Source of the DNA: a virus
DNA length: 64,000 nt
Direction: 5' to 3' (one strand)
IMG/VR virus record: IMGVR_UViG_3300002052_000001
Span: 62,001 to 126,000 of that record
Shown here: positions 1 through 64,000 of the stretch, in pieces
Numbering within the stretch: position 1 is the first letter of the stretch
Layout: each line of letters begins with the position of its first letter
Notes under the pieces: generated by a model
The model's input: the letters and a program-made list of their open reading frames with translations, nothing else
Database searches by the model: none
Told to the model about the DNA's origin: nothing
Made by a program: the position numbers and the translations under genes

Positions 1-270
1 CATCGCGGCCCGTGGAAATCTCCGCGTTTCATGCCCCGGTGGGCCAGCCGGATGACGCTGGAGCTGACCGGCATCCGGGTTGAGCGGCTCCAGGCCATCT
101 CCGAGGCGGACGCCATCGCGGAAGGCGTTGCGGATAAGGCCGTGGAGGGCGATGTGGTTGGGGCCTATGCGATGACCTGGGACCTGCTGAACGAGCGGCG
201 CGGCTTCCCCTGGGAGTCGAATCTCTGGGTTTGGGTGCTCGAATTTAGGCTGATTGACAAACTTTCCTGA
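1..270 (+). CDS. ASCH/PUA-like phage protein, C-terminal part (cut by window edge)
   Basis: The frame is open from base 1 and reads into the motif MPRWASRMTLELTGIRVERLQ, ending with WVWVLEFRLIDKLS. The same HMPRWASR...RLQ...W block is found in the full-length protein at 21883-22665, so this is its paralogue with the N-terminal half outside the window. This block is typical of a small phage family often described as ASCH or PUA-like; an RNA- or nucleotide-binding role is inference only. The internal ATG at 31 is probably not the true start. The stop codon overlaps the promoter that drives the next gene. Confidence 0.75.
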   Translation, partial: HRGPWKSPRFMPRWASRMTLELTGIRVERLQAISEADAIAEGVADKAVEGDVVGAYAMTWDLLNERRGFPWESNLWVWVLEFRLIDKLS

Positions 271-282
271 CCATATTACTTT
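254..282 (+). promoter_or_regulatory. Sigma70-like promoter, leaderless geometry
   Basis: TTGACA at 254-259, a 17-nt spacer and TACTTT at 277-282. The start codon of the next gene is at 289, six bases past the -10 box, so the transcript should begin at or near the ATG. The element is almost duplicated at 5160-5188. Confidence 0.65.
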
Positions 283-288
283 GACCAG

Positions 289-576
289 ATGGAGAGACCG
301 CGAATCACCGACCTCTACGACGCCCTGGTTCTGTACCCGCCGGGAAGTCGGGGGGAGGAGCACGACAAGAAGATGATCCGGGAACTGTTGGGGTTGTGCG
401 AGATGCACGGCTTCGGTCGGGTCCCGCAGGTGGCGAACGCCATCGAGGAAATCTGGCGCGACCCCGAGCGCCTGGAGCACTACAAGAAGCTGAAGGAGTC
501 GCACCAGAAGTTGTTGGCGGCCGACAAGGAAGAACTGAAGAGGTTGGAAGGTAGAGAGGGGGAGCCGGATGGCTGA
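289..576 (+). CDS. Hypothetical protein, 95 aa, helical
   Basis: First gene after a leaderless-type promoter. It begins MERPRITDLYDAL and has a charged helical C-terminal half (residues 60-90, many Lys and Glu) that could form a coiled coil. No family recognised. It has no ribosome site of its own, which fits leaderless initiation, and it overlaps the next gene by 8 bases. Confidence 0.7.
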   Translation: MERPRITDLYDALVLYPPGSRGEEHDKKMIRELLGLCEMHGFGRVPQVANAIEEIWRDPERLEHYKKLKESHQKLLAADKEELKRLEGREGEPDG

Positions 577-1114
577 TGTCGTAGTCACGCTACCCAAGAG
601 TTTCGGGCTCGCGGCCTGGATCGCGGAAGGCGACCCGGCAGGCGCGCCCTACTCCGGTACCGAGTGGGGCTGGTACATGGGCGGTCGGCCGCCCAGGAAT
701 CTCGACGCGGGCGACCGGGTGTACGTGGTCTACGATGGTCACCTTATCGGGTACGCGCCGCTGGTCTGCATCCGGCAGAATCCCCATATACGTGGGTACG
801 TCCTGGTGCGTCGGGGCGGGGCGGTGGCCGTGACCATCGACCAGCGGATCCGGGGCTTCCAGGGGTGCCGGTATCGGTGGTGGGACCGGAGCGAGGAGCG
901 GCCGTTTCCACACTGGAAGCTGCTGGCGTACCCGCGCCCCCCGTTGCCGGATGCCGAGAGGTGTTTGCGGCTGCGGATCGAGAGCAAGCGCGGGACAGAG
1001 TATCGGTCTGAGGACATGGCCTTCTGCGAACGGATGCTGAAGAAGTACCCCGATTGGTACAGGGAAACCCAGCAGGAAGTGTTCGAGAAGTCCAAGCCGT
1101 TCGGAGCACTATGA
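569..1114 (+). CDS. EVE/ASCH-like hypothetical protein, 181 aa
   Basis: ATG at 569 follows GGGGGAG. The segment GDRVYVVYDGHLIGYAPLV (residues about 48-66) resembles the beta-strand pair of PUA-fold proteins of the EVE/ASCH type, where a module entrance is followed by a Gly-Tyr turn. The rest has several Trp and Arg residues and no catalytic motif I recognise. It sits next to the ASCH-like fragment at the left edge, so two PUA-like genes may be neighbours. Fold assignment is tentative. Confidence 0.6.
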   Translation: MADVVVTLPKSFGLAAWIAEGDPAGAPYSGTEWGWYMGGRPPRNLDAGDRVYVVYDGHLIGYAPLVCIRQNPHIRGYVLVRRGGAVAVTIDQRIRGFQGCRYRWWDRSEERPFPHWKLLAYPRPPLPDAERCLRLRIESKRGTEYRSEDMAFCERMLKKYPDWYRETQQEVFEKSKPFGAL

Positions 1115-1129
1115 CCGAGGAATTGGCGG

Positions 1130-1375
1130 ATGGTTGAAAAGGCAAAGGTGAGCCTGGCGTGGCTCAAAGAACACGTTGCCGACATTACGATTCAATGGCG
1201 TCAGGCGCGGACGGATTTGATCTGCGACGGCTGTGAAGAGTTCATCCCCAGAGGCGGCAAAACGATGCGGGCTGGGCGGCGTGTCAACGAGGAAGGGAAG
1301 CAGGTGTTCCAACGCCATGCGCTTCTTTGCGTGGAATGCGGAGAGGACCTTCAGGAAAAGAAGGACCAGGCATGA
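1130..1375 (+). CDS. Small zinc-ribbon protein, 81 aa
   Basis: Two Cys pairs, CDGC at about residues 33-36 and CVEC near 67-70, are separated by about 30 residues and a basic stretch, as in a treble-clef or zinc-ribbon knuckle. The start at 1130 lies 16 bases after the previous stop. The stop overlaps the next start as ATGA. Function unknown. Confidence 0.65.
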   Translation: MVEKAKVSLAWLKEHVADITIQWRQARTDLICDGCEEFIPRGGKTMRAGRRVNEEGKQVFQRHALLCVECGEDLQEKKDQA

Positions 1376-1575
1376 GCGGTGTCAAGGGAGACAAGCGCCC
1401 GCTCAGGGAGATTATCCGGCGGCGGCGGTACCGCACCAAGAATCATCCGAGGGGGACTCATTCGGTGATTTTTACGCTTGAATGCGGCCATGAGGTGCGG
1501 CGCAAGGGAGGCCAATATGCGCGGTATCGGATGCGCTGCTGGGAGTGCTACCTGGAGGCACAATCCAATGGGTAA
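1372..1575 (+). CDS. Small basic zinc-binding protein, 67 aa
   Basis: Starts at the ATG of an ATGA overlap. It has a very basic N-terminal half followed by the pattern LECGHEVRRKG...RMRCWECY. This Cys-Gly-His plus CxxC layout is common in tiny phage proteins that recognise polar residues next to a zinc. Function unknown. Confidence 0.65.
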   Translation: MSGVKGDKRPLREIIRRRRYRTKNHPRGTHSVIFTLECGHEVRRKGGQYARYRMRCWECYLEAQSNG

Positions 1576-1912
1576 TGCTCCGCGTTTTCAACAACCGCCC
1601 TCTGGTTGCATGTGTCTGATGACGGCGGACGGTGCGATTGCTGGGGATAACCACAGGTGTCCGGTGCATCATCCTCCGGATGGGATCGTGGAGCGACCGT
1701 GTGAGACTGTCCGGGTCAAGTGGTATTGCGGCATGTACGTCGGTCCGGCGAAGTGGCAGGGCGTCGATCGGTATGAGCCGGACGAGTGCTGTGCTGAGGG
1801 CGAGGCAGAGGTGGACCGGGAGGACTGGCAGCAGGGGTCGGCCGTGGTTTTCTGTACGAAGTGCGGCTCCAGGCTGCACCAGGCGGACTCTCATCTGGAG
1901 CTGATAGAGTGA
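1568..1912 (+). CDS. Cys-rich hypothetical protein, 114 aa
   Basis: ATG at 1568 overlaps the previous gene by 8 bases and follows GGAGG at about 1553. It carries about ten Cys residues, including a terminal FCTKCGSRLHQ ribbon near residues 92-102. Probably one or two zinc sites. Upstream in-frame codons back to 1478 belong to the other gene's shadow. Function unknown. Confidence 0.6.
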   Translation: MGNAPRFQQPPSGCMCLMTADGAIAGDNHRCPVHHPPDGIVERPCETVRVKWYCGMYVGPAKWQGVDRYEPDECCAEGEAEVDREDWQQGSAVVFCTKCGSRLHQADSHLELIE

Positions 1913-2439
1913 CGGGTGATTCTCAAAAGCCAAATGGTGAGGCGGAAGTTCCTCGTCGAAGGGTTTTCGTTCCCGAACAAAGGGCTGTGACTTTTAGAAT
2001 AGGCCCTGATGGGAAGAAAGAAAAAAGTTGGTGGCAGCACTGCAAAGTAGAGGAGTTTTTAGAACAAATTGAGAAGATGAATTTTGATGAGGTAGCCGCT
2101 GTTGGTAACGAGATTGGGAGTGCTATTGCGATTACGCAGGCGACTGCTCAGAATATAAATTTGGACGGGGATCTAAGACGGAGAGCTAGTATGGCTCTCG
2201 GTTTTATGGTCGAAAAACGTAAATTGTTGAAGGGAGTGATAAGGCAAAAGCAGCGTCGGATACATAGAGAAAGGAGGGAGGAAAAGCATAAAAACATAAC
2301 TAAAAGGGAAGAGCGTAGGCAAGCGCGGAATAGGCTTGTCGATGAAGCGAGGGGCTTTTTGAAAGATGGTCAAATAGAGAAAGCGATCGAAAATATATTG
2401 ATTGTTTTGGGTGGGAAAGAAGGTGGTGATGATAGGTGA
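1909..2439 (+). CDS. AT-rich, Lys/Arg-rich hypothetical protein, 176 aa
   Basis: GTG at 1909 overlaps the previous stop as GTGA. Base composition drops abruptly to AT-rich from about 1915, and the protein is rich in Lys, Arg and Glu, with a long basic helix (KQKRRIHRERREEKHKN, residues about 110-127). Genes of similar texture lie at 14436-16374, 17239-17820 and 26640-27194. Together they look like later arrivals in a GC-rich genome. No family recognised. Confidence 0.65.
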   Translation: MTGDSQKPNGEAEVPRRRVFVPEQRAVTFRIGPDGKKEKSWWQHCKVEEFLEQIEKMNFDEVAAVGNEIGSAIAITQATAQNINLDGDLRRRASMALGFMVEKRKLLKGVIRQKQRRIHRERREEKHKNITKREERRQARNRLVDEARGFLKDGQIEKAIENILIVLGGKEGGDDR

Positions 2440-3343
2440 TCCGCGAGGGCCGATGACCCCGGAGGAGGTCGAGGACCTGCTGAAGGCGGAGCTGCAAGGG
2501 CCGCTGCCGCAGAACACCGTCTACCGGATGATGGCGACGCTGGGCGTCTGGATGAGCCTGCCGGAGCAGCTCGACAAGGCGCTGTCGGTGTTGAGCTTTA
2601 GGCGGCGGCCGGACGATGATAGCGCCCCCTACCCTCTGGAAAGGGAGCTGGAGCGGATACTGCGCCTGTTCAAGGAAGCGCGGGCCTTCAATACGGAGAT
2701 GTGCGCTCGTTGTAAGGATGCGATTTGCGATAATGATGGGCATCTTCACTGTAAGCCCAGGCGTGATCTTGAAAAGGCGCGGGCGGATCTCGCCGCCAAC
2801 GCCAAGGTGCTGGCCCAGCAGAACGACCTGGCGCGGCAGGCGGAGCTGGAACGAGAAGAGGCTCTAGCGCGATTGAAGAAACTGGACGATGCTGGGACCG
2901 GTTATTCGCAGCAGACGATGGATGCGGTGACGCAGGAACGCGACAAGATGGAGCGGGCCTACCATGCCGAGTTTGACAAGCGGGAGGCCATCCGGGCCTG
3001 GTGGCACGAGCACGTAAGGGTCGAAGGCGACCAGCTCACTACCACCCATGAGGAACTGGAGGAACTGCGCGAGCTGATCGCCGACTGGAGCTTTGACGAG
3101 GCGGTCGAGCTACGGTCCAAGGACAGGAAGGTCGAGCGGCTCGAAATCGAGCTGGAGCAGGCGCGGGCCGAGTTGTTCACGGTAAACACGGCTTTCGATA
3201 GAGTAGCGGTAGCCCACGGAAAGCTCGAAAACAGACTCCAACAGGCGTTGGAGGCGGCAGACGACTGCCGTCTTCGGACTGCCGAAAAGGGGCAGTACGA
3301 GTGTCCGGCGTTTCCCTACAAGAACCAGGCCGGGGGTGGATGA
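2429..3343 (+). CDS. Coiled-coil protein, about 304 aa
   Basis: The start is ATG at 2429 (a GTG three bases earlier is also possible) after AGAAGG. Residues about 1-60 form a helical head (MTPEEVEDLLKAELQG). A CxxC plus HxxC cluster near residues 90-110 may hold zinc, and residues about 110-290 are a long heptad-like coiled coil rich in Glu, Leu and Arg. Large phages often carry such proteins beside small replication or host-takeover genes. Function unknown. Confidence 0.65.
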   Translation: MIGDPRGPMTPEEVEDLLKAELQGPLPQNTVYRMMATLGVWMSLPEQLDKALSVLSFRRRPDDDSAPYPLERELERILRLFKEARAFNTEMCARCKDAICDNDGHLHCKPRRDLEKARADLAANAKVLAQQNDLARQAELEREEALARLKKLDDAGTGYSQQTMDAVTQERDKMERAYHAEFDKREAIRAWWHEHVRVEGDQLTTTHEELEELRELIADWSFDEAVELRSKDRKVERLEIELEQARAELFTVNTAFDRVAVAHGKLENRLQQALEAADDCRLRTAEKGQYECPAFPYKNQAGGG

Positions 3344-3579
3344 TGCCCGAGATGCCGACCACCAGGGAGGAGATTGAGGCCCAGATGCGGGCCTTGCGAG
3401 AGGAGCGGCGGCTGCTGGACCTGAAGCTGGCCTACAACAAGAAGCTAACGGAGGCGATTCAGGCGGTGTGCGACCATCCGGAGACCTATTTCAGAGACAT
3501 TATGGGCCGCGACAAGACCAACATCTGCCGGGTGTGCGGCAAGCACGATGTACCGGCGGCGCAGAAGGAGGGGCCATGA
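3340..3579 (+). CDS. Coiled-coil plus zinc-ribbon protein, 79 aa
   Basis: ATGA overlap with the upstream gene. Residues 5-40 are a charged helix. The C-terminal part reads CDHPETYF...NICRVCGKHD, a CxH...CxxC zinc site frequent in small phage and plasmid proteins. Function unknown. Confidence 0.65.
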   Translation: MMPEMPTTREEIEAQMRALREERRLLDLKLAYNKKLTEAIQAVCDHPETYFRDIMGRDKTNICRVCGKHDVPAAQKEGP

Positions 3580-4217
3580 CGAAGCTGAAGCTGTCAGAGG
3601 TAATCAGGGTGTGGGAGCACCTGCACCATAAGGATACCGGCGATGTCGGATTTGCCGATCTGGAGCGTGCCATCCGGCACTCCGGTATCGAGGTCGAAAA
3701 CGATATCTCGCCGTGCCAGCCGGAGGTGGCGGTGCGCGAGGTCGCGGAGCCGGAACCGGCCACGGGAGACGACGTGAACCTGCTCGAAACGACCGACGCT
3801 ACGGTCTGGGCAGCGGAATTCGAGCGGCTCAAAAAGAAGAACCGCTGGACGCTGGAGCAGATCGACCCGGACCTGATGGTCGGCTGGTTTGCCAACGCCA
3901 TGTGTGCGCAGATGGACAAGGACCGCGTTGAAATCGACGTGGCCCAGCGCGGCGATCCGAGCGATCTGCGGTTCATGGGCTGGACCGTGGCCGTGCACAG
4001 CGACTATCGGCTGGACGACCAGGGCTTCACCTTCTGGCTGCTCACCAAGGGCGACCTGGCCGTGAAGGGCGAGGGTCGCAATGATGCGGAGGCCCTGGAC
4101 ATCGTGCGCGCCAGGGTGGAGGAGTTGGAGCGCGTGTGCAATCCGGGCGAGCTGCGGCTGACCAGGCCGTACAAGCTGTCCGACATCGTGCGTGGCATCG
4201 CTGCGATGAACCGCTGA
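3576..4217 (+). CDS. Hypothetical protein, 213 aa
   Basis: ATGA overlap start. The acidic N-terminal half is followed by a C-terminal region (residues about 130-185) with a predicted alpha-beta pattern (FMGWTVAVHSDYRLDDQGFTFWLL). No motif recognised. It continues the tightly coupled operon from 289. Confidence 0.6.
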   Translation: MTKLKLSEVIRVWEHLHHKDTGDVGFADLERAIRHSGIEVENDISPCQPEVAVREVAEPEPATGDDVNLLETTDATVWAAEFERLKKKNRWTLEQIDPDLMVGWFANAMCAQMDKDRVEIDVAQRGDPSDLRFMGWTVAVHSDYRLDDQGFTFWLLTKGDLAVKGEGRNDAEALDIVRARVEELERVCNPGELRLTRPYKLSDIVRGIAAMNR

Positions 4218-4591
4218 TGGGGTGGGCGCAGACATACAGGGCCTCGAAAGTGGCGAAGGCGCTCCAGCTCGGTGAGCGTGTCCTGGTGGACGGCAAGCGC
4301 GCCACGTTCTTGCTGATATCGGATGGCAAGGAGCTGTACGAGTTTGCGTTGTATCCGGAGGGTGCGGTGACCGTGGACCTGGCGGACCTGGACCGGCGTG
4401 TGAAGCTGGAGTCCTGGGAGGATGAGGACCCCAACTGGATAAAGCAGGCGGAGGATTTCCTTCGGTGGTTGACGGGCACGAAGTGGGCGAGCCGCAAGAC
4501 GGCCACCGTGCCCGTGCCTCCGACTGTTTTGCAAGATGCCATCAGGATCATGCGTGGGCTGATCCGAGAGCTGAAGAAGAAGGGCGATTGA
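4217..4591 (+). CDS. Hypothetical protein, 124 aa
   Basis: TGATG coupling with the previous gene. It begins MGWAQTYRASKVAKALQLGE and shows an N-terminal beta-rich segment (VLVDGKRATFLLISDGKELYEFAL) that could be a small barrel, then a helical tail. No family recognised. Confidence 0.6.
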   Translation: MGWAQTYRASKVAKALQLGERVLVDGKRATFLLISDGKELYEFALYPEGAVTVDLADLDRRVKLESWEDEDPNWIKQAEDFLRWLTGTKWASRKTATVPVPPTVLQDAIRIMRGLIRELKKKGD

Positions 4592-4812
4592 TGGACGACT
4601 GGGACAGGCGGTTCCGGAGGTTCAAATTCAAGGTGCAGGTGAACCGGGGAATGCGGGCGTTTGCGCGTTTGGGTGTTTCAGCGCGAAAAGCGGCGACAGC
4701 ACTTGCGGAATGGGCTGAAATACTGCCCTCTATGAAGAATCTAGTGAAGGAGAATGGAGGCGGCGATGACAGGGGCAGAGCTGATCGCAAGAGAGCGGAA
4801 AAGGCAGATTGA
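4591..4812 (+). CDS. Small basic hypothetical protein, 73 aa
   Basis: TGATG coupling. The N-terminal half is Arg/Lys/Phe-rich (MDDWDRRFRRFKFKVQVNRG). The last 15 codons overlap the start of the next gene, so the true 3' end of the functional protein is unclear. Function unknown. Confidence 0.5.
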   Translation: MDDWDRRFRRFKFKVQVNRGMRAFARLGVSARKAATALAEWAEILPSMKNLVKENGGGDDRGRADRKRAEKAD

Positions 4813-5176
4813 AGGGGAAGGCTGGGACGCCGAACACGATGACGAGCACACGGACGGCTCGTTGGCGCTGGCGGCCGTCTGCTACGCCACGCCGGTCAGG
4901 CTTTTCAAGATCGCTTGCGGGACAACGGTTACCTTTGAGGACCCGTGGCCGGAGAGCTGGGAAATGAAGTGGGACAAACGAAGGTTCTACGGAGAGGACC
5001 GTGAGGATCCGCATCCAGCCGGTGTTCCGATCGGTGACCCGGCGGATCCGGCGACCTACACCTACGAGGAACGCCTGGACCTGCTGGTGAAGGCCGGGGC
5101 TCTTATTGCGGCCGAAATTGATCGACTAAACCGGGTGCAGAGAGCCCGGCGGCCCCGGATTGACAAAGCCTTCTGA
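4766..5176 (+). CDS. Phage protein of the ERxRQ...EGW...HDD type, 136 aa
   Basis: ATG at 4766 follows GGAGGCG. ARERKRQIEGEGWDAEHDDEH is followed by a GSLALAAVCYA helix, a Trp-rich middle and a C-terminal LVKAGALIAAEIDRLNR helix. This is the signature of a widespread phage family, all-helical and probably metal-binding through the HDD. An NTP-pyrophosphohydrolase relationship has been suggested for some members, but that is inference here. Length is normal for the family. Confidence 0.75.
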   Translation: MTGAELIARERKRQIEGEGWDAEHDDEHTDGSLALAAVCYATPVRLFKIACGTTVTFEDPWPESWEMKWDKRRFYGEDREDPHPAGVPIGDPADPATYTYEERLDLLVKAGALIAAEIDRLNRVQRARRPRIDKAF

Positions 5177-5188
5177 CCGTATTACTTT
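5160..5188 (+). promoter_or_regulatory. Sigma70-like promoter
   Basis: TTGACA at 5160-5165, 17-nt spacer, TACTTT at 5183-5188. Near copy of the promoter at 254-282, but here the ATG is 19 bases past the -10 box and has an AAGGAG site, so this transcript is leadered. Confidence 0.65.
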
Positions 5189-5207
5189 GACCAGATAAGG
5201 AGTCGTT

Positions 5208-5570
5208 ATGACCGGCCAGAACGCCCCTACTGACCAGTTCGGGCCGTGTCCGTTCTGTAGCGTCGAGCAATCCAGAATCATCTGGGGCTGGCATGGGGTC
5301 TACTACGACATGGTGTGCATGGACGGCCATACGTGGACCTATTACTTTCCCAAGATGTCGGAGGAGGAGCTGGGGAAGCAGGCGTCGGCGATGGTCGTCA
5401 AGGTCGTCCGCGATATCGTGGCCCAGGCGTCCTACGAGATTGCCGGGGTGCGGAAGTGCGACCTCTGCAAGGGCACCGCGCACAAGGAGACGTGCGCGAT
5501 CGGTAAGATGGAAAAGCTGCTGAAGAAACTGGAGGACATCGGGGTAGTGGCCAAGGAAGAAAAGTCGTGA
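5208..5570 (+). CDS. Two-zinc-ribbon protein, 120 aa
   Basis: Starts after ATAAGGAG. An N-terminal CPFC...C pair (residues about 14-17, 37) and a second CDLCKGTAHKETC cluster (about residues 85-97) flank a helical middle. The N-terminal part resembles the Lar/ZnR type of phage ribbon (GPCPFC). Function unknown; a DNA or restriction-alleviation role would be speculation. Confidence 0.65.
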   Translation: MTGQNAPTDQFGPCPFCSVEQSRIIWGWHGVYYDMVCMDGHTWTYYFPKMSEEELGKQASAMVVKVVRDIVAQASYEIAGVRKCDLCKGTAHKETCAIGKMEKLLKKLEDIGVVAKEEKS

Positions 5571-5923
5571 GCGAAAACGGGTACAGGTGGTGCGAGGTAA
5601 CAGGGAATCTGTGCGGCACCGATACGTGGAAGAAGGGCCATCCGTGCCACTGTCCGCAGTGCGCGGCGTGGCTGGACGAGATGCTGGCGAAGACAACGCT
5701 CAGGCTGGCAGAGGTCGAAGGGAGGCGCGGAGCGCGTGACCTCCAGGTGGAGACGGCGACGCGGTTGCAGCTCATCGCGGAGGCCGAACAGTGGGTGCAG
5801 GAAACCTACGGCTGGGCGGCGGCGGGACCGAGAGAAGATTTGCGGAAGCGTTTGAAGGCGCTGAAGATCAAGCTGCCGGACACGATGATCGTGGCGCGTC
5901 GGGAGGAGAAGTCCCGTGGCTGA
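5567..5923 (+). CDS. Hypothetical protein with N-terminal Cys cluster, 118 aa
   Basis: GTGA overlap start. C9, C16 and the CHCPQC run at about 27-32 make a zinc site; residues 35-80 are helical. A C-terminal segment (REDLRKRLKALKIKL) is basic. Function unknown. Confidence 0.6.
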   Translation: MSENGYRWCEVTGNLCGTDTWKKGHPCHCPQCAAWLDEMLAKTTLRLAEVEGRRGARDLQVETATRLQLIAEAEQWVQETYGWAAAGPREDLRKRLKALKIKLPDTMIVARREEKSRG

Positions 5924-6125
5924 GATCAAGACCTACTCTTGCCGGAAGAAGGGCACCAAGCGGTGGAGGGTCACGGAGGCTCTCGATCCGGTGGACGCGG
6001 CTTCGTGTTTTGCTGAGGAGTGGGGCCTGGAGGACGGCGACGTGGTGGAGGTTAAAGGGACGAAGGGGAAAGGAGAATTCCGGATCGAGGTTCGGACGGA
6101 TTGGTACGCGGAGATGGTGAAATGA
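5916..6125 (+). CDS. Small beta-rich hypothetical protein, 69 aa
   Basis: GTG at 5916 follows GGAGAAG and overlaps the previous gene by 8 bases. The sequence MAEIKTYSCRKKGTKRWRVTEALDP, then EDGDVVEVKG, suggests a small beta-barrel. No family recognised. Confidence 0.6.
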   Translation: MAEIKTYSCRKKGTKRWRVTEALDPVDAASCFAEEWGLEDGDVVEVKGTKGKGEFRIEVRTDWYAEMVK

Positions 6126-6601
6126 GGAACCTGCGATACCTCTGGTACGTGCTTCGGCACAAGTGGTTCGTGTTCGTTCAGTGCGTTCGGCTGGGCATCA
6201 TCCGGCGCGGCCTGGTGCACGACAACAGCAAGTTCAAGAAAGACGAATGGGCACCTTACCGGGACAACTTTTTCGGTCCAAAGGCGACGGAGGAGGTGAA
6301 AAAAGCGTTCGACCGGGCGTGGCTTTTCCATCAACATCGCAATCCGCACCATTGGCAATTTTGGCTCCTAAGACGTGACAACGGCACCGTAGACGCCCTG
6401 GAGATGCCGCATGATGAGATGCTGGAGATGGTGGCTGACTGGGTAGGCGCGGGTCGGGCCATCACCGGGAAGATTGACGTGTGGGGTTGGTACGAGAAGA
6501 ACAAGGACAAGATGCATCTGCACGCCGAAACCCGGAAAGAGGTCGAGCGTCTGTTGCAGGAGCTGAAGGATCGATATGACCGCCCGATTCAAAGCCAATG
6601 A
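6122..6601 (+). CDS. DUF5662 family protein, 159 aa
   Basis: Begins MRNLRYLWYVLRHKWFVF. It carries the family landmarks LVHDNSKF (residues about 31-38), HQHRNPHHWQFW (about 69-80), MPHDEMLEMVADWVGAGRA (about 94-112) and a C-terminal HLHAETRKEVE helix. The paired HD/HH and MP...DW motifs suggest a metal-dependent, HD-like phosphohydrolase fold, but no activity is established. Length is normal. Confidence 0.85.
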   Translation: MRNLRYLWYVLRHKWFVFVQCVRLGIIRRGLVHDNSKFKKDEWAPYRDNFFGPKATEEVKKAFDRAWLFHQHRNPHHWQFWLLRRDNGTVDALEMPHDEMLEMVADWVGAGRAITGKIDVWGWYEKNKDKMHLHAETRKEVERLLQELKDRYDRPIQSQ

Positions 6602-6980
6602 CCCGTGCTCTCGATGGGCCTTTTTGCCGCTGAAGCGTCGCAAGCAGGTGATTGATGTCATCAGCAGCTACACCAAATTCCTAGCGGAAGAAGAGGAGGC
6701 GGACGAGCACTTTGTCAATTTTGTCGAAGTGTCGGATTTATGGATGACGGTCGACGCGCTTCGACACCTTGGAGCTTATGGCCAGGTCGCCGGGAACAAA
6801 GAGATTGTCTATTTCCTGATGGTCGAGATGATCAAGGAGCTGCGGGACGCCTGCTATCAACACCTCCTGGAGCACGGTTTGGGAGGATGTCCGGAGTGCT
6901 TCTTGTATCGTCCGAAGAAGGACTTATGTTGGATGGGGGCGGTGAAGCGCATACTGGAGACGGGTGAATGGGGACAATAA
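6576..6980 (+). CDS. Hypothetical protein, 134 aa
   Basis: ATG at 6576 overlaps the DUF5662 gene by 26 bases. Mostly helical with an acidic patch (EEEEADEHF, residues about 38-46) and a C-terminal GGCPECFLYRPKKDLCW segment that could bind zinc. No family recognised. Confidence 0.6.
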   Translation: MTARFKANDPCSRWAFLPLKRRKQVIDVISSYTKFLAEEEEADEHFVNFVEVSDLWMTVDALRHLGAYGQVAGNKEIVYFLMVEMIKELRDACYQHLLEHGLGGCPECFLYRPKKDLCWMGAVKRILETGEWGQ

Positions 6981-7381
6981 CGGTCAACAATTGGGACGAG
7001 TTCTACGTCGCCGATTCCAAGATGCAGGGGCTGGTACGCTGGCTGGAATCCCATGCCGTGCGCTCGCCGATGCACTTTATGGACGCGGCGGGGAAGCATA
7101 CGCGGCCGTTATGTGGCGCGCTTTCCGCGCACGGGACCACAGATCAGGCCCAGGTGACGTGTACCGGTTGTCAGCATCAACTGGAGCAGACGATCATCAA
7201 GAGCAGGTTGCGGGAGGGTAAGGTCAAAAAGGGCGGCGTAAACCAGGACTACCAGATAGACGAGCGGCCAAGACCGCCACCGCCGCAGAAGCCGCAGCCG
7301 CCGCCTGACCGCGAGATTCGGGAGACTGCGATTACTTCGGTACCGATACCGCACCGGGTGAGCGCTAGGAGGGGGCGGTGA
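6968..7381 (+). CDS. Hypothetical protein with Cys motif and Pro-rich tail, 137 aa
   Basis: ATG at 6968. An N-terminal alpha-beta region is followed by LCGALSAHGTTDQAQVTCTGCQ (C49, C64, C67), a layout typical of small phage zinc domains where a His precedes the Cys pair. Residues 95-118 are Pro/Arg-rich. Stop overlaps the next start as GTGA. Function unknown. Confidence 0.55.
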   Translation: MGTITVNNWDEFYVADSKMQGLVRWLESHAVRSPMHFMDAAGKHTRPLCGALSAHGTTDQAQVTCTGCQHQLEQTIIKSRLREGKVKKGGVNQDYQIDERPRPPPPQKPQPPPDREIRETAITSVPIPHRVSARRGR

Positions 7382-7668
7382 CTGTGAAGCTCACCACGGC
7401 CCAGCGCCGGGCGCTGGAGATTCTGGAGAGGGCCGACGGCCCGATGATGGCTGGATGGTTTGCTCATAAGATGTGGCCTGATAGTCCCTCCTGGAGGCGG
7501 CATTCCAAATGTGGCCCCAAGGGATCTACGACCGGCGCGGGGATTATCCGGCAGGGCGGCTCCTACCTGAACAAGCTGTGTCGGAGGGGATTTGTCTTGG
7601 CCAGGCCCAAGGACGGGGTGTGGATGTATAGCCTGACCAGAGAAGGAAGAGAGGCGCTTCATGGCTGA
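7378..7668 (+). CDS. Winged-helix DNA-binding protein, 96 aa
   Basis: The sequence LTTAQRRALEILERADGPMMAGWFAHKM is followed by GSYLNKLCRRGFVLARPKDGVWMYSLTREGREAL. This is helix-helix-recognition helix-wing order as in MarR-like winged helices, with the wing at about residues 72-88. Likely a small transcriptional regulator or DNA-end reader. GTG start in a GTGA overlap. Confidence 0.7.
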   Translation: MTVKLTTAQRRALEILERADGPMMAGWFAHKMWPDSPSWRRHSKCGPKGSTTGAGIIRQGGSYLNKLCRRGFVLARPKDGVWMYSLTREGREALHG

Positions 7669-7858
7669 TTGCTGCTACTGCACGGACCCGAAGGGGGACA
7701 TCCTCTGCGAGAAGTGCGCGGATGAAATCTACGACCGCGATACTGACATCGACGATGGCGAGGCTCTCCAGTTCGGGGCCACCGTGGTGGCGCTGGCGCT
7801 GGCGATCGGAATGATTCTTGGATACGCCTGGGGTTACGCGGCTGCTACGATGCTCTAG
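7661..7858 (+). CDS. Zinc-binding single-span membrane protein, 65 aa
   Basis: N-terminal CCYC...CEKC cluster (residues 4-20), an acidic linker, then one hydrophobic helix at residues about 38-63 (ATVVALALAIGMILGYAWGYAAA). Predicted topology has the zinc domain in the cytoplasm. Function unknown. Confidence 0.65.
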   Translation: MADCCYCTDPKGDILCEKCADEIYDRDTDIDDGEALQFGATVVALALAIGMILGYAWGYAAATML

Positions 7859-9081
7859 TGGGCGAGTCCATTGAGTGGAACTGGGCGCGAGGATTTTTGC
7901 GGAGCCGGTACGATGGCGGCGGGGCCATCAAGAAAATGCTACCGCCGATCGGTACCGGTGACATTTGGATAGCCGAAGTGGTCAAGGACGGGAGTATAGT
8001 AAGGGTGGAATTCCGGCGGGTCAGCACCAAGCGCTGGGCCGTTTTGAGGGAGGAGCGAAAGGAGAAGGAGATGGCAATAGTACCGGACGACTTGTATCCG
8101 AGACATAAGGTTCCAGATGAGATTCGGGAGTGCGAGGGCTGCCACCTGAAGGTGATCGGCCGGGGCGACCAGGCGGGCTGGAAGGGCGTTGATGCGGGCG
8201 GCGGCAAGATGGCCTGGTACTGCGACAAGCCCGCGTGCCAGCAGGCGCGGGACGAGTTCATCGCCCAGCGCCAGGTCGAAATGCTGGCCGAGCAGCAAAT
8301 AGCTCAGCGGCTGGCCGAGAATCCGGTTGTAAAGCCCGTCGAGCAGCTTTCCGATGAGGAGGCCCTGGCAGAGGAACAGCGGCTCAAAAGCCGTTTGATT
8401 GCTTTGAAGGTGCGCAAGGGGCAGTCGACTGCCCAACAGGACACGGCGACGGAGGTGACCGTTGATGATGTGGTCGATCCTAAGCCCGGCCCGGCGGAGA
8501 ACGACGCGGCCGTGGAGCAGGCGTTCGCGGGCGTCACCGTGCACCAAACCAGGGATGGCGTAACCTCGTTATGTGGTGCGGAAGGTGCGATTTTCTCCGT
8601 CGGTGAGGAGCTGCCTGACAGTTGCATACCATGTGTTCAGTGCGCGGAGATTTTCGAGGCTCAGGTTGAAGAGGAGAGCCCGTCCAAACAGGCTGATTCC
8701 AGTGTCCAGGAGCCCCAGGAAACGGTTGGCGTCTACAGCCCGGAGGCTGGGGAGGTCAGCCAAAAGCCGTTTGATAGGCAGTCGGATGTGCCGATGGTGG
8801 ATTTGGAGGAATTACCGCGTTTCACACCGGATTTGATTGGGAAGATTGTGGCCGGAAGGTACGACGGCGGCCATATTCTTATTCCGCCTTCGGCATATCC
8901 AGATATGAATCTGGAAGAGGTGAGCCTGGATCGAATTCGTGTCGGTGTGAGCAAGATGTTCGAGGCGGCGAAGGTAGAGGTGGATAGGCTGGTCCGAGCG
9001 CGCAAGAACGAGAAGTTTATAGGTCTCGTTTTTACGCTCAAGGCGGTTCCCTCCGTTCCGGCTGCCGCACCGGAAAAGTAG
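7858..9081 (+). CDS. Hypothetical protein, 407 aa, possible internal start
   Basis: GTG at 7858 overlaps the previous TAG. A second start, ATG at 8071, has the much better ribosome site AAGGAGAAGGAG, so the first 71 codons may be a separate or fused small gene. The rest has a zinc site near residues 92-122 (CEGCHL...CDKPAC), a Glu/Ala/Gln-rich helical section, a Cys motif around residues 240-262 and a more ordered C-terminal domain (310-400). One GGCAGTCGACTGCC palindrome lies in its linker. Function unknown. Confidence 0.6.
   Translation: MGESIEWNWARGFLRSRYDGGGAIKKMLPPIGTGDIWIAEVVKDGSIVRVEFRRVSTKRWAVLREERKEKEMAIVPDDLYPRHKVPDEIRECEGCHLKVIGRGDQAGWKGVDAGGGKMAWYCDKPACQQARDEFIAQRQVEMLAEQQIAQRLAENPVVKPVEQLSDEEALAEEQRLKSRLIALKVRKGQSTAQQDTATEVTVDDVVDPKPGPAENDAAVEQAFAGVTVHQTRDGVTSLCGAEGAIFSVGEELPDSCIPCVQCAEIFEAQVEEESPSKQADSSVQEPQETVGVYSPEAGEVSQKPFDRQSDVPMVDLEELPRFTPDLIGKIVAGRYDGGHILIPPSAYPDMNLEEVSLDRIRVGVSKMFEAAKVEVDRLVRARKNEKFIGLVFTLKAVPSVPAAAPEK
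8420..8433. repeat. GGCAGTCGACTGCC palindrome, copy 1
   Basis: Exact 14-bp palindrome, here extended to GGGCAGTCGACTGCCC. It lies inside the 7858-9081 gene and is read as GQSTA in a low-complexity linker. Confidence 0.9.
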
Positions 9082-9108
9082 ACCCGGCGCGGGCCGGTGC
9101 GGTAGGCT
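9079..9108 (+). promoter_or_regulatory. Candidate promoter of the SxQLxEA unit 1
   Basis: TAGGCT at 9103-9108 lies exactly six bases before the ATG, with bases CGGAGC between. The same geometry (TANNCT, six G-rich bases, ATG) precedes the tagged genes at 20211 and 35927. The -35 match (TAGACC at 9079, 18-nt spacer) is weak, so a phage-specific or activator-dependent late promoter is possible. Confidence 0.45.
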
Positions 9109-9114
9109 CGGAGC

Positions 9115-9339
9115 ATGGGTTTGTCCGAACAGCTCCAGGAGGCCGCTGCGCAGCTCGAAGAGGCCGTGAGCTACAACATCACCCTTCGCCGGATATCGGA
9201 CGACAAGTGGATAGCCGAGTTTTCCGGCAAGGGCTCGGAGCACCTGAAGGCAGACCAGAAGAAGGTGACGGCCGAGCACGGCTGGAAGGCGTTGGCCGGG
9301 CTGGCCGAGAAGTGGAAGCGGGCCGGTTTCGCGGACTAG
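9115..9339 (+). CDS. Small tagged protein, candidate internal virion protein, 74 aa
   Basis: Begins MGLSEQLQEAAAQLEEAV, the clearest case of the shared SxQLxEA tag. Residues 19-70 form a beta hairpin and helix (ITLRRISDDKWIAEFSGKG). LQE|A at residues 7-10 fits a T4-type prohead-protease site. No enzyme motif seen. It heads a unit of four tagged genes plus one untagged gene. Packaging in the capsid is inference from the tag. Confidence 0.6.
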   Translation: MGLSEQLQEAAAQLEEAVSYNITLRRISDDKWIAEFSGKGSEHLKADQKKVTAEHGWKALAGLAEKWKRAGFAD

Positions 9340-9349
9340 GAGGCGAACC

Positions 9350-10312
9350 ATGTCACTATCCAAGCAGCTCCAGGAGGCCGTGACCACCGAAGCCCGGCGG
9401 CGTTACCCAGCGGCGACCTACGGTGGTGGATACGCGGCGCTGCAACGAGCAGGACGGGAGGCGGGCAAGGATCCGACGGCTGGGGCCGGAGAGTTTTACA
9501 AGATAGGGTTGGGCTTGGGAGATGAGGCTTATTTTTACCGCACCGGAACGTTGAAGAACGGCAACGCCACGGGCTACCGCGTGGACGCGCACGTGGGGAG
9601 GAAGCCCAGTAAGCCGAAGAAGGACAGCGTGTACCATCCGACGCTGGGCGTGGAGTGGAAGCGCATTCAGGAAAAGGACGTTCCGCCGAAGGTCATGGCC
9701 CGGTTCAAAGGTGTGATGGAGAGCCTGGATTGGGAGGTAATGCTTTCTGGGTGTAGAGACCTGGACGACCTGTTCGAGGCCAGCCTGAAGGACGTGCCCG
9801 TTGGCAAGACCAACCTGCTCCAGGCCATCCGGGACGCGCTTTCCGGCGGTAAATGGAAGAAGCGGGATGCGATTCTGAATGCGGTCAAGAAGCGATATCC
9901 GGCGGCTGTCCCCGGCGGTGACTACAAGTACATCCACTGGGGGCTGGACGAGCTGGAGGACGACGGGAAGATCGAGCGCAAGAAGTCCGGGGCGACTTGG
10001 GCCTACCGGGTGCTCTCGGAGGCCAGGGGAGATACGGGGAAGCTGTCCACCGTCAAGAAGAAGCCCGCGCCCCATATGTGGTTTATTGCCAAGGCGGGCT
10101 CCGGATGGGTGGTGTCCATCGGCGACCCGCGCAAGGGCGGCTCCAAGACCAAGTGGACCTTCCACAAGAAGGACGATCTGAAGTGGTGGGTGGAGCGCGA
10201 GATGCCTGACCAGGTGAGCCGGGATCACGTCATCGACCAGACCGGGCTGAAGCTGGTGCCGGACTACTACACCCAGTGGTACGTCGACAACATGATGAAG
10301 GGGAAATCATAG
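9350..10312 (+). CDS. Tagged protein with duplicated YPAAxxGGxY module, 320 aa
   Basis: ATG at 9350 after AGGAGG. N-terminal tag MSLSKQLQEAV. RRYPAATYGGGYAAL (residues about 16-30) and KRYPAAVPGGDYKYI (about 182-196) are an internal repeat; the second leads into a winged-helix-like HWGLDELEDDGKIERKKSGATWAYRVL. The C-terminal 90 residues are a separate basic, Trp-rich domain. Likely DNA-binding. Candidate internal head protein by its tag. Confidence 0.6.
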   Translation: MSLSKQLQEAVTTEARRRYPAATYGGGYAALQRAGREAGKDPTAGAGEFYKIGLGLGDEAYFYRTGTLKNGNATGYRVDAHVGRKPSKPKKDSVYHPTLGVEWKRIQEKDVPPKVMARFKGVMESLDWEVMLSGCRDLDDLFEASLKDVPVGKTNLLQAIRDALSGGKWKKRDAILNAVKKRYPAAVPGGDYKYIHWGLDELEDDGKIERKKSGATWAYRVLSEARGDTGKLSTVKKKPAPHMWFIAKAGSGWVVSIGDPRKGGSKTKWTFHKKDDLKWWVEREMPDQVSRDHVIDQTGLKLVPDYYTQWYVDNMMKGKS

Positions 10313-10320
10313 GAGCGACC

Positions 10321-10857
10321 ATGTCGGTTTCAGAACAGCTCAGCGAGGCGCTTTCCGAGGGTTCGGGGGCCGGGACTGTAGGTCCTTACGGTTTCGATGA
10401 AAGGGCCATGAAGCGGACCAACAAGCGGGCGATGAAGGCTTATGGGGAACTCCGGAATATGGGGGGGGCAGAGTCGGAAACGGGGCGTTTGAGACGCGCT
10501 CACCACGGGGCAGGCGATCCCGCAGCGGTTGAAAGGGAGCTGTTGCCCAAGGCCAAGGAGTTTGCGGACAAGAAGCACCGGGCCGCTGAACAGGTGAGAA
10601 AGTCTGTACGCCAGATGGCCAGTCTTATTGATCCAGAGAAGCTGCCGGACAAGTCGAAGCGACACTACGATGAGTTCAAGGACGCCGTCACGCAGATGGA
10701 TCGGTTCAGTAAAAAGGGCGGTCCTCTCCCACAGTCGGGCGGGAAACAGGATGCCAGCGACACCTACTACAGCGCCAACATGAATGCTTCTATGGCTGTG
10801 AATGCGCTGACGGCACTTCACGGGCTTTTGCGGAGTACGGACTTCAGGTTTTACTAG
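10321..10857 (+). CDS. Tagged helical protein, 178 aa
   Basis: ATG at 10321 follows TAGGAGCG; the ORF upstream of it is noise. Tag MSVSEQLSEALSEG, with LSE|A as the candidate cleavage site. The remainder is basic and helical (RAMKRTNKRAMKAYGEL, then a long helical stretch to about residue 120). No enzyme motif. Candidate internal head protein by tag and operon. Confidence 0.6.
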   Translation: MSVSEQLSEALSEGSGAGTVGPYGFDERAMKRTNKRAMKAYGELRNMGGAESETGRLRRAHHGAGDPAAVERELLPKAKEFADKKHRAAEQVRKSVRQMASLIDPEKLPDKSKRHYDEFKDAVTQMDRFSKKGGPLPQSGGKQDASDTYYSANMNASMAVNALTALHGLLRSTDFRFY

Positions 10858-10869
10858 GACGGAGGTCCC

Positions 10870-12102
10870 ATGTACGGACGATTCGATTATTACGGAGCCC
10901 CGGACATCGACCGCGAGATGCGGTTGGAGGAGGCGCGGGGTACCCAGATCATCTCCATAGCCCAGATGATGGACCTGAAGAAAAACCCCAAGGCCAAGCA
11001 GATGGCAATTCGCGGAGCGCCGGGTGGAGCTTTCGCCGGGTACGAGGTCAAGACCTTCCCGTCACGCGAGGCGATGATTGCTGCTCTGAAGAAGGCAACC
11101 CGTCATCCGTCGCACGGGGCTCTCGGGCGCAAGGAGTGGAGGGCGCTGATCAAAGACAAGGTGGCGAAGAACATGGTCGCCTATCCTTCGTACCAGGAAG
11201 AGCAGCTCGAACTGGCCGAGGGCCGCAAGGGCGTGCCGCGTCCCGGCACCAGGGTGAAGTTCCAGCCCAACCCGGCCAGCTTCATGTTGTACTCCGCCGA
11301 TCACCGGAGGAGGTTGCCCGACAAGGGCGGTGAGGGCACCGTCACAACGATCGCCGGGCCTCGCGGCAAGATGCACTATATGTCGGGGCCGGGCGGCGGC
11401 CTGGTCTATGTGAAGTGGGACGACACCGGCACGGTCGGCGTGTCTCCGCTGGACATCGTGAAGGTGAAGGGCGGTGGCTCGAAGAAGGCGGCGGCCGGAG
11501 GCGGCGGCAAGGGAGAGAAGTTCTCCATCAGCTACGGCGGCGGTCCTCCCATTCACCGCTTCAGGGTCGAGGCGCGGGAGCGCAAGTGGCTTCGCATCAA
11601 GGCGTCCATGTTCAAGGGCAAGAAGGCGAAGAAGCAAGAGGGTATCCAGGCCGAGATCGACCGGCTGGACGCCACCAGCTCGCCGTTTCCGGAGATCCGG
11701 GAGAAGCGCATCGCGGAGCTACGGACCGAGCTGAATGACGCGAGTGACGCAAATCATACCGAATTAACTGAGCGCAAGCAGAAGCTCGTCATCGGGTCCG
11801 TTCGGAAAAAGCTGCCGCCACTTTACTCCCAGGAGAAGGAAAAGGATCCGATGGTCTATCTCAAGCTCTTCAGCCCGTACATGGCTATGGGCTACTGGCT
11901 GATCACCGAGTTTGACGGGGACGACACCATGTTCGGCGCGGCCAACACCGGCCACGGCTGGGAGCTGGGCTACTCCTCACTGAAGGAGATGGAGGGCGCG
12001 AAGTACAAGGGCGTGCAGGCGATCGAGCGCGATATGTACTTCAAGCCGAAGAAGCTATCGGCGGCCAAGGCGGAGATAGCGCGGTCGAGGGGCGAGAGCT
12101 AA
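10870..12102 (+). CDS. Hypothetical protein in the tagged-gene unit, 410 aa
   Basis: ATG after GGACGGAGG. It lacks the SxQLxEA start but has MRLEEARG at residues 17-24, which contains LEE|A and might play the same part. Residues about 130-200 look like a KOW/SH3-like barrel (PGTRVKFQPN...GLVYVKWDDTGTVGVSPLDIVKV), a layout that often contacts nucleic acid. A Gly/Lys-rich linker (200-220) leads to an alpha-beta C-terminal domain. Function unknown. Confidence 0.6.
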   Translation: MYGRFDYYGAPDIDREMRLEEARGTQIISIAQMMDLKKNPKAKQMAIRGAPGGAFAGYEVKTFPSREAMIAALKKATRHPSHGALGRKEWRALIKDKVAKNMVAYPSYQEEQLELAEGRKGVPRPGTRVKFQPNPASFMLYSADHRRRLPDKGGEGTVTTIAGPRGKMHYMSGPGGGLVYVKWDDTGTVGVSPLDIVKVKGGGSKKAAAGGGGKGEKFSISYGGGPPIHRFRVEARERKWLRIKASMFKGKKAKKQEGIQAEIDRLDATSSPFPEIREKRIAELRTELNDASDANHTELTERKQKLVIGSVRKKLPPLYSQEKEKDPMVYLKLFSPYMAMGYWLITEFDGDDTMFGAANTGHGWELGYSSLKEMEGAKYKGVQAIERDMYFKPKKLSAAKAEIARSRGES

Positions 12103-12106
12103 GGAG

Positions 12107-12628
12107 ATGTCCTTCTCCTCTCAGCTTGTCGGGGCTCTCCATGAGTCCTGGAAGAAAGTAGAAGGATCGACGCACTATTCCCAGGGGGCGCGCTATGCGG
12201 GAGTGTTCGGTGGTAACAAGGCCGTGATATTCAAGCGCGGTAAGAATTTCTATCTGGATTGGCGCGGTATGGAGTTTAACCTGGGGCGTCGCGCCACCTT
12301 CGATCACGCCGAAGGCATTATGAAGAAGAGGATTCGGGAGGGGCTGGAGGAGGCCAGAAACAAGGGCAGCTTCTTCGACCAGCGCCGTATTCCAAAGGAG
12401 GGTGAGAAGGTCTGGGCTCTCGTTGGCCAGGTCGACCAGAAGCCCATCCAGGGGACGATTTCGCGGGTGGAGCGGACCTACCACGGCGGCCACTACTATT
12501 GCGAGGTACAGACGGCCAAGGGCGCGAAGCGCGTGTCTTCCGACCTGATATTCGACCACAGGCCCAAGCGGACGAAGCGTCGGGACGAATTTGGCGAGGT
12601 CACCGTCTGGGAGAGTTCGGCGGCATAA
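12107..12628 (+). CDS. Tagged protein with barrel-like C-terminus, 173 aa
   Basis: Begins MSFSSQLVGALHESWKK, a diverged tag without the Glu. The middle is beta-rich (RYAGVFGGNKAVIFKRGKNFYLDWRG). Residues about 95-150 (PKEGEKVWALVGQ...GTISRVERTY) resemble an SH3/KOW barrel like that of its neighbour. AGGAG abuts the ATG directly, an unusual spacing. The last gene before a strong hairpin. Confidence 0.6.
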   Translation: MSFSSQLVGALHESWKKVEGSTHYSQGARYAGVFGGNKAVIFKRGKNFYLDWRGMEFNLGRRATFDHAEGIMKKRIREGLEEARNKGSFFDQRRIPKEGEKVWALVGQVDQKPIQGTISRVERTYHGGHYYCEVQTAKGAKRVSSDLIFDHRPKRTKRRDEFGEVTVWESSAA

Positions 12629-12631
12629 AAA

Positions 12632-12662
12632 AACCCGGCCCCTGTCCAGGCGAGGCCGGGTT
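12632..12662. terminator. Bidirectional hairpin terminator
   Basis: AACCCGGCC (12632-12640) pairs with GGCCGGGTT (12654-12662) around a 13-nt loop. The run of A before the stem is a U-tract for the minus strand. It sits between the convergent genes ending at 12628 and 12761. Bases 12663-12760 show nothing else. Confidence 0.8.
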
Positions 12663-12760
12663 ATTGTGGCCTACTACTTCCTCGTTCAGTACCGTCTACC
12701 CTTCTGTGGAGCGTCTTATCTATGGCTACCGCCACCCTGAACGTGGCATCAGAGCCGAGT

Positions 12761-13900
12761 TTACCACTTCCCGTTGCGGACCGGTAATGATCCGGCAGGC
12801 ATATCGTAGGTGTGCACCTTGCCGCTCTCGTCTACTTTCGAGTCGTCCTGCTGGCCCTCGAAGCCGTGCTCCTTGTCCTTCTCGGCCACGGTCTTGACCC
12901 CGCTGAGGGTCTCGGAGGCCGCCACGTCGCCCATTTGGCCGTCGTTCAGGTCGAACCACGCGCCGTCGTAACTCTGGGCGTCTTGGGGCATCTCCGGCGG
13001 GTAGATGCCGGTGATTTCCTGGTACATTTCTGCGTTGATGATGTGCACGTACAGGCGGCCGGACTTGGCCTGGTCCCAGACCTCCAGGCCGAAAGGATCG
13101 GGGTAGATTTTCTGCTTCATGGAGCCCCCGGCGGCCAGGCCGATCTGCGCGCCCTTGGTGGAAGCCCGGCGGCGCACGCTGGAGGAACAGAGTTCCCGGC
13201 GGCTGACGGAACGCGCCATGCTGGGGTCGATGGCGGATGAGAAGTAGACCTCGCTGCTGTCCGGCGTAATAACGCCGCCGCTGGTCTTTTCTTCCGCCAG
13301 GTGGTTGGGGTGTAACCCGGAGGCGATCAGGCCGCCGCGTGGTCGGGGTGGATTGACGCGCTTTCTGTGTTCGTCCTTCGGGGGCACCACCAGGAGCTGG
13401 ATACCGCCGAACTTTTCCTCCCCAGTGACCTGCCCCTCGACCGTGTAGCCTTGGCCGAGTGCCATGCCCACGAACTGCTTGATAACGCCGTCACCGGAGT
13501 TAAAACCGTCGAGCCAGGGCTGTGGGCTTGGGCCGACCATGTAGTCCTGTTCGTCTCCTTCCCGCTTGCCTCCGGCCTTCAGAGCCGGGTCCCAGGGCTT
13601 GCCGCTGACCGCATTGATTTTCCCGGCCGCGACCTTGATGGCCCCTACCGAGCCGTGAAAGCTCAGCCACAGGGCCTCGCGCTGGTGCATGGGCAGAAAG
13701 ATTCCGCCGTGCTCTATCCAGTCGGCCGGAACCTTGTCCTTGAAGTCATCCACCAGGCGGACGGGAAAGGTGCCGAGCGAGGGCGGGAGCGCGTGCGTGC
13801 GGCCGTCCTCCGGCAACCGGATTGTCCGGTGGAACTTCACGTCGAGGCGGAAGTCACCATCGACAAACGACACTGAACCATCGTGTGATGCTACTTGCAT
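12761..13900 (-). CDS. Conserved hypothetical protein, 379 aa
   Basis: The start at 13900 (MQVASHDGSVSFVDGDFRLDV) is set by AAGGAGAAGGTGAC just upstream; the ORF extending further is in the next gene. Landmarks are LPPSLGTFPVR, GGIFLPMHQREALWLSF (about residues 70-86), PQPWLDGFNSGDGVIKQFV (about 125-143) and EGQVTGEEKFGGIQLLV. I recall a similar layout from uncharacterised actinobacterial chromosomal proteins, so this looks like a transferred cellular gene. No enzymatic role is known to me. Confidence 0.7.
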   Translation of the reverse strand: MQVASHDGSVSFVDGDFRLDVKFHRTIRLPEDGRTHALPPSLGTFPVRLVDDFKDKVPADWIEHGGIFLPMHQREALWLSFHGSVGAIKVAAGKINAVSGKPWDPALKAGGKREGDEQDYMVGPSPQPWLDGFNSGDGVIKQFVGMALGQGYTVEGQVTGEEKFGGIQLLVVPPKDEHRKRVNPPRPRGGLIASGLHPNHLAEEKTSGGVITPDSSEVYFSSAIDPSMARSVSRRELCSSSVRRRASTKGAQIGLAAGGSMKQKIYPDPFGLEVWDQAKSGRLYVHIINAEMYQEITGIYPPEMPQDAQSYDGAWFDLNDGQMGDVAASETLSGVKTVAEKDKEHGFEGQQDDSKVDESGKVHTYDMPAGSLPVRNGKW

Positions 13901-13919
13901 GTCACCTTCTCCTTGTTGA

Positions 13920-14156
13920 TTACCAGTTGCCGTCCCGGACGAGCCGGGCCTTTTTGCAATCCCACCACTTGGTGCAGATTGCATTGAGATCGCCGAAATC
14001 GAATCCTTGCCGGGCCATGTAGTAGACTTCTTCCTCAGTAATTCCAAACAGTTGGGCGAAATCGCGGTACCCGAAGGCCCAGAGCTTCGGACGCCCCTGG
14101 GTAGGAATCTCTGGGTTTACATGGACTGTTCGGATTGCCTTGACCTTTTTTGACAT
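13920..14156 (-). CDS. Putative small DNA-binding protein, 78 aa
   Basis: ATG at 14156 (an alternative ATG at 14216 adds 20 residues; neither has a clear ribosome site). WAFGYRDFAQLFGITEEEVYYMARQGFDFGD (about residues 28-58) looks like a helix-turn-helix with a MerR/excisionase-like reading helix. It lies upstream of the 12761 gene, whose ribosome site overlaps its stop. Possibly an autoregulator of this two-gene unit; inference. Confidence 0.5.
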   Translation of the reverse strand: MSKKVKAIRTVHVNPEIPTQGRPKLWAFGYRDFAQLFGITEEEVYYMARQGFDFGDLNAICTKWWDCKKARLVRDGNW

Positions 14157-14349
14157 CGTGACAACTTTATGGACCAAAAACAGTGGAGCGTCAAGATTTT
14201 TTTTCAGTAGCTCCATAGTTTTTATGCGTTGACTATTACAAATCTATGTGGGTTGGTAGCCTCAATTTTCTTATGAGCGTGACCTGGTTGTTCACCTAGA
14301 TTAATGTTATCGGACACTTACGTCTCGATACAAAAGCGAACACTCCCAC

Positions 14350-14378
14350 TTGACAAACGGTGACCATAATATAAATAC
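14350..14378 (+). promoter_or_regulatory. Candidate promoter in the divergent region
   Basis: TTGACA at 14350-14355 followed by an AT-rich stretch (ATAATATAAATACT) in which no single -10 box has ideal spacing. The 14217-14435 interval is AT-rich, separates a minus unit from a plus unit and holds a palindrome copy at its right end. No other gene is visible in it. Confidence 0.45.
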
Positions 14379-14413
14379 TGGGAGGCGTTGGTGGTCACTA
14401 AAGTTATCATGTA

Positions 14414-14427
14414 GGCAGTCGACTGCC
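14414..14427. repeat. GGCAGTCGACTGCC palindrome, copy 2 (intergenic)
   Basis: Exact copy abutting the GGAGG ribosome site of the 14436 gene and 8 bases before its GTG start. A protein bound here would cover the start region. Confidence 0.9.
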
Positions 14428-14435
14428 GGAGGACG

Positions 14436-15452
14436 GTGGTGGCGAAGGTCAGCAAGGAGAGCGTAGAGGACGCCCGAGCTAAATTCGCTTTGCACGGACT
14501 CATCCGGCTTTTTGAAGAAGGAGAGGGAGGTATTTTAACCAGGAGCGAATTATTCGTTGAGCCGCCCGAGCCGGTGGACCGGGTTGTCGTTACCAGGCTC
14601 TTCAAAAACAGTCGTTGGCAAAAAGAATATCTGCACCGGATGGTGGAGCATGGTGTTCTCTATACTACGACCATAGACGGCCAGCTTTTTTATGGCATTC
14701 AGTGGCTGGACTATGTGAAGAAAATTATTAACCAAGAAGACATTAATGGAGGAAACGAGCTTCTTTGGTTTTTATTTCCCAATAGCAAGGGAACACGGAT
14801 GCCAGACGATATTCTTCAGTTCGTTATGGAGGAGGCTTCAACAATTGTTAAGTCGGAGGATTCGGTAGAAAAAAGAGAGGAAGAAAGAGAGAAGGAGAAG
14901 AGATACGAGGATGAGGATGAAGGTGGCCCAACCGGTTCTTTAGCGCCGGATTATGAGTGGGCGCGTATGATGTTGGAGACACAAAATGAACTTTGTTTAG
15001 GGATGGATTTGCTGAAGGAACGGTTGAACCTTCGTTTTGAGAAGGAGGACGGTCGTTGGAGCACGATCAAGGATGATTACGGTAGGCGGCTGCAAAAAAT
15101 AGAGGAAGGATTAAACGAGTTAAAGCTGGAGCGGGAGCAGGACATAACTCTTGATGAAGAGTCACGGTCCCTTATGAGAAAGCTGGGGGGCGAGCTTCTG
15201 TTTGTTGGGGGGCTTGTGAAAAAGCTGTTAAAGGTCATTGCGCTGGGGCCGCTGATCCGGGAGCTGAAGGCGAATATGGAGTTGATGAATGATGGGATGG
15301 GCAGGCTGGAGAAGTTGAGCAGCATAGTAGTGGATGGAGAAGAAGGGGCTGAGTCGAAGGGATCTGGTGGGAAGGTGGTTAACCGGCTTTTGCAGGCGGC
15401 TGGGTACACGGAAGTAGAGGGCGGAGATGACGGCACAGGAAAAGTTGGCTAA
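14436..15452 (+). CDS. Charged coiled-coil protein, 338 aa, AT-rich
   Basis: GTG at 14436 after GGAGGAC. Residues about 1-115 may include a winged-helix-like segment (LFKNSRWQKEYLHRMVEHGVLYTTTIDGQLFYGIQW). A highly charged stretch (EKREEEREKEKRYEDEDEGG) follows, then coiled coil (190-320). Base composition is low in GC compared with flanks. Overlaps the next gene by 26 bases. Function unknown. Confidence 0.65.
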   Translation: MVAKVSKESVEDARAKFALHGLIRLFEEGEGGILTRSELFVEPPEPVDRVVVTRLFKNSRWQKEYLHRMVEHGVLYTTTIDGQLFYGIQWLDYVKKIINQEDINGGNELLWFLFPNSKGTRMPDDILQFVMEEASTIVKSEDSVEKREEEREKEKRYEDEDEGGPTGSLAPDYEWARMMLETQNELCLGMDLLKERLNLRFEKEDGRWSTIKDDYGRRLQKIEEGLNELKLEREQDITLDEESRSLMRKLGGELLFVGGLVKKLLKVIALGPLIRELKANMELMNDGMGRLEKLSSIVVDGEEGAESKGSGGKVVNRLLQAAGYTEVEGGDDGTGKVG

Positions 15453-16374
15453 GCTGATTGATAGCTATAAGCAGGGGCAAGGGTCAATGTCCCAGCGCGA
15501 ATTGGCCAAGGCTGAGGGCAAGATGTACGGCCTATGGTCGATGCTGGGCGGAAAAGAAAATGGAAAGCGGATCTATAAAAGGGACTGGCTTTGTAAAACT
15601 CTCGGGGGGAAGGTTTCGCATTATCAAAGTAGGTCTATATTGTTGAATACAGGTGGGTGGGGGGAGGTTCTGTTTAGACTGGTCGATGAGGGGACCGTTA
15701 CGCTTAGAAAGGCAATTTCGTTACGGAAAAAGATATTGGCACTTTCTCGGAAAGAAAAGATTTCTACTGCCAAGGCGTTAGAACTTGTTGTTAGTCAATG
15801 TTTACGGGGAGAAACGGGTCCAGAAGAAGTCGTAGAAGCGCCAGAGGAGACAAAAAAAGACGCGAAGGAAGAAAAAAAGGGTGACGCGGACGCACGTTTA
15901 TTCAAGGCGCAGGTGATGGAAAATGCTGAAGGTTTTGTGGAAAGAATTTGTGAGGGCTACGCCATCAATGGGAGTGTGAAGGACGAGGTTGTCCGGCGAT
16001 TCAAGGTTGGTCTTGGTTTTTGTATCAGTGATCTTATTAATGGGATTCGAGAGGGAAAGCGGCGGGCGGACATGGAAGAGGCGTTGGCGATTACCGTTGC
16101 CGATGCCAGGTGGGCCTGTGAAGTTTTGGGGATAAGGTTTGTATTCAAAAAGCCTCCGGACGAGAGGTTTGTGGTGAGGAAAGCTAATAAGCGGGCGGCG
16201 GAGCTGCATCCGGATAGGAATCCTACGGAGGCTGCAAAAGAAGAGTTTGACCGCGTGAACAAGGCGCGTGTGGTTTTGTTAGCGTATCTGAAGGTGAGGC
16301 GGTTGGAGGATCGTTCTCTGGCCGCTAGGCAGCAGTGGAAGGAGAAAGGAGCCGATTATGCCAGTGAAGGATGA
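15427..16374 (+). CDS. C-terminal J-domain protein, 315 aa
   Basis: N-terminal helical region (1-130), a Lys/Glu linker (130-157), a second helical region, then a J domain at about 225-290: DARWACEVLG...RKANKRAAELHPDRNPTEAAKEEF with HPD at 261-263 and the following FDRVNKARVVLL helix. J domains hand clients to DnaK and stimulate its ATPase; a phage could use it to redirect host DnaK. No Gly/Phe or zinc region as in DnaJ. The host-target part would be the N-terminal domain. Confidence 0.7.
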   Translation: MTAQEKLAKLIDSYKQGQGSMSQRELAKAEGKMYGLWSMLGGKENGKRIYKRDWLCKTLGGKVSHYQSRSILLNTGGWGEVLFRLVDEGTVTLRKAISLRKKILALSRKEKISTAKALELVVSQCLRGETGPEEVVEAPEETKKDAKEEKKGDADARLFKAQVMENAEGFVERICEGYAINGSVKDEVVRRFKVGLGFCISDLINGIREGKRRADMEEALAITVADARWACEVLGIRFVFKKPPDERFVVRKANKRAAELHPDRNPTEAAKEEFDRVNKARVVLLAYLKVRRLEDRSLAARQQWKEKGADYASEG

Positions 16375-16867
16375 ATTCAACGGATATTCTAATCCTAAAA
16401 AAATGAGCGAGACGGAGAGGGCAGCGGACTTTCTCCACTGGTGCGCGAAGAAGTATCCTGGAAGGTACGTCTCACTTCGCTACATCGTGCGGGCAGCTCA
16501 TATCCTGTCGAGGTTGCCCCGCGAAGAGTCCGAGCTTGTAAAACTCTTTGCAAAAAAGATGCAGCGGGTTGGGGATGTTCTGAACTTGAAGTATGGGCAG
16601 GCCCTCGTTCCTCTCCGGACGGTGGGTTATCGGGCCACTTTTAGTCAGGACGATCTCGCAGCCGTGGCCCTGGAGGCTAAGGTGCGCCGGATCGTTGGCT
16701 CCAGAAAAGGGTTTGATAAGATTCGGCGTCTCATCGACCTGGACAAGATTAAGGATCCGGCTCTCCGGGAACGAGTGCGCCAGCTCGATAAGGCCAGCCG
16801 TACTCTTGGAGACAGCTACATCAGGCAAATCGGCAAGCTCCCTCCTCCCAAAAAAAATAAGAAGTAG
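16358..16867 (+). CDS. Helical hypothetical protein, 169 aa
   Basis: Overlaps the J-domain gene by 17 bases, so probably co-translated with it. It begins MPVKDEFNGYSNPKKMSETE, is mostly helical with basic patches and ends in a Lys/Asn tail. No family recognised. May be a partner of the J-domain protein; inference from gene order. Confidence 0.6.
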   Translation: MPVKDEFNGYSNPKKMSETERAADFLHWCAKKYPGRYVSLRYIVRAAHILSRLPREESELVKLFAKKMQRVGDVLNLKYGQALVPLRTVGYRATFSQDDLAAVALEAKVRRIVGSRKGFDKIRRLIDLDKIKDPALRERVRQLDKASRTLGDSYIRQIGKLPPPKKNKK

Positions 16868-16870
16868 AAA

Positions 16871-17062
16871 ATGCCGAGCAACTTCAAGAAGCTCGTAAAG
16901 GCGCGGATGGCCAAGACCGGGGAGGGCTGGCAGGCCGCCGCTCGCTACATTCGTGGGCTGAAGAAAAAAACCGGAGGAGAAGGCGATGCAGGTGAAGTGC
17001 AAGGTGAGTCTGGAGCTGGACGTGGAGGCTCAGCACGATCGGTTGCAGGAGCTGGAGGCTAA
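16871..17062 (+). CDS. Small ARMAKTGE-type protein, 63 aa
   Basis: MPSNFKKLVKARMAKTGEGWQAAARYIRGLKKK. The VKARMAKTGE...AARYI pattern occurs in many small phage and plasmid proteins and may be a ribbon-helix-helix-like or antitoxin-like piece. The last 26 codons overlap the next gene, so the functional part is probably the first 35 residues. Low certainty of the full length. Confidence 0.5.
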   Translation: MPSNFKKLVKARMAKTGEGWQAAARYIRGLKKKTGGEGDAGEVQGESGAGRGGSARSVAGAGG

Positions 17063-17231
17063 GTCCGTGGAGGAGCTGTTCGGGACTGAAGAGCAGCGAC
17101 GGCTGGAGCGGCTTCTAAACTGCGCGGTGGTCGATAGGCTGCTGGGTCAGAGGTTTGGTGATGGTTTTCTCATCAGCAGGACCAAACCCGATGTTCAGGT
17201 GGTCAGTGTGGTGAAGGCAGGGCGGCAGTGA
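16986..17231 (+). CDS. Hypothetical protein, 81 aa
   Basis: ATG after GGAGGAGAAGGCG. MQVKCKVSLELDVEA, then helical ELEAKSVEELFGTEEQRRLERLL and a beta C-terminus. No family recognised. Stronger ribosome site than the overlapping gene upstream. Confidence 0.6.
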   Translation: MQVKCKVSLELDVEAQHDRLQELEAKSVEELFGTEEQRRLERLLNCAVVDRLLGQRFGDGFLISRTKPDVQVVSVVKAGRQ

Positions 17232-17238
17232 GTCAGCC

Positions 17239-17820
17239 ATGAGCGAAGTGGCGGCAGAAAATTATGTGATTTTTCAGGCCAAGGGATGGGCAAAGGAGGC
17301 AAGAAGTAAAAAAAAAGGGCTATCCAAACCAGAGAAAAGGCTTTTACATGCGATTGATAGATTGGAGGGGGTTGCCCTCAAAAAGAAAAGAAAAAGGAAG
17401 TGGAAGCCAACTGAATTTGGAAGCATTCTATCCCTTGGAAGACCCCCCCGCCCTAAGCGTGGCGATGGATTGCAGAGATGCTCGTTTTGTGGAGAGACGG
17501 GGCACAAAAAAAATACTTGTCCGAGTGAGGAAGGAGAGACGTACCGGTTAGAAAAGAAGAAAAAAGGAATTCCTCTCAGAAGAATATATGGAAAGAAGGA
17601 AAAAGATCACTGTATGCACTGTGATGAAGCGGGGCATCACAGCAACCATTGTCCTCACAGGGTTCGTTGTTCTCGTTGTGGAGGGCGGGGACACAATGCT
17701 CGTACCTGCAATGTATCTCTTAGACGGTGTTCTCTTTGTGGGAGAAGGGGGCACGACGCGAGGACATGCTGGTCCAGGCACACGACTTCTCCTTTTGTCA
17801 GAAAGAAGAGGGGTAAGTGA
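17239..17820 (+). CDS. Four-CCHC zinc-knuckle protein, 193 aa
   Basis: Residues 1-80 are basic and Lys-rich. Four CX2CX4HX4C knuckles follow at 81-94 (CSFCGETGHKKNTC), 125-138, 144-157 and 164-177. CCHC knuckles bind single-stranded RNA or DNA in retroviral nucleocapsid and eukaryotic CNBP/Gis2-type proteins; they are rare in bacteria and phages. The gene is AT-rich compared with the next one. A role as single-strand nucleic acid chaperone is inferred from the domain. Confidence 0.8.
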   Translation: MSEVAAENYVIFQAKGWAKEARSKKKGLSKPEKRLLHAIDRLEGVALKKKRKRKWKPTEFGSILSLGRPPRPKRGDGLQRCSFCGETGHKKNTCPSEEGETYRLEKKKKGIPLRRIYGKKEKDHCMHCDEAGHHSNHCPHRVRCSRCGGRGHNARTCNVSLRRCSLCGRRGHDARTCWSRHTTSPFVRKKRGK

Positions 17821-18386
17821 AGCCAATAGTCGCAGATGCGGGCGCGGTGATCAGCGATGACGGCAAGTACCGTTACCGGCTGTGGCGCGAGTTCGGCATT
17901 CGGGAAGGCCGTTCATTGTTTCCGCTCAGGCATTTTCCGCCAGCTCACCAGGACAAGCGCGTGTTATGGATTATGCTCAACCCGAGCACGGCCGACGCCA
18001 CCGAGGACGACCCAACCATCCGCAAGTGTATGGGCTTCGCGGCGCTCTGGGAGTACGGTGGCATCGAGGTGGTGAACCTGTATGCCTTCCGCACTACCAA
18101 GCCGGGCGACCTCTGGGGCCGCGACGTTAGACCCATCGGGCCGACCAACGATCGGTACATCATGGAGGTGCTGAAGCAGGAGAACGTTGGCAAGGTGGTG
18201 GTGGCCTGGGGCGGGGCCGGGCGTCGCCGGGCTGCCAGGCGCAAGCGGGATGTGCTGGCGCTCGTTCAGTTTCAGAATCGCGAGCCGGAGTGCCTGGGCA
18301 TTACCAAGGAGGGTGATCCCTTCCATCCACTGATGCGGCCGTACAAGACGCCGCTGGAGATTTTCAAAGGGCAGTCGACTGCCTAG
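17817..18386 (+). CDS. DUF1643 family protein, 189 aa
   Basis: GTG in a GTGA overlap. YRYRLWREFG...RVLWIMLNPSTADATEDDPTIRKC (residues 19-70), VVNLYAFRTTKPGDLWGRD, IGPTND, VVVAWGGAG and CLGITKEGDPFHPLMRPY give the whole DUF1643 pattern at the usual length. Biochemical function not established. The extra C-terminus FKGQSTA is encoded by palindrome copy 3. Confidence 0.9.
   Translation: MKPIVADAGAVISDDGKYRYRLWREFGIREGRSLFPLRHFPPAHQDKRVLWIMLNPSTADATEDDPTIRKCMGFAALWEYGGIEVVNLYAFRTTKPGDLWGRDVRPIGPTNDRYIMEVLKQENVGKVVVAWGGAGRRRAARRKRDVLALVQFQNREPECLGITKEGDPFHPLMRPYKTPLEIFKGQSTA
18370..18383. repeat. GGCAGTCGACTGCC palindrome, copy 3
   Basis: Exact copy at the very end of the DUF1643 gene, whose TAG stop begins at its last base plus one. 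Read as GQSTA, the same frame as copy 1. Confidence 0.9.
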
Positions 18387-18394
18387 AGGGAAAG

Positions 18395-18895
18395 ATGAGA
18401 CCGAGATTCAAGAAGATAAAGAGCTGCCTGGCCCCGTGTCCGTTCCATCACAAAATTGTGATAATGAAGGACGAGCGGAGCGTGTGTTGGGCGACGAACA
18501 AGGAGCTGGTGTTTCCGCTTCCGGAGGATGTTCCGGAGTGGTGTCCGCTGAGGCAGAGCGAGATTGTGATATTGTTGGAAGGGAGCACCGTCTTACCGTC
18601 TCCTCCTGACGGCGGCCTGGGCAAGCTGACTGAGGAGACCAGGGAAGGCCAGAAGCGCGTCCGGGCACGGACCGAGCTGGAGGCCCTTTGCGTCCAGGCG
18701 GACGAGACGCTGGGCGGCCTGGCGACCGTTTCGGCGGAACGCAACTGGATAGCTGCGGCTCAGGCGGCGGAAGACCCTCCCTTCGTCTGGGTAGTACGAG
18801 TGGAAGCGGAGCCGGTGTATCTGGAGGCGCGGCATCCGGACTTGCTGGTGGCACTGGGCATGGCGGCGTCGGCGATCAAGACGGAGGGAGTGTAG
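18395..18895 (+). CDS. Hypothetical protein with N-terminal Cys cluster, 166 aa
   Basis: SCLAPCPFHHKIVIMKDERSVCW (residues about 10-32) gives four Cys/His ligands; a C-terminal alpha-beta segment (FVWVVRVEAEPVYLEARHPDLLVALGMA) ends the protein. Downstream of the palindrome and after GAGGGAAAG. Function unknown. Confidence 0.6.
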   Translation: MRPRFKKIKSCLAPCPFHHKIVIMKDERSVCWATNKELVFPLPEDVPEWCPLRQSEIVILLEGSTVLPSPPDGGLGKLTEETREGQKRVRARTELEALCVQADETLGGLATVSAERNWIAAAQAAEDPPFVWVVRVEAEPVYLEARHPDLLVALGMAASAIKTEGV

Positions 18896-19140
18896 TGGCT
18901 ATCGACTACCGGAAACTGGTCGAGGACCCGGCTTTTGACTTGATGGACTTTCTTCGATCGCTGGCCTTTCCCCTTCCCCCTCTCAACGGCAAGAGGCCCG
19001 TCGAGCCTGTCATGGTTAGAGCAGGTGGCCCTAGAGTCGTGGTGACGGAAGTGGTTTGGAACTCTCCGTCTCCCACTGGTAGGGAGAGTTCCATCGAGGG
19101 CACCATCAGGGTGCGGTATCAGAAGATAGACGAGCACTAA
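18895..19140 (+). CDS. Hypothetical protein, 81 aa
   Basis: GTG at 18895 overlaps the previous TAG. MAIDYRKLVEDPAFDLMDFLRSL, then beta-rich VVVTEVVWNSP...GTIRVRYQKID. No family recognised. Confidence 0.6.
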   Translation: MAIDYRKLVEDPAFDLMDFLRSLAFPLPPLNGKRPVEPVMVRAGGPRVVVTEVVWNSPSPTGRESSIEGTIRVRYQKIDEH

Positions 19141-19149
19141 GGAGGAGTT

Positions 19150-19407
19150 GTGCATTTTCAATTTGGTCGTGGGACGAAAATAAAGCTGGTCGACAGGCCG
19201 GTGGGACAGGGTTTTCAATTCATGGGAGAGGAGTATCGGCTTACCGAATTCCATGTTGAGGGGAACGAATTTGGGCCTTCCCTCTTGACGTTCAGGCTGC
19301 GGACACTCTCGCTGGAGGAGAAGGCGGCGGAGCGCCGTAACACCTGGTGGATGCGCCTGTGGATGTGGCTTCGGCGGCCGGTCAAGTTCCCGATATGGAG
19401 CCGGTAG
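19150..19407 (+). CDS. Hypothetical protein, 85 aa
   Basis: GTG after AAGGAGGAGTT. Beta-rich N-terminal half, then a Trp-rich amphipathic C-terminus (NTWWMRLWMWLRRPVKFPIW) that could lie on a membrane. Overlaps the ATP-grasp gene by 13 bases. Confidence 0.6.
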   Translation: MHFQFGRGTKIKLVDRPVGQGFQFMGEEYRLTEFHVEGNEFGPSLLTFRLRTLSLEEKAAERRNTWWMRLWMWLRRPVKFPIWSR

Positions 19408-20198
19408 TCTTCATCCGGGCGTCGCTCGCCGAAGAGGACGAGAAGCAGGCGGCGGCCAAGTATTTTCCCATCGTGGAGCGCCGCACGGCGGTCCCGGCGG
19501 GCAGCCTGATTATCCCCCGGTATGCGGCGCTGCCCTGCAATTACGAGCTGGAACAGGATGTGCTCGCGCTGGGCAGCCAGCTCATTAACAGCCACCGCCA
19601 GCACGTTTACGTCGCCGATCTGAAGAACTGGTACCAGGACCTGGAGCGGTTTACGCCGACGACTTGGTTTTCGCTGGATGAGGTGGACAAAGAGGACGGC
19701 CCATTTGTGCTCAAGGGCGCGACCAACTCCAAGAAACAGCTCTGGCGGACCCACATGCACGCGGCCAACTGGGAGGAGGTGCTGAAGGTGCATCACCGCC
19801 TGTCGGCCGACGGCATGATAGGGGAGCAGAACATCTACATTCGGAAGTGGATGCCGCTGCGGAAACTCTGTGACCCGGTGGTCCCCGGTGGGCCGCCTGT
19901 GACGGAGGAGTACCGGTTTTTCATCCTCGACGGGAAGGTGCTCGCCGGGGGATTTTACTGGAGCCAGTACCTCGACGATATCGATGTGGAGGTGAGTCCG
20001 GATTTCGTGCCGGAGGCCCTCCTGGTGGAGGTCATCAGGTGCGTGGCCCCGAACGTCCGGTTCTTCGTGGTGGACGTGGCCCGCAGCGGGACCGATCCGG
20101 ATGTGTGGTATGTCATCGAGCTGAACGACGGCCAGCAGTCGGGCTTATCGGCCATTGAACCGGACGACCTATATCGGGCCATGCGCGATGCCCTGTGA
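19395..20198 (+). CDS. R2K-clade ATP-grasp enzyme, 267 aa
   Basis: ATG at 19395. Landmarks: FVLKGATNSKK (K107 as an ATP-binding Lys), EEYRFFILDGKVLAGGFYW (171-189) and VDVAR...DVWYVIELNDGQQSGL (227-252), the last with the Asp and ELN metal ligands. The pattern fits the CDC123/R2K ATP-grasp clade described by Burroughs, Zhang and Aravind, predicted to ligate peptides or modify proteins. It lies just upstream of a tagged ADP-ribosyltransferase-like gene. Confidence 0.8.
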   Translation: MEPVVFIRASLAEEDEKQAAAKYFPIVERRTAVPAGSLIIPRYAALPCNYELEQDVLALGSQLINSHRQHVYVADLKNWYQDLERFTPTTWFSLDEVDKEDGPFVLKGATNSKKQLWRTHMHAANWEEVLKVHHRLSADGMIGEQNIYIRKWMPLRKLCDPVVPGGPPVTEEYRFFILDGKVLAGGFYWSQYLDDIDVEVSPDFVPEALLVEVIRCVAPNVRFFVVDVARSGTDPDVWYVIELNDGQQSGLSAIEPDDLYRAMRDAL

Positions 20199-20210
20199 TA
20201 CTCTCGGGGC

Positions 20211-21224
20211 ATGAGGCCCTCGGAGGAGTTGAGCGCGGCGCTGGTCGAGTCCATCACCGTGGACATGAAGAAGTATGAGCAGGCGGCCAAGGATTACGAA
20301 GAGGACCTAATTGCCAGCTCTATTCGGCGTATCGAGCAGGCGAGAGCCGCAAAACACGATCCGGCTAAGTTGGCGGCCAGGGCGCGCAAACACTTGGGGC
20401 CGTCCAAGAGCATCGACCGTCTGGAAAAGGGTGACGTGTATGCGGCCCACGCGGTACTAAAGGCGCTCATCAACCTTTCCCTTAAAGGGGAGGCACCCCC
20501 GGAGAACTGGGATGAGCTGTTCAAGCTGCGGAGCGATATTCTGAGTTGGGAGGAAGTCGCGGGCGGGGAGACGCCGGAGAAGATAAAAAAGGAGCTGAGC
20601 GGCCTGGCAAAAGAGCGCATTGATGGGACCAAGAAGAATGCCCAGAAGCTGCTGGCTCAGATACAGGCGGCCACACGCCGGATGCGCGTTTGGCAGGATC
20701 CTCCGGTTGTTATTAAGCCAAGCGGCGAGCCCAAAGAAGACGTTGCCGAATCTTTTTACGTGACCGTTGGTAAGCGCGACGCGGGCTTTACCGTGTTCAC
20801 CAAGAACGGCAAGGTCGATGAAATAGACGATGTGCTGGAGGCCGGGGATCCGGATTTCTTCAAGGACACCGTTGAGCAGCTCCAGTATTTCGACCTGGTG
20901 CGCGAGCTGAAGAGCCCAGGTTCCACCAAGCGGCGCGGGCGGCCACTGACCCTATGGACGGCGCGCCCTGTGAGGGACCGCCGCCGGTACATGGGGGCCA
21001 GGACGGTGCCGACCAATATCTTTTTGACGACCGACCCGGACCGGGCGGTGGGTATCAGCCGGGAGCTGGGCGGTGGCCGGGCGCGGGACGTATGGAAGAT
21101 CGTTATCGACGATAACCATCTGGTGCAGACGCTCAAAGCTGGCCATATCCGGGATTACCAGGTGGTGGGGAAAGGCGATGTGCCGGTGAAAAAGCTGGTG
21201 CTCGATATACCCGGCGAGGCTTGA
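20211..21224 (+). CDS. Tagged protein with ADP-ribosyltransferase-like C-terminus, 337 aa
   Basis: Begins MRPSEELSAALVESI, a form of the shared tag (LSA|A). Residues 17-170 are helical. The C-terminal third reads LTLWTARPVRDRRRYMGARTVPTNIFLTTDPDRAVGISREL, then ARDVWKIVIDD and RDYQVVG. R-[YL] turn, NIFLTTD and DVW order recall small ADP-ribosyltransferase-like or RNA 2'-phosphotransferase-like folds; no canonical catalytic Glu is certain. A T4 Alt-like injected enzyme is an attractive but unproven reading. TACTCT lies 6 bases before the ATG. Confidence 0.55.
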   Translation: MRPSEELSAALVESITVDMKKYEQAAKDYEEDLIASSIRRIEQARAAKHDPAKLAARARKHLGPSKSIDRLEKGDVYAAHAVLKALINLSLKGEAPPENWDELFKLRSDILSWEEVAGGETPEKIKKELSGLAKERIDGTKKNAQKLLAQIQAATRRMRVWQDPPVVIKPSGEPKEDVAESFYVTVGKRDAGFTVFTKNGKVDEIDDVLEAGDPDFFKDTVEQLQYFDLVRELKSPGSTKRRGRPLTLWTARPVRDRRRYMGARTVPTNIFLTTDPDRAVGISRELGGGRARDVWKIVIDDNHLVQTLKAGHIRDYQVVGKGDVPVKKLVLDIPGEA

Positions 21225-21249
21225 CTATCGCTTGTCATCGTATTAGATT
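21221..21249 (+). promoter_or_regulatory. Sigma70-like promoter, leaderless geometry
   Basis: TTGACT 21221-21226, 17-nt spacer, TAGATT 21244-21249; ATG at 21257 is 7 bases downstream. The -35 and first spacer bases (TTGACTATCGCTTGTCATC) recur exactly at 59458. Confidence 0.65.
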
Positions 21250-21256
21250 TGGTGAG

Positions 21257-21451
21257 ATGAGCGACGATTTCAATCACGCGGCGGATGCAGTCGACCGCCT
21301 TTTGAACGGAGAAGGTGAAGAAGAAGGGGAACTGGGCTGGAGCTGTTCCCGATGCGGGGCCGTCAATCCTTCTTCGGTGCGCCACTGTCTGGGCTGTGGT
21401 GGGCCGGAACGAGAGTTCAGGGAGGCGGACCCGGACATCTTCAGTCTCTGA
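21257..21451 (+). CDS. RanBP2-type-like zinc-finger protein, 64 aa
   Basis: MSDDFNHAADAVDRLLNG, an acidic linker, then WSCSRCGAVNPSSVRHCLGCGGP. W-x-C-x2-C-x10-C-x2-C with an Asn after the first pair is the RanBP2/NZF zinc-finger arrangement, which can bind RNA or ubiquitin-like folds. Fires from its own leaderless-type promoter. Confidence 0.65.
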   Translation: MSDDFNHAADAVDRLLNGEGEEEGELGWSCSRCGAVNPSSVRHCLGCGGPEREFREADPDIFSL

Positions 21452-21471
21452 CTAGGAGAGAGGAGATAAAG

Positions 21472-21873
21472 ATGGCGACGAAGAAGACGAACGGCAAGAA
21501 AAAGCGCCGCTATGGATGGCGCAAAGCCGAAGATGAGCACCTTAAAAAGCTGCACAACAAGGGTCTCCGTGTTGCTGCTATCAGGCGGCTGTTCAACAAG
21601 AAGTTCAATGCTGGCCGCTCCAAGGCTGGTGTCGAGAAGCGATTAGGGGAGCTGGGCCTGGGCTTCAGAGAGCGTCCACGGACGATGCCTCCCAAGAAGC
21701 CGCAGCAGAAGCCCCCTGTCGCGATGGTGAATGGGCAGCATGAGGAAATGTCGCTCAATCTCGGTGATAAGGGCACTCTAACGGTCATCTTGGAAGGGAA
21801 GCTCTCGCGGGACGGCGCGCTGAGGGACAAGGCGGCCAAGCTCATCAGCGACGCAGCGGCCAGCTCCAAGTAG
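21472..21873 (+). CDS. SANT/Myb-like DNA-binding protein, 133 aa
   Basis: ATG after GAGAGGAG. After a Lys-rich start, RYGWRKAEDEHLKKLHNKGLRVAAIRRLF...RSKAGVEKRLGELGL (residues 13-63) has the W, E-D-E-x-L and R-x-x-x-V-x-x-R-L pattern of a SANT/Myb or GcrA-like three-helix domain. The C-terminal half (NLGDKGTLTVILEGKL) is a short beta region. A DNA-binding regulator; it lies beside the parS-like site. Confidence 0.65.
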   Translation: MATKKTNGKKKRRYGWRKAEDEHLKKLHNKGLRVAAIRRLFNKKFNAGRSKAGVEKRLGELGLGFRERPRTMPPKKPQQKPPVAMVNGQHEEMSLNLGDKGTLTVILEGKLSRDGALRDKAAKLISDAAASSK

Positions 21874-21874
21874 A

Positions 21875-21890
21875 CGTTTCACGTGAAACA
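21875..21890. promoter_or_regulatory. parS-like ParB-binding site
   Basis: CGTTTCACGTGAAACA matches 15 of 16 bases of the chromosomal parS consensus TGTTTCACGTGAAACA, with the inner 14 bases a perfect palindrome. It overlaps the gene boundary at 21873-21883. It is the only TTTCACGTGAAA in the window, and no ParA or ParB is encoded here. Confidence 0.75.
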
Positions 21891-22665
21891 TCAGGTGAAA
21901 GAGCGCCAGCTTCTCCTTCGGGACGAGCTGGTGCGGGCCGCGTTGCTGGGCCTCAAGAAGGCGACGTGGCGGCCGATCCGGCCGCAGCCGCCGCCCCCGT
22001 ACACCCAGTACGTGGCGTGTCCAGGCCGGGACGGGCCGGGGACCGCCCGCTTGTTCCGAGGGCCGTCTTACCCTTGCCTTGATGGAGGCGTCGTTCGCTG
22101 TCCCCACGGGGTGCCTGGCGACCGGCTGTACGTGCGCGAGGCGTGGAATCTCAGGCTTAGAGAGGAGTGGGAGGATTTGTGGAAGGAGCCAATTCCGAAG
22201 AAGTGTCCTGATGGCTACGAGATAATATACCGGGCGGACCAAGAGGTGGAGTATGTGAACGGTCCCTGGCGGCCGTCCATCCACATGCCGCGCTGGGCCT
22301 CGCGCATCCTCTTCCGGATCGAGGTCATCGAGGTACGGCGGCTCCAGACTATTACCCTGGAGGAAATCAAGCTGGACGGTATCCGGGTCATGGGTGCGAG
22401 GGAGAAGGGCCGGTTCAGGCCGATGATCCGGCTCACCGGCGCGCACCCCCCGACTGCCTACGTGGGGCGTCGCCTTCCAGAGTGGACTGAGGACGACCTG
22501 TTCCGTGCTCACTTTGCCTCGGGTTGGGATGGGTCGTACTACAACGAGGGCTACGCCTGGAACACGAATCCCTGGTGCTGGCACATCAAGCTGAAGAAGC
22601 TGCGGGGCCGTAAGACCGATTTCCCCAAGCAGAAGGTGTGGGGCTTTGGCAGCCGAGAGGAATAG
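21883..22665 (+). CDS. ASCH/PUA-like phage protein, 260 aa
   Basis: GTG at 21883, inside the parS-like palindrome; a weak start, and MVNG-like alternatives are absent. KERQLLLRDELVRAALLGLKKATWRP, VPGDRLYVREAW (about 84-95), HMPRWASRILFRIEVIEVRRLQ (about 130-151) and WCWHIKLKKL are the family landmarks. Paralogue of the fragment at 1-270. The family is common in phages, annotated ASCH or morphogenesis-associated; role unknown. Confidence 0.75.
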   Translation: MKHQVKERQLLLRDELVRAALLGLKKATWRPIRPQPPPPYTQYVACPGRDGPGTARLFRGPSYPCLDGGVVRCPHGVPGDRLYVREAWNLRLREEWEDLWKEPIPKKCPDGYEIIYRADQEVEYVNGPWRPSIHMPRWASRILFRIEVIEVRRLQTITLEEIKLDGIRVMGAREKGRFRPMIRLTGAHPPTAYVGRRLPEWTEDDLFRAHFASGWDGSYYNEGYAWNTNPWCWHIKLKKLRGRKTDFPKQKVWGFGSREE

Positions 22666-22666
22666 C

Positions 22667-22927
22667 GTGGGCTATCGCATTCCAAAAGACCTGATGGATG
22701 TTACGGATTATCTCATCGGCCCGGACTCGCTTTGTGACAACTACGAGCTGGTGGATATGGTCAAGGCGGCCATCAAGGGCATGACGATAGGCGAAGCCGT
22801 GAAGAAGCTGGAGGAGCCGGAGCTGTGGAAGAAAGTCAGGATAATTATTCAGATGCCCACGCCACGTAAGCCTCCGTGGTCGCGGTGTCCGGTTATTTGG
22901 GTGCGGGAAAGGGAATCCGATGAATGA
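22667..22927 (+). CDS. Hypothetical protein, 86 aa
   Basis: GTG at 22667 after GAGAGG (an in-frame TTG at 22646 is less likely). MGYRIPKDLMDVTDYLIGPDSLCDN, helical middle, then an alpha-beta end. No family recognised. Confidence 0.6.
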   Translation: MGYRIPKDLMDVTDYLIGPDSLCDNYELVDMVKAAIKGMTIGEAVKKLEEPELWKKVRIIIQMPTPRKPPWSRCPVIWVRERESDE

Positions 22928-23351
22928 AACGCTTGTGAATTTGGGGGCGACGCTGGCGTTGCTGGGCCTTGTCCACTTCGTTGCGGACTGGCTGATTCAG
23001 ACGCACGATACGGCGCAGAAGAAGAACCACAACAGGGTGGTGCGGCTGTGGCATTCCTTCGGCTATTCCATCTGGTTCATTCCCTGCTTTTTTGTCTGGT
23101 CTACCGAGGTCTCGCTGGAGGCGGGGATGGGCGGATTCCTTTGGATTCTGTTTTCCCACTACTTCATCGACTCCTACTGGCCGGTCTACTGGTGGGCGAA
23201 GTATCTGCGTCGGATGCCGCCGCCCAACAACCCGAGATTCAAGGAGGCGTGGCTGGCTAATCCTGTCAACCCGATTCTGTTCATCGCGGTGGACCAGATT
23301 CTGCATGTCGTGTTTCTTTTGCCCATAGCGATTTTATTGGTGCAGCGATGA
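22920..23351 (+). CDS. DUF3307-like membrane protein, 143 aa
   Basis: About four hydrophobic segments (residues 7-26, 43-62, 68-85, 118-140). LVHFVADWLIQTHDTAQKKNHN and SHYFIDSYW match the DUF3307 pattern of a short loop HxxADWxxQ and a later H-x-x-IDxYW. Inner-membrane protein of unknown function. It originally overlapped the metallophosphoesterase gene as ATGA before an HNH gene inserted. Confidence 0.7.
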   Translation: MNETLVNLGATLALLGLVHFVADWLIQTHDTAQKKNHNRVVRLWHSFGYSIWFIPCFFVWSTEVSLEAGMGGFLWILFSHYFIDSYWPVYWWAKYLRRMPPPNNPRFKEAWLANPVNPILFIAVDQILHVVFLLPIAILLVQR

Positions 23352-23392
23352 TCGACTATTTCTATGCGGACCCGAGGGGCCATGCTGGCTAA
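23348..23392 (+). pseudogene. 5' remnant of the metallophosphoesterase gene
   Basis: The ATGA start coupled to the DUF3307 gene encodes MIDYFYADPRGHAG before a stop at 23390-23392. The first codons match the FYADPHFGH start of the phosphoesterase 540 bases downstream. This is what would remain if the HNH gene inserted into the start of that gene. Confidence 0.6.
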
Positions 23393-23939
23393 GGATATAC
23401 AGGGAAAGAGGTTTGGTCGTTTGGTGGCGTTGGAACGCGCCTCCAATCGTCGTGGAAGGGCCGGAAACAGTCGAACGTTTTGGAAATGTAGATGTGACTG
23501 CGGACAAACCAAGGAGGTGGCCTACTTAAATTTGAGTAATGGGGATGTTCGGAGCTGTGGTTGCCTTCATCGAGAGTTGGCGGCCCATCGGGTACGGGAG
23601 CGTTTCCGGGACTACCCAAAACACTCTCGGGTTTTTCGGTACTACAGGCGCAACGCCAAGATGCGGGGGGTTGACTGGAATCTGTCGAAAGAGGAGTTTT
23701 TCAGGCTGATTCAGGCTGACTGTTATTTCTGCGGAACCCCTCCTCCTTCTCGACCAGGACCATACGATCTCAAGTATAACGGGATAGATCGTATCGACAA
23801 CAGCAAGGGGTACGAGGAGGGGAATGTTGTTGCCTGTTGCACTACCTGTAACAGCGCCAAGTCAACGATGTCCGTCTTGGAGTTTGCAAAGTGGGTTGAA
23901 AGAATCCATCAAAGGGTAAATCAATGGATGAGCACGTAA
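23382..23939 (+). CDS. HNH homing endonuclease, 185 aa
   Basis: MLAKDIQGKRFGRLVALERAS...FWKCRCDCGQTKEVAYLNLSNGDVRSCGCL is the phage N-terminal DNA-binding module (GKRFGRL to SCGC). The nuclease follows: CYFCGTPP...NGIDRIDNSKGYEEGNVVACCTTCNSAKSTM, with the ID/N and C-x2-C zinc pairs of HNH enzymes. It lies between the start remnant and the body of the phosphoesterase gene and overlaps the latter by 16 bases. Base composition is lower in GC than neighbours. Confidence 0.85.
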   Translation: MLAKDIQGKRFGRLVALERASNRRGRAGNSRTFWKCRCDCGQTKEVAYLNLSNGDVRSCGCLHRELAAHRVRERFRDYPKHSRVFRYYRRNAKMRGVDWNLSKEEFFRLIQADCYFCGTPPPSRPGPYDLKYNGIDRIDNSKGYEEGNVVACCTTCNSAKSTMSVLEFAKWVERIHQRVNQWMST

Positions 23940-24511
23940 TTTCGCACTTCTATGCCGATCCTCACTTCGGGCACGACAAGATAATTGAGTACGAGCAGCG
24001 CCCTTTCGGGGACGTGGCGGGTATGAACCGCGAACTCATCGTCCGCTACAACAGGGAGGTGAAGCCGGAGCATACCTGCTTATGGGCCGGGGACGCCTTT
24101 CTGAAGATGCCGTCTGAGGTCTGCAAGATGATCATGGGGCAGCTCAATGGCAGGAAGTTCCTGCTGATGGGCAACCACGACAAGTCCGTGTCCGGCATGG
24201 CCAAGCTGGGATTCATGGTAATAACCGGCGAGCTGGTTTTGTCGATGGGCGATCGAGTGGTGCGCGTCAGCCATTATCCCTACTGGACAGGTGATGCCGA
24301 TCGGCACGGCCGGAACAAGGAGCTGACGCCCGAGCAGATAGAGAGGTACAAGGCTCTGCACCCTCAGCGGATAAAGGGTGAAGTGCTGCTGCACGGCCAC
24401 ATCCACGGCAGTAAGCGTCGCCATGAGAACATGATCAACATCGGCGTTGACGCCTGGCACTACCGGCCGGTGTCCTGGGCAGAGGTCGAGGAGCTGGTGA
24501 GGCAGATATGA
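23924..24511 (+). CDS. Calcineurin-like metallophosphoesterase, 195 aa
   Basis: HFYADPHFGH (D12, H14), WAGDAF, MGNHDKS, SHYPY and LHGHIHG give all five metal-ligand blocks of the calcineurin-like phosphoesterase fold, close to the phage family that hydrolyses phosphodiesters or nucleotides. The present start, within the end of the HNH gene, replaces the original start, so residues 1-7 are HNH-derived. Confidence 0.85.
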   Translation: MDEHVISHFYADPHFGHDKIIEYEQRPFGDVAGMNRELIVRYNREVKPEHTCLWAGDAFLKMPSEVCKMIMGQLNGRKFLLMGNHDKSVSGMAKLGFMVITGELVLSMGDRVVRVSHYPYWTGDADRHGRNKELTPEQIERYKALHPQRIKGEVLLHGHIHGSKRRHENMINIGVDAWHYRPVSWAEVEELVRQI

Positions 24512-24690
24512 AGGACGCGACCCTGAAGAAGGTCAACGCCTCGCTGACGTGGGGGATGAGGATCGGGATGTTCGCGGTCATGGGATACATTTTTTGGATA
24601 ACCGAAACCGGCGAGCTTACTACGAAGGGTGCTGCTTTTTTGGCTCTTTACCTTGCGTTGATTCACTGGTGGAAGGAGCTGTGGAAGTGA
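24508..24690 (+). CDS. Small two-span membrane protein, 60 aa
   Basis: ATGA overlap. Two hydrophobic segments, MRIGMFAVMGYIFWI (residues 17-31) and GAAFLALYLALIHWW (41-55), joined by a short polar turn. No family recognised. A holin-like topology is possible but there is no endolysin beside it. Confidence 0.65.
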   Translation: MKDATLKKVNASLTWGMRIGMFAVMGYIFWITETGELTTKGAAFLALYLALIHWWKELWK

Positions 24691-25376
24691 AAATCATCTT
24701 CCTCGATATCGACGGCGTGCTGAACTACCAGGATTACGTGGCCGCCAAGAAGCAGGAGCGCACGGCGCAGCTTAAGGAGTCCCCCCTTGTTATCCCAGCC
24801 AGCGAGTGGTACGGGCCGCACCAAATCGATCCCGAGAAGGTGGCGCTGCTGAATCGCATCGTTGAGGAGACCGAGGCGAAGGTGGTGATTTCTTCAACCT
24901 GGCGCAAGCGGTTTACCATCGAGGAGATGCAGGCGTTACTGGAGAAGCGCGGTTTCAAGGGAGAGGTGATCGACTACACCCCCGAGCCTTTCCAGAAGGG
25001 AAACGACAGGTGGTCCAAGACTGGCGATGAGATTGCGCGGTGGCTGGTCGAACGTGAGCAGGCCGGGCGCGGGCCGGAGTTTATCTATGTGGTTCTGGAT
25101 GATGATGAGCTGCATAACATCCGCGTCAACCTGCGTCAGGTTCGGACTCGGATGGAGCGTGGCCTGGAAGAGCACCACGTTGAATACGCGATACGGATGT
25201 TGAATCTGGAGCAGGTCTGCCCGAAATGTGGGGCGAAGGTCTATAAGGCGGAGCTGCTGGAGGGCGGCTTTGTAACGCTGAACCATCACTACACGGAGCT
25301 TTATAGGTTGGCGGACTACAAAGTCCACAGCAAGGTCAGCGGGCTCGATGTGCACCGCTGCGGAGGCAAGAAATGA
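24687..25376 (+). CDS. HAD-family hydrolase with zinc-ribbon tail, 229 aa
   Basis: GTG in a GTGA overlap. MKIIFLDIDGVLN (D7, D9), VVISSTWRK (68-74) and FIYVVLDDDEL (133-143) match the HAD domain seen in Swiss Army Knife RNA-repair proteins (Aravind's term). Residues about 175-229 carry CPKCG and a later HRCGG, so a zinc-ribbon may be attached. Phosphatase acting on nucleic acid ends or nucleotides; exact substrate unknown. Confidence 0.8.
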   Translation: MKIIFLDIDGVLNYQDYVAAKKQERTAQLKESPLVIPASEWYGPHQIDPEKVALLNRIVEETEAKVVISSTWRKRFTIEEMQALLEKRGFKGEVIDYTPEPFQKGNDRWSKTGDEIARWLVEREQAGRGPEFIYVVLDDDELHNIRVNLRQVRTRMERGLEEHHVEYAIRMLNLEQVCPKCGAKVYKAELLEGGFVTLNHHYTELYRLADYKVHSKVSGLDVHRCGGKK

Positions 25377-25933
25377 GCGGCGTTTTTGTCATAGGAGCTG
25401 ACCGGGGGTTTGCGAAATTTGGATACGCGGTTTTCGAGCTGACAGCCGTGGGCGAGCGCGTGGTTAAAGTCGGGGTCATCGAGACCAAGAAGGACGCCAA
25501 GAAGAAGGTTGTGCTGGCGGCGTCCGACAACCACCGGCGCGGCCAGGAGATTTACGGGGAGCTGGCTGGGGTTTTCGATCTCTTCAGGCCCGTGGCGGGG
25601 GCGGCCGAGTCCACCAGTCTGCCGCGCAACTCCAGCTCCGCGCACAAGATCGGTATTGCCGACGGTGTTTGGATCACGCTCCTGGCCTTGCATGGCACCC
25701 CTCTCACGGAGGCGTCGCCCCAGGCCATCAAGAAGAAGCTGTGCGGCAAGGCCACGGTGACCAAGAAAATGGTTCAGGATACTATGGAGGCCCGGTATCC
25801 GGGCCAGTTCGACAAGTTCAAGGAGAAGTGTCCGGCGGGCCAGTGGGAGCACGGATTCGACGCGGCGGCGACGGTGGTGGCCTGCCTGGACAGCGATGTG
25901 TTCAAGATGGCCCGGCAGCTCGTTCGGGGGTAG
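25373..25933 (+). CDS. ruvC: RuvC-like Holliday junction resolvase, 186 aa
   Basis: VIGADRGFAKFGYAVFE (D10), AAESTSLPRN (E79), SPQAIKKKLCGKATVTK and EHGFDAAATVVA (D163) give the acidic residues and the G-x-x-x-x-K loop of phage RuvC-type resolvases. Binds and cleaves branched DNA during packaging or recombination. Start in an ATGA overlap. Sequence divergence from cellular RuvC is expected for phage forms. Confidence 0.8.
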   Translation: MSGVFVIGADRGFAKFGYAVFELTAVGERVVKVGVIETKKDAKKKVVLAASDNHRRGQEIYGELAGVFDLFRPVAGAAESTSLPRNSSSAHKIGIADGVWITLLALHGTPLTEASPQAIKKKLCGKATVTKKMVQDTMEARYPGQFDKFKEKCPAGQWEHGFDAAATVVACLDSDVFKMARQLVRG

Positions 25934-25936
25934 GGA

Positions 25937-26149
25937 ATGTTTGGGCACCCCGAGGCAATGATAGATGGCGTCCGGTGCTATCTCTACGATTGTCCCGTGC
26001 ATGGCCATGTAGCTTTCAAGGCCGATGACGTGGATAGGTTCCGTATCGTGGCCCATCCCTGCTGTTTGAAGGAGAAGTTGGCCAGGAAGGTTTCTCTTCT
26101 GAGTTTGAAGGAAAGGGGTGAAGAGAGTCCGGGAGAAAAGGGGCAGTAA
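25937..26149 (+). CDS. Small hypothetical protein, 70 aa
   Basis: MFGHPEAMIDGVRCYLYDCPVHGHVAF...HPCC. Cys and His residues (C14, C19, H22, H24, H40, CC42-43) could form one zinc site. Function unknown. Confidence 0.6.
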   Translation: MFGHPEAMIDGVRCYLYDCPVHGHVAFKADDVDRFRIVAHPCCLKEKLARKVSLLSLKERGEESPGEKGQ

Positions 26150-26640
26150 TGCCGATGCTGTTTGCAGGCGCTGAGCAGCCCAAGGAGCCGCCGAAGCCGA
26201 CGGGTAGTGTGGAGGGCCTCCGGTGTGCCGAGCCAGGCTGTGACGGCGTCCTGGAGCTGCGCTGGTCCGTCCAGCTCGGGCGCTGGTTCTACGGCTGTTC
26301 CCGGTTTCCGGACTGCAACGGCGTTCTCCCGGCCAACGAGAATGGTTCCCCACGCGGGCGTCCGCGCACGCGGGAATTACAGGGTTGGCGGAACCAGGCG
26401 CACGGCGCATTCGACCCTATCTGGCAGGAGGGGCATTGCAGCCGGACCGGGGCCTACGGTTGGCTGATGGAGGTCATGGAGCTGACTGCCGATGAGGCGC
26501 ATATGTTCGAGATGAACATCGAGCAGTGCAAGCAGGTGGTCGAGAAGGTCCGGACCCACGGGCCGGGAACCGCGTTCTGGAAGGAGTGGCGTGGGCGGCC
26601 CAAGAGGAAGCGGAAGAAGCGCTGGAAAAGGAGGCGGTGA
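26149..26640 (+). CDS. Topoisomerase-type zinc finger plus DUF3268-like protein, 163 aa
   Basis: LRCAEPGCDGVLELRWSVQLGRWFYGCSRFPDCNGVLP (residues 24-61) is a zf-C4 topoisomerase finger. AHGAFDPIWQEGHCSRTGAYGWLMEVMELTADEAHMFEMNIEQCKQVV (84-131) fits the DUF3268 pattern. A very basic tail (KRKRKKRWKRRR) ends it. DNA-binding is likely; activity unknown. Start overlaps the previous stop. Confidence 0.75.
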   Translation: MPMLFAGAEQPKEPPKPTGSVEGLRCAEPGCDGVLELRWSVQLGRWFYGCSRFPDCNGVLPANENGSPRGRPRTRELQGWRNQAHGAFDPIWQEGHCSRTGAYGWLMEVMELTADEAHMFEMNIEQCKQVVEKVRTHGPGTAFWKEWRGRPKRKRKKRWKRRR

Positions 26641-27194
26641 TGACAGATGACATGGTGATTACCTCTAATATTGCCAGGGCGTTAACAATTCTAGGGCTTT
26701 TCGAGGGAGATATAACTTATACGGAATTTGCTATCTGTATGTGGGACAAATACAGATATCTAGTGAATTTTGAAGGCAAAACAACCACCCTGGACGACAC
26801 GTTGTATTCCATTACTGACAGAAGGCCGAGTCCGTACCACGGCGTTCGCAGTTATATGCGTAGAATTGATTTAATGGGTTTTACTTGCGACGGGCCTGGT
26901 GTTGGCTATGGGGTAAAGACGATTGATTTGTCAAAAAAAGGGAAAGAGGCGCTGGCAAGATGGAGAGGCGACGGAGGCTCTTTCCCTTTGGAAGACTGGG
27001 ATTTTTGGAGAAAAATGAAGGATAGACGGGATAAAAGAAATAAATTAGCAGAAGAAATGACAGAATGGATACGAATAGAAACCAAGGAAGCGCAGAAGAG
27101 ATTTCAGGATCACTTTAGTTGCAGTGCTCGTGAAGCAGATGCGGCGTGGGGCGAGATAGAAAGAGGAGGGGCGGTGACAGTATCAAGGGAGTAA
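26640..27194 (+). CDS. AT-rich hypothetical protein, 184 aa
   Basis: TGATG coupling. MTDDMVITSNIARALTILGLFEGDITYTEF, basic C-terminal half with helical KMKDRRDKRNKLAEEMTEW. Composition is clearly lower in GC than the flanks, like 1909 and 14436. The first half might be a winged helix. Function unknown. Confidence 0.6.
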   Translation: MTDDMVITSNIARALTILGLFEGDITYTEFAICMWDKYRYLVNFEGKTTTLDDTLYSITDRRPSPYHGVRSYMRRIDLMGFTCDGPGVGYGVKTIDLSKKGKEALARWRGDGGSFPLEDWDFWRKMKDRRDKRNKLAEEMTEWIRIETKEAQKRFQDHFSCSAREADAAWGEIERGGAVTVSRE

Positions 27195-27255
27195 TGGCGG
27201 TAAAAGTAGCGCGGGCAGCCTAAGAAGAAGTGAAAAAGTAGAGGAGGAAAAGACG

Positions 27256-27573
27256 ATGAGCATCAGTGGCGTGGTACTTGAACCGATTACGGCGATAGAC
27301 CTTAGTTCGGAAGAGGAGGTCCGAGCGAGGGTTGTCGTCCTGCGAGACCGGATGACACGTGATTATCTTGAGATGGGACGGCTTCTTTATCATATCTGTG
27401 ACAAGCGATTGTATTTGAAGTGGACTGATAAAAATGGGCGGTCATTAGACGCTTCCGTTGACGGTGCAGGTCCGGTTGATCGTGGTGGAGTCCATCTCCC
27501 CGACGCCGTTCGGCTGGCTGTGGTATCGGATTGGTCTCTGGTTTATTCGCCGCAGCGGTCTTCAGGTCGGTGA
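27256..27573 (+). CDS. Possibly 3'-truncated hypothetical protein, 105 aa
   Basis: ATG after GAGGAGG. Residues 1-70 read like a phage helical protein (RVVVLRDRMTRDYLEMGRLLYHICDKRLYLKW...SLDASVD), the start of a longer family whose next block is missing. The rest (GAGPVDRGGVHLPDAV...) is in the frame of a different gene. A deletion that joined it to a small downstream gene would explain this. Its own stop lies at 27573. Confidence 0.45.
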   Translation: MSISGVVLEPITAIDLSSEEEVRARVVVLRDRMTRDYLEMGRLLYHICDKRLYLKWTDKNGRSLDASVDGAGPVDRGGVHLPDAVRLAVVSDWSLVYSPQRSSGR

Positions 27574-27580
27574 GCGATGA
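27464..27580 (+). CDS. Small hydrophobic protein, about 38 aa
   Basis: In a second frame within 27256-27573, GTG at 27464 (TTG at 27458) encodes VQVRLIVVESISPTPFGW, then LWYRIGLWFIRRSGLQVGER, ending in an ATGA overlap with the next gene, the normal pattern here. One short amphipathic or membrane helix. Too short to classify. Confidence 0.45.
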   Translation: MQVRLIVVESISPTPFGWLWYRIGLWFIRRSGLQVGER

Positions 27581-27918
27581 CCGACCCCTGGCGACGCCGT
27601 ATCTCGAAGATGAGCCCGGCGGAGTACGCCCGCTGGCTGCTGGAGCTGGGCTCCAACGATGCCATCGCGGCGGCCACCCGGATCCACATGGACGACCGGG
27701 GCACCTTCCTGGAGAAGGCCGACGCCTGCCAGGCGTACCTGCGTAACGGCGTCACGACCCTGACGGCGCGCCAGATCGACCTGGTGCTGGAGGTGCTGGT
27801 GCTGCCGGACCCCAACAGCCCGGTCGACCCCCTGGAGACCGAGGCCGATCGGCTCCAGCGGGGCATCCATATTCGGGGCCTCCGGGCCGAGTTGACGGCA
27901 ACCAGGGCGAGGCGTTGA
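27577..27918 (+). CDS. Hypothetical protein, 113 aa
   Basis: ATGA overlap start. PWRRRISKMSPAEYARWLLELGSNDAIAAATRI, then a helical C-terminus with no recognised motif. Upstream of a new promoter that overlaps its 3' end. Confidence 0.6.
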   Translation: MTDPWRRRISKMSPAEYARWLLELGSNDAIAAATRIHMDDRGTFLEKADACQAYLRNGVTTLTARQIDLVLEVLVLPDPNSPVDPLETEADRLQRGIHIRGLRAELTATRARR

Positions 27919-27942
27919 CAAACGCTCTCCACCATGTAACAA
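27915..27942 (+). promoter_or_regulatory. Sigma70-like promoter, near-leaderless
   Basis: TTGACA 27915-27920, 16-nt spacer, TAACAA 27937-27942; ATG at 27952 is nine bases further on. Confidence 0.55.
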
Positions 27943-27951
27943 CCGTGAGAT

Positions 27952-28377
27952 ATGCACTGCGATGAATGCGGCCTGACCTGGGAGCCAGGGTCCTTGATGA
28001 AGATGCGGGGGACGGAGGAGGAGTGTCCTGGCTGTAAGGCGGAGAACGAGGAAAGCCGGGCCAACGGTCTGGCCAAAGGAGTGAACGAGCAGGACCGGCG
28101 CATCAAGGTCCTGGAGCGTCAGCTTGAAGGGATTGAGGGCCGGGACAAGGACGGTATTATGCTCTGCTTGTCTTGTCGGAAACCCGTACCGGAAGGGAAG
28201 GCGCTGGTGGTAAAACACGGCGTGGTGCACGAGAAGTGCGAGGAGATATTCCGGCGGCGCACTCAGGCCAAGGCACCGTGTCCTACTTGCGAGGGGTCAG
28301 GTCGGTGTCCGCAGTGTAAGGGGACAGGCTCCGTTCATTTCGATGAGATTGTTGCCCAGCGCATGTCGGGGCGGTAG
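27952..28377 (+). CDS. Multi-zinc protein with DnaJ-type zinc repeat, 141 aa
   Basis: CDECGLTW...CPGC near the N-terminus, a coiled section, MLCLSCRKPVPEGKALVV..HEKCEE (about 60-86), then CPTCEGSGRCPQCKGTGSV (about 107-125). The last is a DnaJ-like CxxCxGxG pair, but no J domain or client domain is present. Function unknown. Confidence 0.65.
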   Translation: MHCDECGLTWEPGSLMKMRGTEEECPGCKAENEESRANGLAKGVNEQDRRIKVLERQLEGIEGRDKDGIMLCLSCRKPVPEGKALVVKHGVVHEKCEEIFRRRTQAKAPCPTCEGSGRCPQCKGTGSVHFDEIVAQRMSGR

Positions 28378-28728
28378 ATGGCGGACGAGTACCTGGAGAT
28401 GCTCAGGCGGCACCCTCCATTCGAGGAGGGCAAGACCATCTACGATGTGCCCTACGTGGCCCGGAAGTGGAAGGAGGCCGGGTTTTCGGTCGAGGAAGCT
28501 GAGGAGTGGGTGAAGGCTGGGGCGTATATGGAGCATTATGCCGTTGGCATGAAAGAGCTGGGGCTCACGCTGGAGGATGTTGTGCACCAGGTGGAGTTTA
28601 CGGCCTCGTTCGCGTTCTGGTACACGCGGGGGATCATTACTGCCAGGAACTACAAGCAGCATTTGAAGAAGCCCAGTCCTCCCAGGGTGGAGATTCAGCC
28701 CGCCGTTTTCATCGTGGAGAAGCCCTGA
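28378..28728 (+). CDS. Hypothetical protein, 116 aa
   Basis: Starts on the base after the preceding stop. Acidic and helical (MADEYLEMLRRHPPFEEGK...KWKEAGFSVEEAEEWVKAG). No motif recognised. Confidence 0.6.
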   Translation: MADEYLEMLRRHPPFEEGKTIYDVPYVARKWKEAGFSVEEAEEWVKAGAYMEHYAVGMKELGLTLEDVVHQVEFTASFAFWYTRGIITARNYKQHLKKPSPPRVEIQPAVFIVEKP

Positions 28729-29081
28729 TGGGCCGGTATCAGGTCAAGGTTACGTTCGGGAAGGGCGGCTTCTACGTCATGGCCAGTCTGCCCACTGGGG
28801 TTTTCACCAGGGGGCCGATGCCCGAGCAGGACGCTCTGCGCGTGGCCCTGGACCTCCAGCGGAAGATGAAGCTGTCCGAGCAACTGTCCTGGTGGCAGAG
28901 ACTTTGGTTTCGGCGGAAGCCTCCCGAAGAAAAGGTGCTACCGTCAGAGCCGCCGACGTGTTCGCGCCATCTACAGTGGAAGGCCGAGCGCGCCGGGGGT
29001 AAATGGGTCTGTGGCTTTTGCAGAAAGCCATTGAACAACGAAAGTCCGCTTTCTGAGGAGGCGGAACCAGAAAGGAATTGA
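28728..29081 (+). CDS. Hypothetical protein with Cys-pair tail, 117 aa
   Basis: ATG overlaps the previous stop. MGRYQVKVTFGKGGFYVMASLPTG is beta-rich. C-terminal SRHLQWKAERAGGKWVCGFCRKPL contains an H...CxxC zinc site. The SEQLSW at residues 50-55 is internal and not the tag found elsewhere. Confidence 0.6.
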   Translation: MGRYQVKVTFGKGGFYVMASLPTGVFTRGPMPEQDALRVALDLQRKMKLSEQLSWWQRLWFRRKPPEEKVLPSEPPTCSRHLQWKAERAGGKWVCGFCRKPLNNESPLSEEAEPERN

Positions 29082-29087
29082 GCGAGA

Positions 29088-29435
29088 ATGGCGAAATTGT
29101 ACGTGGGTAACATAAGCTGGGACACCAGCGAGGACGCGCTTGCGGATTGCTTCAGGCAGTATGGCGATGTGCTCGACGCCAAGATTGTTACGGACCGCGA
29201 GACTGGTCGGTCCAGGGGCTTCGGATTCGTCACCATGTCCTCTACTGAGGAAGCTCGCATCGCCCAGGAGAAGCTCGACGGCTTCGAGCTGGATGGCCGC
29301 CCGCTCCGGGTGAACGAGGCGCGGGAGCGCGAGGAGCGAGGCCGGGGCACCGGGCCGCGCCGGGGCGGTGGATGGGATAGCGGTGGCCGAAACGATAGGG
29401 GTCGCCGGAACGGGAGGCGTGGAAGGGACTATTAG
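29088..29435 (+). CDS. RRM RNA-binding protein with RGG-like tail, 115 aa
   Basis: Residues 4-9 LYVGNI (RNP2) and 43-50 RGFGFVTM (RNP1) with the intervening WDTSEDAL...FRQYGDVLDAKIV define one complete RRM. Residues 77-115 are Arg/Gly-rich (RGRGTGPRRGGGWDSGG). Similar RRM proteins occur in cyanobacteria and proteobacteria, but in phages they are uncommon. Binds single-stranded RNA in all known cases. Located before the DUF5131 gene. Confidence 0.9.
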   Translation: MAKLYVGNISWDTSEDALADCFRQYGDVLDAKIVTDRETGRSRGFGFVTMSSTEEARIAQEKLDGFELDGRPLRVNEAREREERGRGTGPRRGGGWDSGGRNDRGRRNGRRGRDY

Positions 29436-29447
29436 GGAAAGGGTAGC

Positions 29448-30560
29448 ATGAGTACGACAAAAATTGAGTGGACGCGAGGTGAGGACGGCTCTCCGGGTAA
29501 AGTCTGGAACCCGGTCAGAGGGTGCGCGCACGTGAGCGCGGGTTGCAAGAACTGTTACGCCGCAGCCTTCGCGCACAGGTTCGACAAGCCGGGCGGCAGG
29601 TACGAGGGGCTGACCCGGATGACGCCGGACGGTCCGAAGTGGGTTGGAGAGGCGCGGCCGATCCACGGGATGCTGCACCGGCCGATGGAGTGGAAGAAGC
29701 CGTGCAAGGTGTTCGTGAATTCTATGAGCGACCTGTTCCATCCGGACGTGCCCTACGAGTTCATCGCGGCCGTGTTCGGGATAATGGCGGTTTGCCGACA
29801 GCACATCTTTCAGGTGCTGACAAAACGACCGGACCGCATGAAGGAATGGTTTGAATGGGCCGAGAACGATATGCAGGGACGGCACAAGGTCCCGTCTATC
29901 GCCCATCATGCGGCCTGCATCGTGGACAGCTATTCGCGGAAGCACTCCGATCGGATCAACAAGGCGATCAACCGAATGGGGTTCGGGTACCTCTCGAAGG
30001 GGTGGCCGCTGCCGCACGTCTGGCTCGGAGTCAGCGTCGAGGACGACAGTACGATGGACCGCGTGGAGACGCTGTTGACGGTTCCGGCGGCGGTGCACTG
30101 GGTCAGCTTCGAGCCGCTGCTCGGGGCGATTCTGATACCGGACGAGTACTTGAACGGCGAGTACGCACCGCGTGATCACGGCGGCGTGATGGCGGAGGAG
30201 TTGGGGCCGAAGCTGGGCTGGGTAGTGGTTGGTGGCGAATCCGGGCATAAGGGGCGGCCGATGAGTCTGAATTGGGTACGCACGCTCCGGGACCAGTGCC
30301 AGCACGCCGGGATACCATTTCTCTTCAAGCAATGGGGCGAGTGGAAGCCGCATGTCGGCGTCGAAGAAGTAGCCGAGAACGTGACCGTCGACATGCCGTT
30401 GCCGACGGCGCAGCCGTACGGGAAGAACACGTTTATCAAGGCGAACGGGAAGAAATACGAGTTCTATGGCGGTGGATTGCATTGGATGAGGCGTACCGGC
30501 AAGAAGGCGGCCGGGCGCGAGTTGGACGGACGAATTTGGGATGAGTATCCATGTCGATAG
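29448..30560 (+). CDS. DUF5131 (phage Gp37/Gp68) protein, 370 aa
   Basis: KIEWTRGEDGS...WNPVRGCAHVSAGCKNCYAAAFA (C26, C33, C36), VFVNSMSDLFHPDVPYEF, VLTKRPDRM, LGVSVED, WVSFEPLLG and GGESG..GRPM form the full family signature. The CxxxxxxCxxC pattern suggests an iron-sulphur site and relation to radical-SAM-like photolyases; this relation is inference. Normal length. Confidence 0.9.
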   Translation: MSTTKIEWTRGEDGSPGKVWNPVRGCAHVSAGCKNCYAAAFAHRFDKPGGRYEGLTRMTPDGPKWVGEARPIHGMLHRPMEWKKPCKVFVNSMSDLFHPDVPYEFIAAVFGIMAVCRQHIFQVLTKRPDRMKEWFEWAENDMQGRHKVPSIAHHAACIVDSYSRKHSDRINKAINRMGFGYLSKGWPLPHVWLGVSVEDDSTMDRVETLLTVPAAVHWVSFEPLLGAILIPDEYLNGEYAPRDHGGVMAEELGPKLGWVVVGGESGHKGRPMSLNWVRTLRDQCQHAGIPFLFKQWGEWKPHVGVEEVAENVTVDMPLPTAQPYGKNTFIKANGKKYEFYGGGLHWMRRTGKKAAGRELDGRIWDEYPCR

Positions 30561-30829
30561 AGCGTGACAAGGAAGTGATCCGGGCTGCCCGGCGGCAGCT
30601 TATCCAGGTGGTGTGCCAGTGGCGGGGCAGCAGTAAGTCAGTGGATCAGCTCCTTTTCAGGCTCCGGACGGCCCATATCGAACCGCCACCTCCTCGTGAT
30701 AAAGTGTCGTGGGAGGCTGAGGGAAAGCCATGCACAAGCACGTCCACGTCTGTTATTTCTGCGAATGGTCAGAAGAGGTTGAGGGTCAGCGACCGCGCAC
30801 GACCCTCCCGGAAGGATGGCACTGGATGA
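30551..30829 (+). CDS. Short hypothetical ORF, up to 92 aa
   Basis: ATG overlaps the end of the DUF5131 gene. MSIERDKEVIRAARRQLIQVVCQWRGSS is helical; beyond residue 60 it overlaps the 30730 gene and becomes low-complexity. Either a small gene or a shadow. Confidence 0.4.
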   Translation: MSIERDKEVIRAARRQLIQVVCQWRGSSKSVDQLLFRLRTAHIEPPPPRDKVSWEAEGKPCTSTSTSVISANGQKRLRVSDRARPSRKDGTG

Positions 30830-30966
30830 CGCGCCGGAGAGAGAACGAGGCGAATGCCGTGGCCGTCTGTCCGAAGTGCTGGAAAAAGGAGCAGCCAGCG
30901 ATTGCCATGAGCCGCCTGAAGGGGAATCAGACCGGGAAGCCCACGGCGACCGGCTGTTGCGGATAA
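30730..30966 (+). CDS. Small zinc-binding protein, 78 aa
   Basis: ATG after TGAGGGAAAG. HVCYFCEWSEEVEG...VAVCPKCWKKEQPA, two CxxC pairs about 35 apart, then a short tail. Function unknown. Confidence 0.65.
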   Translation: MHKHVHVCYFCEWSEEVEGQRPRTTLPEGWHWMTRRRENEANAVAVCPKCWKKEQPAIAMSRLKGNQTGKPTATGCCG

Positions 30967-31009
30967 CCGGGCCGCGTACGCGGACCCATTGGAGAAGGAG
31001 AAGGAGAAA

Positions 31010-31480
31010 ATGGCGGTACCAGTTCCACACGAATTCTTATTCGGATTCCGGTTTCACGCTCGGTTCTGGCAGCTCTACACCAAGGATGGGCCGCCGCTGG
31101 ACCTGGGTGAACGTGGTTTCCAGTCGCTAGAGGTCGGCGCGGAGCACTGCGGGATGCGGTTTACACCGCTTGGCCTGGAGGTGTGGACCGGGCAGCGGAT
31201 AGAACAGCCGATGCTGTTCGACTTGCTCCAGAACGCCCGGACGGTCGAGGTGGTGCTGTTCGCGCCCAAGGTGGAGCAAAAGTCCCGTGTCTTCACCCTG
31301 CGGATCGGGAAGCCCATGCGGTTGCCGTTTCGTCTGGACGCGATGGCCAACATCTACGCTTCGGACGGTGTGCTGTTCCAAGAGACCGAGCTGCTGGAAA
31401 TGGTCGATGAGATTCGGCCGTTTCCACCGCCAAAGGAAGAGGCCGAGTCCGAGCCTCAGCCGGAAGGCCAGGAGGGTTAA
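31010..31480 (+). CDS. Hypothetical protein, 156 aa
   Basis: ATG after a triple GGAGAAGGAGAAGG site. MAVPVPHEFLFGFRFHARFWQLYTKDG, then a beta-rich middle and an acidic tail (EEAESEPQPEGQEG). No motif recognised. Confidence 0.65.
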   Translation: MAVPVPHEFLFGFRFHARFWQLYTKDGPPLDLGERGFQSLEVGAEHCGMRFTPLGLEVWTGQRIEQPMLFDLLQNARTVEVVLFAPKVEQKSRVFTLRIGKPMRLPFRLDAMANIYASDGVLFQETELLEMVDEIRPFPPPKEEAESEPQPEGQEG

Positions 31481-31714
31481 ATGGGAGATTTTCTAAAAGA
31501 GTGGGTGCGTTTCCTCCCCCCTATGATTCTGGGCTGGCTGGTGACGTTTATCGTGATGTGTGTGGTGGTGGCGGTGGTCGAGAATCGCGGGAAGGCTACG
31601 GAATTCAGCGAGTGTCAGCAGCGGCAGCAGATGGTGAAAGCCCAGCAAAAACAGGCTGAGGCGCTGGAGGACATCGCGGCGGCTCTAAAAGACCTCAAGA
31701 AGGCGTGCAAATGA
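31481..31714 (+). CDS. Membrane-anchored coiled-coil protein, 77 aa
   Basis: One membrane segment at residues about 13-33 (PPMILGWLVTFIVMCVVVAVV), then a helical Gln/Lys/Glu-rich coil to the C-terminus. Resembles the small spanin-like or septum-like anchors by layout only. Starts on the base after the preceding stop. Confidence 0.65.
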   Translation: MGDFLKEWVRFLPPMILGWLVTFIVMCVVVAVVENRGKATEFSECQQRQQMVKAQQKQAEALEDIAAALKDLKKACK

Positions 31715-32196
31715 CCGTTACCAAAAAGAGTATTGCGGCGGCCCATGAGATGCTGGAGGAGGTCCTGGCCGATCGGATGGTAGGGCTGCTCAACGAGATG
31801 CTGGCGCTGGACTACGATGCGACCGTGGAGCTGGTGTTCGGGACGCACGTTCCGTGCAACAAGGCGCTGGCCGATCACCCGTCCGTGCAGGTGCGCGAGC
31901 TGCCGGAGGAGTACCAGCAGGGCGAGCGCAAGTGGGGCGTCCGGGTCATGGGGCTGCTCAACGGCCTGGCCGGGCGCTACCCGGACGGCTGGGGCCGCGT
32001 GTGCGGGCACTTCGACGTGGTGTGCTTGGCCGAGGAGTGCGAGCCCACCGAGGAGCAGCGCGGCAAGAGCAAGGTTGGCGATCCGTGCCCGAACTGCGGC
32101 GAGCCCCTGGCGCTGGGCAGGCTGATCAAGTTCGCCCGCGTGCCGCCCAAGGAGCACGGCGTGGTGCCCGCGCCGGAAGAGAAGCAGGTGCACTGA
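31711..32196 (+). CDS. Hypothetical protein, 161 aa
   Basis: ATGA overlap. MTVTKKSIAAAHEMLEEVLADRMVGLLNEML, then an alpha-beta region with CGHFDVVCLAEE and GDPCPNCGEPLALGRL (a CxxC near residues 129-132). No family recognised. Confidence 0.6.
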   Translation: MTVTKKSIAAAHEMLEEVLADRMVGLLNEMLALDYDATVELVFGTHVPCNKALADHPSVQVRELPEEYQQGERKWGVRVMGLLNGLAGRYPDGWGRVCGHFDVVCLAEECEPTEEQRGKSKVGDPCPNCGEPLALGRLIKFARVPPKEHGVVPAPEEKQVH

Positions 32197-32474
32197 TGAC
32201 GGTTTTGCGCTGGCTGTCGCCGTTTTACTGGCTGAAGCGGTATCTGATATGGAAATGGACAAAGGACGTGGTGCTGGCACCGCGTGAGCCATCGCTTCAT
32301 TTCGATCCACTCCAGCCTGATGATGGCGACAGGGCGGGCGTGCCGTTCAGAAGGAATGCCGATTTGAGAGACGTGGACGGCCTTCTTAGGCGCGTGGAGG
32401 GGGAGCTGCCGGAAGAGATTGACGGTGAGCATGACCCGGTGCTGCACATGGGAGAGGACGAGGATTATCACTAG
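32196..32474 (+). CDS. Small hypothetical protein, 92 aa
   Basis: TGATG coupling. The first 25 residues (MTVLRWLSPFYWLKRYLIWKW) are aromatic and may lie on a membrane. Acidic C-terminus. No motif recognised. Confidence 0.6.
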   Translation: MTVLRWLSPFYWLKRYLIWKWTKDVVLAPREPSLHFDPLQPDDGDRAGVPFRRNADLRDVDGLLRRVEGELPEEIDGEHDPVLHMGEDEDYH

Positions 32475-32485
32475 GAGAAGGAAAC

Positions 32486-33247
32486 GTGGATTCAAGAGAA
32501 CGTTTGGACGATTTGATCGGCATACTCCAAAAACTAATGGAGTCCCCTTTTTCGTCGGATACGAGGCGAGAAGCCAGCGAGAGATTCACGGAGCTACTGG
32601 ATTCCCTTCAGCAGGAAGGGGATGCGGGAGTCGACACGCAGCAGATTATTTCCATCCTGAAAAAGCATTTGTTTCACTGGTTCTGGGAGCGCCGGGCGCG
32701 GATGTTTTTCAGGCTGAAGAAGCGGGCGCAAGAAGCGTACGTGGAGGATTTGATATGGGGGGTGAAACGATTTCTGCGTCGGGTCGAGCCCCCTTTGCGT
32801 GGAGTTCCTTTGCCGAACCGGTATCGCAGATGGTTTGACCCGACGTTGCGGGAGGAGCGGCTGTTATCCAGGTATCTCGATTTTCAACGGCGCGTGATGG
32901 CCACGCATTCTGAGGAAGGAATGAGGCCGGAGAAACGCTATTTCAGGATAGAGGTTCCTTTTGCGGCCGGTAGGCACGATGGCAAGCCGGTCGTGTTTTT
33001 GTCCAAAGAAGAGGCTGAGATAGTCGAAAGGGAAACAAAGGCGCGGAGCAGGATGGGTGTTGAGGGATGGTGGCATTTCGTGAAGGATGCGGACGGGAAC
33101 GTGATAGGAACGCTTGTGACCGAAGAAGCTCCGCAGCCCGCAGATGATGTCCCCGAGCCCGCAGGCGAGCCAGAAAAAGATGCCGAGTCTCTTGAGCCGG
33201 AGGACCCAGATGATGGCGAGGCCAAGCTGCGCGGCTGGGATAAGTGA
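32486..33247 (+). CDS. Hypothetical protein, 253 aa
   Basis: GTG after AGGAGAAGGAAAC. MDSRERLDDLIGILQKLMESPF, a helical and basic middle (FHWFWERRARMFFRLKKRAQ), a beta section (YFRIEVPFAAGRHDGKPVVFL) and an acidic Pro/Glu tail. No motif recognised. Confidence 0.65.
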   Translation: MDSRERLDDLIGILQKLMESPFSSDTRREASERFTELLDSLQQEGDAGVDTQQIISILKKHLFHWFWERRARMFFRLKKRAQEAYVEDLIWGVKRFLRRVEPPLRGVPLPNRYRRWFDPTLREERLLSRYLDFQRRVMATHSEEGMRPEKRYFRIEVPFAAGRHDGKPVVFLSKEEAEIVERETKARSRMGVEGWWHFVKDADGNVIGTLVTEEAPQPADDVPEPAGEPEKDAESLEPEDPDDGEAKLRGWDK

Positions 33248-33259
33248 GCCACCGCTGTT

Positions 33260-34039
33260 ATGTGTGATGATGATGATCGGACGAACGGAGAAGAGCTGCG
33301 CGACAGGGGAATGGAGCGTGTCGCGGAGAACGCCGGGGAGTGGAAATATACGGCGCAAGCTGAGATAGATGGTTGGTTTAGTGAAACCCCGGAAGGAGAA
33401 GTTTTTACGGGGGAGGATATCCGAACCGCTATTCAGTCTGTTGTAGGAGAGCCCCATCATCATAACGCCTGGAGTGCCGTTATAGGGGGAAGGATAAGGA
33501 AGTGGCTGGCGGCGAATTTGATCGAGATAGAGGGGACCTCCTTGGCAAAGGTTGAGGCCGCTCATGCTCGCTTGATGAGGCAGTACAGGAGAACGGGGAC
33601 GCCGCTGAAAACGGAGAGGAGGGCCGCGAAGGCCGAAGCTCCGCAGGCGTGGCCAGTTCACCGTTGCCATGCCAGGGGGTGTGAGGCAGTCGACTGCCAT
33701 CCTGAACTGCCGTTCTGTAAGCGGCACTTCAACCTGCTGCCGGGGTCCTATAGGGGGCGTTTGTGGCGCGGCCGACGCCAGGATGGGGTCTGTGGTGCCT
33801 GTGAGCCCAGGGACGCCGACGAGGTGCCTCTACGGGCCGCAGATGGCTGGTATGAGCTGCTCAATCAATCGGAGGCCATCCTGCTCATCCTAGAGTATGA
33901 GGATTGTGGCGGCCATCCGCAATTGTTAGACCGGGAGGGCTTCTGTTGGGGCTGTGGGATATTCAACGCGGAGAAGACTTACCAGGAGGCGCGGGCGGTC
34001 ATCAAGAAGTTCAACCTGGAAAAGGGCCTGTATGCCTGA
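33260..34039 (+). CDS. Helical plus Cys-zinc protein, 259 aa
   Basis: Residues about 27-120 are a helical domain (YTAQAEIDGWFSETPEGEVFTGEDIRTAIQSVVGE...) found at the start of several phage replication-associated proteins. A zinc domain follows: CHARGCEAVDCHPELPFCKRHFNLLP (about 136-161). The C-terminal third has a second CWGC. Palindrome copy 4 encodes part of the zinc domain. Function unknown. Confidence 0.6.
   Translation: MCDDDDRTNGEELRDRGMERVAENAGEWKYTAQAEIDGWFSETPEGEVFTGEDIRTAIQSVVGEPHHHNAWSAVIGGRIRKWLAANLIEIEGTSLAKVEAAHARLMRQYRRTGTPLKTERRAAKAEAPQAWPVHRCHARGCEAVDCHPELPFCKRHFNLLPGSYRGRLWRGRRQDGVCGACEPRDADEVPLRAADGWYELLNQSEAILLILEYEDCGGHPQLLDREGFCWGCGIFNAEKTYQEARAVIKKFNLEKGLYA
33685..33698. 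repeat. GGCAGTCGACTGCC palindrome, copy 4
   Basis: Exact copy inside the zinc domain of the 33260-34039 gene, read as EAVDC. The frame differs from copies 1 and 3. Confidence 0.9.
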
Positions 34040-34292
34040 AGAACGATCCAGAATGAGCCTCCAGGAGGCCAAGGAAATCAACGGAAACGTTGCTCAGTGG
34101 TACATACATACAGTCGTATTCGGGGAGGAAGTTACGCTGCCGCCGTATCCCAAGGAGCAGATGCTGGAAGCGTTCAGTATCGTCGATAAAGCCAATAATC
34201 TCCACGTGGTACGGGAAGATGGCAAGCGCACCCTGTACGTGGTCTGTGCTTCTCGTATCGCCGACTTGGTGGTGAAGGTCCGGGGCTGGTAG
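34032..34292 (+). CDS. Hypothetical protein, 86 aa
   Basis: Overlaps the previous gene by 8 bases. MPEERSRMSLQEAKEINGNVAQWYIHTVVFGEEVTLPPYP, then an alpha-beta end. An alternative start is ATG 34053. No motif recognised. Confidence 0.6.
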   Translation: MPEERSRMSLQEAKEINGNVAQWYIHTVVFGEEVTLPPYPKEQMLEAFSIVDKANNLHVVREDGKRTLYVVCASRIADLVVKVRGW

Positions 34293-34352
34293 TCCGTCCC
34301 TGGGGACATCTTGTGCCACTAGGGTAAAATTCGGCTGGAAATGACACTAGAG

Positions 34353-34380
34353 GTAGTGTATATCCATAGGCATACACTAC
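34353..34380. promoter_or_regulatory. Inverted repeat in intergenic region
   Basis: GTAGTGTAT (34353-34361) and ATACACTAC (34372-34380), a perfect 9-bp dyad with a 10-nt loop, followed by TTT. Lies in the 130-base gap 34293-34422, the widest gap of this plus-strand block. Could be an operator or a weak terminator. Confidence 0.55.
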
Positions 34381-34422
34381 TTTGCGTTACTCAAGACGCG
34401 CCTGTAGGAAAAGGTGGGTTTT

Positions 34423-34572
34423 GTGTGGTGGTTGCTAGCGGTGATGGTGGCTTTAAGCGTGGGTGTGATGGTCGTGCGCAGTAGGAAGCCGGTGGTCGAA
34501 GATGGTCTGCTGGACAGCACCGATCGGTGGCAACGGATACGAGGTGCTTTGGAAAAGCGCGCAGCGCGTTGA
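34423..34572 (+). CDS. Small single-span membrane protein, 49 aa
   Basis: GTG after GTAGGAAAAGGTGGG. MWWLLAVMVALSVGVMVV (residues 1-18) is a membrane helix with the basic RSRK on its cytoplasmic side, followed by a polar tail ending KRAAR. Nothing more can be said. Confidence 0.6.
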   Translation: MWWLLAVMVALSVGVMVVRSRKPVVEDGLLDSTDRWQRIRGALEKRAAR

Positions 34573-34584
34573 TGGGAGGTGCCG

Positions 34585-34977
34585 ATGTCTTTTCTCAGTG
34601 CAATCGAGGCCAGGCAACGATTGACTAGAGGGAGATTCGACGAAATACGCAACGTGCTGGAGCGGTTGCCAATTCCTACACCGTCTACCGCCGGTGTCAC
34701 CAACGGCTTACGAATTCCGTACCGCTTGAGAAATCGCCTGGTCGAGGTGCAGAGTCGTCACCAGATGGGTTCCGTGAAGGAGGTCATCTTTAAGTGCCTA
34801 GTGCTCGGGTTGATGACATTGGAGCGCCTGCCGCCGACGGTCAATGGGCTACGCTCCCCCAAAACCCCGGAGGAGTTCTACCGGATGAACGGGTTGAGGC
34901 CGTTGTCGGAGGATGAAGTGTCGCGGCTGCGGGATGAGGGGTACAATGCGCCGCGTGAACAGCCCGATACGATATAA
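34585..34977 (+). CDS. Hypothetical protein, 130 aa
   Basis: ATG after GGGAGGTGCC. SFLSAIEARQRLTRGRFDEIRNVLERLPIPTPSTAGVTNG, then RIPYRLRNRLVEVQSRHQMGSVKEVIFKCLVLGL. Helical and basic; no motif recognised. Confidence 0.6.
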   Translation: MSFLSAIEARQRLTRGRFDEIRNVLERLPIPTPSTAGVTNGLRIPYRLRNRLVEVQSRHQMGSVKEVIFKCLVLGLMTLERLPPTVNGLRSPKTPEEFYRMNGLRPLSEDEVSRLRDEGYNAPREQPDTI

Positions 34978-35335
34978 GGGAAGAGCGGCGGCGTTGGATG
35001 TGGAGACGAACGAAGAGTCAACCACCCTCTCAGCCGTCGCAGAGACAGACCGTGGTACGCCCGTTTATGTCCTGGACGAGCCCATCCCCGAACGTCTTGT
35101 GCCCCCCCAGTTCCGCAAGAAGCGCGGGCTCGGTGACCCGGACCCTTTTGGACCGTTTGCCAAGTGGCTGGCGAGCAAGTTTCCGAAATCCTCTGCTGTC
35201 ATTGTCCGCTATCGTCGGTACACTAGAATTCTCAAGATCGGCAAGGGCGGTGATGTCTTTACCCTCACGGCTCGGTCGATCCGCCGGGAGGACCGTGCGC
35301 GCCTGGTGCGAGAAGGGCTCCTGAATAAAACGTGA
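34946..35335 (+). CDS. Hypothetical protein, 129 aa
   Basis: ATG at 34946 after GAGGGGT. DEPIPERLVPPQFRKKRGLGDPDPFGPFAKWLASKFP precedes a short beta/helical C-terminus (VIVRYRRYTRILKIG). No motif recognised. Its stop touches palindrome copy 5. Confidence 0.55.
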   Translation: MRRVNSPIRYKGRAAALDVETNEESTTLSAVAETDRGTPVYVLDEPIPERLVPPQFRKKRGLGDPDPFGPFAKWLASKFPKSSAVIVRYRRYTRILKIGKGGDVFTLTARSIRREDRARLVREGLLNKT

Positions 35336-35349
35336 GGCAGTCGACTGCC
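35336..35349. repeat. GGCAGTCGACTGCC palindrome, copy 5 (intergenic)
   Basis: Exact copy starting on the base after the preceding stop and abutting the GGGAGG ribosome site of the 35360 gene. The layout is the same as copy 2. Confidence 0.9.
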
Positions 35350-35359
35350 GGGAGGCATC

Positions 35360-35914
35360 ATGCACGTTGAAATAAAAATCGTCGCCAAGGACTACGAGCA
35401 CGGCAAGCAGGCGACCAAGCACGAAGAGGTCGAGATACCGGCGCGCACGCTCAAGCTCTTCGAGATATTCACCGAGGGTGACCCGGAGAAGACCTTGCGG
35501 TGGATATCGGACACCCTCTTTGGGATAGTTATTCGGGAGGCCCAAGGCGGCGGCAAGAGAGGCAGCTTCAGTGCGGCTCTGACCGAGAGCGGCGGCGGCC
35601 GTATTGGTGGAAGAAGCGCGCCCGGCCAGAATAAGGAAGCCGATGCTCTGGGTGCGACGCTCGGACTCGACGTGTTGCGAGCTGGCGTGGCGAAGGACCG
35701 CGCCGCCTCCGCGCATATGGCACCGCAACCTCCTCCACAGCGGCAGCCCGCACCCCAGCAGCCTCCGCAGGTTGGTCCGGGGCCTATCGGGTTCGCACCG
35801 CCCCAGCAGCCGCCCCAGATAGGGCCGGGTCCCATCGGGTTCAGCGCCAACAAACCCATCAATCCGGGGCCGGGGCCGGGACCCATAGGATTTGGGCCAG
35901 ATCGTCGCAGGTGA
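35360..35914 (+). CDS. Protein with three GPGPIGF repeats, 184 aa
   Basis: Beta-rich head (MHVEIKIVAKDYEHGKQATKHEEVEIPARTL). From about residue 120 it is Pro/Gln-rich with three repeats: QVGPGPIGFAPPQQ, QIGPGPIGFS and GPGPGPIGFGP. Low-complexity repeats suggest a flexible spacer or ligand-binding tail. Just upstream of the third tagged unit. Confidence 0.65.
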   Translation: MHVEIKIVAKDYEHGKQATKHEEVEIPARTLKLFEIFTEGDPEKTLRWISDTLFGIVIREAQGGGKRGSFSAALTESGGGRIGGRSAPGQNKEADALGATLGLDVLRAGVAKDRAASAHMAPQPPPQRQPAPQQPPQVGPGPIGFAPPQQPPQIGPGPIGFSANKPINPGPGPGPIGFGPDRRR

Positions 35915-35920
35915 TATCCT
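35892..35920 (+). promoter_or_regulatory. Candidate promoter of the SxQLxEA unit 3
   Basis: TATCCT at 35915-35920 lies six bases (GGGGCC) before the ATG, the same geometry as at 9115 and 20211. TTGGGC at 35892-35897 with a 17-nt spacer is a fair -35 box. Overlaps the end of the preceding gene. Confidence 0.45.
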
Positions 35921-35926
35921 GGGGCC

Positions 35927-36739
35927 ATGATTTCGGCCCAGCTTCAGGAAGCGTTGCGGGACCAGGGCAACGTCGGTGTGCCCGCGAAAATGCCGGAGCC
36001 GGGCGACCCGATCGATCCAGCCACCATCGACTTGAAGACCGAGTACCGCAAGCTCAACCGGCTGCTGTTCGACAACGAGCTGGGCGAATATCCGATGCGG
36101 TGGAACAACCGGAAGAGCACGTTGGCACGTGTACGTTCGAGAGGTATCCGGGGTCGGCCGGAAACCGTGAAGATACACAGTATAGAGTTCTCAAAATTCT
36201 ATCATCTAACCCGTGAACAGTTTATGAATCGGCTGGCTCACGAGATGATCCACGTCAAGCTCATCGAGAAGGGGATGAAAGAATTGGGCGGCGCTCATGG
36301 CCTGTATTTCGAGGCCGAAAGGCGGCGCATCAATGCTTTAGGAAGAGGGTTCTATGTTACCGCCCGAGAGGAGCTTCCCGCCACTACTGAGCTGAGGACA
36401 AGAAAGACCAAGGAAGTGGTGGCCGTGCTCATCGACCACAGGGATGGAAAGAAGACCGTTCTTCCGGTCGAGGAAAAAGCCTGGAAGAGGGTGTTCGCTT
36501 TTTTGTCGGGTGCGCCGAAACCGTGGCTGGAAAACAAGAATTTTTACTTGGTGCTGTCGGACAACCAGGCGCTTCATCGTTTGCCGATCAAGCGGTCGAT
36601 TCCGCGTGGAAAATTCGTGAGCTACCACCTGCCGGACGGTGAATGGGAGAGGATCAGGCGTGAAGGAAAGCGGCTTGCGTCTATTGTGAGTGGCACCGCC
36701 TCGTGGGAGCGCGGTAGCGGGATATTGGCGATGATGTGA
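35927..36739 (+). CDS. Tagged SprT-like zinc metallopeptidase, 270 aa
   Basis: Tag MISAQLQEAL (LQE|A). The SprT fold follows: YRKLNRLLFDNELGEYPMRWN (40-60), LAHEMIHVKLIEKG (HEMIH 105-109) and GGAHGLYFEAERRRI (H124 third ligand). SprT-like enzymes cut DNA-bound or damaged proteins. The C-terminal 100 residues are an extra alpha-beta domain of unknown type. With the tag, a virion-borne protease delivered with DNA is a reasonable reading. Confidence 0.8.
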   Translation: MISAQLQEALRDQGNVGVPAKMPEPGDPIDPATIDLKTEYRKLNRLLFDNELGEYPMRWNNRKSTLARVRSRGIRGRPETVKIHSIEFSKFYHLTREQFMNRLAHEMIHVKLIEKGMKELGGAHGLYFEAERRRINALGRGFYVTAREELPATTELRTRKTKEVVAVLIDHRDGKKTVLPVEEKAWKRVFAFLSGAPKPWLENKNFYLVLSDNQALHRLPIKRSIPRGKFVSYHLPDGEWERIRREGKRLASIVSGTASWERGSGILAMM

Positions 36740-37485
36740 TGCTTGCGGATCAACTACAGACGGCGGTGACCGAGGCTACCGAGAAGGTGGACCGCATCTA
36801 CCGGCAGGAGGCGCTGGATTACTGGAAGCTGCTGAGCACCTACGTCAAAAAGAATGCGGAAACCCTACACCAGTTGCCGAAGCACAAACAGTTTCAAGGC
36901 TTTGTTATCTTCCCTAAACATCTACACACGACGCGCACGTATCCGGATCTTTTTATTGTGCTTGCGCCCAGCAGCTATACGGCAGGAATGGGGAGTCCTC
37001 GGAGTGGTGGCAAAGGGCAAGTGATGGTGTTGCCGGTGTTGATAGGACCATACGATACTAAGCACATATCCACCAGGATAACGGTGCGACGCGACGCCTT
37101 CGTGCACGAGTTTATTCATTACCTGGACAGTCATCGTTTTAAGGGAAAGCCACCGGCAGCACCGGCAGAGTTGCTACAGAAAAAGGGTTATTCGGCGTAT
37201 TACAATAGCCCCCAGGAGTTCAACGCCTTCTATCAGATGGGCGCTGGAGAGGCCCTGAGTTTTCTCCGTAACGTGGCGACGCAGGCCGAACCCATACAGC
37301 GCGGCAGTTTGGCCCGGTATCTCAAGAGCTTCAAAGTTTTCGAGAAACGTATTGGTGGCGACCAGACGTTCTTTGACCAGGATTTCGTGGCTGGTCTCAA
37401 TAAGAAATACAAGCGCAAATTTCTTCAGCGTTTGTATGGTCTATATGTTGAGATTGTGAGGGAATTAGGGACCGGAGAAGGCTGA
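36739..37485 (+). CDS. Tagged gluzincin-like metallopeptidase, 248 aa
   Basis: Tag MLADQLQTAVTEA (LQT|A), or GTG three bases earlier. FVHEFIHYLDSHR (HEFIH 123-127, D130) and YYNSPQEFNAFYQ about 35 residues on give a HExxH enzyme with a candidate third ligand Glu. An RNAP- or cell-wall substrate is unknown. TGA of the previous gene overlaps its ATG, so it is translationally coupled to the SprT-like gene. Confidence 0.75.
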   Translation: MLADQLQTAVTEATEKVDRIYRQEALDYWKLLSTYVKKNAETLHQLPKHKQFQGFVIFPKHLHTTRTYPDLFIVLAPSSYTAGMGSPRSGGKGQVMVLPVLIGPYDTKHISTRITVRRDAFVHEFIHYLDSHRFKGKPPAAPAELLQKKGYSAYYNSPQEFNAFYQMGAGEALSFLRNVATQAEPIQRGSLARYLKSFKVFEKRIGGDQTFFDQDFVAGLNKKYKRKFLQRLYGLYVEIVRELGTGEG

Positions 37486-38618
37486 TGCTGATTTCCGAAC
37501 AGCTCCAGGAGGCCCTTGCCGGACCGACCGACATCAGCGATACCTTCCGGTCGCTAAGCAGCCTGGCCCGGTACAACAACGGTTTATGGAAAAGCGACCG
37601 GCAGGCGCGGTTTCTGCTCAATAGGATTTCCAGTCCTGGCTACCGGGATCGGTCAGCAGAGGCATGGGCTCGCAGACATGGATACCGAGGACACGCCATT
37701 ACGAATATCGTCTCGGACAAGCGATACGGGCGGCGCGATGTCAGCAAGGTTCGGTATTACGGCGACGTTTTCGTGGTTGACAATGGCGGTGTCGTGGCCA
37801 AGGGGCGGCTCAAGATCAGCCAGGCCAAGCCCAAGCAGGGGCAGTACGGCCATGAGGTCGACTGGGGCGGCACGAAGGTGGAGTTCGAGCGTAAGAAGAT
37901 TCCCACCATCGTGGTGGATGTTGAAAAGGAGCGCCAGGCGGCGGTTCGGAAGAATGAGCCTGACATCGAGATGATAAAGTCGATCCCCGGCTGGGAGGGG
38001 AAGGACATCTTGGTGGACTTCATCCGACAACTAGAAAACGGCCGTGCTCTGTCTCCGGCTCAGAAGGGCGTTGTGCAGCGGATGATGCCTGAGAAAGATA
38101 TCTTTCTGGGGCAGAAGGAGGACTGGAAACACACGTGGGAGCGGTACAAAAAACTGATCACCAAAGCGCTGGTTCCGGCGTTATGCGACTATCATGTGGA
38201 GCGGGAAAAGGGATTCGAGGCCCAGTACCAGCAGTTCCGGAAGGAGAAGGGGGAGAAAGCATATTGGCATCATAGGATGCCGGACGTGGCCGGGACGGAG
38301 GCGGCATTCAGGAACTACAAGTTCGGACAGGGATGGTACGATCGGGAGGCCGTGTTGGTGTTGGAGCAAGGCATCGGTCGGGTTAACCTGGCAGCCATCA
38401 GCGGGTCGCCTAATCACGACATGGAGAGGGATGTCGGGAGGGCGATTTGGGGTAAGAAACCTTCAAAGGCTGCCTTGCGCGTGATCGACTGGTTGACCCG
38501 AGTGGTCGAACGATTCGGCGATGCAACCAAGGACCAGATGCTGGCGCTGATTAAGAAGCAGAAGTCGATGGAGTTCGAGACCCATAAGGGCCGGATTTTT
38601 CCGAAAATGAAAAGGTAG
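37485..38618 (+). CDS. Tagged protein, 377 aa, unknown
   Basis: Tag MLISEQLQEALAG (LQE|A). Middle includes RRDVSKVRYYGDVFVVDNGGVVAKGRLKISQAK, then a large helical C-terminal part (YHVEREKGFEAQYQQFRKEKGEKAYWHHRMPD). No HExxH motif and no known domain recognised. Third gene of the unit and coupled to the metallopeptidase by overlapping ATG/TGA. Confidence 0.65.
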   Translation: MLISEQLQEALAGPTDISDTFRSLSSLARYNNGLWKSDRQARFLLNRISSPGYRDRSAEAWARRHGYRGHAITNIVSDKRYGRRDVSKVRYYGDVFVVDNGGVVAKGRLKISQAKPKQGQYGHEVDWGGTKVEFERKKIPTIVVDVEKERQAAVRKNEPDIEMIKSIPGWEGKDILVDFIRQLENGRALSPAQKGVVQRMMPEKDIFLGQKEDWKHTWERYKKLITKALVPALCDYHVEREKGFEAQYQQFRKEKGEKAYWHHRMPDVAGTEAAFRNYKFGQGWYDREAVLVLEQGIGRVNLAAISGSPNHDMERDVGRAIWGKKPSKAALRVIDWLTRVVERFGDATKDQMLALIKKQKSMEFETHKGRIFPKMKR

Positions 38619-38630
38619 TGGCTAGCTTTT
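38610..38630. terminator. Convergent hairpin, candidate bidirectional terminator
   Basis: AAAAGGTAG (38610-38618) and CTAGCTTTT (38622-38630) pair with one mismatch around a 3-nt loop, with A and T runs on both sides. It lies at the junction of the plus and minus blocks. Confidence 0.5.
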
Positions 38631-38632
38631 GT

Positions 38633-38860
38633 TCAGCCTCCTACTATCTTGTCTTCCAGCTCCTGGAGCTGTTCGACGTATTCCTGGTACCACTTAGCGC
38701 GCTTGGCCGGATCGGGTAGCCGATTGATCACCTCCGCCAGGTGTTTGGTATTGGTGACCATCGACTCCTCCATGACCTCAGCGGCCGACTTCAGGGGCGG
38801 CCCCGGATCGCCATCGTCGGGGCCGTCGGTGGTGACCTGTTGTGTCATAAGTAGCTTCAT
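38633..38860 (-). CDS. Small helical protein, 75 aa
   Basis: ATG at 38860 after AAGGAGCCGC. EVMEESMVTNTKHLAEVINRLPDPAKRAKWYQEYVEQLQELEDKIVGG is a helical hairpin-like pair. Overlaps the HTH gene by 4 bases as its downstream partner. Confidence 0.6.
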   Translation of the reverse strand: MKLLMTQQVTTDGPDDGDPGPPLKSAAEVMEESMVTNTKHLAEVINRLPDPAKRAKWYQEYVEQLQELEDKIVGG

Positions 38861-39411
38861 GCGGCTCCTTGCTCGATGAGGTAGGCCACGTTGCGGCCTA
38901 GCATGGTGAGGTAGTACGAGTCGTGGCAGACGAGCTTGTTTTTCCGCAGTCGGTCCCGGACAGCATCGTCCGTGGTATTCAGAATACGGTCCCGCTCTCC
39001 ACCTTCGATGGCCTTACGCTCGGCCTCGGTGAGTTTCTTGGCGGCACTGCGGACGCGCTCGATGTGGCGGTTCAGCTTGCGTCTGGCCAGCTCTTTCTTC
39101 AACGCTTTGATGGCGGCCTGGAGCTGCTTGTCGGTCTCGCACTTGGCCGCGACAGCCGTGAGGAGATGCGCGAGCCCGGTATTGTTCGGGCTCATTTTGG
39201 ATGTTGGTGAGAGAGAAGGTTTTTTTTCTCCTCGCATCAATTCCTTTGTGGAAACCTTGCCATGTGTTGCTGCACTTACCTTCTCTGCAACTCGATAGGA
39301 GGCGGCGTGTCCTCTCAGGATTCGTTGAATCGATGAAATGCTAACTTCCGCTTCAAAAGAGAACGCCATATTTGTTTTGCCGGTGCTTTTCAGCCAATCT
39401 TTCAAGCGCAT
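38857..39411 (-). CDS. Cro/XRE-like HTH regulator, 184 aa
   Basis: MRLKDWLKSTGKTNMAFSFEAEVSISSIQRILRGHAASYRVAEKVSAATHGKVSTKEL (1-58) has the helix-turn-helix order of Cro/C1-type repressors (I-x-x-I-L-R-G and a T-x-G-x-V-x-x-x-E-L finish). The rest is helical, basic and Lys-rich. A likely regulator of the minus-strand block in which it lies last but one. Confidence 0.7.
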   Translation of the reverse strand: MRLKDWLKSTGKTNMAFSFEAEVSISSIQRILRGHAASYRVAEKVSAATHGKVSTKELMRGEKKPSLSPTSKMSPNNTGLAHLLTAVAAKCETDKQLQAAIKALKKELARRKLNRHIERVRSAAKKLTEAERKAIEGGERDRILNTTDDAVRDRLRKNKLVCHDSYYLTMLGRNVAYLIEQGAA

Positions 39412-39421
39412 CGTTGTTTCC

Positions 39422-39721
39422 CTATCCTACCTGCGTGATGCGTTTGGTCTGCGGATCGAACCAGCCGTGGCGACGGGTGATGCCCTTGCTGCCCAGGCAG
39501 GTCAAGTCGTAGTAGCGGGCGCGCTCGTTCACCTCCGGCGTGTCCTGGCCCTCATCGACGAACCAGGGGCTGACGATGAGGTAGCTTTCGCCCACGTAGA
39601 TGGCCGCGCCGTTGTAGGTGAAGATCGCGCCGCAGCGGGCGCACTCCCGGACTTCGCCGTGGAACTTCTCGGGGCGGTAGTCGCGGCCTTTGGTGTGGCT
39701 ACATGCGGGGCACTTGGTCAA
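39422..39721 (-). CDS. Zinc-ribbon protein, 99 aa
   Basis: TTG at 39721 after GGAGGAACTCAA; upstream in-frame sequence is another gene. MTKCPACSHTKGRDYRPEKFHGEVRECARCGAIFTYNGAAIYVGESYLIV, four Cys in two CxxC pairs, beta-rich after. Function unknown. Confidence 0.65.
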   Translation of the reverse strand: MTKCPACSHTKGRDYRPEKFHGEVRECARCGAIFTYNGAAIYVGESYLIVSPWFVDEGQDTPEVNERARYYDLTCLGSKGITRRHGWFDPQTKRITQVG

Positions 39722-39885
39722 TTGAGTTCCTCCTTCCGTGGCTTGGGTTTGAACGCCTCCGGGTCGATGTCCCAGAGGGCTGGGTTGTCCTTGGTGGGCT
39801 CCGGCTGCACGGCAGGCTCGATGATGAGCTGCCGGTAGCGGCGCTCGTACTCGTCCTGGACTTCGGGCTTGTCCCACCAGTTCAC
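39718..39885 (-). CDS. Small hypothetical protein, 55 aa
   Basis: GTG at 39885 after GGAGGGAAGC, stop overlapping the next TTG start. MNWWDKPEVQDEYERRYRQL is helical, then Pro/Lys-rich. Too short for classification. Confidence 0.6.
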   Translation of the reverse strand: MNWWDKPEVQDEYERRYRQLIIEPAVQPEPTKDNPALWDIDPEAFKPKPRKEELN

Positions 39886-40175
39886 GCTTCCCTCCTCCAG
39901 TCCTCCGGTATCGGAGGGGCTTCGGGATCGGTCCAGGCCACGTCACGCTCCTTCAGTCCGTCGCTTTGGACGAAAGCATCCTCGCTGTCCATCCCGTATC
40001 CCATGACGTAGTAGCAGAGCCAGTCGTAACCGCGCCCGGTGGTTGGGTCGGTCTGGTTCGCTTTTTCCTTGTCTGTAGTGGTGCGGTGGATGGCGCGAAT
40101 CGTGCTCGGGCAGCCGCAGATGCTGCACGGGCCTTTGCCTTTCGGACGGCGGTGCCAGTGGTTCTCGGCGGTCAC
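39882..40175 (-). CDS. Hypothetical protein, 97 aa
   Basis: GTG at 40175. GPCSICGCPSTIRAIHRTTT (a CxxCxC near residues 17-22), then a beta/helical end (GYDWLCYYVMGYGMDSEDAFVQSDGL). Stop overlaps the next start by GTGA. Function unknown. Confidence 0.6.
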   Translation of the reverse strand: MTAENHWHRRPKGKGPCSICGCPSTIRAIHRTTTDKEKANQTDPTTGRGYDWLCYYVMGYGMDSEDAFVQSDGLKERDVAWTDPEAPPIPEDWRREA

Positions 40176-40429
40176 GCGGTCCTTGCCTTTCTTGCCTCGT
40201 TGATGGCGCGCTGCCGGGTGTAGAGTTCGCGGCGCTGTTCGACCGTGAGACCCTCGCGTTTCGCGGCACACCGTTTCCGGTCGCAGAGGAAGAAGCCGGG
40301 ACCATCCGTGTTGCCGCAGACCTCGTCATCCGTAAGGTAGCCGTCCACCGTGGAGCCGCAGGGCTTACCGCAGCAGTCGCAGGCAGGCTCGAAGTCGTAT
40401 CGGCCTTGGCTGTCTCTGGCTCTCGTCAC
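40172..40429 (-). CDS. Zinc-binding hypothetical protein, 85 aa
   Basis: CDCCGKPCGS and FLCDRKRCAAKRE give two Cys groups for one or two zinc sites; C-terminal helical (LTVEQRRELYTRQRAINEARK). GTG start at 40429. Confidence 0.6.
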   Translation of the reverse strand: MTRARDSQGRYDFEPACDCCGKPCGSTVDGYLTDDEVCGNTDGPGFFLCDRKRCAAKREGLTVEQRRELYTRQRAINEARKARTA

Positions 40430-40638
40430 GCGGGCTTGCCTCCGTTGAATCTGGCGATGCGCTCTTCTTCGGCAGCTTCGGCCAGGCGCTCGTAGTGCTC
40501 CTCCTCGGCCGCCTTCTTCTCGGCCGAAAGGTTCGCTACGCAGGCGGTGATGGAGTTGGCCCAGAAGGTTTGCAGCTCCTTCAGGGCCTCTTTCGTTGGC
40601 CGCAGTAGTGGCGCGGGCTTCAGTCGACGGGCCTTCAC
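40426..40638 (-). CDS. Small helical protein, 70 aa
   Basis: GTG at 40638 after GGAGGGAATAGC; the ORF upstream of it is noise. Alanine/Glu-rich helix (VANLSAEKKAAEEEHYERLAEAAEEERIA). First gene of a minus-strand operon that has its own promoter. Confidence 0.6.
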   Translation of the reverse strand: MKARRLKPAPLLRPTKEALKELQTFWANSITACVANLSAEKKAAEEEHYERLAEAAEEERIARFNGGKPA

Positions 40639-40661
40639 GCTATTCCCTCCTTCCACTATCC

Positions 40662-40690
40662 AATCTAATACAGTCAGAATGAATAGTCAA
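40662..40690 (-). promoter_or_regulatory. Sigma70-like promoter (minus strand)
   Basis: TTGACT (40690-40685), 17-nt spacer, TAGATT (40667-40662) on the minus strand; GTG start at 40638 with a ribosome site. Confidence 0.65.
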
Positions 40691-40756
40691 GAAGGGTCAG
40701 GGGCAAAAACGACATCGGGGGCGAAAAAAACGCAACATTCGGCCGGATTTATTTCC

Positions 40757-41041
40757 TTACTTAGAAAGGGGTTCGACGGACCGGACCCCCCAGACCTCTA
40801 CGGGATTCGGGTCGAAGCTGCGGACCTGGCGTGCTCCCGGCCCCAGGAGCCTCTCCACGGTCTGCTGGGCCTCCTGGAGGCTTTCCACCAGAATGGGCTC
40901 AGGCGTGCCCTGAAAGCCCTTCTGGAGCCGCCGCCAGCCCCAGATGGCCCACCATCCCGGATACTGCGGTGGGTGCTTGTAGATGCCATAGCAGCGGACG
41001 ATCCGGGGGCTCATTCCGGCGGGATTTGGTTGCGGCTCCAC
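40757..41041 (-). CDS. Hypothetical protein, 94 aa, paralogue of the next gene's C-terminus
   Basis: GTG at 41041 (alternative ATG 41014). MSPRIVRCYGIYKHPPQYPGWWAIWGWRRLQKG...EPILVESLQEAQQTVERLL...PNPVEVWG matches the C-terminal half of the 41051-41530 protein residue block by block. A local duplication with divergence. Function unknown. Confidence 0.6.
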   Translation of the reverse strand: MEPQPNPAGMSPRIVRCYGIYKHPPQYPGWWAIWGWRRLQKGFQGTPEPILVESLQEAQQTVERLLGPGARQVRSFDPNPVEVWGVRSVEPLSK

Positions 41042-41050
41042 ACCGGTATT

Positions 41051-41530
41051 TTACCCCCAGACTTCGACCAGGTGAGGATCTGGATCGTCGATAGTTATGA
41101 GCAAGGCGTAGGGCACGAGATTTCTGATATGGTTCCGGGCCTCCTCTATGCTCTTGCATAGGATGGGCTCGGCATCGGGCTGCGGCTTGAGCATTCCGTC
41201 GATGACTTCCCAGCCCCGGACGACCCAGTGATTGGGGAAATCCTTGGGGTGATCGTAGATGGCGTACTGGCGCATCACGGTACGCCGGGACATAGGAGAG
41301 CCGTGCTCTTTCTGGTAGTCGAAGATGATGTGAGCGGCGATCTCTTTGGCTACCTGTATCCGGAACGGTGGCGGTGTTCTTAAGACGTTTTCGTCGAGCA
41401 CATGATTGGACTCGAAAGGGGGGTCGATTACCCGGACCTCCAAGATCAATCCATCCAAATCCGACCGTCGCCAGGTGACGCGGGCGTCCGGGATTTCCTT
41501 GATGAGGATGTGGGTGATTTCTCCGATCAC
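41051..41530 (-). CDS. Hypothetical protein, 159 aa
   Basis: GTG at 41530 after GGAGG, with palindrome copy 6 just upstream. Residues 1-78 are a separate beta-rich domain; residues 79-159 (MSRRTVMRQYAIYDHPKDFPNHWVVRGWEV...EVWG) are the paralogue of 40757-41041. Function unknown. Confidence 0.6.
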   Translation of the reverse strand: MIGEITHILIKEIPDARVTWRRSDLDGLILEVRVIDPPFESNHVLDENVLRTPPPFRIQVAKEIAAHIIFDYQKEHGSPMSRRTVMRQYAIYDHPKDFPNHWVVRGWEVIDGMLKPQPDAEPILCKSIEEARNHIRNLVPYALLITIDDPDPHLVEVWG

Positions 41531-41544
41531 GGTTTCCTCCAGGA

Positions 41545-41558
41545 GGCAGTCGACTGCC
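41545..41558. repeat. GGCAGTCGACTGCC palindrome, copy 6 (intergenic)
   Basis: Exact copy between the 41559 stop and the GGAGG of the 41051-41530 gene (minus strand). It overlaps the stop by no base, and the layout matches copies 2 and 5. Confidence 0.9.
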
Positions 41559-41717
41559 TTATCGGAAAAGTCGTTCGGCAGCCAGCAACGCTTTCCTGGC
41601 CCGGTACCGACAGTGGAACTTGCCTACCAGTATCAGGTTCGTATGGCCTCTGGGCAACAGGTAGGCTGAATAGTACCAGCCCGCGTTGCCCATCTGGGTA
41701 ACGATGTACTTTCTCAT
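41559..41717 (-). CDS. Small basic protein, 52 aa
   Basis: ATG at 41717 after AAGGGGAAACTG, coupled to the GHKL gene's stop. MRKYIVTQMGNAGWYYSAYL, beta then basic helix (CRYRARKALLAAERLFR). Too short to classify. Confidence 0.6.
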   Translation of the reverse strand: MRKYIVTQMGNAGWYYSAYLLPRGHTNLILVGKFHCRYRARKALLAAERLFR

Positions 41718-43063
41718 CAGTTTCCCCTTCCCTTCCAGTAGAGGGCCGACCACAGGCTCTCGATGGCGCGGGTATGGCGGATCATGCCGTCGTCCGCGCC
41801 GCTGATGATGTGGGCCAGCTCGTGGACCAGGTGCTCCAGAATCTCCTCCTGGGTGGTAAGGACCTTCCGGGCCAACACGACGCGGCCGTCCCGGATTTCT
41901 CCTACCAGGTCCTCCTGGTAGAAGTCCGCTACCTGGATGATGTTCAGGACGGGCTCCACGTGGTGGCTCTCCAGGAAGGACGGCAGTACGGCGTCGACGA
42001 TGGCGGCGGCAGCCTGGAGGTTGGCCTGCTCGATCGCGGTCAGGTCGCTCCAGGAGTAGGTCGCGGTGATCGACTTGGCCAGCGCCTGCTTGACCTCTTC
42101 GGAGGTCTGTACCGTCCTGGACGCGGCCAGGACCTTGGCCAGCGTGTCGTTGACCACGACGCCGTGCTTGTTGGCGTTACTGATGTCCACGGCTTCGCCG
42201 ATGGATTTGACCGGGACCGAATTTTCGCCGTGCTCGGCGATGAATTCTTGGGCCAGGGCTTCGGTGACCTCTTCGTCGGAGTTGTGCTCCAGGCTCTGGG
42301 TGTCCATCTTGCCGTCGCGCAGCATGGCGTAGACTTCCGGGGCCATCGCTTCGGGTCGTTTACGGATAGCCTCTCGATACATCGAGGCCAGTTCCCACTT
42401 CAGGTTCCAGGTGTCGATCAGGCGGCGGTCGCGGTCGACCCTGAAGTCGAGTAGGTTGTAGCCCATCACCAGCTCGGGGATGTGCTGCACGAAGATTCCC
42501 TTCACGTACACGCGCCCCTTGAACTTCTCGTCCCGGATGATGGCTCCCCGGCCTTCGATCTCGATAAGATGCTTGGCCCGGTCGAGCGTGGCGAACGGCA
42601 GGAACAGGTCCTTGGCCTCCTCCCAGGTCTCCTCCGGCATCGTGATGGAGACGGTGACATCGCCGCGCCGTACCTTCAGCTTGCGCGTGCGGACCTTCAG
42701 GACGTTGCGGCCTCGGAAGTTGTTGGACGATCCGATAAACGGCTTCCAGATTTCGGTCTGGGTTCTGATGGTGATGTCGTACCCGGCGCGCACTCCGGCC
42801 AGGATGCCGACGCCCAGGCCCTCGCCGTGCTCGCCCAGCAGCTCTGCGTTCTCGGCCTTGTCGGTCTCGCCCATGAGCAACGCTTCAGTCGTCATGTCGG
42901 CACCGATGTTTTGGATGTGGAGCTGCCCGTTTCGGTACTTCACGGTCAGCTTGTAGCCCCGCTTGTCTTCGTCCATGCCGTTCTGCATGGCCTCCCGAAG
43001 GCACTCCCAGGTGCCCCAGGAGGGGACGTAGGTCTCCTTAATACTCAGCTCGATAATTGCCAC
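41717..43063 (-). CDS. GHKL ATPase fused to zinc metallopeptidase (copy A), 448 aa
   Basis: GTG at 43063 after AAGGAGGGACC. GHKL blocks: N box ECLREAMQNGMDED (20-33, N28), IQNIGADMT (50-58) and GEHGEGLGVG (77-86). Residues 100-400 are a transducer-like middle. A C-terminal LVHELAHIISGADDG has HELAH at 414-418, a HExxH zincin. ATP-clamp plus peptidase in one chain is not an architecture I know as a named family. Partner of the gene at 48120. Own promoter, and first in its operon after 43130. Confidence 0.75.
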   Translation of the reverse strand: MAIIELSIKETYVPSWGTWECLREAMQNGMDEDKRGYKLTVKYRNGQLHIQNIGADMTTEALLMGETDKAENAELLGEHGEGLGVGILAGVRAGYDITIRTQTEIWKPFIGSSNNFRGRNVLKVRTRKLKVRRGDVTVSITMPEETWEEAKDLFLPFATLDRAKHLIEIEGRGAIIRDEKFKGRVYVKGIFVQHIPELVMGYNLLDFRVDRDRRLIDTWNLKWELASMYREAIRKRPEAMAPEVYAMLRDGKMDTQSLEHNSDEEVTEALAQEFIAEHGENSVPVKSIGEAVDISNANKHGVVVNDTLAKVLAASRTVQTSEEVKQALAKSITATYSWSDLTAIEQANLQAAAAIVDAVLPSFLESHHVEPVLNIIQVADFYQEDLVGEIRDGRVVLARKVLTTQEEILEHLVHELAHIISGADDGMIRHTRAIESLWSALYWKGRGN

Positions 43064-43093
43064 GGTCCCTCCTTCCAAAAGGTTGTGCTTATG

Positions 43094-43122
43094 AATCTAA
43101 TAAGGTAAGCCAAGTTTGTCAA
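43094..43122 (-). promoter_or_regulatory. Sigma70-like promoter (minus strand)
   Basis: TTGACA (43122-43117), 17-nt spacer, TAGATT (43099-43094). Precedes the GHKL/metallopeptidase gene and its ribosome site AAGGAGGG. Confidence 0.65.
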
Positions 43123-43129
43123 GAACCGG

Positions 43130-43765
43130 TTAGTTTTCAGCAGCGTGACGAGTAGCGACATCCTCCAGTGTGGTCGTTTCCTCTTCGGGCACGACCTTGA
43201 CCAGCTCGATGCCGCGCTTCTCCTTGCGCTCCAGCTCTTCTTCGGTTTCGTCGCCGCGCACCACGTACTCGATCTTGCGCGGGACGAACGAGCAGAAGAT
43301 TCCGGGTGCGGGCTTGCCCTCTGCATCGGTGCACGCTTCGGGGTGCATCAGGTAAACGCGGACGGTGCCCAGGTTGTCGAGCAGCTCCTTCGGGATGGTG
43401 GACAGCCGCTTGGACAGCCCCATCTTCTGCACCTCGACCAGGAAACTCTCGGGCGAGTAGAACTTCTTGCCGACCCACATGAGCCCGGCGCGCTCGGGGA
43501 TATTGCCGGACATGGAACACGTTGTGCACTGCATGGAATGGATGCCTTCCTCAACGCACGGCTTTGGGTCGATGAACGACTGCGGATTGATCCAGCGGAA
43601 ACCCCGGAAGAACCTGAGTCCCTCGCCGCAGTGCTCGCACGGCTTCAGCGGATAGGGCAGCTTCCCGCAGGCGGAGAAGGCATCGCCGCCGATGAGGTAC
43701 GTGCCGCCGCCTTTGCGGTAGCCGCAGCCTCGGGCTTTTTCGTGAGATACTCTGATATTTGCCAC
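43130..43765 (-). CDS. Conserved phage protein, 211 aa
   Basis: MANIRVSHEKARGCGYRKGGGTYLIGGDAF...CGKLPYPLKPCEHCGEGLRFFRG, then HSMQCTTCSMSG, AGLMWVGKKFYSPESFLVEVQKMGLSKRL and GIFCSFVPRKIEYVV. This block order is a widespread large-phage family with several zinc-binding Cys; function not known. GTG start at 43765 after GGAGGG. Confidence 0.7.
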   Translation of the reverse strand: MANIRVSHEKARGCGYRKGGGTYLIGGDAFSACGKLPYPLKPCEHCGEGLRFFRGFRWINPQSFIDPKPCVEEGIHSMQCTTCSMSGNIPERAGLMWVGKKFYSPESFLVEVQKMGLSKRLSTIPKELLDNLGTVRVYLMHPEACTDAEGKPAPGIFCSFVPRKIEYVVRGDETEEELERKEKRGIELVKVVPEEETTTLEDVATRHAAEN

Positions 43766-43781
43766 GTTTCCCTCCTTCCAA

Positions 43782-44621
43782 TTATGCCGCCTTTAGAATG
43801 CAAGACGACACGGGTTTGTCATCTCTGACACGGACGAACTGAGCCGATTTCGCGGCCCCGCTCGGAAACTGCTCGAATGCTTTGACTTCGACCACCAGGT
43901 GGCCGTAGTGTTTCGGGTGCAGATATCTAATGGGCACCGGGCACTTCATCACCGGCGTCAGTGTGCCGTCGATGAACAGGCCCAGCAGCCCGGTTCGGTT
44001 GCCGGTATCGGTCCGGCCTTCGCTGACCAGCACGTAGTCCAGGGTGACTTCACGCTTCACGCGCCACCAGATATCTTCATCGGGCTGCACGACCTTGACC
44101 ATGACGCCCTCGCCCCCGGTGGCGACGTGCCGATCGTACTCTTCCCGGAACGCGCACAGCCAGCGCGGGACCAACTCGATCCGGCCATCGTTGGCTTCCA
44201 GCATGGGCGTGAACGCTTCCAGGATATTGCGACGCTGGAGCGTATCGCAGATGGGAGGCCGGAGGTCATCACCGCCGATCATTAAGCAGTCATGCGCGTG
44301 CAGGCGCGCATACCCGCGTGCGCGTGCGGCCCTGGCCCCGGCGGACGTTGACGCCTCTAGCTCGCCAATCACCACGCTGTTTCCCGGTAGCGGCCGGGAC
44401 AACCGGGGCAGGTCGAAAGACCAGCGGCGGTCCTTACCCAGGCGCGAGACTAGCTCGAAGTCCAGGCCGTTTGCCTGGACGAACATCGCTGTCCAGATGC
44501 CGTCGACCTTGGGCTCCATCCATGCCAGGTCCTCGAACTCTCGCTCTACCCAGTACAGGGCGTCGGGGGAAAGGTCGCCGTAGTGACTGACGTACCAGCC
44601 GAGAATCTCGGCCTCGGTCAT
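43782..44621 (-). CDS. ATP-dependent DNA ligase, 279 aa
   Basis: MEPKVDGIWTAMFV (K38 the adenylated Lys, KVDG), VVIGELEAS (83-91), GGEGVMVKV (169-177), WWRVKREVTLDYVLV (185-199) are ligase motifs I, III, IV and V. No N-terminal DNA-binding domain, so it is the short phage/bacterial form. Located next to a PolX-like gene; the two could repair nicks or gaps as in bacterial NHEJ or base-excision repair. ATG at 44621. Confidence 0.8.
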   Translation of the reverse strand: MTEAEILGWYVSHYGDLSPDALYWVEREFEDLAWMEPKVDGIWTAMFVQANGLDFELVSRLGKDRRWSFDLPRLSRPLPGNSVVIGELEASTSAGARAARARGYARLHAHDCLMIGGDDLRPPICDTLQRRNILEAFTPMLEANDGRIELVPRWLCAFREEYDRHVATGGEGVMVKVVQPDEDIWWRVKREVTLDYVLVSEGRTDTGNRTGLLGLFIDGTLTPVMKCPVPIRYLHPKHYGHLVVEVKAFEQFPSGAAKSAQFVRVRDDKPVSSCILKAA

Positions 44622-45130
44622 TATCTGTTTTGAGGTTCGAGCCACTTCAGGTCCAGCTCCTTGTAGATGAGTTCTTCGTTGCAGGAGCACGGGAGTTTTT
44701 CGCCGTCCTTCCACAGCCCGTACTCGTTGAGCTTGTAGCCCTTGCGCTTGGCCTTGGTCCGCTGCTGGATGTTGCGCTCCTTTGGACCGGTCAGGTACAT
44801 CAAGGCCGCGCCCGCGCTGTCGTCATCAGTGAGCAGGATATCGACCTGCACGCCATCGACCAGGCCGCTCAGCTTATGCGCGCCGCCATTGATGTTGAAC
44901 TCGGTGAGCAGGAAAGCTCGGAGTTGATCGCCCAGGCCCTCCGGCGGAATCATCACGATATCGACATCGCCGACAGTGCCGTTCTCATCCACGGCCCAGC
45001 GCCGGACCGACCCTACGATGATGGCGTCCTGGAGGGTGCCATCCTCGTCAGCGGCCTCGATGATTCTCATCCCGAGGTCCCAGGCTTCCTGCCAGTCGAC
45101 CCTCCGGCCGCCGTTTGCCTTGCCTCCCAT
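44621..45130 (-). CDS. PolX-like nucleotidyltransferase, 169 aa
   Basis: VGSVRR (39-44), GDVDIVM (54-60, D55 and D57), VDILL (96-100), LTGPKERNIQQRTKAKRKGYKLNEYGLW (113-140) give the palm and finger of a family X polymerase. Helix-hairpin-helix and 8-kDa lyase domains are missing, so it is a minimal form, as in some viruses. Catalytic Asp triad is complete. Operon partner of the ligase gene, overlapping stop and start. Confidence 0.8.
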   Translation of the reverse strand: MGGKANGGRRVDWQEAWDLGMRIIEAADEDGTLQDAIIVGSVRRWAVDENGTVGDVDIVMIPPEGLGDQLRAFLLTEFNINGGAHKLSGLVDGVQVDILLTDDDSAGAALMYLTGPKERNIQQRTKAKRKGYKLNEYGLWKDGEKLPCSCNEELIYKELDLKWLEPQNR

Positions 45131-45666
45131 CAGGCTGCCGCTTTTCTGGCTGCGTAACGCTCGCACCACTCGATGAGCTTGTCGAGGTCCACGCTGCGCC
45201 CGGCTGCGCACTCCTTCTTCCAGCCGTCATAGACCTTGTAAATGATACGGCCGTCCAGGCTTGCCTTTGGAAACGCGCCCAGGGCCTTGCGAAATGCCTC
45301 CGTGAGCCGTTCGCGGTAGTCGGCCGGTATCTTGGCCTCAACCGCAGAATCATAGCTCGCTGGGGTCTGAGGGGTCCCGCCGCCTACGCGGCAAATGAAG
45401 GTCTCCTCATTCTCGCCCTGGTAGATCACCGGCAGATCATCCCCGCCGAATCGGATCGACTCGGGCTTTTCGATAATAGGCGTCTCGCCCCCGGCACCGT
45501 TGCCGCCGCCCGCCTTCTTGCTCCGGCCTCCACCGCGAGCACGGATGGCGAACAGCACAGCGACGCCGTGGCCGATGGCCTTGGCCTCGTGTTCTGGATA
45601 CCCGATTAGCTCGGCCGCCACGCGATTCCAGAGGCCGAACAGCGGGAACCTGTTGAGCTTTGCCAC
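45130..45666 (-). CDS. Conserved hypothetical protein, 178 aa
   Basis: GTG at 45666 after GGAGGGAAAAATCT. NRFPLFGLWNRVAAELIGYPEHEAKAIGHGVAVLFAIRARGG recalls a conserved small protein with LWxRVAxExxGYPxxEAxxxGxxVAVLxA, found in bacteria but unnamed. Gly-rich linker (60-75), then helical and Arg-rich. The reading frame continues open upstream to 45966 (see next entry), so a longer form is possible. Confidence 0.6.
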   Translation of the reverse strand: MAKLNRFPLFGLWNRVAAELIGYPEHEAKAIGHGVAVLFAIRARGGGRSKKAGGGNGAGGETPIIEKPESIRFGGDDLPVIYQGENEETFICRVGGGTPQTPASYDSAVEAKIPADYRERLTEAFRKALGAFPKASLDGRIIYKVYDGWKKECAAGRSVDLDKLIEWCERYAARKAAA

Positions 45667-45918
45667 AGATTTTTCCCTCCTTCCTCTATCTATCTTAGCC
45701 ACTGAGGAGCGTTTGTCAAGAACAGGCCCCAGCTTCTTTTGTCGCCTGGGGGCCTGGAAAAAGCACCCTTCCCGGCCAGAGGCAGTTTCGTGAAAAACGG
45801 CCACGGAGCCACCAGCAAAGAGCTTGACCCGGCCCGGTTTTCCGCACTTGGGACAGCTCTCCATGCGGCCTGTCTGGGCCGCCTGGTAAGCCTCCTGGTA
45901 CGTGGCCTTCCCTGGAAT
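45667..45918 (-). other. In-frame zinc-ribbon extension or separate gene, no stop
   Basis: From 45918 down, PGKATYQEAYQAAQTGRMESCPKCGKPGRVKLFAGGSVAVFHE runs into the 45130-45666 frame without a stop. A GGAGG at 45926-45930 sits 7 bases before ATT (45918-45916), a rare but plausible start; ATG at 45864 (MESCPKCGK) lacks a site. The internal promoter at 45692-45719 lies inside this ORF. Either one fused 262-aa protein, or two genes whose boundary stop is gone. Confidence 0.45.
45692..45719 (-). promoter_or_regulatory. Sigma70-like promoter (minus strand)
   Basis: TTGACA (45719-45714), 16-nt spacer, TAAGAT (45697-45692). Fires the 45130-45666 gene with GGAGGG 20 bases further on; lies in-frame with the upstream zinc-ribbon ORF. 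Confidence 0.6.
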
Positions 45919-45937
45919 TTCCCTGCCTCCACTATTT

Positions 45938-45966
45938 AATATAATCGTATTAGAAAGCATTGTCAA
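45938..45966 (-). promoter_or_regulatory. Sigma70-like promoter (minus strand)
   Basis: TTGACA (45966-45961), 17-nt spacer, TATATT (45943-45938). The best -10 box of the minus block. It points at the zinc-ribbon ORF. Confidence 0.7.
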
Positions 45967-45992
45967 GAGGCGTCTCCTATGGTAGAAAGGAA

Positions 45993-46020
45993 TTGACGGG
46001 CCATGAAAGATGGTTACGTT
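45993..46020 (+). promoter_or_regulatory. Candidate plus-strand promoter
   Basis: TTGACG 45993-45998, 16-nt spacer, TACGTT 46015-46020, pointing at the gene starting 46043. With the minus promoter 27 bases away, it makes the 45967-46042 interval divergent. Confidence 0.4.
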
Positions 46021-46042
46021 GATAGGTGGAAGGAGGGATTTT

Positions 46043-46492
46043 GTGAGGCAAGAGTACGAGGTTTTCTTCTGTCTTAACAGCGACTTAGAAGGCCCCCTGG
46101 GCCAGTTTTGGTTGCTGGAACAGATGCTGGCAGACGCGGCCGTAGAGGTCGGTGTCGATAATAACGGTGTTGGTTTTTACGAATACCAGGGTGTTCGCGG
46201 TTTCGACAGCGGTACCAACTATCTGGTCGTGAAGGACCACGAGGATATTACGGTGCGCGCCCTGGTCAACGGCGTTGGGCCGGAGGAATGTGAGGACCTG
46301 GAGCAGCGCGTTCTCAACATGCTGAACGGCGCTGTTGACCGCAACCGCATCATCGAGCTTGCCCCCCATAAAGAGGATGGTCCGTGCGCGGGGGTCGAGG
46401 CGGTTTTCAAGAAAAGGGATGAGACGGTCGATGGCAACGGCGTGGCCTTTACCTTCGACGTGGAGTGGACGATCGACGGAGAGGTGTGCTGA
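46043..46492 (+). CDS. Hypothetical protein, 149 aa
   Basis: GTG at 46043 after AAGGAGGGATTTT. MRQEYEVFFCLNSDLEGPLGQFWLLEQMLADAAVEVGVDNNGVGFYEYQGVRG, then an alpha-beta fold with two His/Cys near the end. Possibly a small oligomerising head-like domain; no motif recognised. Confidence 0.65.
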   Translation: MRQEYEVFFCLNSDLEGPLGQFWLLEQMLADAAVEVGVDNNGVGFYEYQGVRGFDSGTNYLVVKDHEDITVRALVNGVGPEECEDLEQRVLNMLNGAVDRNRIIELAPHKEDGPCAGVEAVFKKRDETVDGNGVAFTFDVEWTIDGEVC

Positions 46493-46497
46493 TTGTA

Positions 46498-46791
46498 ATG
46501 ACCAACAACACCAAGAAGCTGCGTCGGTTCATGCGGAAGGCTCGCGAAGATGCCTTGTCCTGGGCGAACGATGAGAGCCTGGACAACGTGATTGCTGCCG
46601 AGAAGCACGCAAGGTGGGAACTGCAAAGGACAGTCCATCTCATCTCGGTGATTCGTCGGATATTCGCTGCGTGCGAACCGAATACCCCCGAATGGAGGTC
46701 CGAGGCCCTGGCGCTGGCGAAGAGCAGGAAGAAGGCCGCGATTCTCGCTGGCTACCTGGCGGGATACCGGAGGTACCTGAGAGATGTCTAA
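46498..46791 (+). CDS. Helical hypothetical protein, 97 aa
   Basis: ATG at 46498. MTNNTKKLRRFMRKAREDALSWANDESLDNVIAAEKHARWELQRTVHLISVIRRIFAACEP, basic and helical to the end. No motif. Confidence 0.6.
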   Translation: MTNNTKKLRRFMRKAREDALSWANDESLDNVIAAEKHARWELQRTVHLISVIRRIFAACEPNTPEWRSEALALAKSRKKAAILAGYLAGYRRYLRDV

Positions 46792-47083
46792 ACGCAAAAA
46801 GCAGTTCGAGGTGGTCGACCGCCACACGTCGAAGTACGACGCGGACACCAGGTACATGACCGTCCTGGTCGAGGGCAAGAAGTTCTACTTAGGTGTGGAG
46901 CGCGGGCGGCGCGTGCGTATCCCGTACAAGCCCGCTCGCGGGGGGCAGAATATCGGATTCAAATGGATGGGTTTCGTGAAGGATGAAAGTGGTCACGAGA
47001 TCTGGTCTGGATACGTTTCCAAGGGCCTGGGTGTACCCGGCCTGTTGCGGGCCGCTGGGCTCATTGGAGATGCAAATGTCTAA
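46784..47083 (+). CDS. Hypothetical protein, 99 aa
   Basis: Overlaps the previous gene by 8 bases. MSKRKKQFEVVDRHTSKYDADTRYMTVLVEGKKFYLGVERGRRVRI, basic beta-rich. Function unknown. Confidence 0.6.
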   Translation: MSKRKKQFEVVDRHTSKYDADTRYMTVLVEGKKFYLGVERGRRVRIPYKPARGGQNIGFKWMGFVKDESGHEIWSGYVSKGLGVPGLLRAAGLIGDANV

Positions 47084-47315
47084 GCGTGCCGCCAGGTTCA
47101 TCGTGAAGCAGCGCGGGGTGCTGCCCAGCGCGAGTGCGCAACGTCTGGGAGACGGCGATCCGCATCGATGGGGGCCGTGGCGGACCATCGCTTCTTTCCG
47201 CAAACGCAAGGAAGCGGTCGCGCTTTGCGATGACCTTGCCAAGGACCAGCGTTCTGGTCGGGGATGTTTTGCTGGCTACTCGGTTTGGTACCGGGGGAGA
47301 AAGATACATGGGTAG
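47076..47315 (+). CDS. Small basic protein, 79 aa
   Basis: ATG at 47076 after GGAGATGCAA. The GPWRTIASFRKRKEAVALCDDLA...GCFAGYSVWYRGRKIHG pattern recurs in the 47690 protein. Function unknown. Confidence 0.55.
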   Translation: MSKRAARFIVKQRGVLPSASAQRLGDGDPHRWGPWRTIASFRKRKEAVALCDDLAKDQRSGRGCFAGYSVWYRGRKIHG

Positions 47316-47514
47316 AGGACGCCTACGCCCCGACAGGTGGCGACCGTATCGGATCAGGCTCCGGCGCATTCTCAGCGCCAAGTTTGACGGGGCCGGAAAC
47401 TTGCCAGGGGTTACCGATGAGGATGTGGTCTGGGCGATGCGTATTGTGCGGGAGAAGCCTGACTGGGCTCGCGGTGTGCTGAAGGTATGTGGCTTCGGAG
47501 GAGATGCCAAATGA
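47308..47514 (+). CDS. Small basic protein, 68 aa
   Basis: ATG at 47308 after GGGGGAGAAAG. MGRGRLRPDRWRPYRIRLRRIL is very basic, then DEDVVWAMRIVREKPDWARGVLKVCGF. No motif. Confidence 0.5.
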   Translation: MGRGRLRPDRWRPYRIRLRRILSAKFDGAGNLPGVTDEDVVWAMRIVREKPDWARGVLKVCGFGGDAK

Positions 47515-47693
47515 CCAAGGCTGAAGCGAAAAAGGTTGTCTGCAAGCACGTAGCGGACCTGATCAATGGGCAGCTCGACTGCGGTTGGCCTTTTGAGCAT
47601 TACCATTCCGATATCTCGGATGAGGACTACAAACGGATGTGGGAATCTTTCCGGGAGCTGGTGGGGGAACTCGAACGGAGAGGTTCGGGATGA
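47511..47693 (+). CDS. Small hypothetical protein, 60 aa
   Basis: ATGA overlap. MTKAEAKKVVCKHVADLINGQLDCGWPFEHYHSDISDEDYKRMWESFRELVGELERRG, helical. No motif. Confidence 0.55.
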   Translation: MTKAEAKKVVCKHVADLINGQLDCGWPFEHYHSDISDEDYKRMWESFRELVGELERRGSG

Positions 47694-48037
47694 AGAAGCG
47701 TGAGCCCAAGTTCATCTACAAGAAGCGGTCTGTCGAGGCGGCGGCCTACAACCCGTTCCGTCCTCGGGGACAGGTCTGCTACGGACGATGGCAGACGATC
47801 AGCAAGCACGACACCTTTGATGAGGCGGTCGATGCGATGCAGTTGCAGACCGCTGGTTTGTATGACCGAGGTGTCTTCTATCGCGGGGAGCGAATCACCG
47901 ATCACCAGGGCGTCTCCCGGGAGGAGGTGAAGTGCGACCTGTGCGGCCGGTGGACCAAACGCGATCGGCGTGCCAGTTCCACCACGGGGATACTCTCGCA
48001 TGGGTGCCCCGGAAAAAAGGAAAAAGGGCTATTCTGA
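47690..48037 (+). CDS. Small basic zinc-binding protein, 115 aa
   Basis: ATGA overlap. MKKREPKFIYKKRSVEAAAYNPFRPRGQVCYGRWQTISKHDTFDEAVDAMQLQ...YRGERITD recalls 47076-47315. EVKCDLCGRWTKRDRRASSTTGILSHGC gives a CxxC...C site. Paralogy to 47076 is probable. Confidence 0.6.
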   Translation: MKKREPKFIYKKRSVEAAAYNPFRPRGQVCYGRWQTISKHDTFDEAVDAMQLQTAGLYDRGVFYRGERITDHQGVSREEVKCDLCGRWTKRDRRASSTTGILSHGCPGKKEKGLF

Positions 48038-48060
48038 CAAAACAGCAAAAAACAGCCATC

Positions 48061-48089
48061 TTGACAAATAGATAGGAGTATGGTAGAAT
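48061..48089 (+). promoter_or_regulatory. Sigma70-like promoter
   Basis: TTGACA 48061-48066, 17-nt spacer, TAGAAT 48084-48089. The ATG at 48120 is 30 bases on, with GAAGGTGG, so leadered. Confidence 0.65.
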
Positions 48090-48119
48090 AGTAATATATG
48101 GAAAGGAAGAAGGTGGCTA

Positions 48120-49580
48120 ATGAAACCAACATTTGAAGTGGACAAGAAGGGTCTGGCCAAGATTCTGGCTCGGCGCGGTATCGAGTTCGTGGTGCTGGAG
48201 CTGATCCAGAATGCCCTGGATGAGAAGTCGACCAGCGTCGCGGTGACGCTCCGGCGGCTGGGCGTCGGTCACAGCCTTCACGAACTGGTGGTCGAGGACG
48301 ACAACCCGGAGGGCTTCAAGGACCTGGCGCACGCCTACACGCTGTTTGCGGAGTCGGCCAAGGGCAAGAACCCGAACCAGCGGGGCCGATTCAACCTGGG
48401 TGAGAAGTTGGTCATCGCCGTCTGCAAGGAGGCGAGGATCACAACCACCAAGGGTACCGTGTTTTTCGATAAGAATGGTCGAACCCATACCCGTGGGAAG
48501 ACCCAGAGAGGGTCCTTTTTCCAGGGACAACTGCGTCTAAAGGATGATGAGGTGAAGCGCATCGAAAAGGCGGTGCGCGAGGTCATCGTGCCGCGAGGTG
48601 TGAAGCTCTGGTTCAACGGCAAGCGGTTACCGAAGTGGCAGCCGGTCAGGACCTTCCAGGCTACGTTGCCGACCGAGATTGCGGACGAAGAGGGCTTCCT
48701 CCGGCGCACCAAGCGCAGCACCATCGTCAAGGTCTACACGACAAACCGGACCTACGGTGGACCGGCGCGGCTCTACGAGATGGGCATTCCGGTCGTGGAC
48801 ATCGACTGTATCTGGCACGTCGACATCAACCAAAAGGTGCCGTTGAACGCGGACCGCGACAACGTGACCCCGGCCTATATGCGGGAGGTCCTGACGCTGG
48901 TGCTCAACGAGATGCACGGATACATGAGCGAGGAAACCGCCAGGGCTCCCTGGGTCGATGAGGCCCTGGAGAGCGAGAACGTCACCGACGAAGCGGTGGA
49001 CACCGTGCTCACGGCCCGGTACGGGGAAAAGCGGGTCATCGCCGATCCGAGCGATCCGGAGGGCACCAAGCTGGCGGTTGCCAAGGGCTACCAGGTCATC
49101 CAGGCCGGGTCCTTCAACCGGACTCAGTGGGACAATATCCGGCGGTCGGGCGCGGCGCTACCGGCGGGCCAGGTAACGCCCAGTCCCAAGGTGTTCTCCG
49201 ATGATCCGGACGCGCCGCCGGTCGAGCTGATTCCCGAGGACAAGTGGACGGCCGACATGCGGGCCACCGTAATCTACGCCCAAAAGCTCGGGCGGTTGCT
49301 GCTGGGCGAGACCATTGATGTCCAGATGGCCAAGGACCTCAACGGCTTCTCGGCCTGCTACGGGAGAGATGGTCGCCTGATGTTTGGCGTCAAGCGTTTG
49401 GGCAAAAAGTGGTTCCGCAAGGTGAAGGACGGGGACCTGGAGGTGGTGGACAGGCTGCTTCTCCATGAGTTCGGCCACCACTACAGCGCGGACCATCTCA
49501 GTGAGGAGTACCACGACGCCCTGTGTAGGCTCGGTGCCAGGCTCAAGCGGTTGGCTCTGGAAGGAGAGTTGGAGGGGTAG
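48120..49580 (+). CDS. GHKL ATPase fused to metzincin-like peptidase (copy B), 486 aa
   Basis: GHKL N box VLELIQNALDEK (25-36, N31), a diverged G1 VVEDDNPEGF (57-66) and G2 RGRFNLGEKLV (88-98), then a transducer-like middle with DINQKVPLNADRDNVTP. C-terminal LLLHEFGHHYSADH has HEFGH at 449-453 and H459: HExxHxxxxxH, a metzincin-type site. Same two-domain order as copy A, but with a different zinc motif and weak sequence match. T4 rIIA is also a GHKL protein; whether this is rIIA-like is unknown. Confidence 0.75.
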   Translation: MKPTFEVDKKGLAKILARRGIEFVVLELIQNALDEKSTSVAVTLRRLGVGHSLHELVVEDDNPEGFKDLAHAYTLFAESAKGKNPNQRGRFNLGEKLVIAVCKEARITTTKGTVFFDKNGRTHTRGKTQRGSFFQGQLRLKDDEVKRIEKAVREVIVPRGVKLWFNGKRLPKWQPVRTFQATLPTEIADEEGFLRRTKRSTIVKVYTTNRTYGGPARLYEMGIPVVDIDCIWHVDINQKVPLNADRDNVTPAYMREVLTLVLNEMHGYMSEETARAPWVDEALESENVTDEAVDTVLTARYGEKRVIADPSDPEGTKLAVAKGYQVIQAGSFNRTQWDNIRRSGAALPAGQVTPSPKVFSDDPDAPPVELIPEDKWTADMRATVIYAQKLGRLLLGETIDVQMAKDLNGFSACYGRDGRLMFGVKRLGKKWFRKVKDGDLEVVDRLLLHEFGHHYSADHLSEEYHDALCRLGARLKRLALEGELEG

Positions 49581-49602
49581 TCGGCCGCTAGTCCGGGGCC
49601 GA
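49581..49602 (+). terminator. Weak hairpin after the GHKL gene
   Basis: TCGGCC (49581-49586) and GGCCGA (49597-49602), 10-nt loop, right after the stop. No U-tract; the 49603-49695 interval shows no other feature apart from the ribosome site GGAAAGGAGGGTG of the lipoprotein gene. Confidence 0.4.
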
Positions 49603-49695
49603 CCACGGGGGACGTGTCTCTGGGCAACTGCGTCCTGAGATTATGGGATTTTTGTAACTTTTCACAAATGAGCTAAACTTGGAAAGGAGGGTGTT

Positions 49696-50694
49696 ATGCG
49701 ATCAGTGGTCCTGTTGTTTTTTCTCGTGGGGTGTGCGGCGGATGCCCAGTCGATTGATGGGCTCTCTGTGGACAGCTCCGTGCCATTGGAAAGCGAGTCA
49801 CCGGGAGAGCCTATTGGAGCAGACGCGGGCATCGAACCCGAACTGACGGAGGACGGCGAATTGCCTGATCCCGGCCCCCAGGCGGGCCAGGGAGGGAGCT
49901 TCGTCGAGCCGGAGGTAGATGGATATGTCGAGGATCCGGAAGTCGACAGCGGGCCGTCTGCTGACCCGGATGCCGGGAGCGACCCGGACGCCCAAGCGGG
50001 AACCGGCGGAGCTGCTGGTGGGCTCGCGGGCGCGGGCGCGGGAGGTACCGGCGGTGTTGCCGGAGGCGCGGCTGGTACAGGTGGTGTTGCTGGTAGCGTG
50101 GCTGGGGCTGGAGCCGGAGGTACTGGCGGAGCTGGTGTCGGCGGAGCCGGAATTGGTGGATCCGGAGGAGCAGGGGCGACCGGCGGAGCCGGTGGGTCAG
50201 GCGATTCCTGCGATGATGGTAAGGAATGTACTGAGGACAGGCTCATTGTGGGGACTGTCTGCATCCATACGCCGGTGGATGACGGAACACCCTGTTCCGG
50301 CGGCGAGTGTCAGAATGGCGTGTGTGAGCCCATCGCCGGGACCGGCGGCGGCGGTGCTGGTGGGACTTCCGGGACGGGAGGAACGGGGGGTACTTCTGGA
50401 ACTGGCGGTACTGGTGGCACTGGCGGTAGTGGAGGGGATTGCGGTGGGATAGGCGAACCGTGTTGCGCTGGCGGCACGTGTACTTTCGGTAATTGTGATC
50501 AGGGATTTTGTCGAAACTGCGGATACAAGAATAGGGTTTGTTGCTCTGAAGGTATGTGCGTCACTGGCGAGTGCATAGACGGTACCTGCCAATGTGGCGC
50601 TCGATGGCAGCCGTGTTGTTTTTACGGGACCAGCATCGGGCTTTGCGATGAGGGGCTGGTCTGCCATCTGGAAATTCCGCGCATCTGCTATTGA
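49696..50694 (+). CDS. Putative secreted Gly-rich lipoprotein, 332 aa
   Basis: MRSVVLLFFLVGCAAD has a hydrophobic core and the lipobox LVGC with Cys13 as the likely lipidated residue. Residues 14-100 are acidic and Pro-rich. About 100-170 and 225-260 are Gly-Gly-Thr/Ala repeats. Cys-rich modules (CDDGKECTEDRLIVGTVC, CSGGECQNGVC, CCAGGTCTFGNC, CRNCGY...) lie between and after them. Such lipoproteins are common in Myxococcota; in a phage it may be a transferred surface protein. Function unknown. Confidence 0.75.
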   Translation: MRSVVLLFFLVGCAADAQSIDGLSVDSSVPLESESPGEPIGADAGIEPELTEDGELPDPGPQAGQGGSFVEPEVDGYVEDPEVDSGPSADPDAGSDPDAQAGTGGAAGGLAGAGAGGTGGVAGGAAGTGGVAGSVAGAGAGGTGGAGVGGAGIGGSGGAGATGGAGGSGDSCDDGKECTEDRLIVGTVCIHTPVDDGTPCSGGECQNGVCEPIAGTGGGGAGGTSGTGGTGGTSGTGGTGGTGGSGGDCGGIGEPCCAGGTCTFGNCDQGFCRNCGYKNRVCCSEGMCVTGECIDGTCQCGARWQPCCFYGTSIGLCDEGLVCHLEIPRICY

Positions 50695-50722
50695 TTGACA
50701 AACGCACCTGATACTGTAAGCT
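50695..50722 (+). promoter_or_regulatory. Sigma70-like promoter, leaderless geometry
   Basis: TTGACA 50695-50700, 16-nt spacer, TAAGCT 50717-50722; ATG at 50730 is 7 bases on. Starts on the base after the lipoprotein stop. Confidence 0.65.
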
Positions 50723-50729
50723 GACCCAG

Positions 50730-50957
50730 ATGAGCCTGCAAGAGTGGCTATTGCTCACGGTGCCAGCCGGGAGTGTTATCGCGGTATTGTATCTCGCTTT
50801 GGTTTCATGGATTCTGCGGAAGATAGACCAAAGGATCCACCAGCTTGAGGTGAAGTTGGGGAAGGAGGGGGCAGTCGACTGCCCCCCAAAAGAGAGGAGA
50901 AGGAGAACGTGCCAGACGAGACCCAGTTGGCGGGCGGCGCACCGTCCGACGTGCTGA
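50730..50957 (+). CDS. Small single-span membrane protein, 75 aa
   Basis: MSLQEWLLLTVPAGSVIAVLYLALVSWILRKIDQRIHQLEVKLGKEG: one membrane helix at 8-28, then a helical coil. Beyond residue 48 it overlaps the 50909 gene and encodes palindrome copy 7, so the functional chain may be shorter. Layout resembles the gene at 63738. Confidence 0.55.
   Translation: MSLQEWLLLTVPAGSVIAVLYLALVSWILRKIDQRIHQLEVKLGKEGAVDCPPKERRRRTCQTRPSWRAAHRPTC
50870..50883. repeat. GGCAGTCGACTGCC palindrome, copy 7
   Basis: Exact copy, extended to the 20-bp palindrome GGGGGCAGTCGACTGCCCCC at 50867-50886, the longest of the eight. It sits 22 bases before the start of the 50909 gene, in its leader. Confidence 0.9.
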
Positions 50958-51595
50958 TCACCGAGGTGGTGGCGGCCAACCTGCACACGCACTTGGCACA
51001 GCAGGGGCGCAACGTCGGTGGCCCCCAGGACGTGGGTTTACTCCTGCACCGGGCCGTTGAGCGTGCCTGGGGAACCAAAGACGCGCCCCGGTTCAGCGAT
51101 AAGGCAGGTGGTGGCTGGATCGTGGACCTGAGCGGCTGGGTCGAGGGCGAGATGTTATACGCCTTGATTCGGACGGTGCATGGTAGGCGCACGCTGACCA
51201 CGGTAGTCGAGGCCGATGAGTATGAGGGGTTTATGCAGTCCGGAGAATGGCAGTCCCCGGCGGCGGTCAATCCGGAGGCGGCGGTCGCCGATGCGGAGAC
51301 CTTGAAGGAAGTGGAGGCCATCGAGAAGCAGCGGACGATGCGCGTTGGGGCTCAACCGGCGATGGCTGGGGCGGCACAGCCCGCTGCCACCACGGTGGTG
51401 GAAGACCCCAACGATCCTATCCTGATTGTCTACAAGAAGGCGGGGGCTGTGAACGAGGAGAGCCAGATGCTGCGGTGTACGCGGGCAGAGGTCCCGGAGA
51501 AGATCAGAGATTTGCTTTCGAGCGCTGACATCACAGAGGACTGCGTAGAAATCTGGTCCCGGATGTCGAAGCCGAAAATCAGTATCCAGTTCTGA
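50909..51595 (+). CDS. Hypothetical protein, 228 aa
   Basis: GTG after AGAGGAGAAGGAGAAC. VLITEVVAANLHTHLAQQGRNVGGPQDVGLLLHRAVERAW, a beta sheet section, Ala-rich linker (120-170) and a C-terminal domain (RDLLSSADITEDCVEIWSRMSKPKISIQF). Leader contains palindrome copy 7. No family recognised. Confidence 0.65.
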   Translation: MPDETQLAGGAPSDVLITEVVAANLHTHLAQQGRNVGGPQDVGLLLHRAVERAWGTKDAPRFSDKAGGGWIVDLSGWVEGEMLYALIRTVHGRRTLTTVVEADEYEGFMQSGEWQSPAAVNPEAAVADAETLKEVEAIEKQRTMRVGAQPAMAGAAQPAATTVVEDPNDPILIVYKKAGAVNEESQMLRCTRAEVPEKIRDLLSSADITEDCVEIWSRMSKPKISIQF

Positions 51596-51609
51596 AGAAG
51601 GAGAAGGAG

Positions 51610-51801
51610 ATGGCGAGAAAAGCAGGGAAGGATGACGTAGTAAGGCACCCCAGCGGGGTCGTGCTGATCAACGCGAAGTTTCTGTGCACGGGACCATGCG
51701 GCAAGTGGAAGTGGGGTAGCGAGGTTGGGTTGCGGAAGATGGGTGACGGCACCGTACGCAACCAGGCGCAGTGCAAGGAATGTCGCGGTAAGTATCGGTA
51801 A
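51610..51801 (+). CDS. Small zinc-binding protein, 63 aa
   Basis: ATG after AAGAAGGAGAAGGAG. FLCTGPCGKWKW...CKECRGKYR, two Cys pairs about 30 apart. Basic. Function unknown. Confidence 0.65.
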   Translation: MARKAGKDDVVRHPSGVVLINAKFLCTGPCGKWKWGSEVGLRKMGDGTVRNQAQCKECRGKYR

Positions 51802-51803
51802 AG

Positions 51804-52175
51804 GTGACCGAGCGCCGCATAGATTGGCGGGCGTACCTGAACAAGCTCGTTTATTGTATGTGCTGCGGGCGGTTCGGTATGCCCCGCAAAGGGGAGCGGA
51901 AAATTGAGCCCCCTCGGGGGTGGACCGTTCTGTACCAGCCCCATCCGGATGCCCCGGCCGGGTTGCTGGCCTGTTCAAGCGCGTGTCGAGAAAGGTTGCA
52001 GAAAGCAATGGCTGAGGGGCCGGTGGTCCAGCCCCTAGAGATTGCGACCAATGTGCCGATGATGACCCATATGCGCGAGCAGATGATGGATGAGGCTATG
52101 CTGCACGCCATCGACGAGGGTCGGCTTGACGATCTGTTTTCTGAAGCCGTGGAGGATAAGGACGATGAACGATGA
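51804..52175 (+). CDS. Treble-clef-like hypothetical protein, 123 aa
   Basis: GTG start just after the previous stop. LVYCMCCGRFG...LLACSSACRERLQKA (about residues 16-20 and 52-66) suggests a zinc ribbon of the FCS/MYM type. Acidic helical C-terminus. Confidence 0.6.
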   Translation: MTERRIDWRAYLNKLVYCMCCGRFGMPRKGERKIEPPRGWTVLYQPHPDAPAGLLACSSACRERLQKAMAEGPVVQPLEIATNVPMMTHMREQMMDEAMLHAIDEGRLDDLFSEAVEDKDDER

Positions 52176-52860
52176 ACGCGGACAAGATCCGAAGGAGTTG
52201 GACCGGCGGATGAAGGAGAGGGCTCAAGAAGCGTTCCGGGGCCACTACATTTCGCGGTCACAAGGGGACTCCGGCGGAGGCCGGTGGTTGCTCCAGCGAC
52301 CATACAAGGATCGGTCGGGCTGGGACTGGACGCTGGCGGCCGATATTGTGGTGATGAAAGGCGGCCGGATCGTCGTATGGGGCGACTTGCTTCCTGTTCT
52401 GTTCGCGCACTACGGCCCTTTCAAGGACCCGGTTGAGGTGATTCACTGGATGGGCGGTTGCGAGGATTTTGGCCATTATGTGCATGAGAAGGCGACGATC
52501 GGCTGCCAGGAGGTGGTCGATGAATACGATTCCGACGTGGCCCGGTTCCAACTTCTGAAGGCCATTGAGGAGCGACGTAAGGACCCTTGGGGGGGTATGG
52601 ATCGGTTTGTTGAAGTGGTTATGGAGGCCATCGATCATTACGTGGAGGATGGCAGTGAAGCCCTAGCCTATTTTCTCTATGGGCAGCTCGGGTTCGATGG
52701 AATGGAGGGGTTTCCCAATCTCGGTATGGTAATCTCACCGAGGGTCTATTACGCGCACGCGGCGCTGGCTCGGTTGAGCCACCTGTTGACCCAGGAGAAG
52801 GAGAGGGAGCATGGAGGACAAGAAACCGAAGTTGGTGGGACTGCCCAGCCAATCGGATGA
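52165..52860 (+). CDS. Hypothetical protein, 231 aa
   Basis: ATG in an 11-base overlap. MNDERGQDPKELDRRMKERAQEAFRGHYISRSQGDSGGGRWLLQRPY..WDWTLAADIVVMKGGRIVVWGDLLP, then helical. No motif recognised. Overlaps the next gene by 50 bases. Confidence 0.6.
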   Translation: MNDERGQDPKELDRRMKERAQEAFRGHYISRSQGDSGGGRWLLQRPYKDRSGWDWTLAADIVVMKGGRIVVWGDLLPVLFAHYGPFKDPVEVIHWMGGCEDFGHYVHEKATIGCQEVVDEYDSDVARFQLLKAIEERRKDPWGGMDRFVEVVMEAIDHYVEDGSEALAYFLYGQLGFDGMEGFPNLGMVISPRVYYAHAALARLSHLLTQEKEREHGGQETEVGGTAQPIG

Positions 52861-53548
52861 CACACCTATCGCGGATATTCCTCCGCGCCAGCGACTGGGC
52901 ACGTTGATCCGGCGGTACCGGGTGAATGCGGAGAAGGGGCTGCGCGAGACGGCTGAGTTTCTGGATGTGTCGCCGATCTTGCTCGGGGAGGTCGAGCGCG
53001 GCCTGGCCATCCTTCAAGCTGGGAGGCTCCAGGAGCTGGCCGGATTCTTGAAGGTCCGGTACGAGCCCCTCCTGGAGGCGGCCAGGGTTTGGCATCAGGC
53101 CATTTGGAACGAGCAGCAGAAGGCGGGGGTCCAGCTTACCGATATGAAGACCGACACGGCTTCAGTGCGTCCCCGCGACGTGGCGGCCGAGTCGGAGATG
53201 GAGCTGGCGCTCATCCAGGCGGCCGATGAGCTGGTATTCATGGCCAACATCACCCGAGAGGTGTCCATCCGGGCCGAGAGAACGGCCCTGGAAGTCCGGC
53301 AGCTCCTGGAGAGGCGCGGGGTCCTGATGCCGGAACCGCCGCCCCTGGAAGGCCCTGAGACGGTGGAATGTGCCGGTCCGAGTCATTCGGAAAAGCTGCC
53401 CGTGAGACTGCGCCGGGGCAAGGATTTCGTGCTCGCTTTTGTTCCGAAGGACGGCGGCAATACGGTATATTTTTGCTCGAAAAGGTGTGGTGACGAATGG
53501 CGAGCGACCAAGGCCAAGGAAACGGCGGAGAGCGGCGAAATCCGTTGA
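52811..53548 (+). CDS. XRE-type HTH protein with zinc C-terminus, 245 aa
   Basis: RLGTLIRRYRVNAEKGLRETAEFLDVSPILLGEVERGLAILQAGRLQELAGFL (28-80) is an XRE/Cro HTH (ETAEFLDVSPILLGEVERG). Residues 110-180 are a coiled segment. C-terminal VYFCSKRCGDEWRATK is a CxxxC of a treble-clef. Overlaps 50 bases on each side. Regulator by domain. Confidence 0.7.
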   Translation: MEDKKPKLVGLPSQSDDTPIADIPPRQRLGTLIRRYRVNAEKGLRETAEFLDVSPILLGEVERGLAILQAGRLQELAGFLKVRYEPLLEAARVWHQAIWNEQQKAGVQLTDMKTDTASVRPRDVAAESEMELALIQAADELVFMANITREVSIRAERTALEVRQLLERRGVLMPEPPPLEGPETVECAGPSHSEKLPVRLRRGKDFVLAFVPKDGGNTVYFCSKRCGDEWRATKAKETAESGEIR

Positions 53549-53829
53549 GGGATTTTCGGGAAGGATTCATCGCCGGGGCTGCTGAACGGCCGGATCACGC
53601 TGATATGTCGCACGATTGGAAGCGCGGCTGGAACGCGGGTCGTGTGGCTTTGGCCGAAGCTCTCCGTAACGAGAATCGACGATTGAAGCAGGGGATGGTC
53701 TACTGTCCGCAGTGCGGGCGGAAGGTCGATCCCCAGTCTGTGCTGGCTGTGCAGGAACGCGGGGTGGTGTTCTGTAGTTCCCGCTGTGCACGGGCCAGCG
53801 AAGCAAACGCAGGAGTACCCCATGTCTAA
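53497..53829 (+). CDS. Small zinc-finger protein, 110 aa
   Basis: DFREGFIAGAAERPDHADMSHDWKRGWNAGR resembles a small phage helical domain; VYCPQCGRKVDP...VVFCSSRCARASE (about 68-100) is a zinc treble-clef of the type in the previous protein. Function unknown. Confidence 0.6.
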   Translation: MASDQGQGNGGERRNPLRDFREGFIAGAAERPDHADMSHDWKRGWNAGRVALAEALRNENRRLKQGMVYCPQCGRKVDPQSVLAVQERGVVFCSSRCARASEANAGVPHV

Positions 53830-54544
53830 GAGAACGCTTACCTATATCTTGTTGAGCGCATTTGCAGGCTTTGCCGTGGCGATGCTTGCCCTCATTATTT
53901 TCGGCCGGGCGACGCACGAGGAGCCCGTTTTTATGAAGGTGTGCTGGACCGATGGAAATGTTACCTGGGTCGAAGGCGGCCTGGAGGAGGAGAATCGTGG
54001 GTCATGCGCGGAGCCTGAAGAACTGGTATGGCCGAAGGAAAGATTACCGCTCACCGTCTCCGCCGGTCCGCCTGATGGGGCAAAGTGGAGTCAAGCGATG
54101 GACGATGCCACTAAAGCCGCCATCGACCATATTAATGGGCAACTTGGCTATACCCATTTCAGGATTGCAGATTTTTCGCCGGGCGATCCCCTTGACCGGC
54201 CTCATGCGGACATCGAGGTGGTATTTGGAGCGCCGTTTGAAACAGGAAAAGGAACGACTAGAGCAGATCGAGCTGCGGCGTCTTGCACGCTCACGGGTAG
54301 ACATGACCCCAACCTGCGAGACGACATGCGAGCCCTCATCAGATTACGTGACACCAACAGCGTGCAACTCACCCACCGTATCCTCGTACACGAACTGGGT
54401 CATTGTGGGTTGGGGCTAGCGCACGATCCTTTCAAGGCGTCCATCATGTACCCGCTGCGGGCAGCCGACGAAGGCGAGCACCTGGAGTTCCTGCGGTTCA
54501 CGGACACTGATCGGGAAGCGCTCCGGGCCAGATACGCCCCTTGA
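53822..54544 (+). CDS. Matrixin-like secreted or anchored metalloprotease, 240 aa
   Basis: Membrane or signal segment YILLSAFAGFAVAMLALIIFG (8-28). LVHELGHCGLGLAHDPFKASIMYP gives HELGH 190-194, H201 and M209 of a SIMYP Met-turn, the hallmarks of metzincins. The third His is one residue further than in the usual HExxHxxGxxH, so the site may be atypical. Propeptide-like Cys is not obvious. Predicted to act outside the cytoplasm. Confidence 0.75.
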   Translation: MSKRTLTYILLSAFAGFAVAMLALIIFGRATHEEPVFMKVCWTDGNVTWVEGGLEEENRGSCAEPEELVWPKERLPLTVSAGPPDGAKWSQAMDDATKAAIDHINGQLGYTHFRIADFSPGDPLDRPHADIEVVFGAPFETGKGTTRADRAAASCTLTGRHDPNLRDDMRALIRLRDTNSVQLTHRILVHELGHCGLGLAHDPFKASIMYPLRAADEGEHLEFLRFTDTDREALRARYAP

Positions 54545-54597
54545 TTTGGAGCTGGCCGGGGCCGTCTGGCACAATAGAGGTCACCAGGAGGTGGCCT

Positions 54598-55227
54598 ATG
54601 CCTGATTCCGAGCGTCCATCGATCGGCGAGACCAAGCGGCAGATGCAGGAGCGGCATCAGCGGGAACTGAAGGACTCCGGGTACGACAGCCGCATCAGGC
54701 AATTGGGTGCGACGGCCGGTGCGATCGTGGCCATTTTTTCCCTGGGCGCGGTGGTAAGTACGCAGGTCTGGCCCTGGATGGTGCGTTCTGCGTTGAGAGG
54801 TACGCTGGAGGCGGTCCGTGATAACACGAAGGCCACCAACAGGCTGGGGGCGGCCCTGGAGAAGCAGACTGCCCTGTTGGAGGCCACCATCAAGGCGGCC
54901 GGAGAGCACGTCCAGGAAGGGGCCATCCAGGACGAGAAGCTGCGTGGTTCCATCGAGGCGCTCCGGAACGAGGTCCGGCTGCGTCACGGGGTGCTGGATG
55001 TCGGGACGGTGATGAGCAGCCTGGGACAGGAAGTGGGCAGCGGCTCCGGCGGTGGTGGCCGCGCCATTTCCTCCTCGACGGTTTCCAGCCAGCCCCGAAA
55101 ACTGTCAAGACTAGCGGCGATTCAAGCTGTTGTCCAGCAGGCCGACGAGAGGTTGAAGCAGGCCAAGAAGCCCGTGCCCAAAAAGAAAACCGCCTTCCGG
55201 GACTCCGTCAAGGCGCAGCTCAAGTAG
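54598..55227 (+). CDS. Membrane coiled-coil protein, 209 aa
   Basis: ATG after AGGAGGTGG. Helical N-terminus, one membrane segment (GATAGAIVAIFSLGAVVSTQVW, about 37-58), then an amphipathic helix and Ser/Gly-rich linker. No family recognised. Ends just before a new promoter. Confidence 0.65.
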   Translation: MPDSERPSIGETKRQMQERHQRELKDSGYDSRIRQLGATAGAIVAIFSLGAVVSTQVWPWMVRSALRGTLEAVRDNTKATNRLGAALEKQTALLEATIKAAGEHVQEGAIQDEKLRGSIEALRNEVRLRHGVLDVGTVMSSLGQEVGSGSGGGGRAISSSTVSSQPRKLSRLAAIQAVVQQADERLKQAKKPVPKKKTAFRDSVKAQLK

Positions 55228-55230
55228 CGA

Positions 55231-55258
55231 TTGACAAACGGACCTGACACTGTAGGAT
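55231..55258 (+). promoter_or_regulatory. Sigma70-like promoter, leaderless geometry
   Basis: TTGACA 55231-55236, 16-nt spacer, TAGGAT 55253-55258; ATG at 55265 six bases on. Spacer almost identical to that at 50701 (AACGnACCTGAnACTG). Confidence 0.65.
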
Positions 55259-55264
55259 AAACGG

Positions 55265-55582
55265 ATGCAGATCCGGTGGATGTTTCGCGCTATGGAGGCC
55301 GGTTTTTGCGGCAACCTTGGAGCCAAGGGGACGCTGACTTGTTACGAGGGAGCGCCCAGGCATCCGAAGAACCTGGCGGTCCTGGTCAAATTCACGCCCG
55401 ATGACAGGGAGAAGGAAGAGCGTAACATCTGGGTTCACGATGTGCCGACGCCGGAGGTGCAGCACGAAGTGGATCTCGACGACGCCATCTTCGTAGTCTA
55501 CCGGAAACTGCCGGTGCCCGAGCACGGAACAGAGGTGCGGACGGTAGCGGTTTCTGTCAAGGTGCCGGTGAGATTGATGTGA
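55265..55582 (+). CDS. Hypothetical protein, 105 aa
   Basis: MQIRWMFRAMEAGFCGNLGAKGTLTCYEGAPRHPKN, beta-rich throughout with PVPEHGTEVRTVAVSVKVPVRL at the end. No motif. Stop in a GTGA overlap with the next gene. Confidence 0.65.
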   Translation: MQIRWMFRAMEAGFCGNLGAKGTLTCYEGAPRHPKNLAVLVKFTPDDREKEERNIWVHDVPTPEVQHEVDLDDAIFVVYRKLPVPEHGTEVRTVAVSVKVPVRLM

Positions 55583-55899
55583 GCGTGCCGGAGGAAAAAT
55601 GGTTTGAGGTCGTGGCGTACTTCAAGCCCGAGGAGGGCAAGGAGGTGGTGCACCAGGGCGACCGGATTTTCATCTGTGGCAATTTCGATAAGGTAACCAT
55701 CGCGCAGATCACCGAGGTTTACGGTAACGAGCCAAAAACAGTGGCCCGGATAAAGAGTGCGCAAGCGGCGTTGAAGGTTTTGGGCGTCGACAAGGGCCTG
55801 GTGGTGACCGACAGCGTGCGATTTATGAAGCTGCGGGAGGTCGTGGACCAGGACGTGCTGGCGCAGCTCAACGAGGGCAAGAAGATGGTGATGCACTGA
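55579..55899 (+). CDS. Hypothetical protein, 106 aa
   Basis: GTG in a GTGA overlap. VPEEKWFEVVAYFKPEEGKEVVHQGDRIFICGNFDKVTI, then helical AALKVLGVDKGLVVTDSVRFMKLREVVDQDVL. No motif recognised. Confidence 0.6.
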   Translation: MSVPEEKWFEVVAYFKPEEGKEVVHQGDRIFICGNFDKVTIAQITEVYGNEPKTVARIKSAQAALKVLGVDKGLVVTDSVRFMKLREVVDQDVLAQLNEGKKMVMH

Positions 55900-56141
55900 T
55901 GGAGAAAGCCGAAGTAAATGTGATGCGTGAATGCCCCGGTTGTGGTCAGCAGGTGCGCTTCCGAGCGGTCCCTGCGTTGCGGGGACAGGTGGCCTACGTT
56001 CACATGCACGAACCGCACAAGGCTCCGTGCGGGCGGCCGTGCGCGGAAGGCCGCGACGTGTCGATGCAGCAAGCGCTGATAGGCGACGTGCACCATCCGC
56101 ACAACTGCGAGTGCTTGAGGGAGGGCCGGGGCTACGCATGA
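55899..56141 (+). CDS. Small Cys-rich protein, 80 aa
   Basis: TGATG coupling. MRECPGCGQQVRFRAVP, PCGRPCAEGRD, HPHNCECLRE: about eight Cys and several His, enough for two zinc sites. Function unknown. Confidence 0.6.
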   Translation: MEKAEVNVMRECPGCGQQVRFRAVPALRGQVAYVHMHEPHKAPCGRPCAEGRDVSMQQALIGDVHHPHNCECLREGRGYA

Positions 56142-56500
56142 CCGAGCCCGTCCATGTTATCGAGCATATTATGTCCGACGCGGTGGAGAAGGTTTCGGCG
56201 GCGTCGATAGAGGAAGCGACCGCTGAGGTGCACCGGCGCACCGGTGATCACCCGGCAAATGTAATCGTCGCCAATGCGCAGATGTACGATCCGCTGTCGC
56301 GCCTGGGGCCGAACAAGCTCAAGCGGACAAACAGCACGCCCAAGGAGACGATTCCGGATGCGATGTGTATCGGGGTTCTGAACCACCGGCATTACGTGTT
56401 CGTCAGCAAACACATGCCGCCGGACAGGATTCTCGTTTTCAACATCAGGCAGAAGGTGTACTGCACCGTCGAGCACGGCGCGGGTGGCCTGCTTTTCTGA
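56138..56500 (+). CDS. Hypothetical protein, 120 aa
   Basis: ATGA overlap. MTEPVHVIEHIMSDAVEKVSAASIEEATAEVHRRTGDHPANVIVANAQM, then a beta-rich end (HYVFVSKHMPPDRILVFNIRQKVYCTVEHGAGGLLF). Just upstream of the deformylase. No motif recognised. Confidence 0.65.
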   Translation: MTEPVHVIEHIMSDAVEKVSAASIEEATAEVHRRTGDHPANVIVANAQMYDPLSRLGPNKLKRTNSTPKETIPDAMCIGVLNHRHYVFVSKHMPPDRILVFNIRQKVYCTVEHGAGGLLF

Positions 56501-56506
56501 GGAAAC

Positions 56507-57196
56507 ATGCCAGACGATCCCATCCAACGGATGCAGCTCGAAGAGAAGCGCCGGGTAGTCGATCAGGACAAGGCGCTCCAGCAGGCCAAGAAAGAATTTG
56601 GCGAGGCGGTTAACAAGGCGATGCCCGAAGTCGTCAAAGGTGGCGAGACCCTGGAGCTGGTGCTCTATCCCGATGCCCGGCTGCGGCAGGTCTGCGAAAC
56701 GGTGGAGAAGTTCGATTCTGAGGTGCGTGAGCTGCTCAAGGACATGGCCTACACCATGTATATGTGCGGCGGCGTCGGTCTGTCCGGTCCCCAGGTCGGC
56801 CAGCTCCGGCGACTGTTCGTCGCCGACTGGTCCGGCGAGAAGGGCAAGCTCATCACCGTGGTCAACCCGGATGTCCTGGAGGTCGGCCCCAAGAGCGACC
56901 AGCAGATCGAGGGCTGCCTGTCGTTTCCAGGTGTGCGGTTTCCGGTCGAACGTCCGCTGGCGATTCGGGCGCACTGGTGGACCGAGCATGGCAAGGAAGT
57001 TGACCTGTGGCTGGAAGGCTGGGCCGCCAGGATTTTCCTACATGAGGTGGACCACCTGGATGGCAAGATTTACCTGGACCGGGTATCGATGTTCACCAGG
57101 CGTATGGCGTTGAAGAAGATGAACAAGATCCGGCAGAAGGTGGAGCGGGACAAGAAGCAGGGGCAGAGGCGGAAGCAGAAGCGTGGCTGGCGCTAA
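56507..57196 (+). CDS. def: Peptide deformylase, 229 aa
   Basis: Three family motifs: GGVGLSGPQVG (88-98), EGCLSFPG (135-142, Cys137) and FLHEVDHLDG (177-186, HEVDH 179-183). Removes formyl from nascent peptides, as marine phages' deformylases do. It has about 45 extra N-terminal residues and a basic C-terminal tail. Phage deformylases are known from cyanophages; its role in infection is not settled. The next gene on the other strand overlaps its last bases. Confidence 0.9.
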   Translation: MPDDPIQRMQLEEKRRVVDQDKALQQAKKEFGEAVNKAMPEVVKGGETLELVLYPDARLRQVCETVEKFDSEVRELLKDMAYTMYMCGGVGLSGPQVGQLRRLFVADWSGEKGKLITVVNPDVLEVGPKSDQQIEGCLSFPGVRFPVERPLAIRAHWWTEHGKEVDLWLEGWAARIFLHEVDHLDGKIYLDRVSMFTRRMALKKMNKIRQKVERDKKQGQRRKQKRGWR

Positions 57197-57516
57197 GCCT
57201 TTTTAAGTTTCCGCCAGACGCTATCGAGCTTGTAGCTGGCTTGCTGGATGGCGTCGAAGTCCTGTTTCGATACCAAACGATGTTTCTTGTCGAATTTCTC
57301 CAGGGTTCCCAGTAGTCCGATTACGCCTTTTACGGCGGTTCCTGCGTGGGAGAGAGCAGCGCTTTTTAGCAGTTTGGGAACGTCTTTTGCTGTGAGGACA
57401 GCCTCATCCAGTTCCTGCCTTTCCTGTATCAGGTGAGGGGGGGTGTGCGGGGCGTTGGCTTCACCAGCGACCTGATGAATCGCGTCGCGGAGGGATTCTG
57501 GGGTCATCTTTTCCAT
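57193..57516 (-). CDS. Hypothetical protein, 107 aa
   Basis: ATG at 57516. MEKMTPESLRDAIHQVAGEANAPHTPPHLIQERQEL, then helical KSAALSHAGTAVKGVIGLLGTLEKFDKKHRLVSK. Convergent overlap with deformylase at 57193-57196. Palindrome copy 8 lies 14 bases upstream. Confidence 0.6.
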   Translation of the reverse strand: MEKMTPESLRDAIHQVAGEANAPHTPPHLIQERQELDEAVLTAKDVPKLLKSAALSHAGTAVKGVIGLLGTLEKFDKKHRLVSKQDFDAIQQASYKLDSVWRKLKKA

Positions 57517-57529
57517 GACCCGAGTATCC

Positions 57530-57543
57530 GGCAGTCGACTGCC
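57530..57543. repeat. GGCAGTCGACTGCC palindrome, copy 8 (intergenic)
   Basis: Exact copy in the gap between the 57549 stop and the 57516 start on the minus strand. No ribosome site abuts it as closely as in copies 2, 5 and 6. Confidence 0.9.
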
Positions 57544-57548
57544 TGGTG

Positions 57549-57836
57549 TCAATTTAGGAGCTGCTTCTCCGCCCTGGTCTGCCCGAAGATGGCTTCGTGG
57601 TTCTCCCGGTAGCGCGGGCTGGCGGCCCGAGCAGGCCCCTTGTGCAGCACCGTGACATCGAACCGCTGCGGGTCGTCTTCACGTCTGGAGAGCTGGAGGA
57701 CCTCCTCCATGTCGTTGAGGGGTTGGCCTTCCCGGACCAGGGAGGCACCCTGGATGCGGACCTTGCCGTCATCGGAGGTGCGCTCGATGACAGCCTGGCT
57801 GCCCCAGGTATGGAGGATTCGGGCCGTTTCGGACAT
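57549..57836 (-). CDS. Hypothetical protein, 95 aa
   Basis: MSETARILHTWGSQAVIERTSDDGKVRIQGASLVREGQPLNDMEEVLQLSRRED, beta-rich then helical. No motif recognised. Confidence 0.6.
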   Translation of the reverse strand: MSETARILHTWGSQAVIERTSDDGKVRIQGASLVREGQPLNDMEEVLQLSRREDDPQRFDVTVLHKGPARAASPRYRENHEAIFGQTRAEKQLLN

Positions 57837-57893
57837 AGCACTACGGTATAGGAAAACCGCTAATTTCCCAACATCTCGGGATTATCGGGAGGT

Positions 57894-58073
57894 TTATTCG
57901 TACAGAACGGTGCCCAGGTGCGTGATTTTTTCCTGGACCTTTGCCAGCTCTCTTAGCAACTCCTGGCGCTCCTGGGGCGTCGGCCGTTCCTGTAACTCTT
58001 CTCTGATAATGGCTCGCAGCTCCTTCAGTTCGGCCAGCTCCGAGGGCTCACCGTTTTCCGTGGCCTTGATCAT
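57894..58073 (-). CDS. Small helical protein, 59 aa
   Basis: ATG at 58073 after AAGGAGGGAT. GEPSELAELKELRAIIREELQERPTPQERQELLRELAKVQEKIT is a helical hairpin. First gene of the minus unit fired by the divergent promoter pair. Confidence 0.65.
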   Translation of the reverse strand: MIKATENGEPSELAELKELRAIIREELQERPTPQERQELLRELAKVQEKITHLGTVLYE

Positions 58074-58092
58074 ATCCCTCCTTCCAATTCTC

Positions 58093-58143
58093 AATATAAC
58101 GCCGAAAAGCGTTCTTGACAATCTCTCCTGACCGTATTATTTT
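58093..58143. promoter_or_regulatory. Overlapping divergent promoters
   Basis: Plus: TTGACA 58115-58120, 17-nt spacer, TATTTT 58138-58143. Minus: TTGTCA (58121-58116), 17-nt spacer, TATATT (58098-58093). The two -35 boxes are the same bases read both ways, so the two transcription units compete for one -35 region. Confidence 0.65.
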
Positions 58144-58168
58144 AGATAGAAGGAAGGAGGGAATTTCT

Positions 58169-58630
58169 ATGGACGCATTGATTCTAACGGCACTCAGCAA
58201 GGAGCTGGGGAAGAAGGCCAAGAAGGTCAGAGGCGACCTGAAGCCCGGCGAGCACGAGATCGAGGGCGAGGTCACGCTGGCCTACCAGGGCATCGTGAAC
58301 GTCCTGGTGGATGAGAAGTACATTCCCACCGTGGACATTCCGTTGAAGGTCGCTTTGGCGCTATTCGTGCGCTATGCGGGCATCACCCGCGAGGCGGCCA
58401 TCGAGGCCCTTATCAAGGCCATGACCAAAGCCCTGGAGATTGAGAAGCTCAAGGGCAAGGAACGGGAGCGCGCCATCGAAGCGATCCGCGAGATTGCTGA
58501 CCTGGACGCGGCCGAAAAGACCGTGAGAGACGGCCTGGAGAAGCTGCCCGAGAAGACGCGGGCCGGGAAAGTTATTGCCAAGGTTGAGGTCAAGGCGAAA
58601 GAGGTTGACCGTCTCGAAGAGGCGGCTTAA
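58169..58630 (+). CDS. Conserved phage helical protein, 153 aa
   Basis: ATG after GAAGGAGGGAATTT. MDALILTALSKELGKKAKKVRGDLKPGEHEIEGEVTLAYQGIVNVLVDEKYIPTVDIPLKVALALFVRYAGITREAAIEALIKAM resembles a small family of T5- and lambdoid-type phages, unnamed. Strong promoter, perfect ribosome site and a very stable terminator: likely a highly expressed one-gene unit. Confidence 0.75.
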   Translation: MDALILTALSKELGKKAKKVRGDLKPGEHEIEGEVTLAYQGIVNVLVDEKYIPTVDIPLKVALALFVRYAGITREAAIEALIKAMTKALEIEKLKGKERERAIEAIREIADLDAAEKTVRDGLEKLPEKTRAGKVIAKVEVKAKEVDRLEEAA

Positions 58631-58655
58631 CGCCACAATCCCTACTTCCAAAACC

Positions 58656-58692
58656 GGGGTCCCCTCCGGATGATCCTGCTGGAGGGGACCCC
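58656..58692 (+). terminator. Very stable hairpin terminator
   Basis: GGGGTCCCCTCC (58656-58667) pairs perfectly with GGAGGGGACCCC (58681-58692) around a 13-nt loop. No U-tract follows. Read the other way it also terminates. Confidence 0.75.
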
Positions 58693-58712
58693 CACCTTAT
58701 CTGGAGAAGAAA

Positions 58713-59120
58713 ATGCCGAAGGGATATGATATCAGAACCAAGTCGACAGTCGAGGAGGGAATCGTTCTCGACTCGTTGGACTCGTTCCATAAGGTGCGGA
58801 TCGTCGAGTACCAGCCGGGCAACGGCACGCGCTACATGCTGGTGATTACCAGAGTGGCGGAGCCAGCGTCCAGCTCCGAGCTACGCAACGCGCTGGGCAC
58901 AGGAGACCAGCGGGACACCTACCTGGTGGCGAAGGTCAACGGGGGCTTCGGGACCGCCATGCTGGTCGGCGGCGTGCACCACCTTCTTCACTACAGCTCG
59001 GTCCAGGAGAAGCTCGGGGTCGGCCTGTCCGACGCCGTGGTCTTGGCGGAGCTGATCGGTAACCTGCTCAACCTGAAGCACGTGACCTGCGAGGAATTTG
59101 AGGCCGAGCCGGAGGATTGA
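58713..59120 (+). CDS. Hypothetical protein, 135 aa
   Basis: ATG after GGAGAAG. MPKGYDIRTKSTVEEGIVLDSLDSFHKVRIVEYQPGNGTRYMLVITRV, then a helical part (GGVHHLLHYSSVQEKLGVGLSDAVVLAELIGNLL). No motif recognised. Confidence 0.65.
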   Translation: MPKGYDIRTKSTVEEGIVLDSLDSFHKVRIVEYQPGNGTRYMLVITRVAEPASSSELRNALGTGDQRDTYLVAKVNGGFGTAMLVGGVHHLLHYSSVQEKLGVGLSDAVVLAELIGNLLNLKHVTCEEFEAEPED

Positions 59121-59461
59121 TGGGCGGTCGGCCGCGCAAACAGATCGTCCTGGAGCTGACCCATCCCCAATACATGGTGGTGGTGAAGTCGGTGATCTGT
59201 AGCCCTCTCAGCGGTAAGAGCGAGGCCACGCTGGAGGTGGCCAAGGCGAAGTTGATCCAGGCTCACCGGGACTGGGAAGAATGTGGCAGCAGCGAGCACG
59301 CTCCGATCGTCGTGCGTCTGACTGAAGGCCAGGGCCGCGCTGTACTGGCCGCGCTCATCGATCACGGCGACGCCATCGGTCCCAGTACGGGTGCGTGGAG
59401 AAAGGCGCACAAAAAAGTCCGGAAGGCGCTCGGGGTTTGGGAAGAGCGTCCGAAGCCTTGA
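59120..59461 (+). CDS. Hypothetical protein, 113 aa
   Basis: MGGRPRKQIVLELTHPQYMVVVKSVICSPLSGKSEATLEVAKAKLIQAHRDWEECG, beta then helix, then HKKVRKALGVWEE. TGATG coupling. No motif. Confidence 0.6.
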   Translation: MGGRPRKQIVLELTHPQYMVVVKSVICSPLSGKSEATLEVAKAKLIQAHRDWEECGSSEHAPIVVRLTEGQGRAVLAALIDHGDAIGPSTGAWRKAHKKVRKALGVWEERPKP

Positions 59462-59485
59462 CTATCGCTTGTCATCCAGTAGTAT
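59458..59485 (+). promoter_or_regulatory. Sigma70-like promoter, near-leaderless
   Basis: TTGACT 59458-59463, 16-nt spacer, TAGTAT 59480-59485; ATG at 59495 nine bases on. The first 19 bases match the 21221 promoter exactly. Confidence 0.6.
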
Positions 59486-59494
59486 CAGATAACC

Positions 59495-59773
59495 ATGCCA
59501 CTATCCAAAGAGGAAAAGGTTGTTGCTCAACTGCTCTCCGATCCCCGGTTTCCGACCGCGTGCGTGGAGGGCGAGTTCAAGGGCGAGCGGGCGGTGTTCG
59601 TCTGCCTCATCGACTACCACAATCCGAAAAAACCGACGGAGGGTTACGATATCACGCCCCTGGCTAAGGTGCTGGAGAAGCACGAGCTGAAGCACGTCAA
59701 GGGGCACGAAGGGCAGCCGCTGGGGGCGGCCCCGGAGAAGAGAATTATTACTCCTGGGAAGGGAGGAAGCTGA
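59495..59773 (+). CDS. Hypothetical protein, 92 aa
   Basis: MPLSKEEKVVAQLLSDPRFPTACVEGEFKGERAVFVCLIDYHNPKKPTEGYDITPLAKVLEKHEL, alpha-beta; the layout resembles a small RNA- or protein-binding phage protein. No motif recognised. Confidence 0.65.
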   Translation: MPLSKEEKVVAQLLSDPRFPTACVEGEFKGERAVFVCLIDYHNPKKPTEGYDITPLAKVLEKHELKHVKGHEGQPLGAAPEKRIITPGKGGS

Positions 59774-60441
59774 TGTCAGAGGAACCGTGGAAGGCCCGTA
59801 CTCTTGATGATTACTTGGCTGGGATTCGGCAGGTGCGCGAGGAACTGATGACGCGGAAGGGGGAGCTGGAGAGACTCCGCGATGACACCATCAACGAGCT
59901 GGGAAAGGTCGAACAAGAGTTGACGCGCATCGATAACATTCTGGGTAAAAGCGAGCCTAGTGGCCGGAATCGGAACGTGGAGACGCACGTCTACGAACAG
60001 CTCACCGAGTTGACCAAAGGGGCTCCCGTACAGCGCGAGTCCATCTTGATCGATCGAACGCGACGTAAGTATCCTGGTATGACCGAGAAGTCCGTGCAGT
60101 CGGCTATTCTGCGTCTGGAAAAAAAGGGGCGGCTCAAGCGGTCGGGTAAGCGAGGCCAGCGCACGATCGAGCTGGTCACCACTGTTCCATCGGAGGCGGC
60201 CACGGAGCCCTCTATCAGCGACCGGATCATTATCGCTTTGGCGGCGGCCCATCCCAAGGCCCTGACTAAGGAGCAACTGGTCTGGGAGGGCGGCGACCTC
60301 ATCGCGGTCGAGGCCGAGCTGAAGCGGCTGGTGGCCGAGAACGAGATCACCCAGGACGGCGACGGGTACGTCTTCAAGGAACGTGCCGGGGACCGTCCGA
60401 CCCAGGGCAAGATGCTGTTCGGCGACGCGGAGCAGCCATGA
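59773..60441 (+). CDS. Coiled-coil and tandem winged-helix protein, 222 aa
   Basis: Helical start with a coiled coil (REELMTRKGELERLRDDTINELGKVEQELTRIDNIL, residues about 20-55), then two winged-helix-like segments: RTRRKYPGMTEKSVQSAILRLEKKGRLKRSGKRGQ (about 95-130) and PKALTKEQLVWEGGDLIAVEAELKRLVAENEITQDGDGYVF (about 158-198). Likely DNA-binding. Overlaps the next gene. Confidence 0.7.
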   Translation: MSEEPWKARTLDDYLAGIRQVREELMTRKGELERLRDDTINELGKVEQELTRIDNILGKSEPSGRNRNVETHVYEQLTELTKGAPVQRESILIDRTRRKYPGMTEKSVQSAILRLEKKGRLKRSGKRGQRTIELVTTVPSEAATEPSISDRIIIALAAAHPKALTKEQLVWEGGDLIAVEAELKRLVAENEITQDGDGYVFKERAGDRPTQGKMLFGDAEQP

Positions 60442-61466
60442 AAAAAAGCGAGTGGGAAAAGAGAGGGTTCTCCCCACGGAAGGTGGGGAGATCAGAGCCC
60501 AAGGTCCAGTGGCGCAAATTCCGGTCCTACTACGGGCCGATGATCCAGGGCACTGTGCTCTACGAGCTGCCGCCGGAACGCCGGGATCACCACGTGGACC
60601 GGGCCTTCTGGCTCACGGCCAAGGTGGAGACCGGCGCGAAGTTCGGTTCGGTCATCGCTTACGACGGCACCGGCATGACGGCCGGGCTGGACCAGCACAT
60701 CGCCGTCTACCCCAAGGAGCTGGCGAACGAGGACTACGATGCCAAGGACGACCAGGGCGGCCTCTGGAAGCTGCTCAGGCGGCTGGAGTGTGTCCAGGGG
60801 GACGCGAGCTACCGGGCGTGCCTGGGGCAGCTCTGGCAGGCCCTGGAGGTCCAGGGTTGGTACCTGGCTCAAGATGGTGTGCTGCGGTACGCGAAGGACA
60901 AGGGAAGGGAGCCTGGGGTCATTTGCGATGCTGGGGACATCGTGTACGGCTTCGAGATTCGTGATGCGTTGACGCCGGTGAAGGGTAAGGTGGACGGCCC
61001 ATTCAACCGGGACAGGGCTGCTGAGTGGGCCAGGATGTTCCACTTGGTTTTCAGCCATCCGGACGGGTTCCGCGCCCAGGCCGAGTTCGGCAAGGAGCAC
61101 TTAGTGGAACGCACCAGGAAACGTCCTCTCGAATGGGCCTATGATGGTAAGGAAATCACCAGCCTGATAGTGGGCAGGAATATCGGGGCCGCAGAAGACT
61201 TGGCCATGTGCATGTACCATTGTCATTCGGTTAACGCCCCAGCCGTTGCCAATAAAGCCATCAAACGCGCCCGGACAAGGGACGGGCAGCTCGACCCCAA
61301 AAAGCTCATCCGGCTGCTGGGCAACTCCAGCTATGGCCGGTGGGACGATGACATCAAGACCGGCCGGTACCAGCGCACCCGGTCGGCGGCGCGGGCCTCC
61401 GGCTTGTGGAGCTGGGCACTCTTCGATGGACCGCACGCACTGATGCCGCGTGACTTGCCTGGGTAG
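60438..61466 (+). CDS. Hypothetical protein, possible lysozyme-like fold, 342 aa
   Basis: ATGA overlap. AFWLTAKVETGAKFGSVIAYDGTGMTAGLDQHIAVYP (about 57-93) has a Glu followed by a Gly/Tyr/Thr-rich turn as in some lysozyme-like folds, with G-L-x-Q; the rest lacks a cell-wall-binding repeat. No recognised catalytic set. A peptidoglycan-acting role is a guess from this block. Confidence 0.5.
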   Translation: MKKSEWEKRGFSPRKVGRSEPKVQWRKFRSYYGPMIQGTVLYELPPERRDHHVDRAFWLTAKVETGAKFGSVIAYDGTGMTAGLDQHIAVYPKELANEDYDAKDDQGGLWKLLRRLECVQGDASYRACLGQLWQALEVQGWYLAQDGVLRYAKDKGREPGVICDAGDIVYGFEIRDALTPVKGKVDGPFNRDRAAEWARMFHLVFSHPDGFRAQAEFGKEHLVERTRKRPLEWAYDGKEITSLIVGRNIGAAEDLAMCMYHCHSVNAPAVANKAIKRARTRDGQLDPKKLIRLLGNSSYGRWDDDIKTGRYQRTRSAARASGLWSWALFDGPHALMPRDLPG

Positions 61467-61489
61467 GCATATTCTGGTAACTGCATGGC

Positions 61490-61981
61490 ATGATTTTGAC
61501 AGAGAGGGATCGGCGTCGGTTCTGGTCTAAGGTGGACAAAAGCGGCGGTGAGAAGGCGTGTTGGAACTGGATAGGAAAATCTGTGATTCGTGGGTACGGG
61601 TCTTTTTGGTTGGCTTCAGAACAAGCCAAAAGGTTGGCTCATCGGGTGGCCTTTGTGATTGAGCATGGGGCTATCCCCAAAGGAGAGGGGCCTCATGGAA
61701 CCGTTATCCGCCATACCTGTGACAATCGACTCTGCTGTAATCCTCTACACCTGGTTTCTGGAAGTCAGTACGACAACGTAAAGGACGCGATGGAGAAAGG
61801 GCGGCACATCAAGGGAGAGATTCAGGGCAATTCTAAGCTGACGGAATCGCAGGTGAAGGAAATTAAAAGGCGTTACGCCGCTGGGGGAGTCACGCAGAGA
61901 GCACTGGGGCGAGAGTACGATATTGGTCAGTGGGAGATATCGAGGATTGTCAGGGGACATCGCTGGAGGCATGTAGCGTGA
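61490..61981 (+). CDS. HNH endonuclease with C-terminal HTH, 163 aa
   Basis: FWSKVDKSGGEKACWNWIGKSVIRGYGSFWLASEQAKRLAHRVAFVIEHGAIPKGEGPHGTVIRHTCDNRLCCNPLHLVSGSQYDNVKDAMEKGRH is the H-N-H core of homing endonucleases (AHR, HxCDNxxCCNPxHL). Residues about 115-160 form a helix-turn-helix (KLTESQVKEIKRRYAAGG...). AT-rich compared with neighbours; free-standing. Confidence 0.85.
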   Translation: MILTERDRRRFWSKVDKSGGEKACWNWIGKSVIRGYGSFWLASEQAKRLAHRVAFVIEHGAIPKGEGPHGTVIRHTCDNRLCCNPLHLVSGSQYDNVKDAMEKGRHIKGEIQGNSKLTESQVKEIKRRYAAGGVTQRALGREYDIGQWEISRIVRGHRWRHVA

Positions 61982-62349
61982 CGGCTGCCCTCCAGCAGGC
62001 AGAGGTCCCCGCCGCGCCAGAGACCGAGTATTTCTACCGCTACGAGGAACGCCGGTGGTCTCTGGGCGCTGACGAGTTCGACAACCCGTATCCTGGCTAC
62101 CGGCTGACGGTGGAGCTGGAGGAGTACCAGGTGGTGAAGAAGACCCCCAAAGGGGTGTGGCTCAGTCGGACCTGGAAGGGCAATCCGGAGCTTGGAATCA
62201 GGCCGTACCTGTCCGACGGGCGGCGGTTCGTGCGGCTCGGGACGCGCAAGCAGTTCGCGTATCCGACCTACGTGCCGCAAGGCGAAAAGATGAAGCATCT
62301 TAAGAGCAGCAAGCATCCCAAGTGTTACTACCTACGGGCTGGCTTATAG
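61978..62349 (+). CDS. Hypothetical protein, 123 aa
   Basis: GTG in a GTGA overlap with the HNH gene. MTAALQQAEVPAAPETEYFYRYEERRWSLGADEFDNPYPGYRLTVELEEYQVVKKTPKGVW, Tyr-rich and beta-rich. No motif. Confidence 0.6.
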   Translation: MTAALQQAEVPAAPETEYFYRYEERRWSLGADEFDNPYPGYRLTVELEEYQVVKKTPKGVWLSRTWKGNPELGIRPYLSDGRRFVRLGTRKQFAYPTYVPQGEKMKHLKSSKHPKCYYLRAGL

Positions 62350-62350
62350 A

Positions 62351-62752
62351 ATGGCCTCAAAGTGCGTGGAAGATTGGATATGGCCCAGTTGGCGCGAGGG
62401 AATAAGTGGAAAGGTAGTGGGCGGCATGGCTAAGTGCAGAGGTTCGGGGGTCATCCTGGGTGGTTACCGTAAGGAGTTCGAGGGTGAGACCTTCAAGACC
62501 AAATGCGTGGAGTGTTGGCAGGTGGTCGAAGAAGTCCCCATAGCTCCTGAGCCCAGGACCGACCTGCGCAAGGACGGTTCGGTGGTGTGGGTGGTGCGCA
62601 AGCAGATAGTCGATCACGAGTTCGACGGCGTTTGTAGAAAGCGAATGCGCCGAGACTGGACTGGCTACCTGTTCTTGGTGGGCTTCATGGGGATCGTTGG
62701 TAATCTGCTTTACTGGATATGGAAAGGAATAGAAGCATGGCTGATGCTCTGA
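62351..62752 (+). CDS. Zinc-site membrane protein, 133 aa
   Basis: ATG 62351; a later ATG 62426 gives MAKCRGSGVILGGYRKEFEGETFKTKCVECW. CxGSG and CVEC make a zinc site, and residues about 107-130 (TGYLFLVGFMGIVGNLLYWIW) form a membrane helix. Topology with the zinc region inside is likely. Confidence 0.6.
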   Translation: MASKCVEDWIWPSWREGISGKVVGGMAKCRGSGVILGGYRKEFEGETFKTKCVECWQVVEEVPIAPEPRTDLRKDGSVVWVVRKQIVDHEFDGVCRKRMRRDWTGYLFLVGFMGIVGNLLYWIWKGIEAWLML

Positions 62753-62810
62753 CTTCACCCGAGACGGTCCCGACGGCCAGCTCTACCTGCTGGGGTACAA
62801 CTATGGGCAC
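62745..62810 (+). pseudogene. Possible 3' end of a broken gene
   Basis: CSDFTRDGPDGQLYLLGYNYGH followed by a stop reads like the C-terminus of a beta-rich protein, but no start precedes it. It lies in the 62753-62822 gap before the next gene. Could be chance. Confidence 0.3.
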
Positions 62811-62822
62811 TGAGGCTGTGAG

Positions 62823-63299
62823 GTGACCGATTTCTGGACCGGCGGCTCCGGGCCGATCGACTGGCAGGCCCGGCTTGAAGCGGCCCAGCGCAACGCCAAG
62901 GGTGATCCTATTACCGGCACCTTCTATGTCCTGGACGGCGGCCGATACCAGCTCTTCCGCAAGGGCGTGGTCATCGAGGAGTACGGCAACCAGATTGCCA
63001 TCGCCTTCGACGCAGCTACGCGCCAGGTCCTGAAGCACGGCGACCCAGACCAGGTGGAGAAATACGCCATCAACGCTCGGAAAGCCTACATTGAGCGCGA
63101 GGACGACATCCGCCATCTGGTCCCCACACTGGTCGTGGTTTGGATGCCGCCGGGTTTTGATCCGGAAGAGATCAACAAGGTCCTGGCCGACCCTGCTTAC
63201 CTACTGGAGCTGATGGAGAGAGCCCAGCGGGTGAGGCGGCTGGGCGACGGCGGATCGAAAAAGCTACCAGATATCACCCCAAAGGGTGACAAACCTTGA
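62823..63299 (+). CDS. Hypothetical protein, 158 aa
   Basis: GTG at 62823 after GAGG. MTDFWTGGSGPIDWQARLEAAQRNAKGDPITGTFYVLDGGRYQLFRKG, then helical. LVVVWMPPGFDPEEINKVLADPAYLLELMERA. No motif recognised. Confidence 0.65.
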   Translation: MTDFWTGGSGPIDWQARLEAAQRNAKGDPITGTFYVLDGGRYQLFRKGVVIEEYGNQIAIAFDAATRQVLKHGDPDQVEKYAINARKAYIEREDDIRHLVPTLVVVWMPPGFDPEEINKVLADPAYLLELMERAQRVRRLGDGGSKKLPDITPKGDKP

Positions 63300-63326
63300 C
63301 GGTCGCCCCGTAGCGACGGGTATGAT
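63296..63326 (+). promoter_or_regulatory. Candidate promoter with internal dyad
   Basis: TTGACG 63296-63301, 19-nt spacer, TATGAT 63321-63326. The spacer holds the inverted repeat CCCGT-AGCG-ACGGG (63307-63320), well placed to be an operator. Confidence 0.5.
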
Positions 63327-63341
63327 ATGGGTAGGTTCAGC

Positions 63342-63719
63342 ATGAGCATCTCGAACCGCCCTCCTCAAATTAAAGTCCGGATGGTGGGTGAGGAATCCTG
63401 GGCACAGCGGATTGCCAGCTTTCTGGAGGAGCGGGTCGGCGCTATTGTCAAGCGAGATACTGTGCCTCCAACGAACGGTTATCCTGACAATCCTCATGTG
63501 CTCATCGTGAATCTATTAGCCGATCCCAGTTTTGAGTTCCTTCGGAGTCTGCGTAAAAAGTGGTCGGAACGCGACCTCCCTGTTATTGTGATGGCTGACG
63601 ATGATGATTGTGAGGTCGATGCCATGCGCGCTGGTGCGAGTGCCTTTATAGACGAGTCGATGCACCACGATGGACGGTTGCTGGAGAAGCTCGTTTTCGG
63701 CCTTGCGTACGAAGGATGA
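63342..63719 (+). CDS. Receiver-like domain protein without phosphoacceptor Asp, 125 aa
   Basis: HVLIVNLLADPSFEFLRSLRKKWSERDLPVIVMADDDDCEVDAMRAGASAFIDESM (about 51-106) follows the beta-alpha order of a CheY receiver, but the strand VLIVN has Asn-Leu where the phospho-Asp should be. So it is a pseudo-receiver, perhaps a decoy for host two-component signalling. ATG at 63342 (63327 possible). Confidence 0.6.
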   Translation: MSISNRPPQIKVRMVGEESWAQRIASFLEERVGAIVKRDTVPPTNGYPDNPHVLIVNLLADPSFEFLRSLRKKWSERDLPVIVMADDDDCEVDAMRAGASAFIDESMHHDGRLLEKLVFGLAYEG

Positions 63720-63737
63720 TGCTAACTGGGAACGTAC

Positions 63738-64000
63738 ATGCTGCAAATATCAGCTTGGATGCTCACGGCAATCGGGGGGATTATCGCCATTTTAATGGCC
63801 ACGATCGGTTACCTGATTCGAGTCGTGATCGCTACGAGCCAAAAAAAGAATGAGGAACAAGACGGCCGCATCGGAGAGTTGGCCAAGAAAATTTCTGAGA
63901 TTGATCGGAAGATTGTTGAGTCCGAACGTGATTCCATGAAGCAATTTGTGGACCGTGAAACCTGGACACGGGATTACGTCACGCTCACCAACCGGATCGA
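63738..64000 (+). CDS. Membrane-anchored coiled-coil protein, partial
   Basis: Runs off the right edge. MLQISAWMLTAIGGIIAILMATIGYLIRVVIATSQKKNEEQDGRIGELAKKISEIDRKIVESERD: one membrane helix at 8-34, then a coiled coil. Similar layout to 50730-50957 and 31481-31714. Confidence 0.6.
   Translation, partial: MLQISAWMLTAIGGIIAILMATIGYLIRVVIATSQKKNEEQDGRIGELAKKISEIDRKIVESERDSMKQFVDRETWTRDYVTLTNRI

Follow-up and report, generated by a model that had tools for sequence, protein, structure and literature searches.

GHKL-S5 ATPases fused to a C-terminal zincin domain: a protein family of large phages and other mobile elements

Two proteins encoded on a 64,000-nucleotide stretch of DNA from a large bacterial virus (positions 62,001 to 126,000 of IMG/VR record IMGVR_UViG_3300002052_000001; the window) belong to an undescribed protein family in which a GHKL-S5 ATPase carries a zinc peptidase domain at its C-terminus, and which occurs mainly in large phages and other mobile elements. 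The libraries searched contained no family model for this fusion, and no description of it was found in the literature searched. Both proteins, here named type A and type B, consist of a GHKL domain, an S5-like transducer, an alpha/beta linker and a C-terminal zincin (Table 1).

Domain architecture of the type A and type B proteins

Table 1. Coordinates of the two genes and of their domains and motifs in the window
Feature	Position	Strand	Details
Type A GHKL-zincin fusion protein	48120..49580	+	486 aa
Type A GHKL ATPase domain (~residues 1-140)	48120..48539	+	~99% conserved motifs; HATPase_c_3 5.3e-5
Type A N box E27..N31..D34	48198-48221	+	G boxes D60/G65, G89-R90..G94-E95-K96
Type A S5-like transducer (~residues 141-270)	48540..48929	+	Q238-K239-x-P-L-N-x-D-R246 loop
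Type A alpha/beta linker (~residues 271-365)	48930..49214	+	secondary structure of model; weakly and locally similar to the linker of type B
Type A C-terminal zincin (~residues 366-486)	49215..49580	+	HExxHxxxxxH (449-459) at 49464-49496
Type B GHKL-zincin fusion protein	41717..43063	-	448 aa, GTG start
Type B GHKL ATPase domain (~residues 1-150)	42614..43063	-	conserved motifs (14/14); Foldseek TRAP1/HSP90 3e-9
Type B N box R23-E24..Q27-N28..D31	42971-42997	-	G boxes G77..G80..G82
Type B S5-like transducer (~residues 151-262)	42278..42613	-	D210-R211-D212-R213 loop; aligns with type A PLNxDR loop
Type B alpha/beta linker (~residues 263-340)	42044..42277	-	secondary structure of model; weakly and locally similar to the linker of type A
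Type B C-terminal zincin (~residues 341-448)	41720..42043	-	HELAH 414-418 at 41810-41824; distal H430 at 41774-41776

A first-pass annotation of the window had described two open reading frames that begin with GHKL motifs and end with an HExxH site. Both reading frames are present, and the HELAH (414-418) and HEFGHHYSADH (449-459) motifs lie where they had been placed; conservation in both families shows that the motifs did not arise by chance. For the type B gene, a TTG at 43078, upstream of the GTG at 43063, is a possible alternative start. The N box (ExxxN..D) and the glycine boxes identify both proteins as GHKL members, and the structure prediction proposed as a check of this assignment yielded confident models with a Bergerat fold for both chains (AF2 and Foldseek; pLDDT 93.1 and pTM 0.85 for type A, 87.9 and 0.70 for type B).

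Among 118 type A homologues, residues E27, N31, D34, D60, G65, G89, G94 and K96 are conserved to ~99%, while Q238 and R246 of the transducer loop are each found in all 118. The type B alignment of 14 sequences shows R23-E24, Q27-N28, D31, G77, G80 and G82 to be invariant, as are D212 and R213 of the transducer loop, with D210 and R211 kept in at least 90%. Pfam HATPase_c_3 was detected in 57/72 type A members (best 3e-8) and HATPase_c in five of the 14 type B members. An S5-like second domain is what makes MutL, MORC and Hsp90 ATP-gated dimers, and PDB fold matches found with Foldseek include proteins of these kinds: HSP90B (7e-11), MORC3 (1e-8) and MutL (5e-8) for type A, TRAP1 (3e-9) and MORC2 (1e-4) for type B.

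With HSP90B and TRAP1 as the best PDB matches, and with an NCBIfam hit at 8.4e-7 to the sacsin-like ATP-binding domain that falls short of the model's cut-off, the proteins might be Hsp90- or sacsin-like foldases whose peptidase processes a phage protein, in virion maturation or from a polyprotein, and not a host protein; the processing of phage polyproteins has indeed been attributed to zincins (PMC5512222). However, members also occur on plasmids and isolate chromosomes, where a virion need not exist, and structural genes do not adjoin them in a constant order, making such a chaperone-protease unlikely in our view.

The C-terminal domain was recognized as a zincin in both types by an HExxH motif on a helix and a third ligand behind it, as seen in the alignments and in the helix positions of the models; in the type A model the core is arranged as helix-sheet-helix-helix. 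Residues H449, E450 and H453 are 98% conserved in type A (HExxH in 116/118), and the third histidine, H459, is present in 118/118. In the 14-member type B alignment, H414 and E415 are invariant and H418, D425, G426 and H430 are kept in at least 90%. Each protein thus joins a GHKL ATPase to an HExxH zincin, as the annotation had it, with both active sites strongly conserved. The helix placement and the WLM-like spacing of the third histidine fit a zinc site, and both domains are predicted to bind the metal.

The type A zincin can be aligned with WLM/Wss1 such that the HExxHxxxxxH ligands and the following helix coincide, at an E-value of only 0.06-0.12, and for the window type A protein no WLM or SprT-like match was listed. 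Pfam SprT-like reached 8.3e-5 at best among type B members, the window protein itself staying below the curated cut-off; type B scored 14-16 bits for SprT-like (cut-off 25.6) and 12.5-15 bits for WLM (cut-off 26). Since the matches to named peptidase families are below the curated cut-offs, the window zincins were assigned only to clan level.

Kinship of the two types and loss of the peptidase

The two proteins had been said to share little beyond their motifs. This holds for the pairwise comparison (BLASTP E = 1.7) but not at the profile level, where the hhalign alignment of A with B spans 395 columns (Prob 98.4, E 4e-15) with HExxH superposed on HExxH. Alignments restricted to the C-terminal part were weaker (E 1e-6 and 1e-5), and the linker alone gave an unconvincing result (Prob 11). 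Because the alignment is colinear over the full length and the tree points the same way, we favor one ancestral architecture that diverged and whose peptidase was later lost in places over the double recruitment that had been suggested beside a duplication. Independent recruitment of two peptidases was accordingly not retained as the leading interpretation; strictly speaking, the data would still be compatible with a peptidase gained separately at this position in A and in B.

The phrog_6077 profile matches residues 3-327 of type B (E 1.2e-49), while type A is not a member (profile match only E 0.025). Some type B relatives are devoid of the peptidase or of its first ligand, so that the peptidase cannot be indispensable throughout the family, and judging from the sequence tree the peptidase-less phage proteins of phrog_6077 probably go back to one loss. 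A third class, type C (phrog_8203), has a circularly permuted GHKL domain and a conserved EExxH in place of HExxH, and adjoins type A in several loci. Phage YuA carries a type C gene, gp29.

Altered sites include EExxH in two loci (L153 and L154) and HEAIK in a third (L140). Together with the EExxH of type C they would suit a relic, an inactive zincin that a GHKL ATPase keeps for docking. Yet the near-invariant ligands of type A do not resemble these decayed sites, and we consider a general loss of activity very unlikely.

Distribution and gene neighborhood

Single-sequence searches with both window proteins returned nothing from viral and genome contigs and nothing from the PDB; alignments were therefore needed to find homologues. 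The search for the fusion in other phages, which the annotation had recommended, then recovered the 118 type A homologues from phages including giant phages, from plasmids and from chromosomes, across many bacterial phyla. At least 140 IMG/VR contigs match type A. Most of the copies found sit in viral contigs, and further members are carried by conjugative and other plasmids and by chromosomes of isolates. Types A and B lie no more than 16 kb apart in nine viral records as well as in the record of the window, a proximity with a combined chance of ~5e-5 as computed for eight of these records. The family recurs in giant phages and mobile elements, often as a neighboring pair. A search of the virus record of the window for a sliding clamp and for members of two terminase families, meant to place the virus, gave no match.

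The surroundings of type A revealed neither a conserved partner gene nor a target, and the neighbors are not constant between genomes. No conserved operon partner emerged either: a neighbor cluster present at 18 loci is a resolvase-like recombinase, and other clusters came from near-identical contigs. The neighbors within the window include a ligase-like gene (43782-44642) and one whose product carries a PolX thumb (44621-45211). These neighbors, the MORC, MutL and topoisomerase fold matches and the zincin's WLM, SprT-like and YgjP-like signals would all agree with a DNA-clamp protease. Such a protease would sit on DNA like MutL or MORC and, like Wss1 or Spartan, trim proteins stuck there while the phage replicates, be they crosslinks, nucleoid proteins or restriction proteins, in repair rather than attack. 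On the other hand, no DNA-binding domain was detected in the A and B proteins, Hsp90 is matched no less well than MORC, and the neighboring genes are not conserved across genomes. We regard such a repair function as possible, if rather doubtful.

Type A adjoins a CBASS-like pair in one locus (L026) and SIR2-HerA in another (L006), MADS-like and DrmD-like matches occur near some other type A loci, and a distant cyanobacterial copy is located beside DisA_N and CHAT genes. The family could thus be an accessory or defense gene of mobile elements, with bacterial copies in defense islands and phage copies protecting the host against competing phages. However, the matches come from few loci without a constant partner, and the majority of the copies found lie on viral contigs, so that this role appears improbable. 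The survey around bacterial copies used crude ORF calls that included spurious antisense ORFs, and no enrichment is claimed.

Proposed mechanism and relation to known systems

The reading we prefer, with a probability of about one half, is that the dimer, on closing in an ATP-dependent manner, brings a zinc endopeptidase to bear on the protein or protein-DNA substrate that it has captured, and that the phage uses this to remove a host protein during infection. The GHKL domain would bind ATP and two chains would dimerize through their N-termini, with the transducer arginine completing the ATPase active site in the manner of Hsp90, MutL and MORC. The dimer would clamp shut around a protein or a complex of protein and DNA, and closure and hydrolysis would deliver the captured substrate to the C-terminal zincin for cleavage. 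The host protein removed would most plausibly be a defense component or a DNA-bound roadblock. The kinship to rIIA in fold and the distribution make an anti-host or anti-defense role plausible; a function resembling that of Hsp90, or one as a DNA clamp, may apply equally well.

To our knowledge, the processes gated by closure of GHKL dimers have so far been strand passage, nicking, DNA compaction or folding. We tentatively suggest that here dimer closure may gate proteolysis, and that the phage may use two paralogues together, type A with either type B or the permuted type C. The two might form a heterodimer whose constant catalytic chain is A, whereas the site of the partner may be altered, as in MutL-alpha. 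The gate that GHKL-S5 ATPases provide is a general one, driven by ATP, and in nature it is coupled to nucleases, to domains of topoisomerases and to chaperone domains. A zinc peptidase coupled to this gate would be a further design of ATP-dependent protease beside the AAA+ proteases.

Among known systems, Hsp90/TRAP1 and sacsin give the best fold matches. At the level of motifs, the type A PLNxDR loop resembles DLPLNVSRE of HtpG, and it may correspond to the PLNxxR catalytic loop of the Hsp90 middle domain. The A and B proteins, however, have a zincin in place of the Hsp90 C-terminal domain. MORC and paraMORC proteins likewise combine GHKL and S5 modules with a catalytic basic residue, are sporadically distributed and in some cases carry C-terminal effector domains, but the effectors described are nucleases, with no peptidase mentioned (PMC2292703). 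The MORC signature GhXhhpXXRhl from the same study was absent from type A (0/72), type B (0/23) and type C (0/4).

Wss1/WLM, Spartan/SprT and YgjP-like zincins have the small zincin core in common with types A and B, in which it is fused to GHKL and not to ubiquitin- or DNA-binding parts. Zincins of phage and plasmid polyvalent proteins are also borne by phages and conjugative elements, but a GHKL or Hsp90 domain is not mentioned for them (PMC5512222). The phrog_6077 phage proteins are listed as being of unknown function, some being annotated as 'RIIA lysis inhibitor' or 'histidine kinase-like ATPase'. Of the relatives examined, which came from phages and one plasmid, only the protein of Moorella phage MTATph1 has the peptidase.

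The rIIA protein is a GHKL counter-defense protein with a variable C-terminal domain (PMC7824862), and many rIIA proteins are among the viral fold neighbors (E ~1e-8). The rIIA profile phrog_2979 matched neither window protein at E<=1 and the Moorella relative only at 0.032. T4-type rIIA has in common with A and B a phage-borne GHKL ATPase and the fold of the second domain; it is, however, longer (~650-970 aa versus ~450-490 aa), and the A and B proteins end in a zincin. How rIIA counteracts RexAB is, by the account of PMC10286901, still not clear, and relatives with a recognizable enzymatic C-terminus could turn it into a testable question.

The two GHKL-zincin proteins and their predicted folds

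The open reading frames of type A and type B, the plus- and minus-strand proteins that each join a GHKL ATPase domain, an S5-like transducer, an alpha/beta linker and a C-terminal zincin, exist where the first-pass annotation had placed them, on bases 62001-126000 of a virus record totalling 191,623 bases. In single-sequence searches of Pfam, GHKL was weakly detected in type A (5e-5), and type B gave sub-threshold SprT-like/WLM matches only. In PHROGs, type B was assigned at 1e-49 to phrog_6077, a family of unknown function; the match spans residues 3-327 and leaves out the peptidase.

AlphaFold2 models were obtained for type A (pLDDT 93.1, pTM 0.85) and type B (pLDDT 87.9, pTM 0.70). The GHKL fold that had been claimed for both proteins was borne out by Foldseek, in which the top PDB matches were HSP90B, MORC3, MORC2, MutL and topoisomerase VI for type A and TRAP1, Hsp90 and MORC2 for type B, at TM-scores that are modest (0.2-0.5), as expected if the alignment is limited to GHKL plus transducer. 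Among viral models, type A matched a large number of rIIA proteins (about 1e-8) as well as a single unnamed protein of 399 aa (3.5e-34). The C-terminal parts of the models display a small zincin layout of a helix, three strands, the HExxH helix and a last helix. The best PDB matches of the type A zincin profile, myroilysin (E 0.005) and WLM/Wss1 (0.06-0.12), superpose the three histidines; these profile matches are suggestive and fall short of a family assignment.

Genes of types A and B in the window and of type C in homologue loci
Gene	Position	Strand	Length	Family
Type A	48120-49580	+	486 aa	
Type B	43063-41717	-	448 aa	
Type C	L068:10324-11763	+		phrog_8203
Type C	L063:10310-11737			phrog_8203
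Type C	L067:7241-8680			phrog_8203
Type C	L073:9768-11213			phrog_8203
Type C	L023:3897-5288			phrog_8203
Type C, YuA gp29	L170:2998-4176			phrog_8203

Conservation and probable common origin of types A and B

A tblastn search recovered full-length type A relatives at 46-48% identity from an uncultured phage (485 kb) and from Methylibium petroleiphilum, Bosea and Rhodovastum plasmids, as well as distant ones from Picosynechococcus plasmids. An alignment of five type A sequences (A1), used as the query, retrieved 34 loci from genomes in GTDB that span many phyla, and matched at least 140 viral contigs, 80 of which were kept. Across 118 type A proteins, the ATP-site residues E27, N31, D34, D60, G65, G89, G94 and K96 are conserved, R246 is present in every one, and H449, E450, H453 and H459 are conserved at 98, 98, 98 and 100%; HExxH is missing from two (loci L025 and L045), which are isolated cases.

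For type B, an alignment search of viral contigs yielded 14 loci. The type B C-terminal signature reads HExxH...DG...H...IE..W; in a 14-member alignment H414 and E415 are invariant, and H418, D425, G426 and H430 are conserved at 90% or more. The peptidase is present in the phrog_6077-like protein of Moorella phage MTATph1 and absent from the others examined, among them those of phages ABPH49, 4MG and QdP_Psa3, of Vibrio, Klebsiella, Streptococcus and Pseudomonas phages and of a Pseudomonas plasmid. Three otherwise intact type B proteins have altered sites: EEVSH in L153 and L154, where Glu replaces the first putative zinc ligand, and HEAIK in L140, where the second His is lost, which looks like decay in progress. 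In the records of L153 and L154, the site of the type A protein is complete.

Profile-profile comparison of type A (72 sequences) with type B (23) aligned residues 14-479 to 12-446 (Prob 98.4, E 4e-15), with the N boxes, the PLNxDR/LDRDR loops and the HExxH motifs in register. This near-full-length alignment speaks against the earlier suggestion that the fusion might have been recruited twice. In a tree built from the alignment columns that cover ATPase and transducer, A and B split with a support of 100, and a single change explains all peptidase-less type B proteins at a support of 74, which is not firm; the Moorella protein is basal, a position subject to long-branch risk. The most economical interpretation is a GHKL-S5-linker-zincin ancestor that diverged into A and B long ago, with peptidase losses afterwards.

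Gene pairs, type C and surroundings

Four type A loci also contain full-length type B fusions. In a search of 36 viral records containing type A, a full type B gene was found in eight IMG/VR records, giving nine viral records with the window's own counted in, and additionally in a Phycisphaerae MAG contig. The two genes lie 0.6 to 15.9 kb apart, in records 81-435 kb long, and the combined chance is about 5e-5 for eight of the nine records, one near copy being left out. Clustering by module is usual among phage genes, and these lineages are not independent of one another, so the pairing is evidence of proximity and not of a complex.

No constant neighbour was found across the type A loci. In several of them a neighbouring gene matches phrog_8203 (type C), relatives of which were detected by tblastn in 68 phage records, mostly of Pseudomonas phages; a search of the window's own record found no type C gene. 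The type C N box (REFxSNAID) comes after the glycine box. When residues 106-133 were moved to the front, hhalign scored the protein against type B at 165.4 instead of 136.9; two control moves gave 120.3 and 146.5. On this evidence, the GHKL domain of type C is circularly permuted. The C-terminal EExxH of type C recurs in gp29 of phage YuA, in a Synechococcus phage and in a phage of 595 kb, and this conservation argues for a maintained variant and not random decay. Type A retains HExxHxxxxxH in five type C loci and in two records with an EExxH type B.

In bacteria, type A is surrounded by mobile and defence genes at a small number of loci. One chromosomal copy (L026:9937-11540) is adjacent to genes for a CD-NTase and a 2TM effector, a CBASS-like pair going by PADLOC matches and sequence, and anti-phage SIR2 and HerA genes lie 3-6 kb from type A on the Rhodovastum plasmid (L006:3764-7433). 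On Picosynechococcus pAQ6 (L007:7379-13850), DisA_N-domain and CHAT-domain genes flank the gene of a protein distantly similar to type A, which contains HEAAHAMNMHH. Between A and B in the window, 43782-45211 (-) holds adjoining ligase-like (Pfam DNA_ligase_A_M, 1.7e-4) and PolX/DNA polymerase beta thumb (2.5e-16) proteins; an annotated RNA ligase family gene is near type A in locus L005. Directly downstream of type A, the 49696-50694 (+) protein begins like a lipoprotein (LVGC), contains glycine-rich repeats and ends in a cysteine-rich tail; it gave no match in a Pfam search. A 410-aa protein at 10870-12102 (+) carries a C-terminal DUF2958 domain (1.3e-13).

Proposed mechanism and related systems

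The N-termini of GHKL enzymes dimerise on ATP binding, and a basic residue of the transducer completes the site. This role of the S5 basic residue in GHKL-S5 ATPases is stated in PMC2292703. By analogy, ATP binding would dimerise the N-termini of the fusion protein, the transducer basic residue would complete the ATP site, and the zincin fused to the GHKL-S5 module would act as an ATP-gated peptidase, a reading to which we assign a probability of about one half. The nearest rival, a DNA-clamp protease, overlaps with it and differs in the substrate, and we regard it as rather unlikely. The patchy distribution of this phage gene and the rIIA-like fold suggest anti-defence as the most likely purpose.

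The first-pass annotation knew no name for this architecture, and neither a model of the GHKL-zincin fusion in Pfam, PHROGs, NCBIfam or PADLOC nor a description in the literature searched was found; the fusion possibly represents a new mode of proteolysis. Among the closest known systems, rIIA has variable C-termini (PMC7824862), the described effectors of paraMORCs are nucleases (PMC2292703), and polyvalent proteins carry zincins (PMC5512222).
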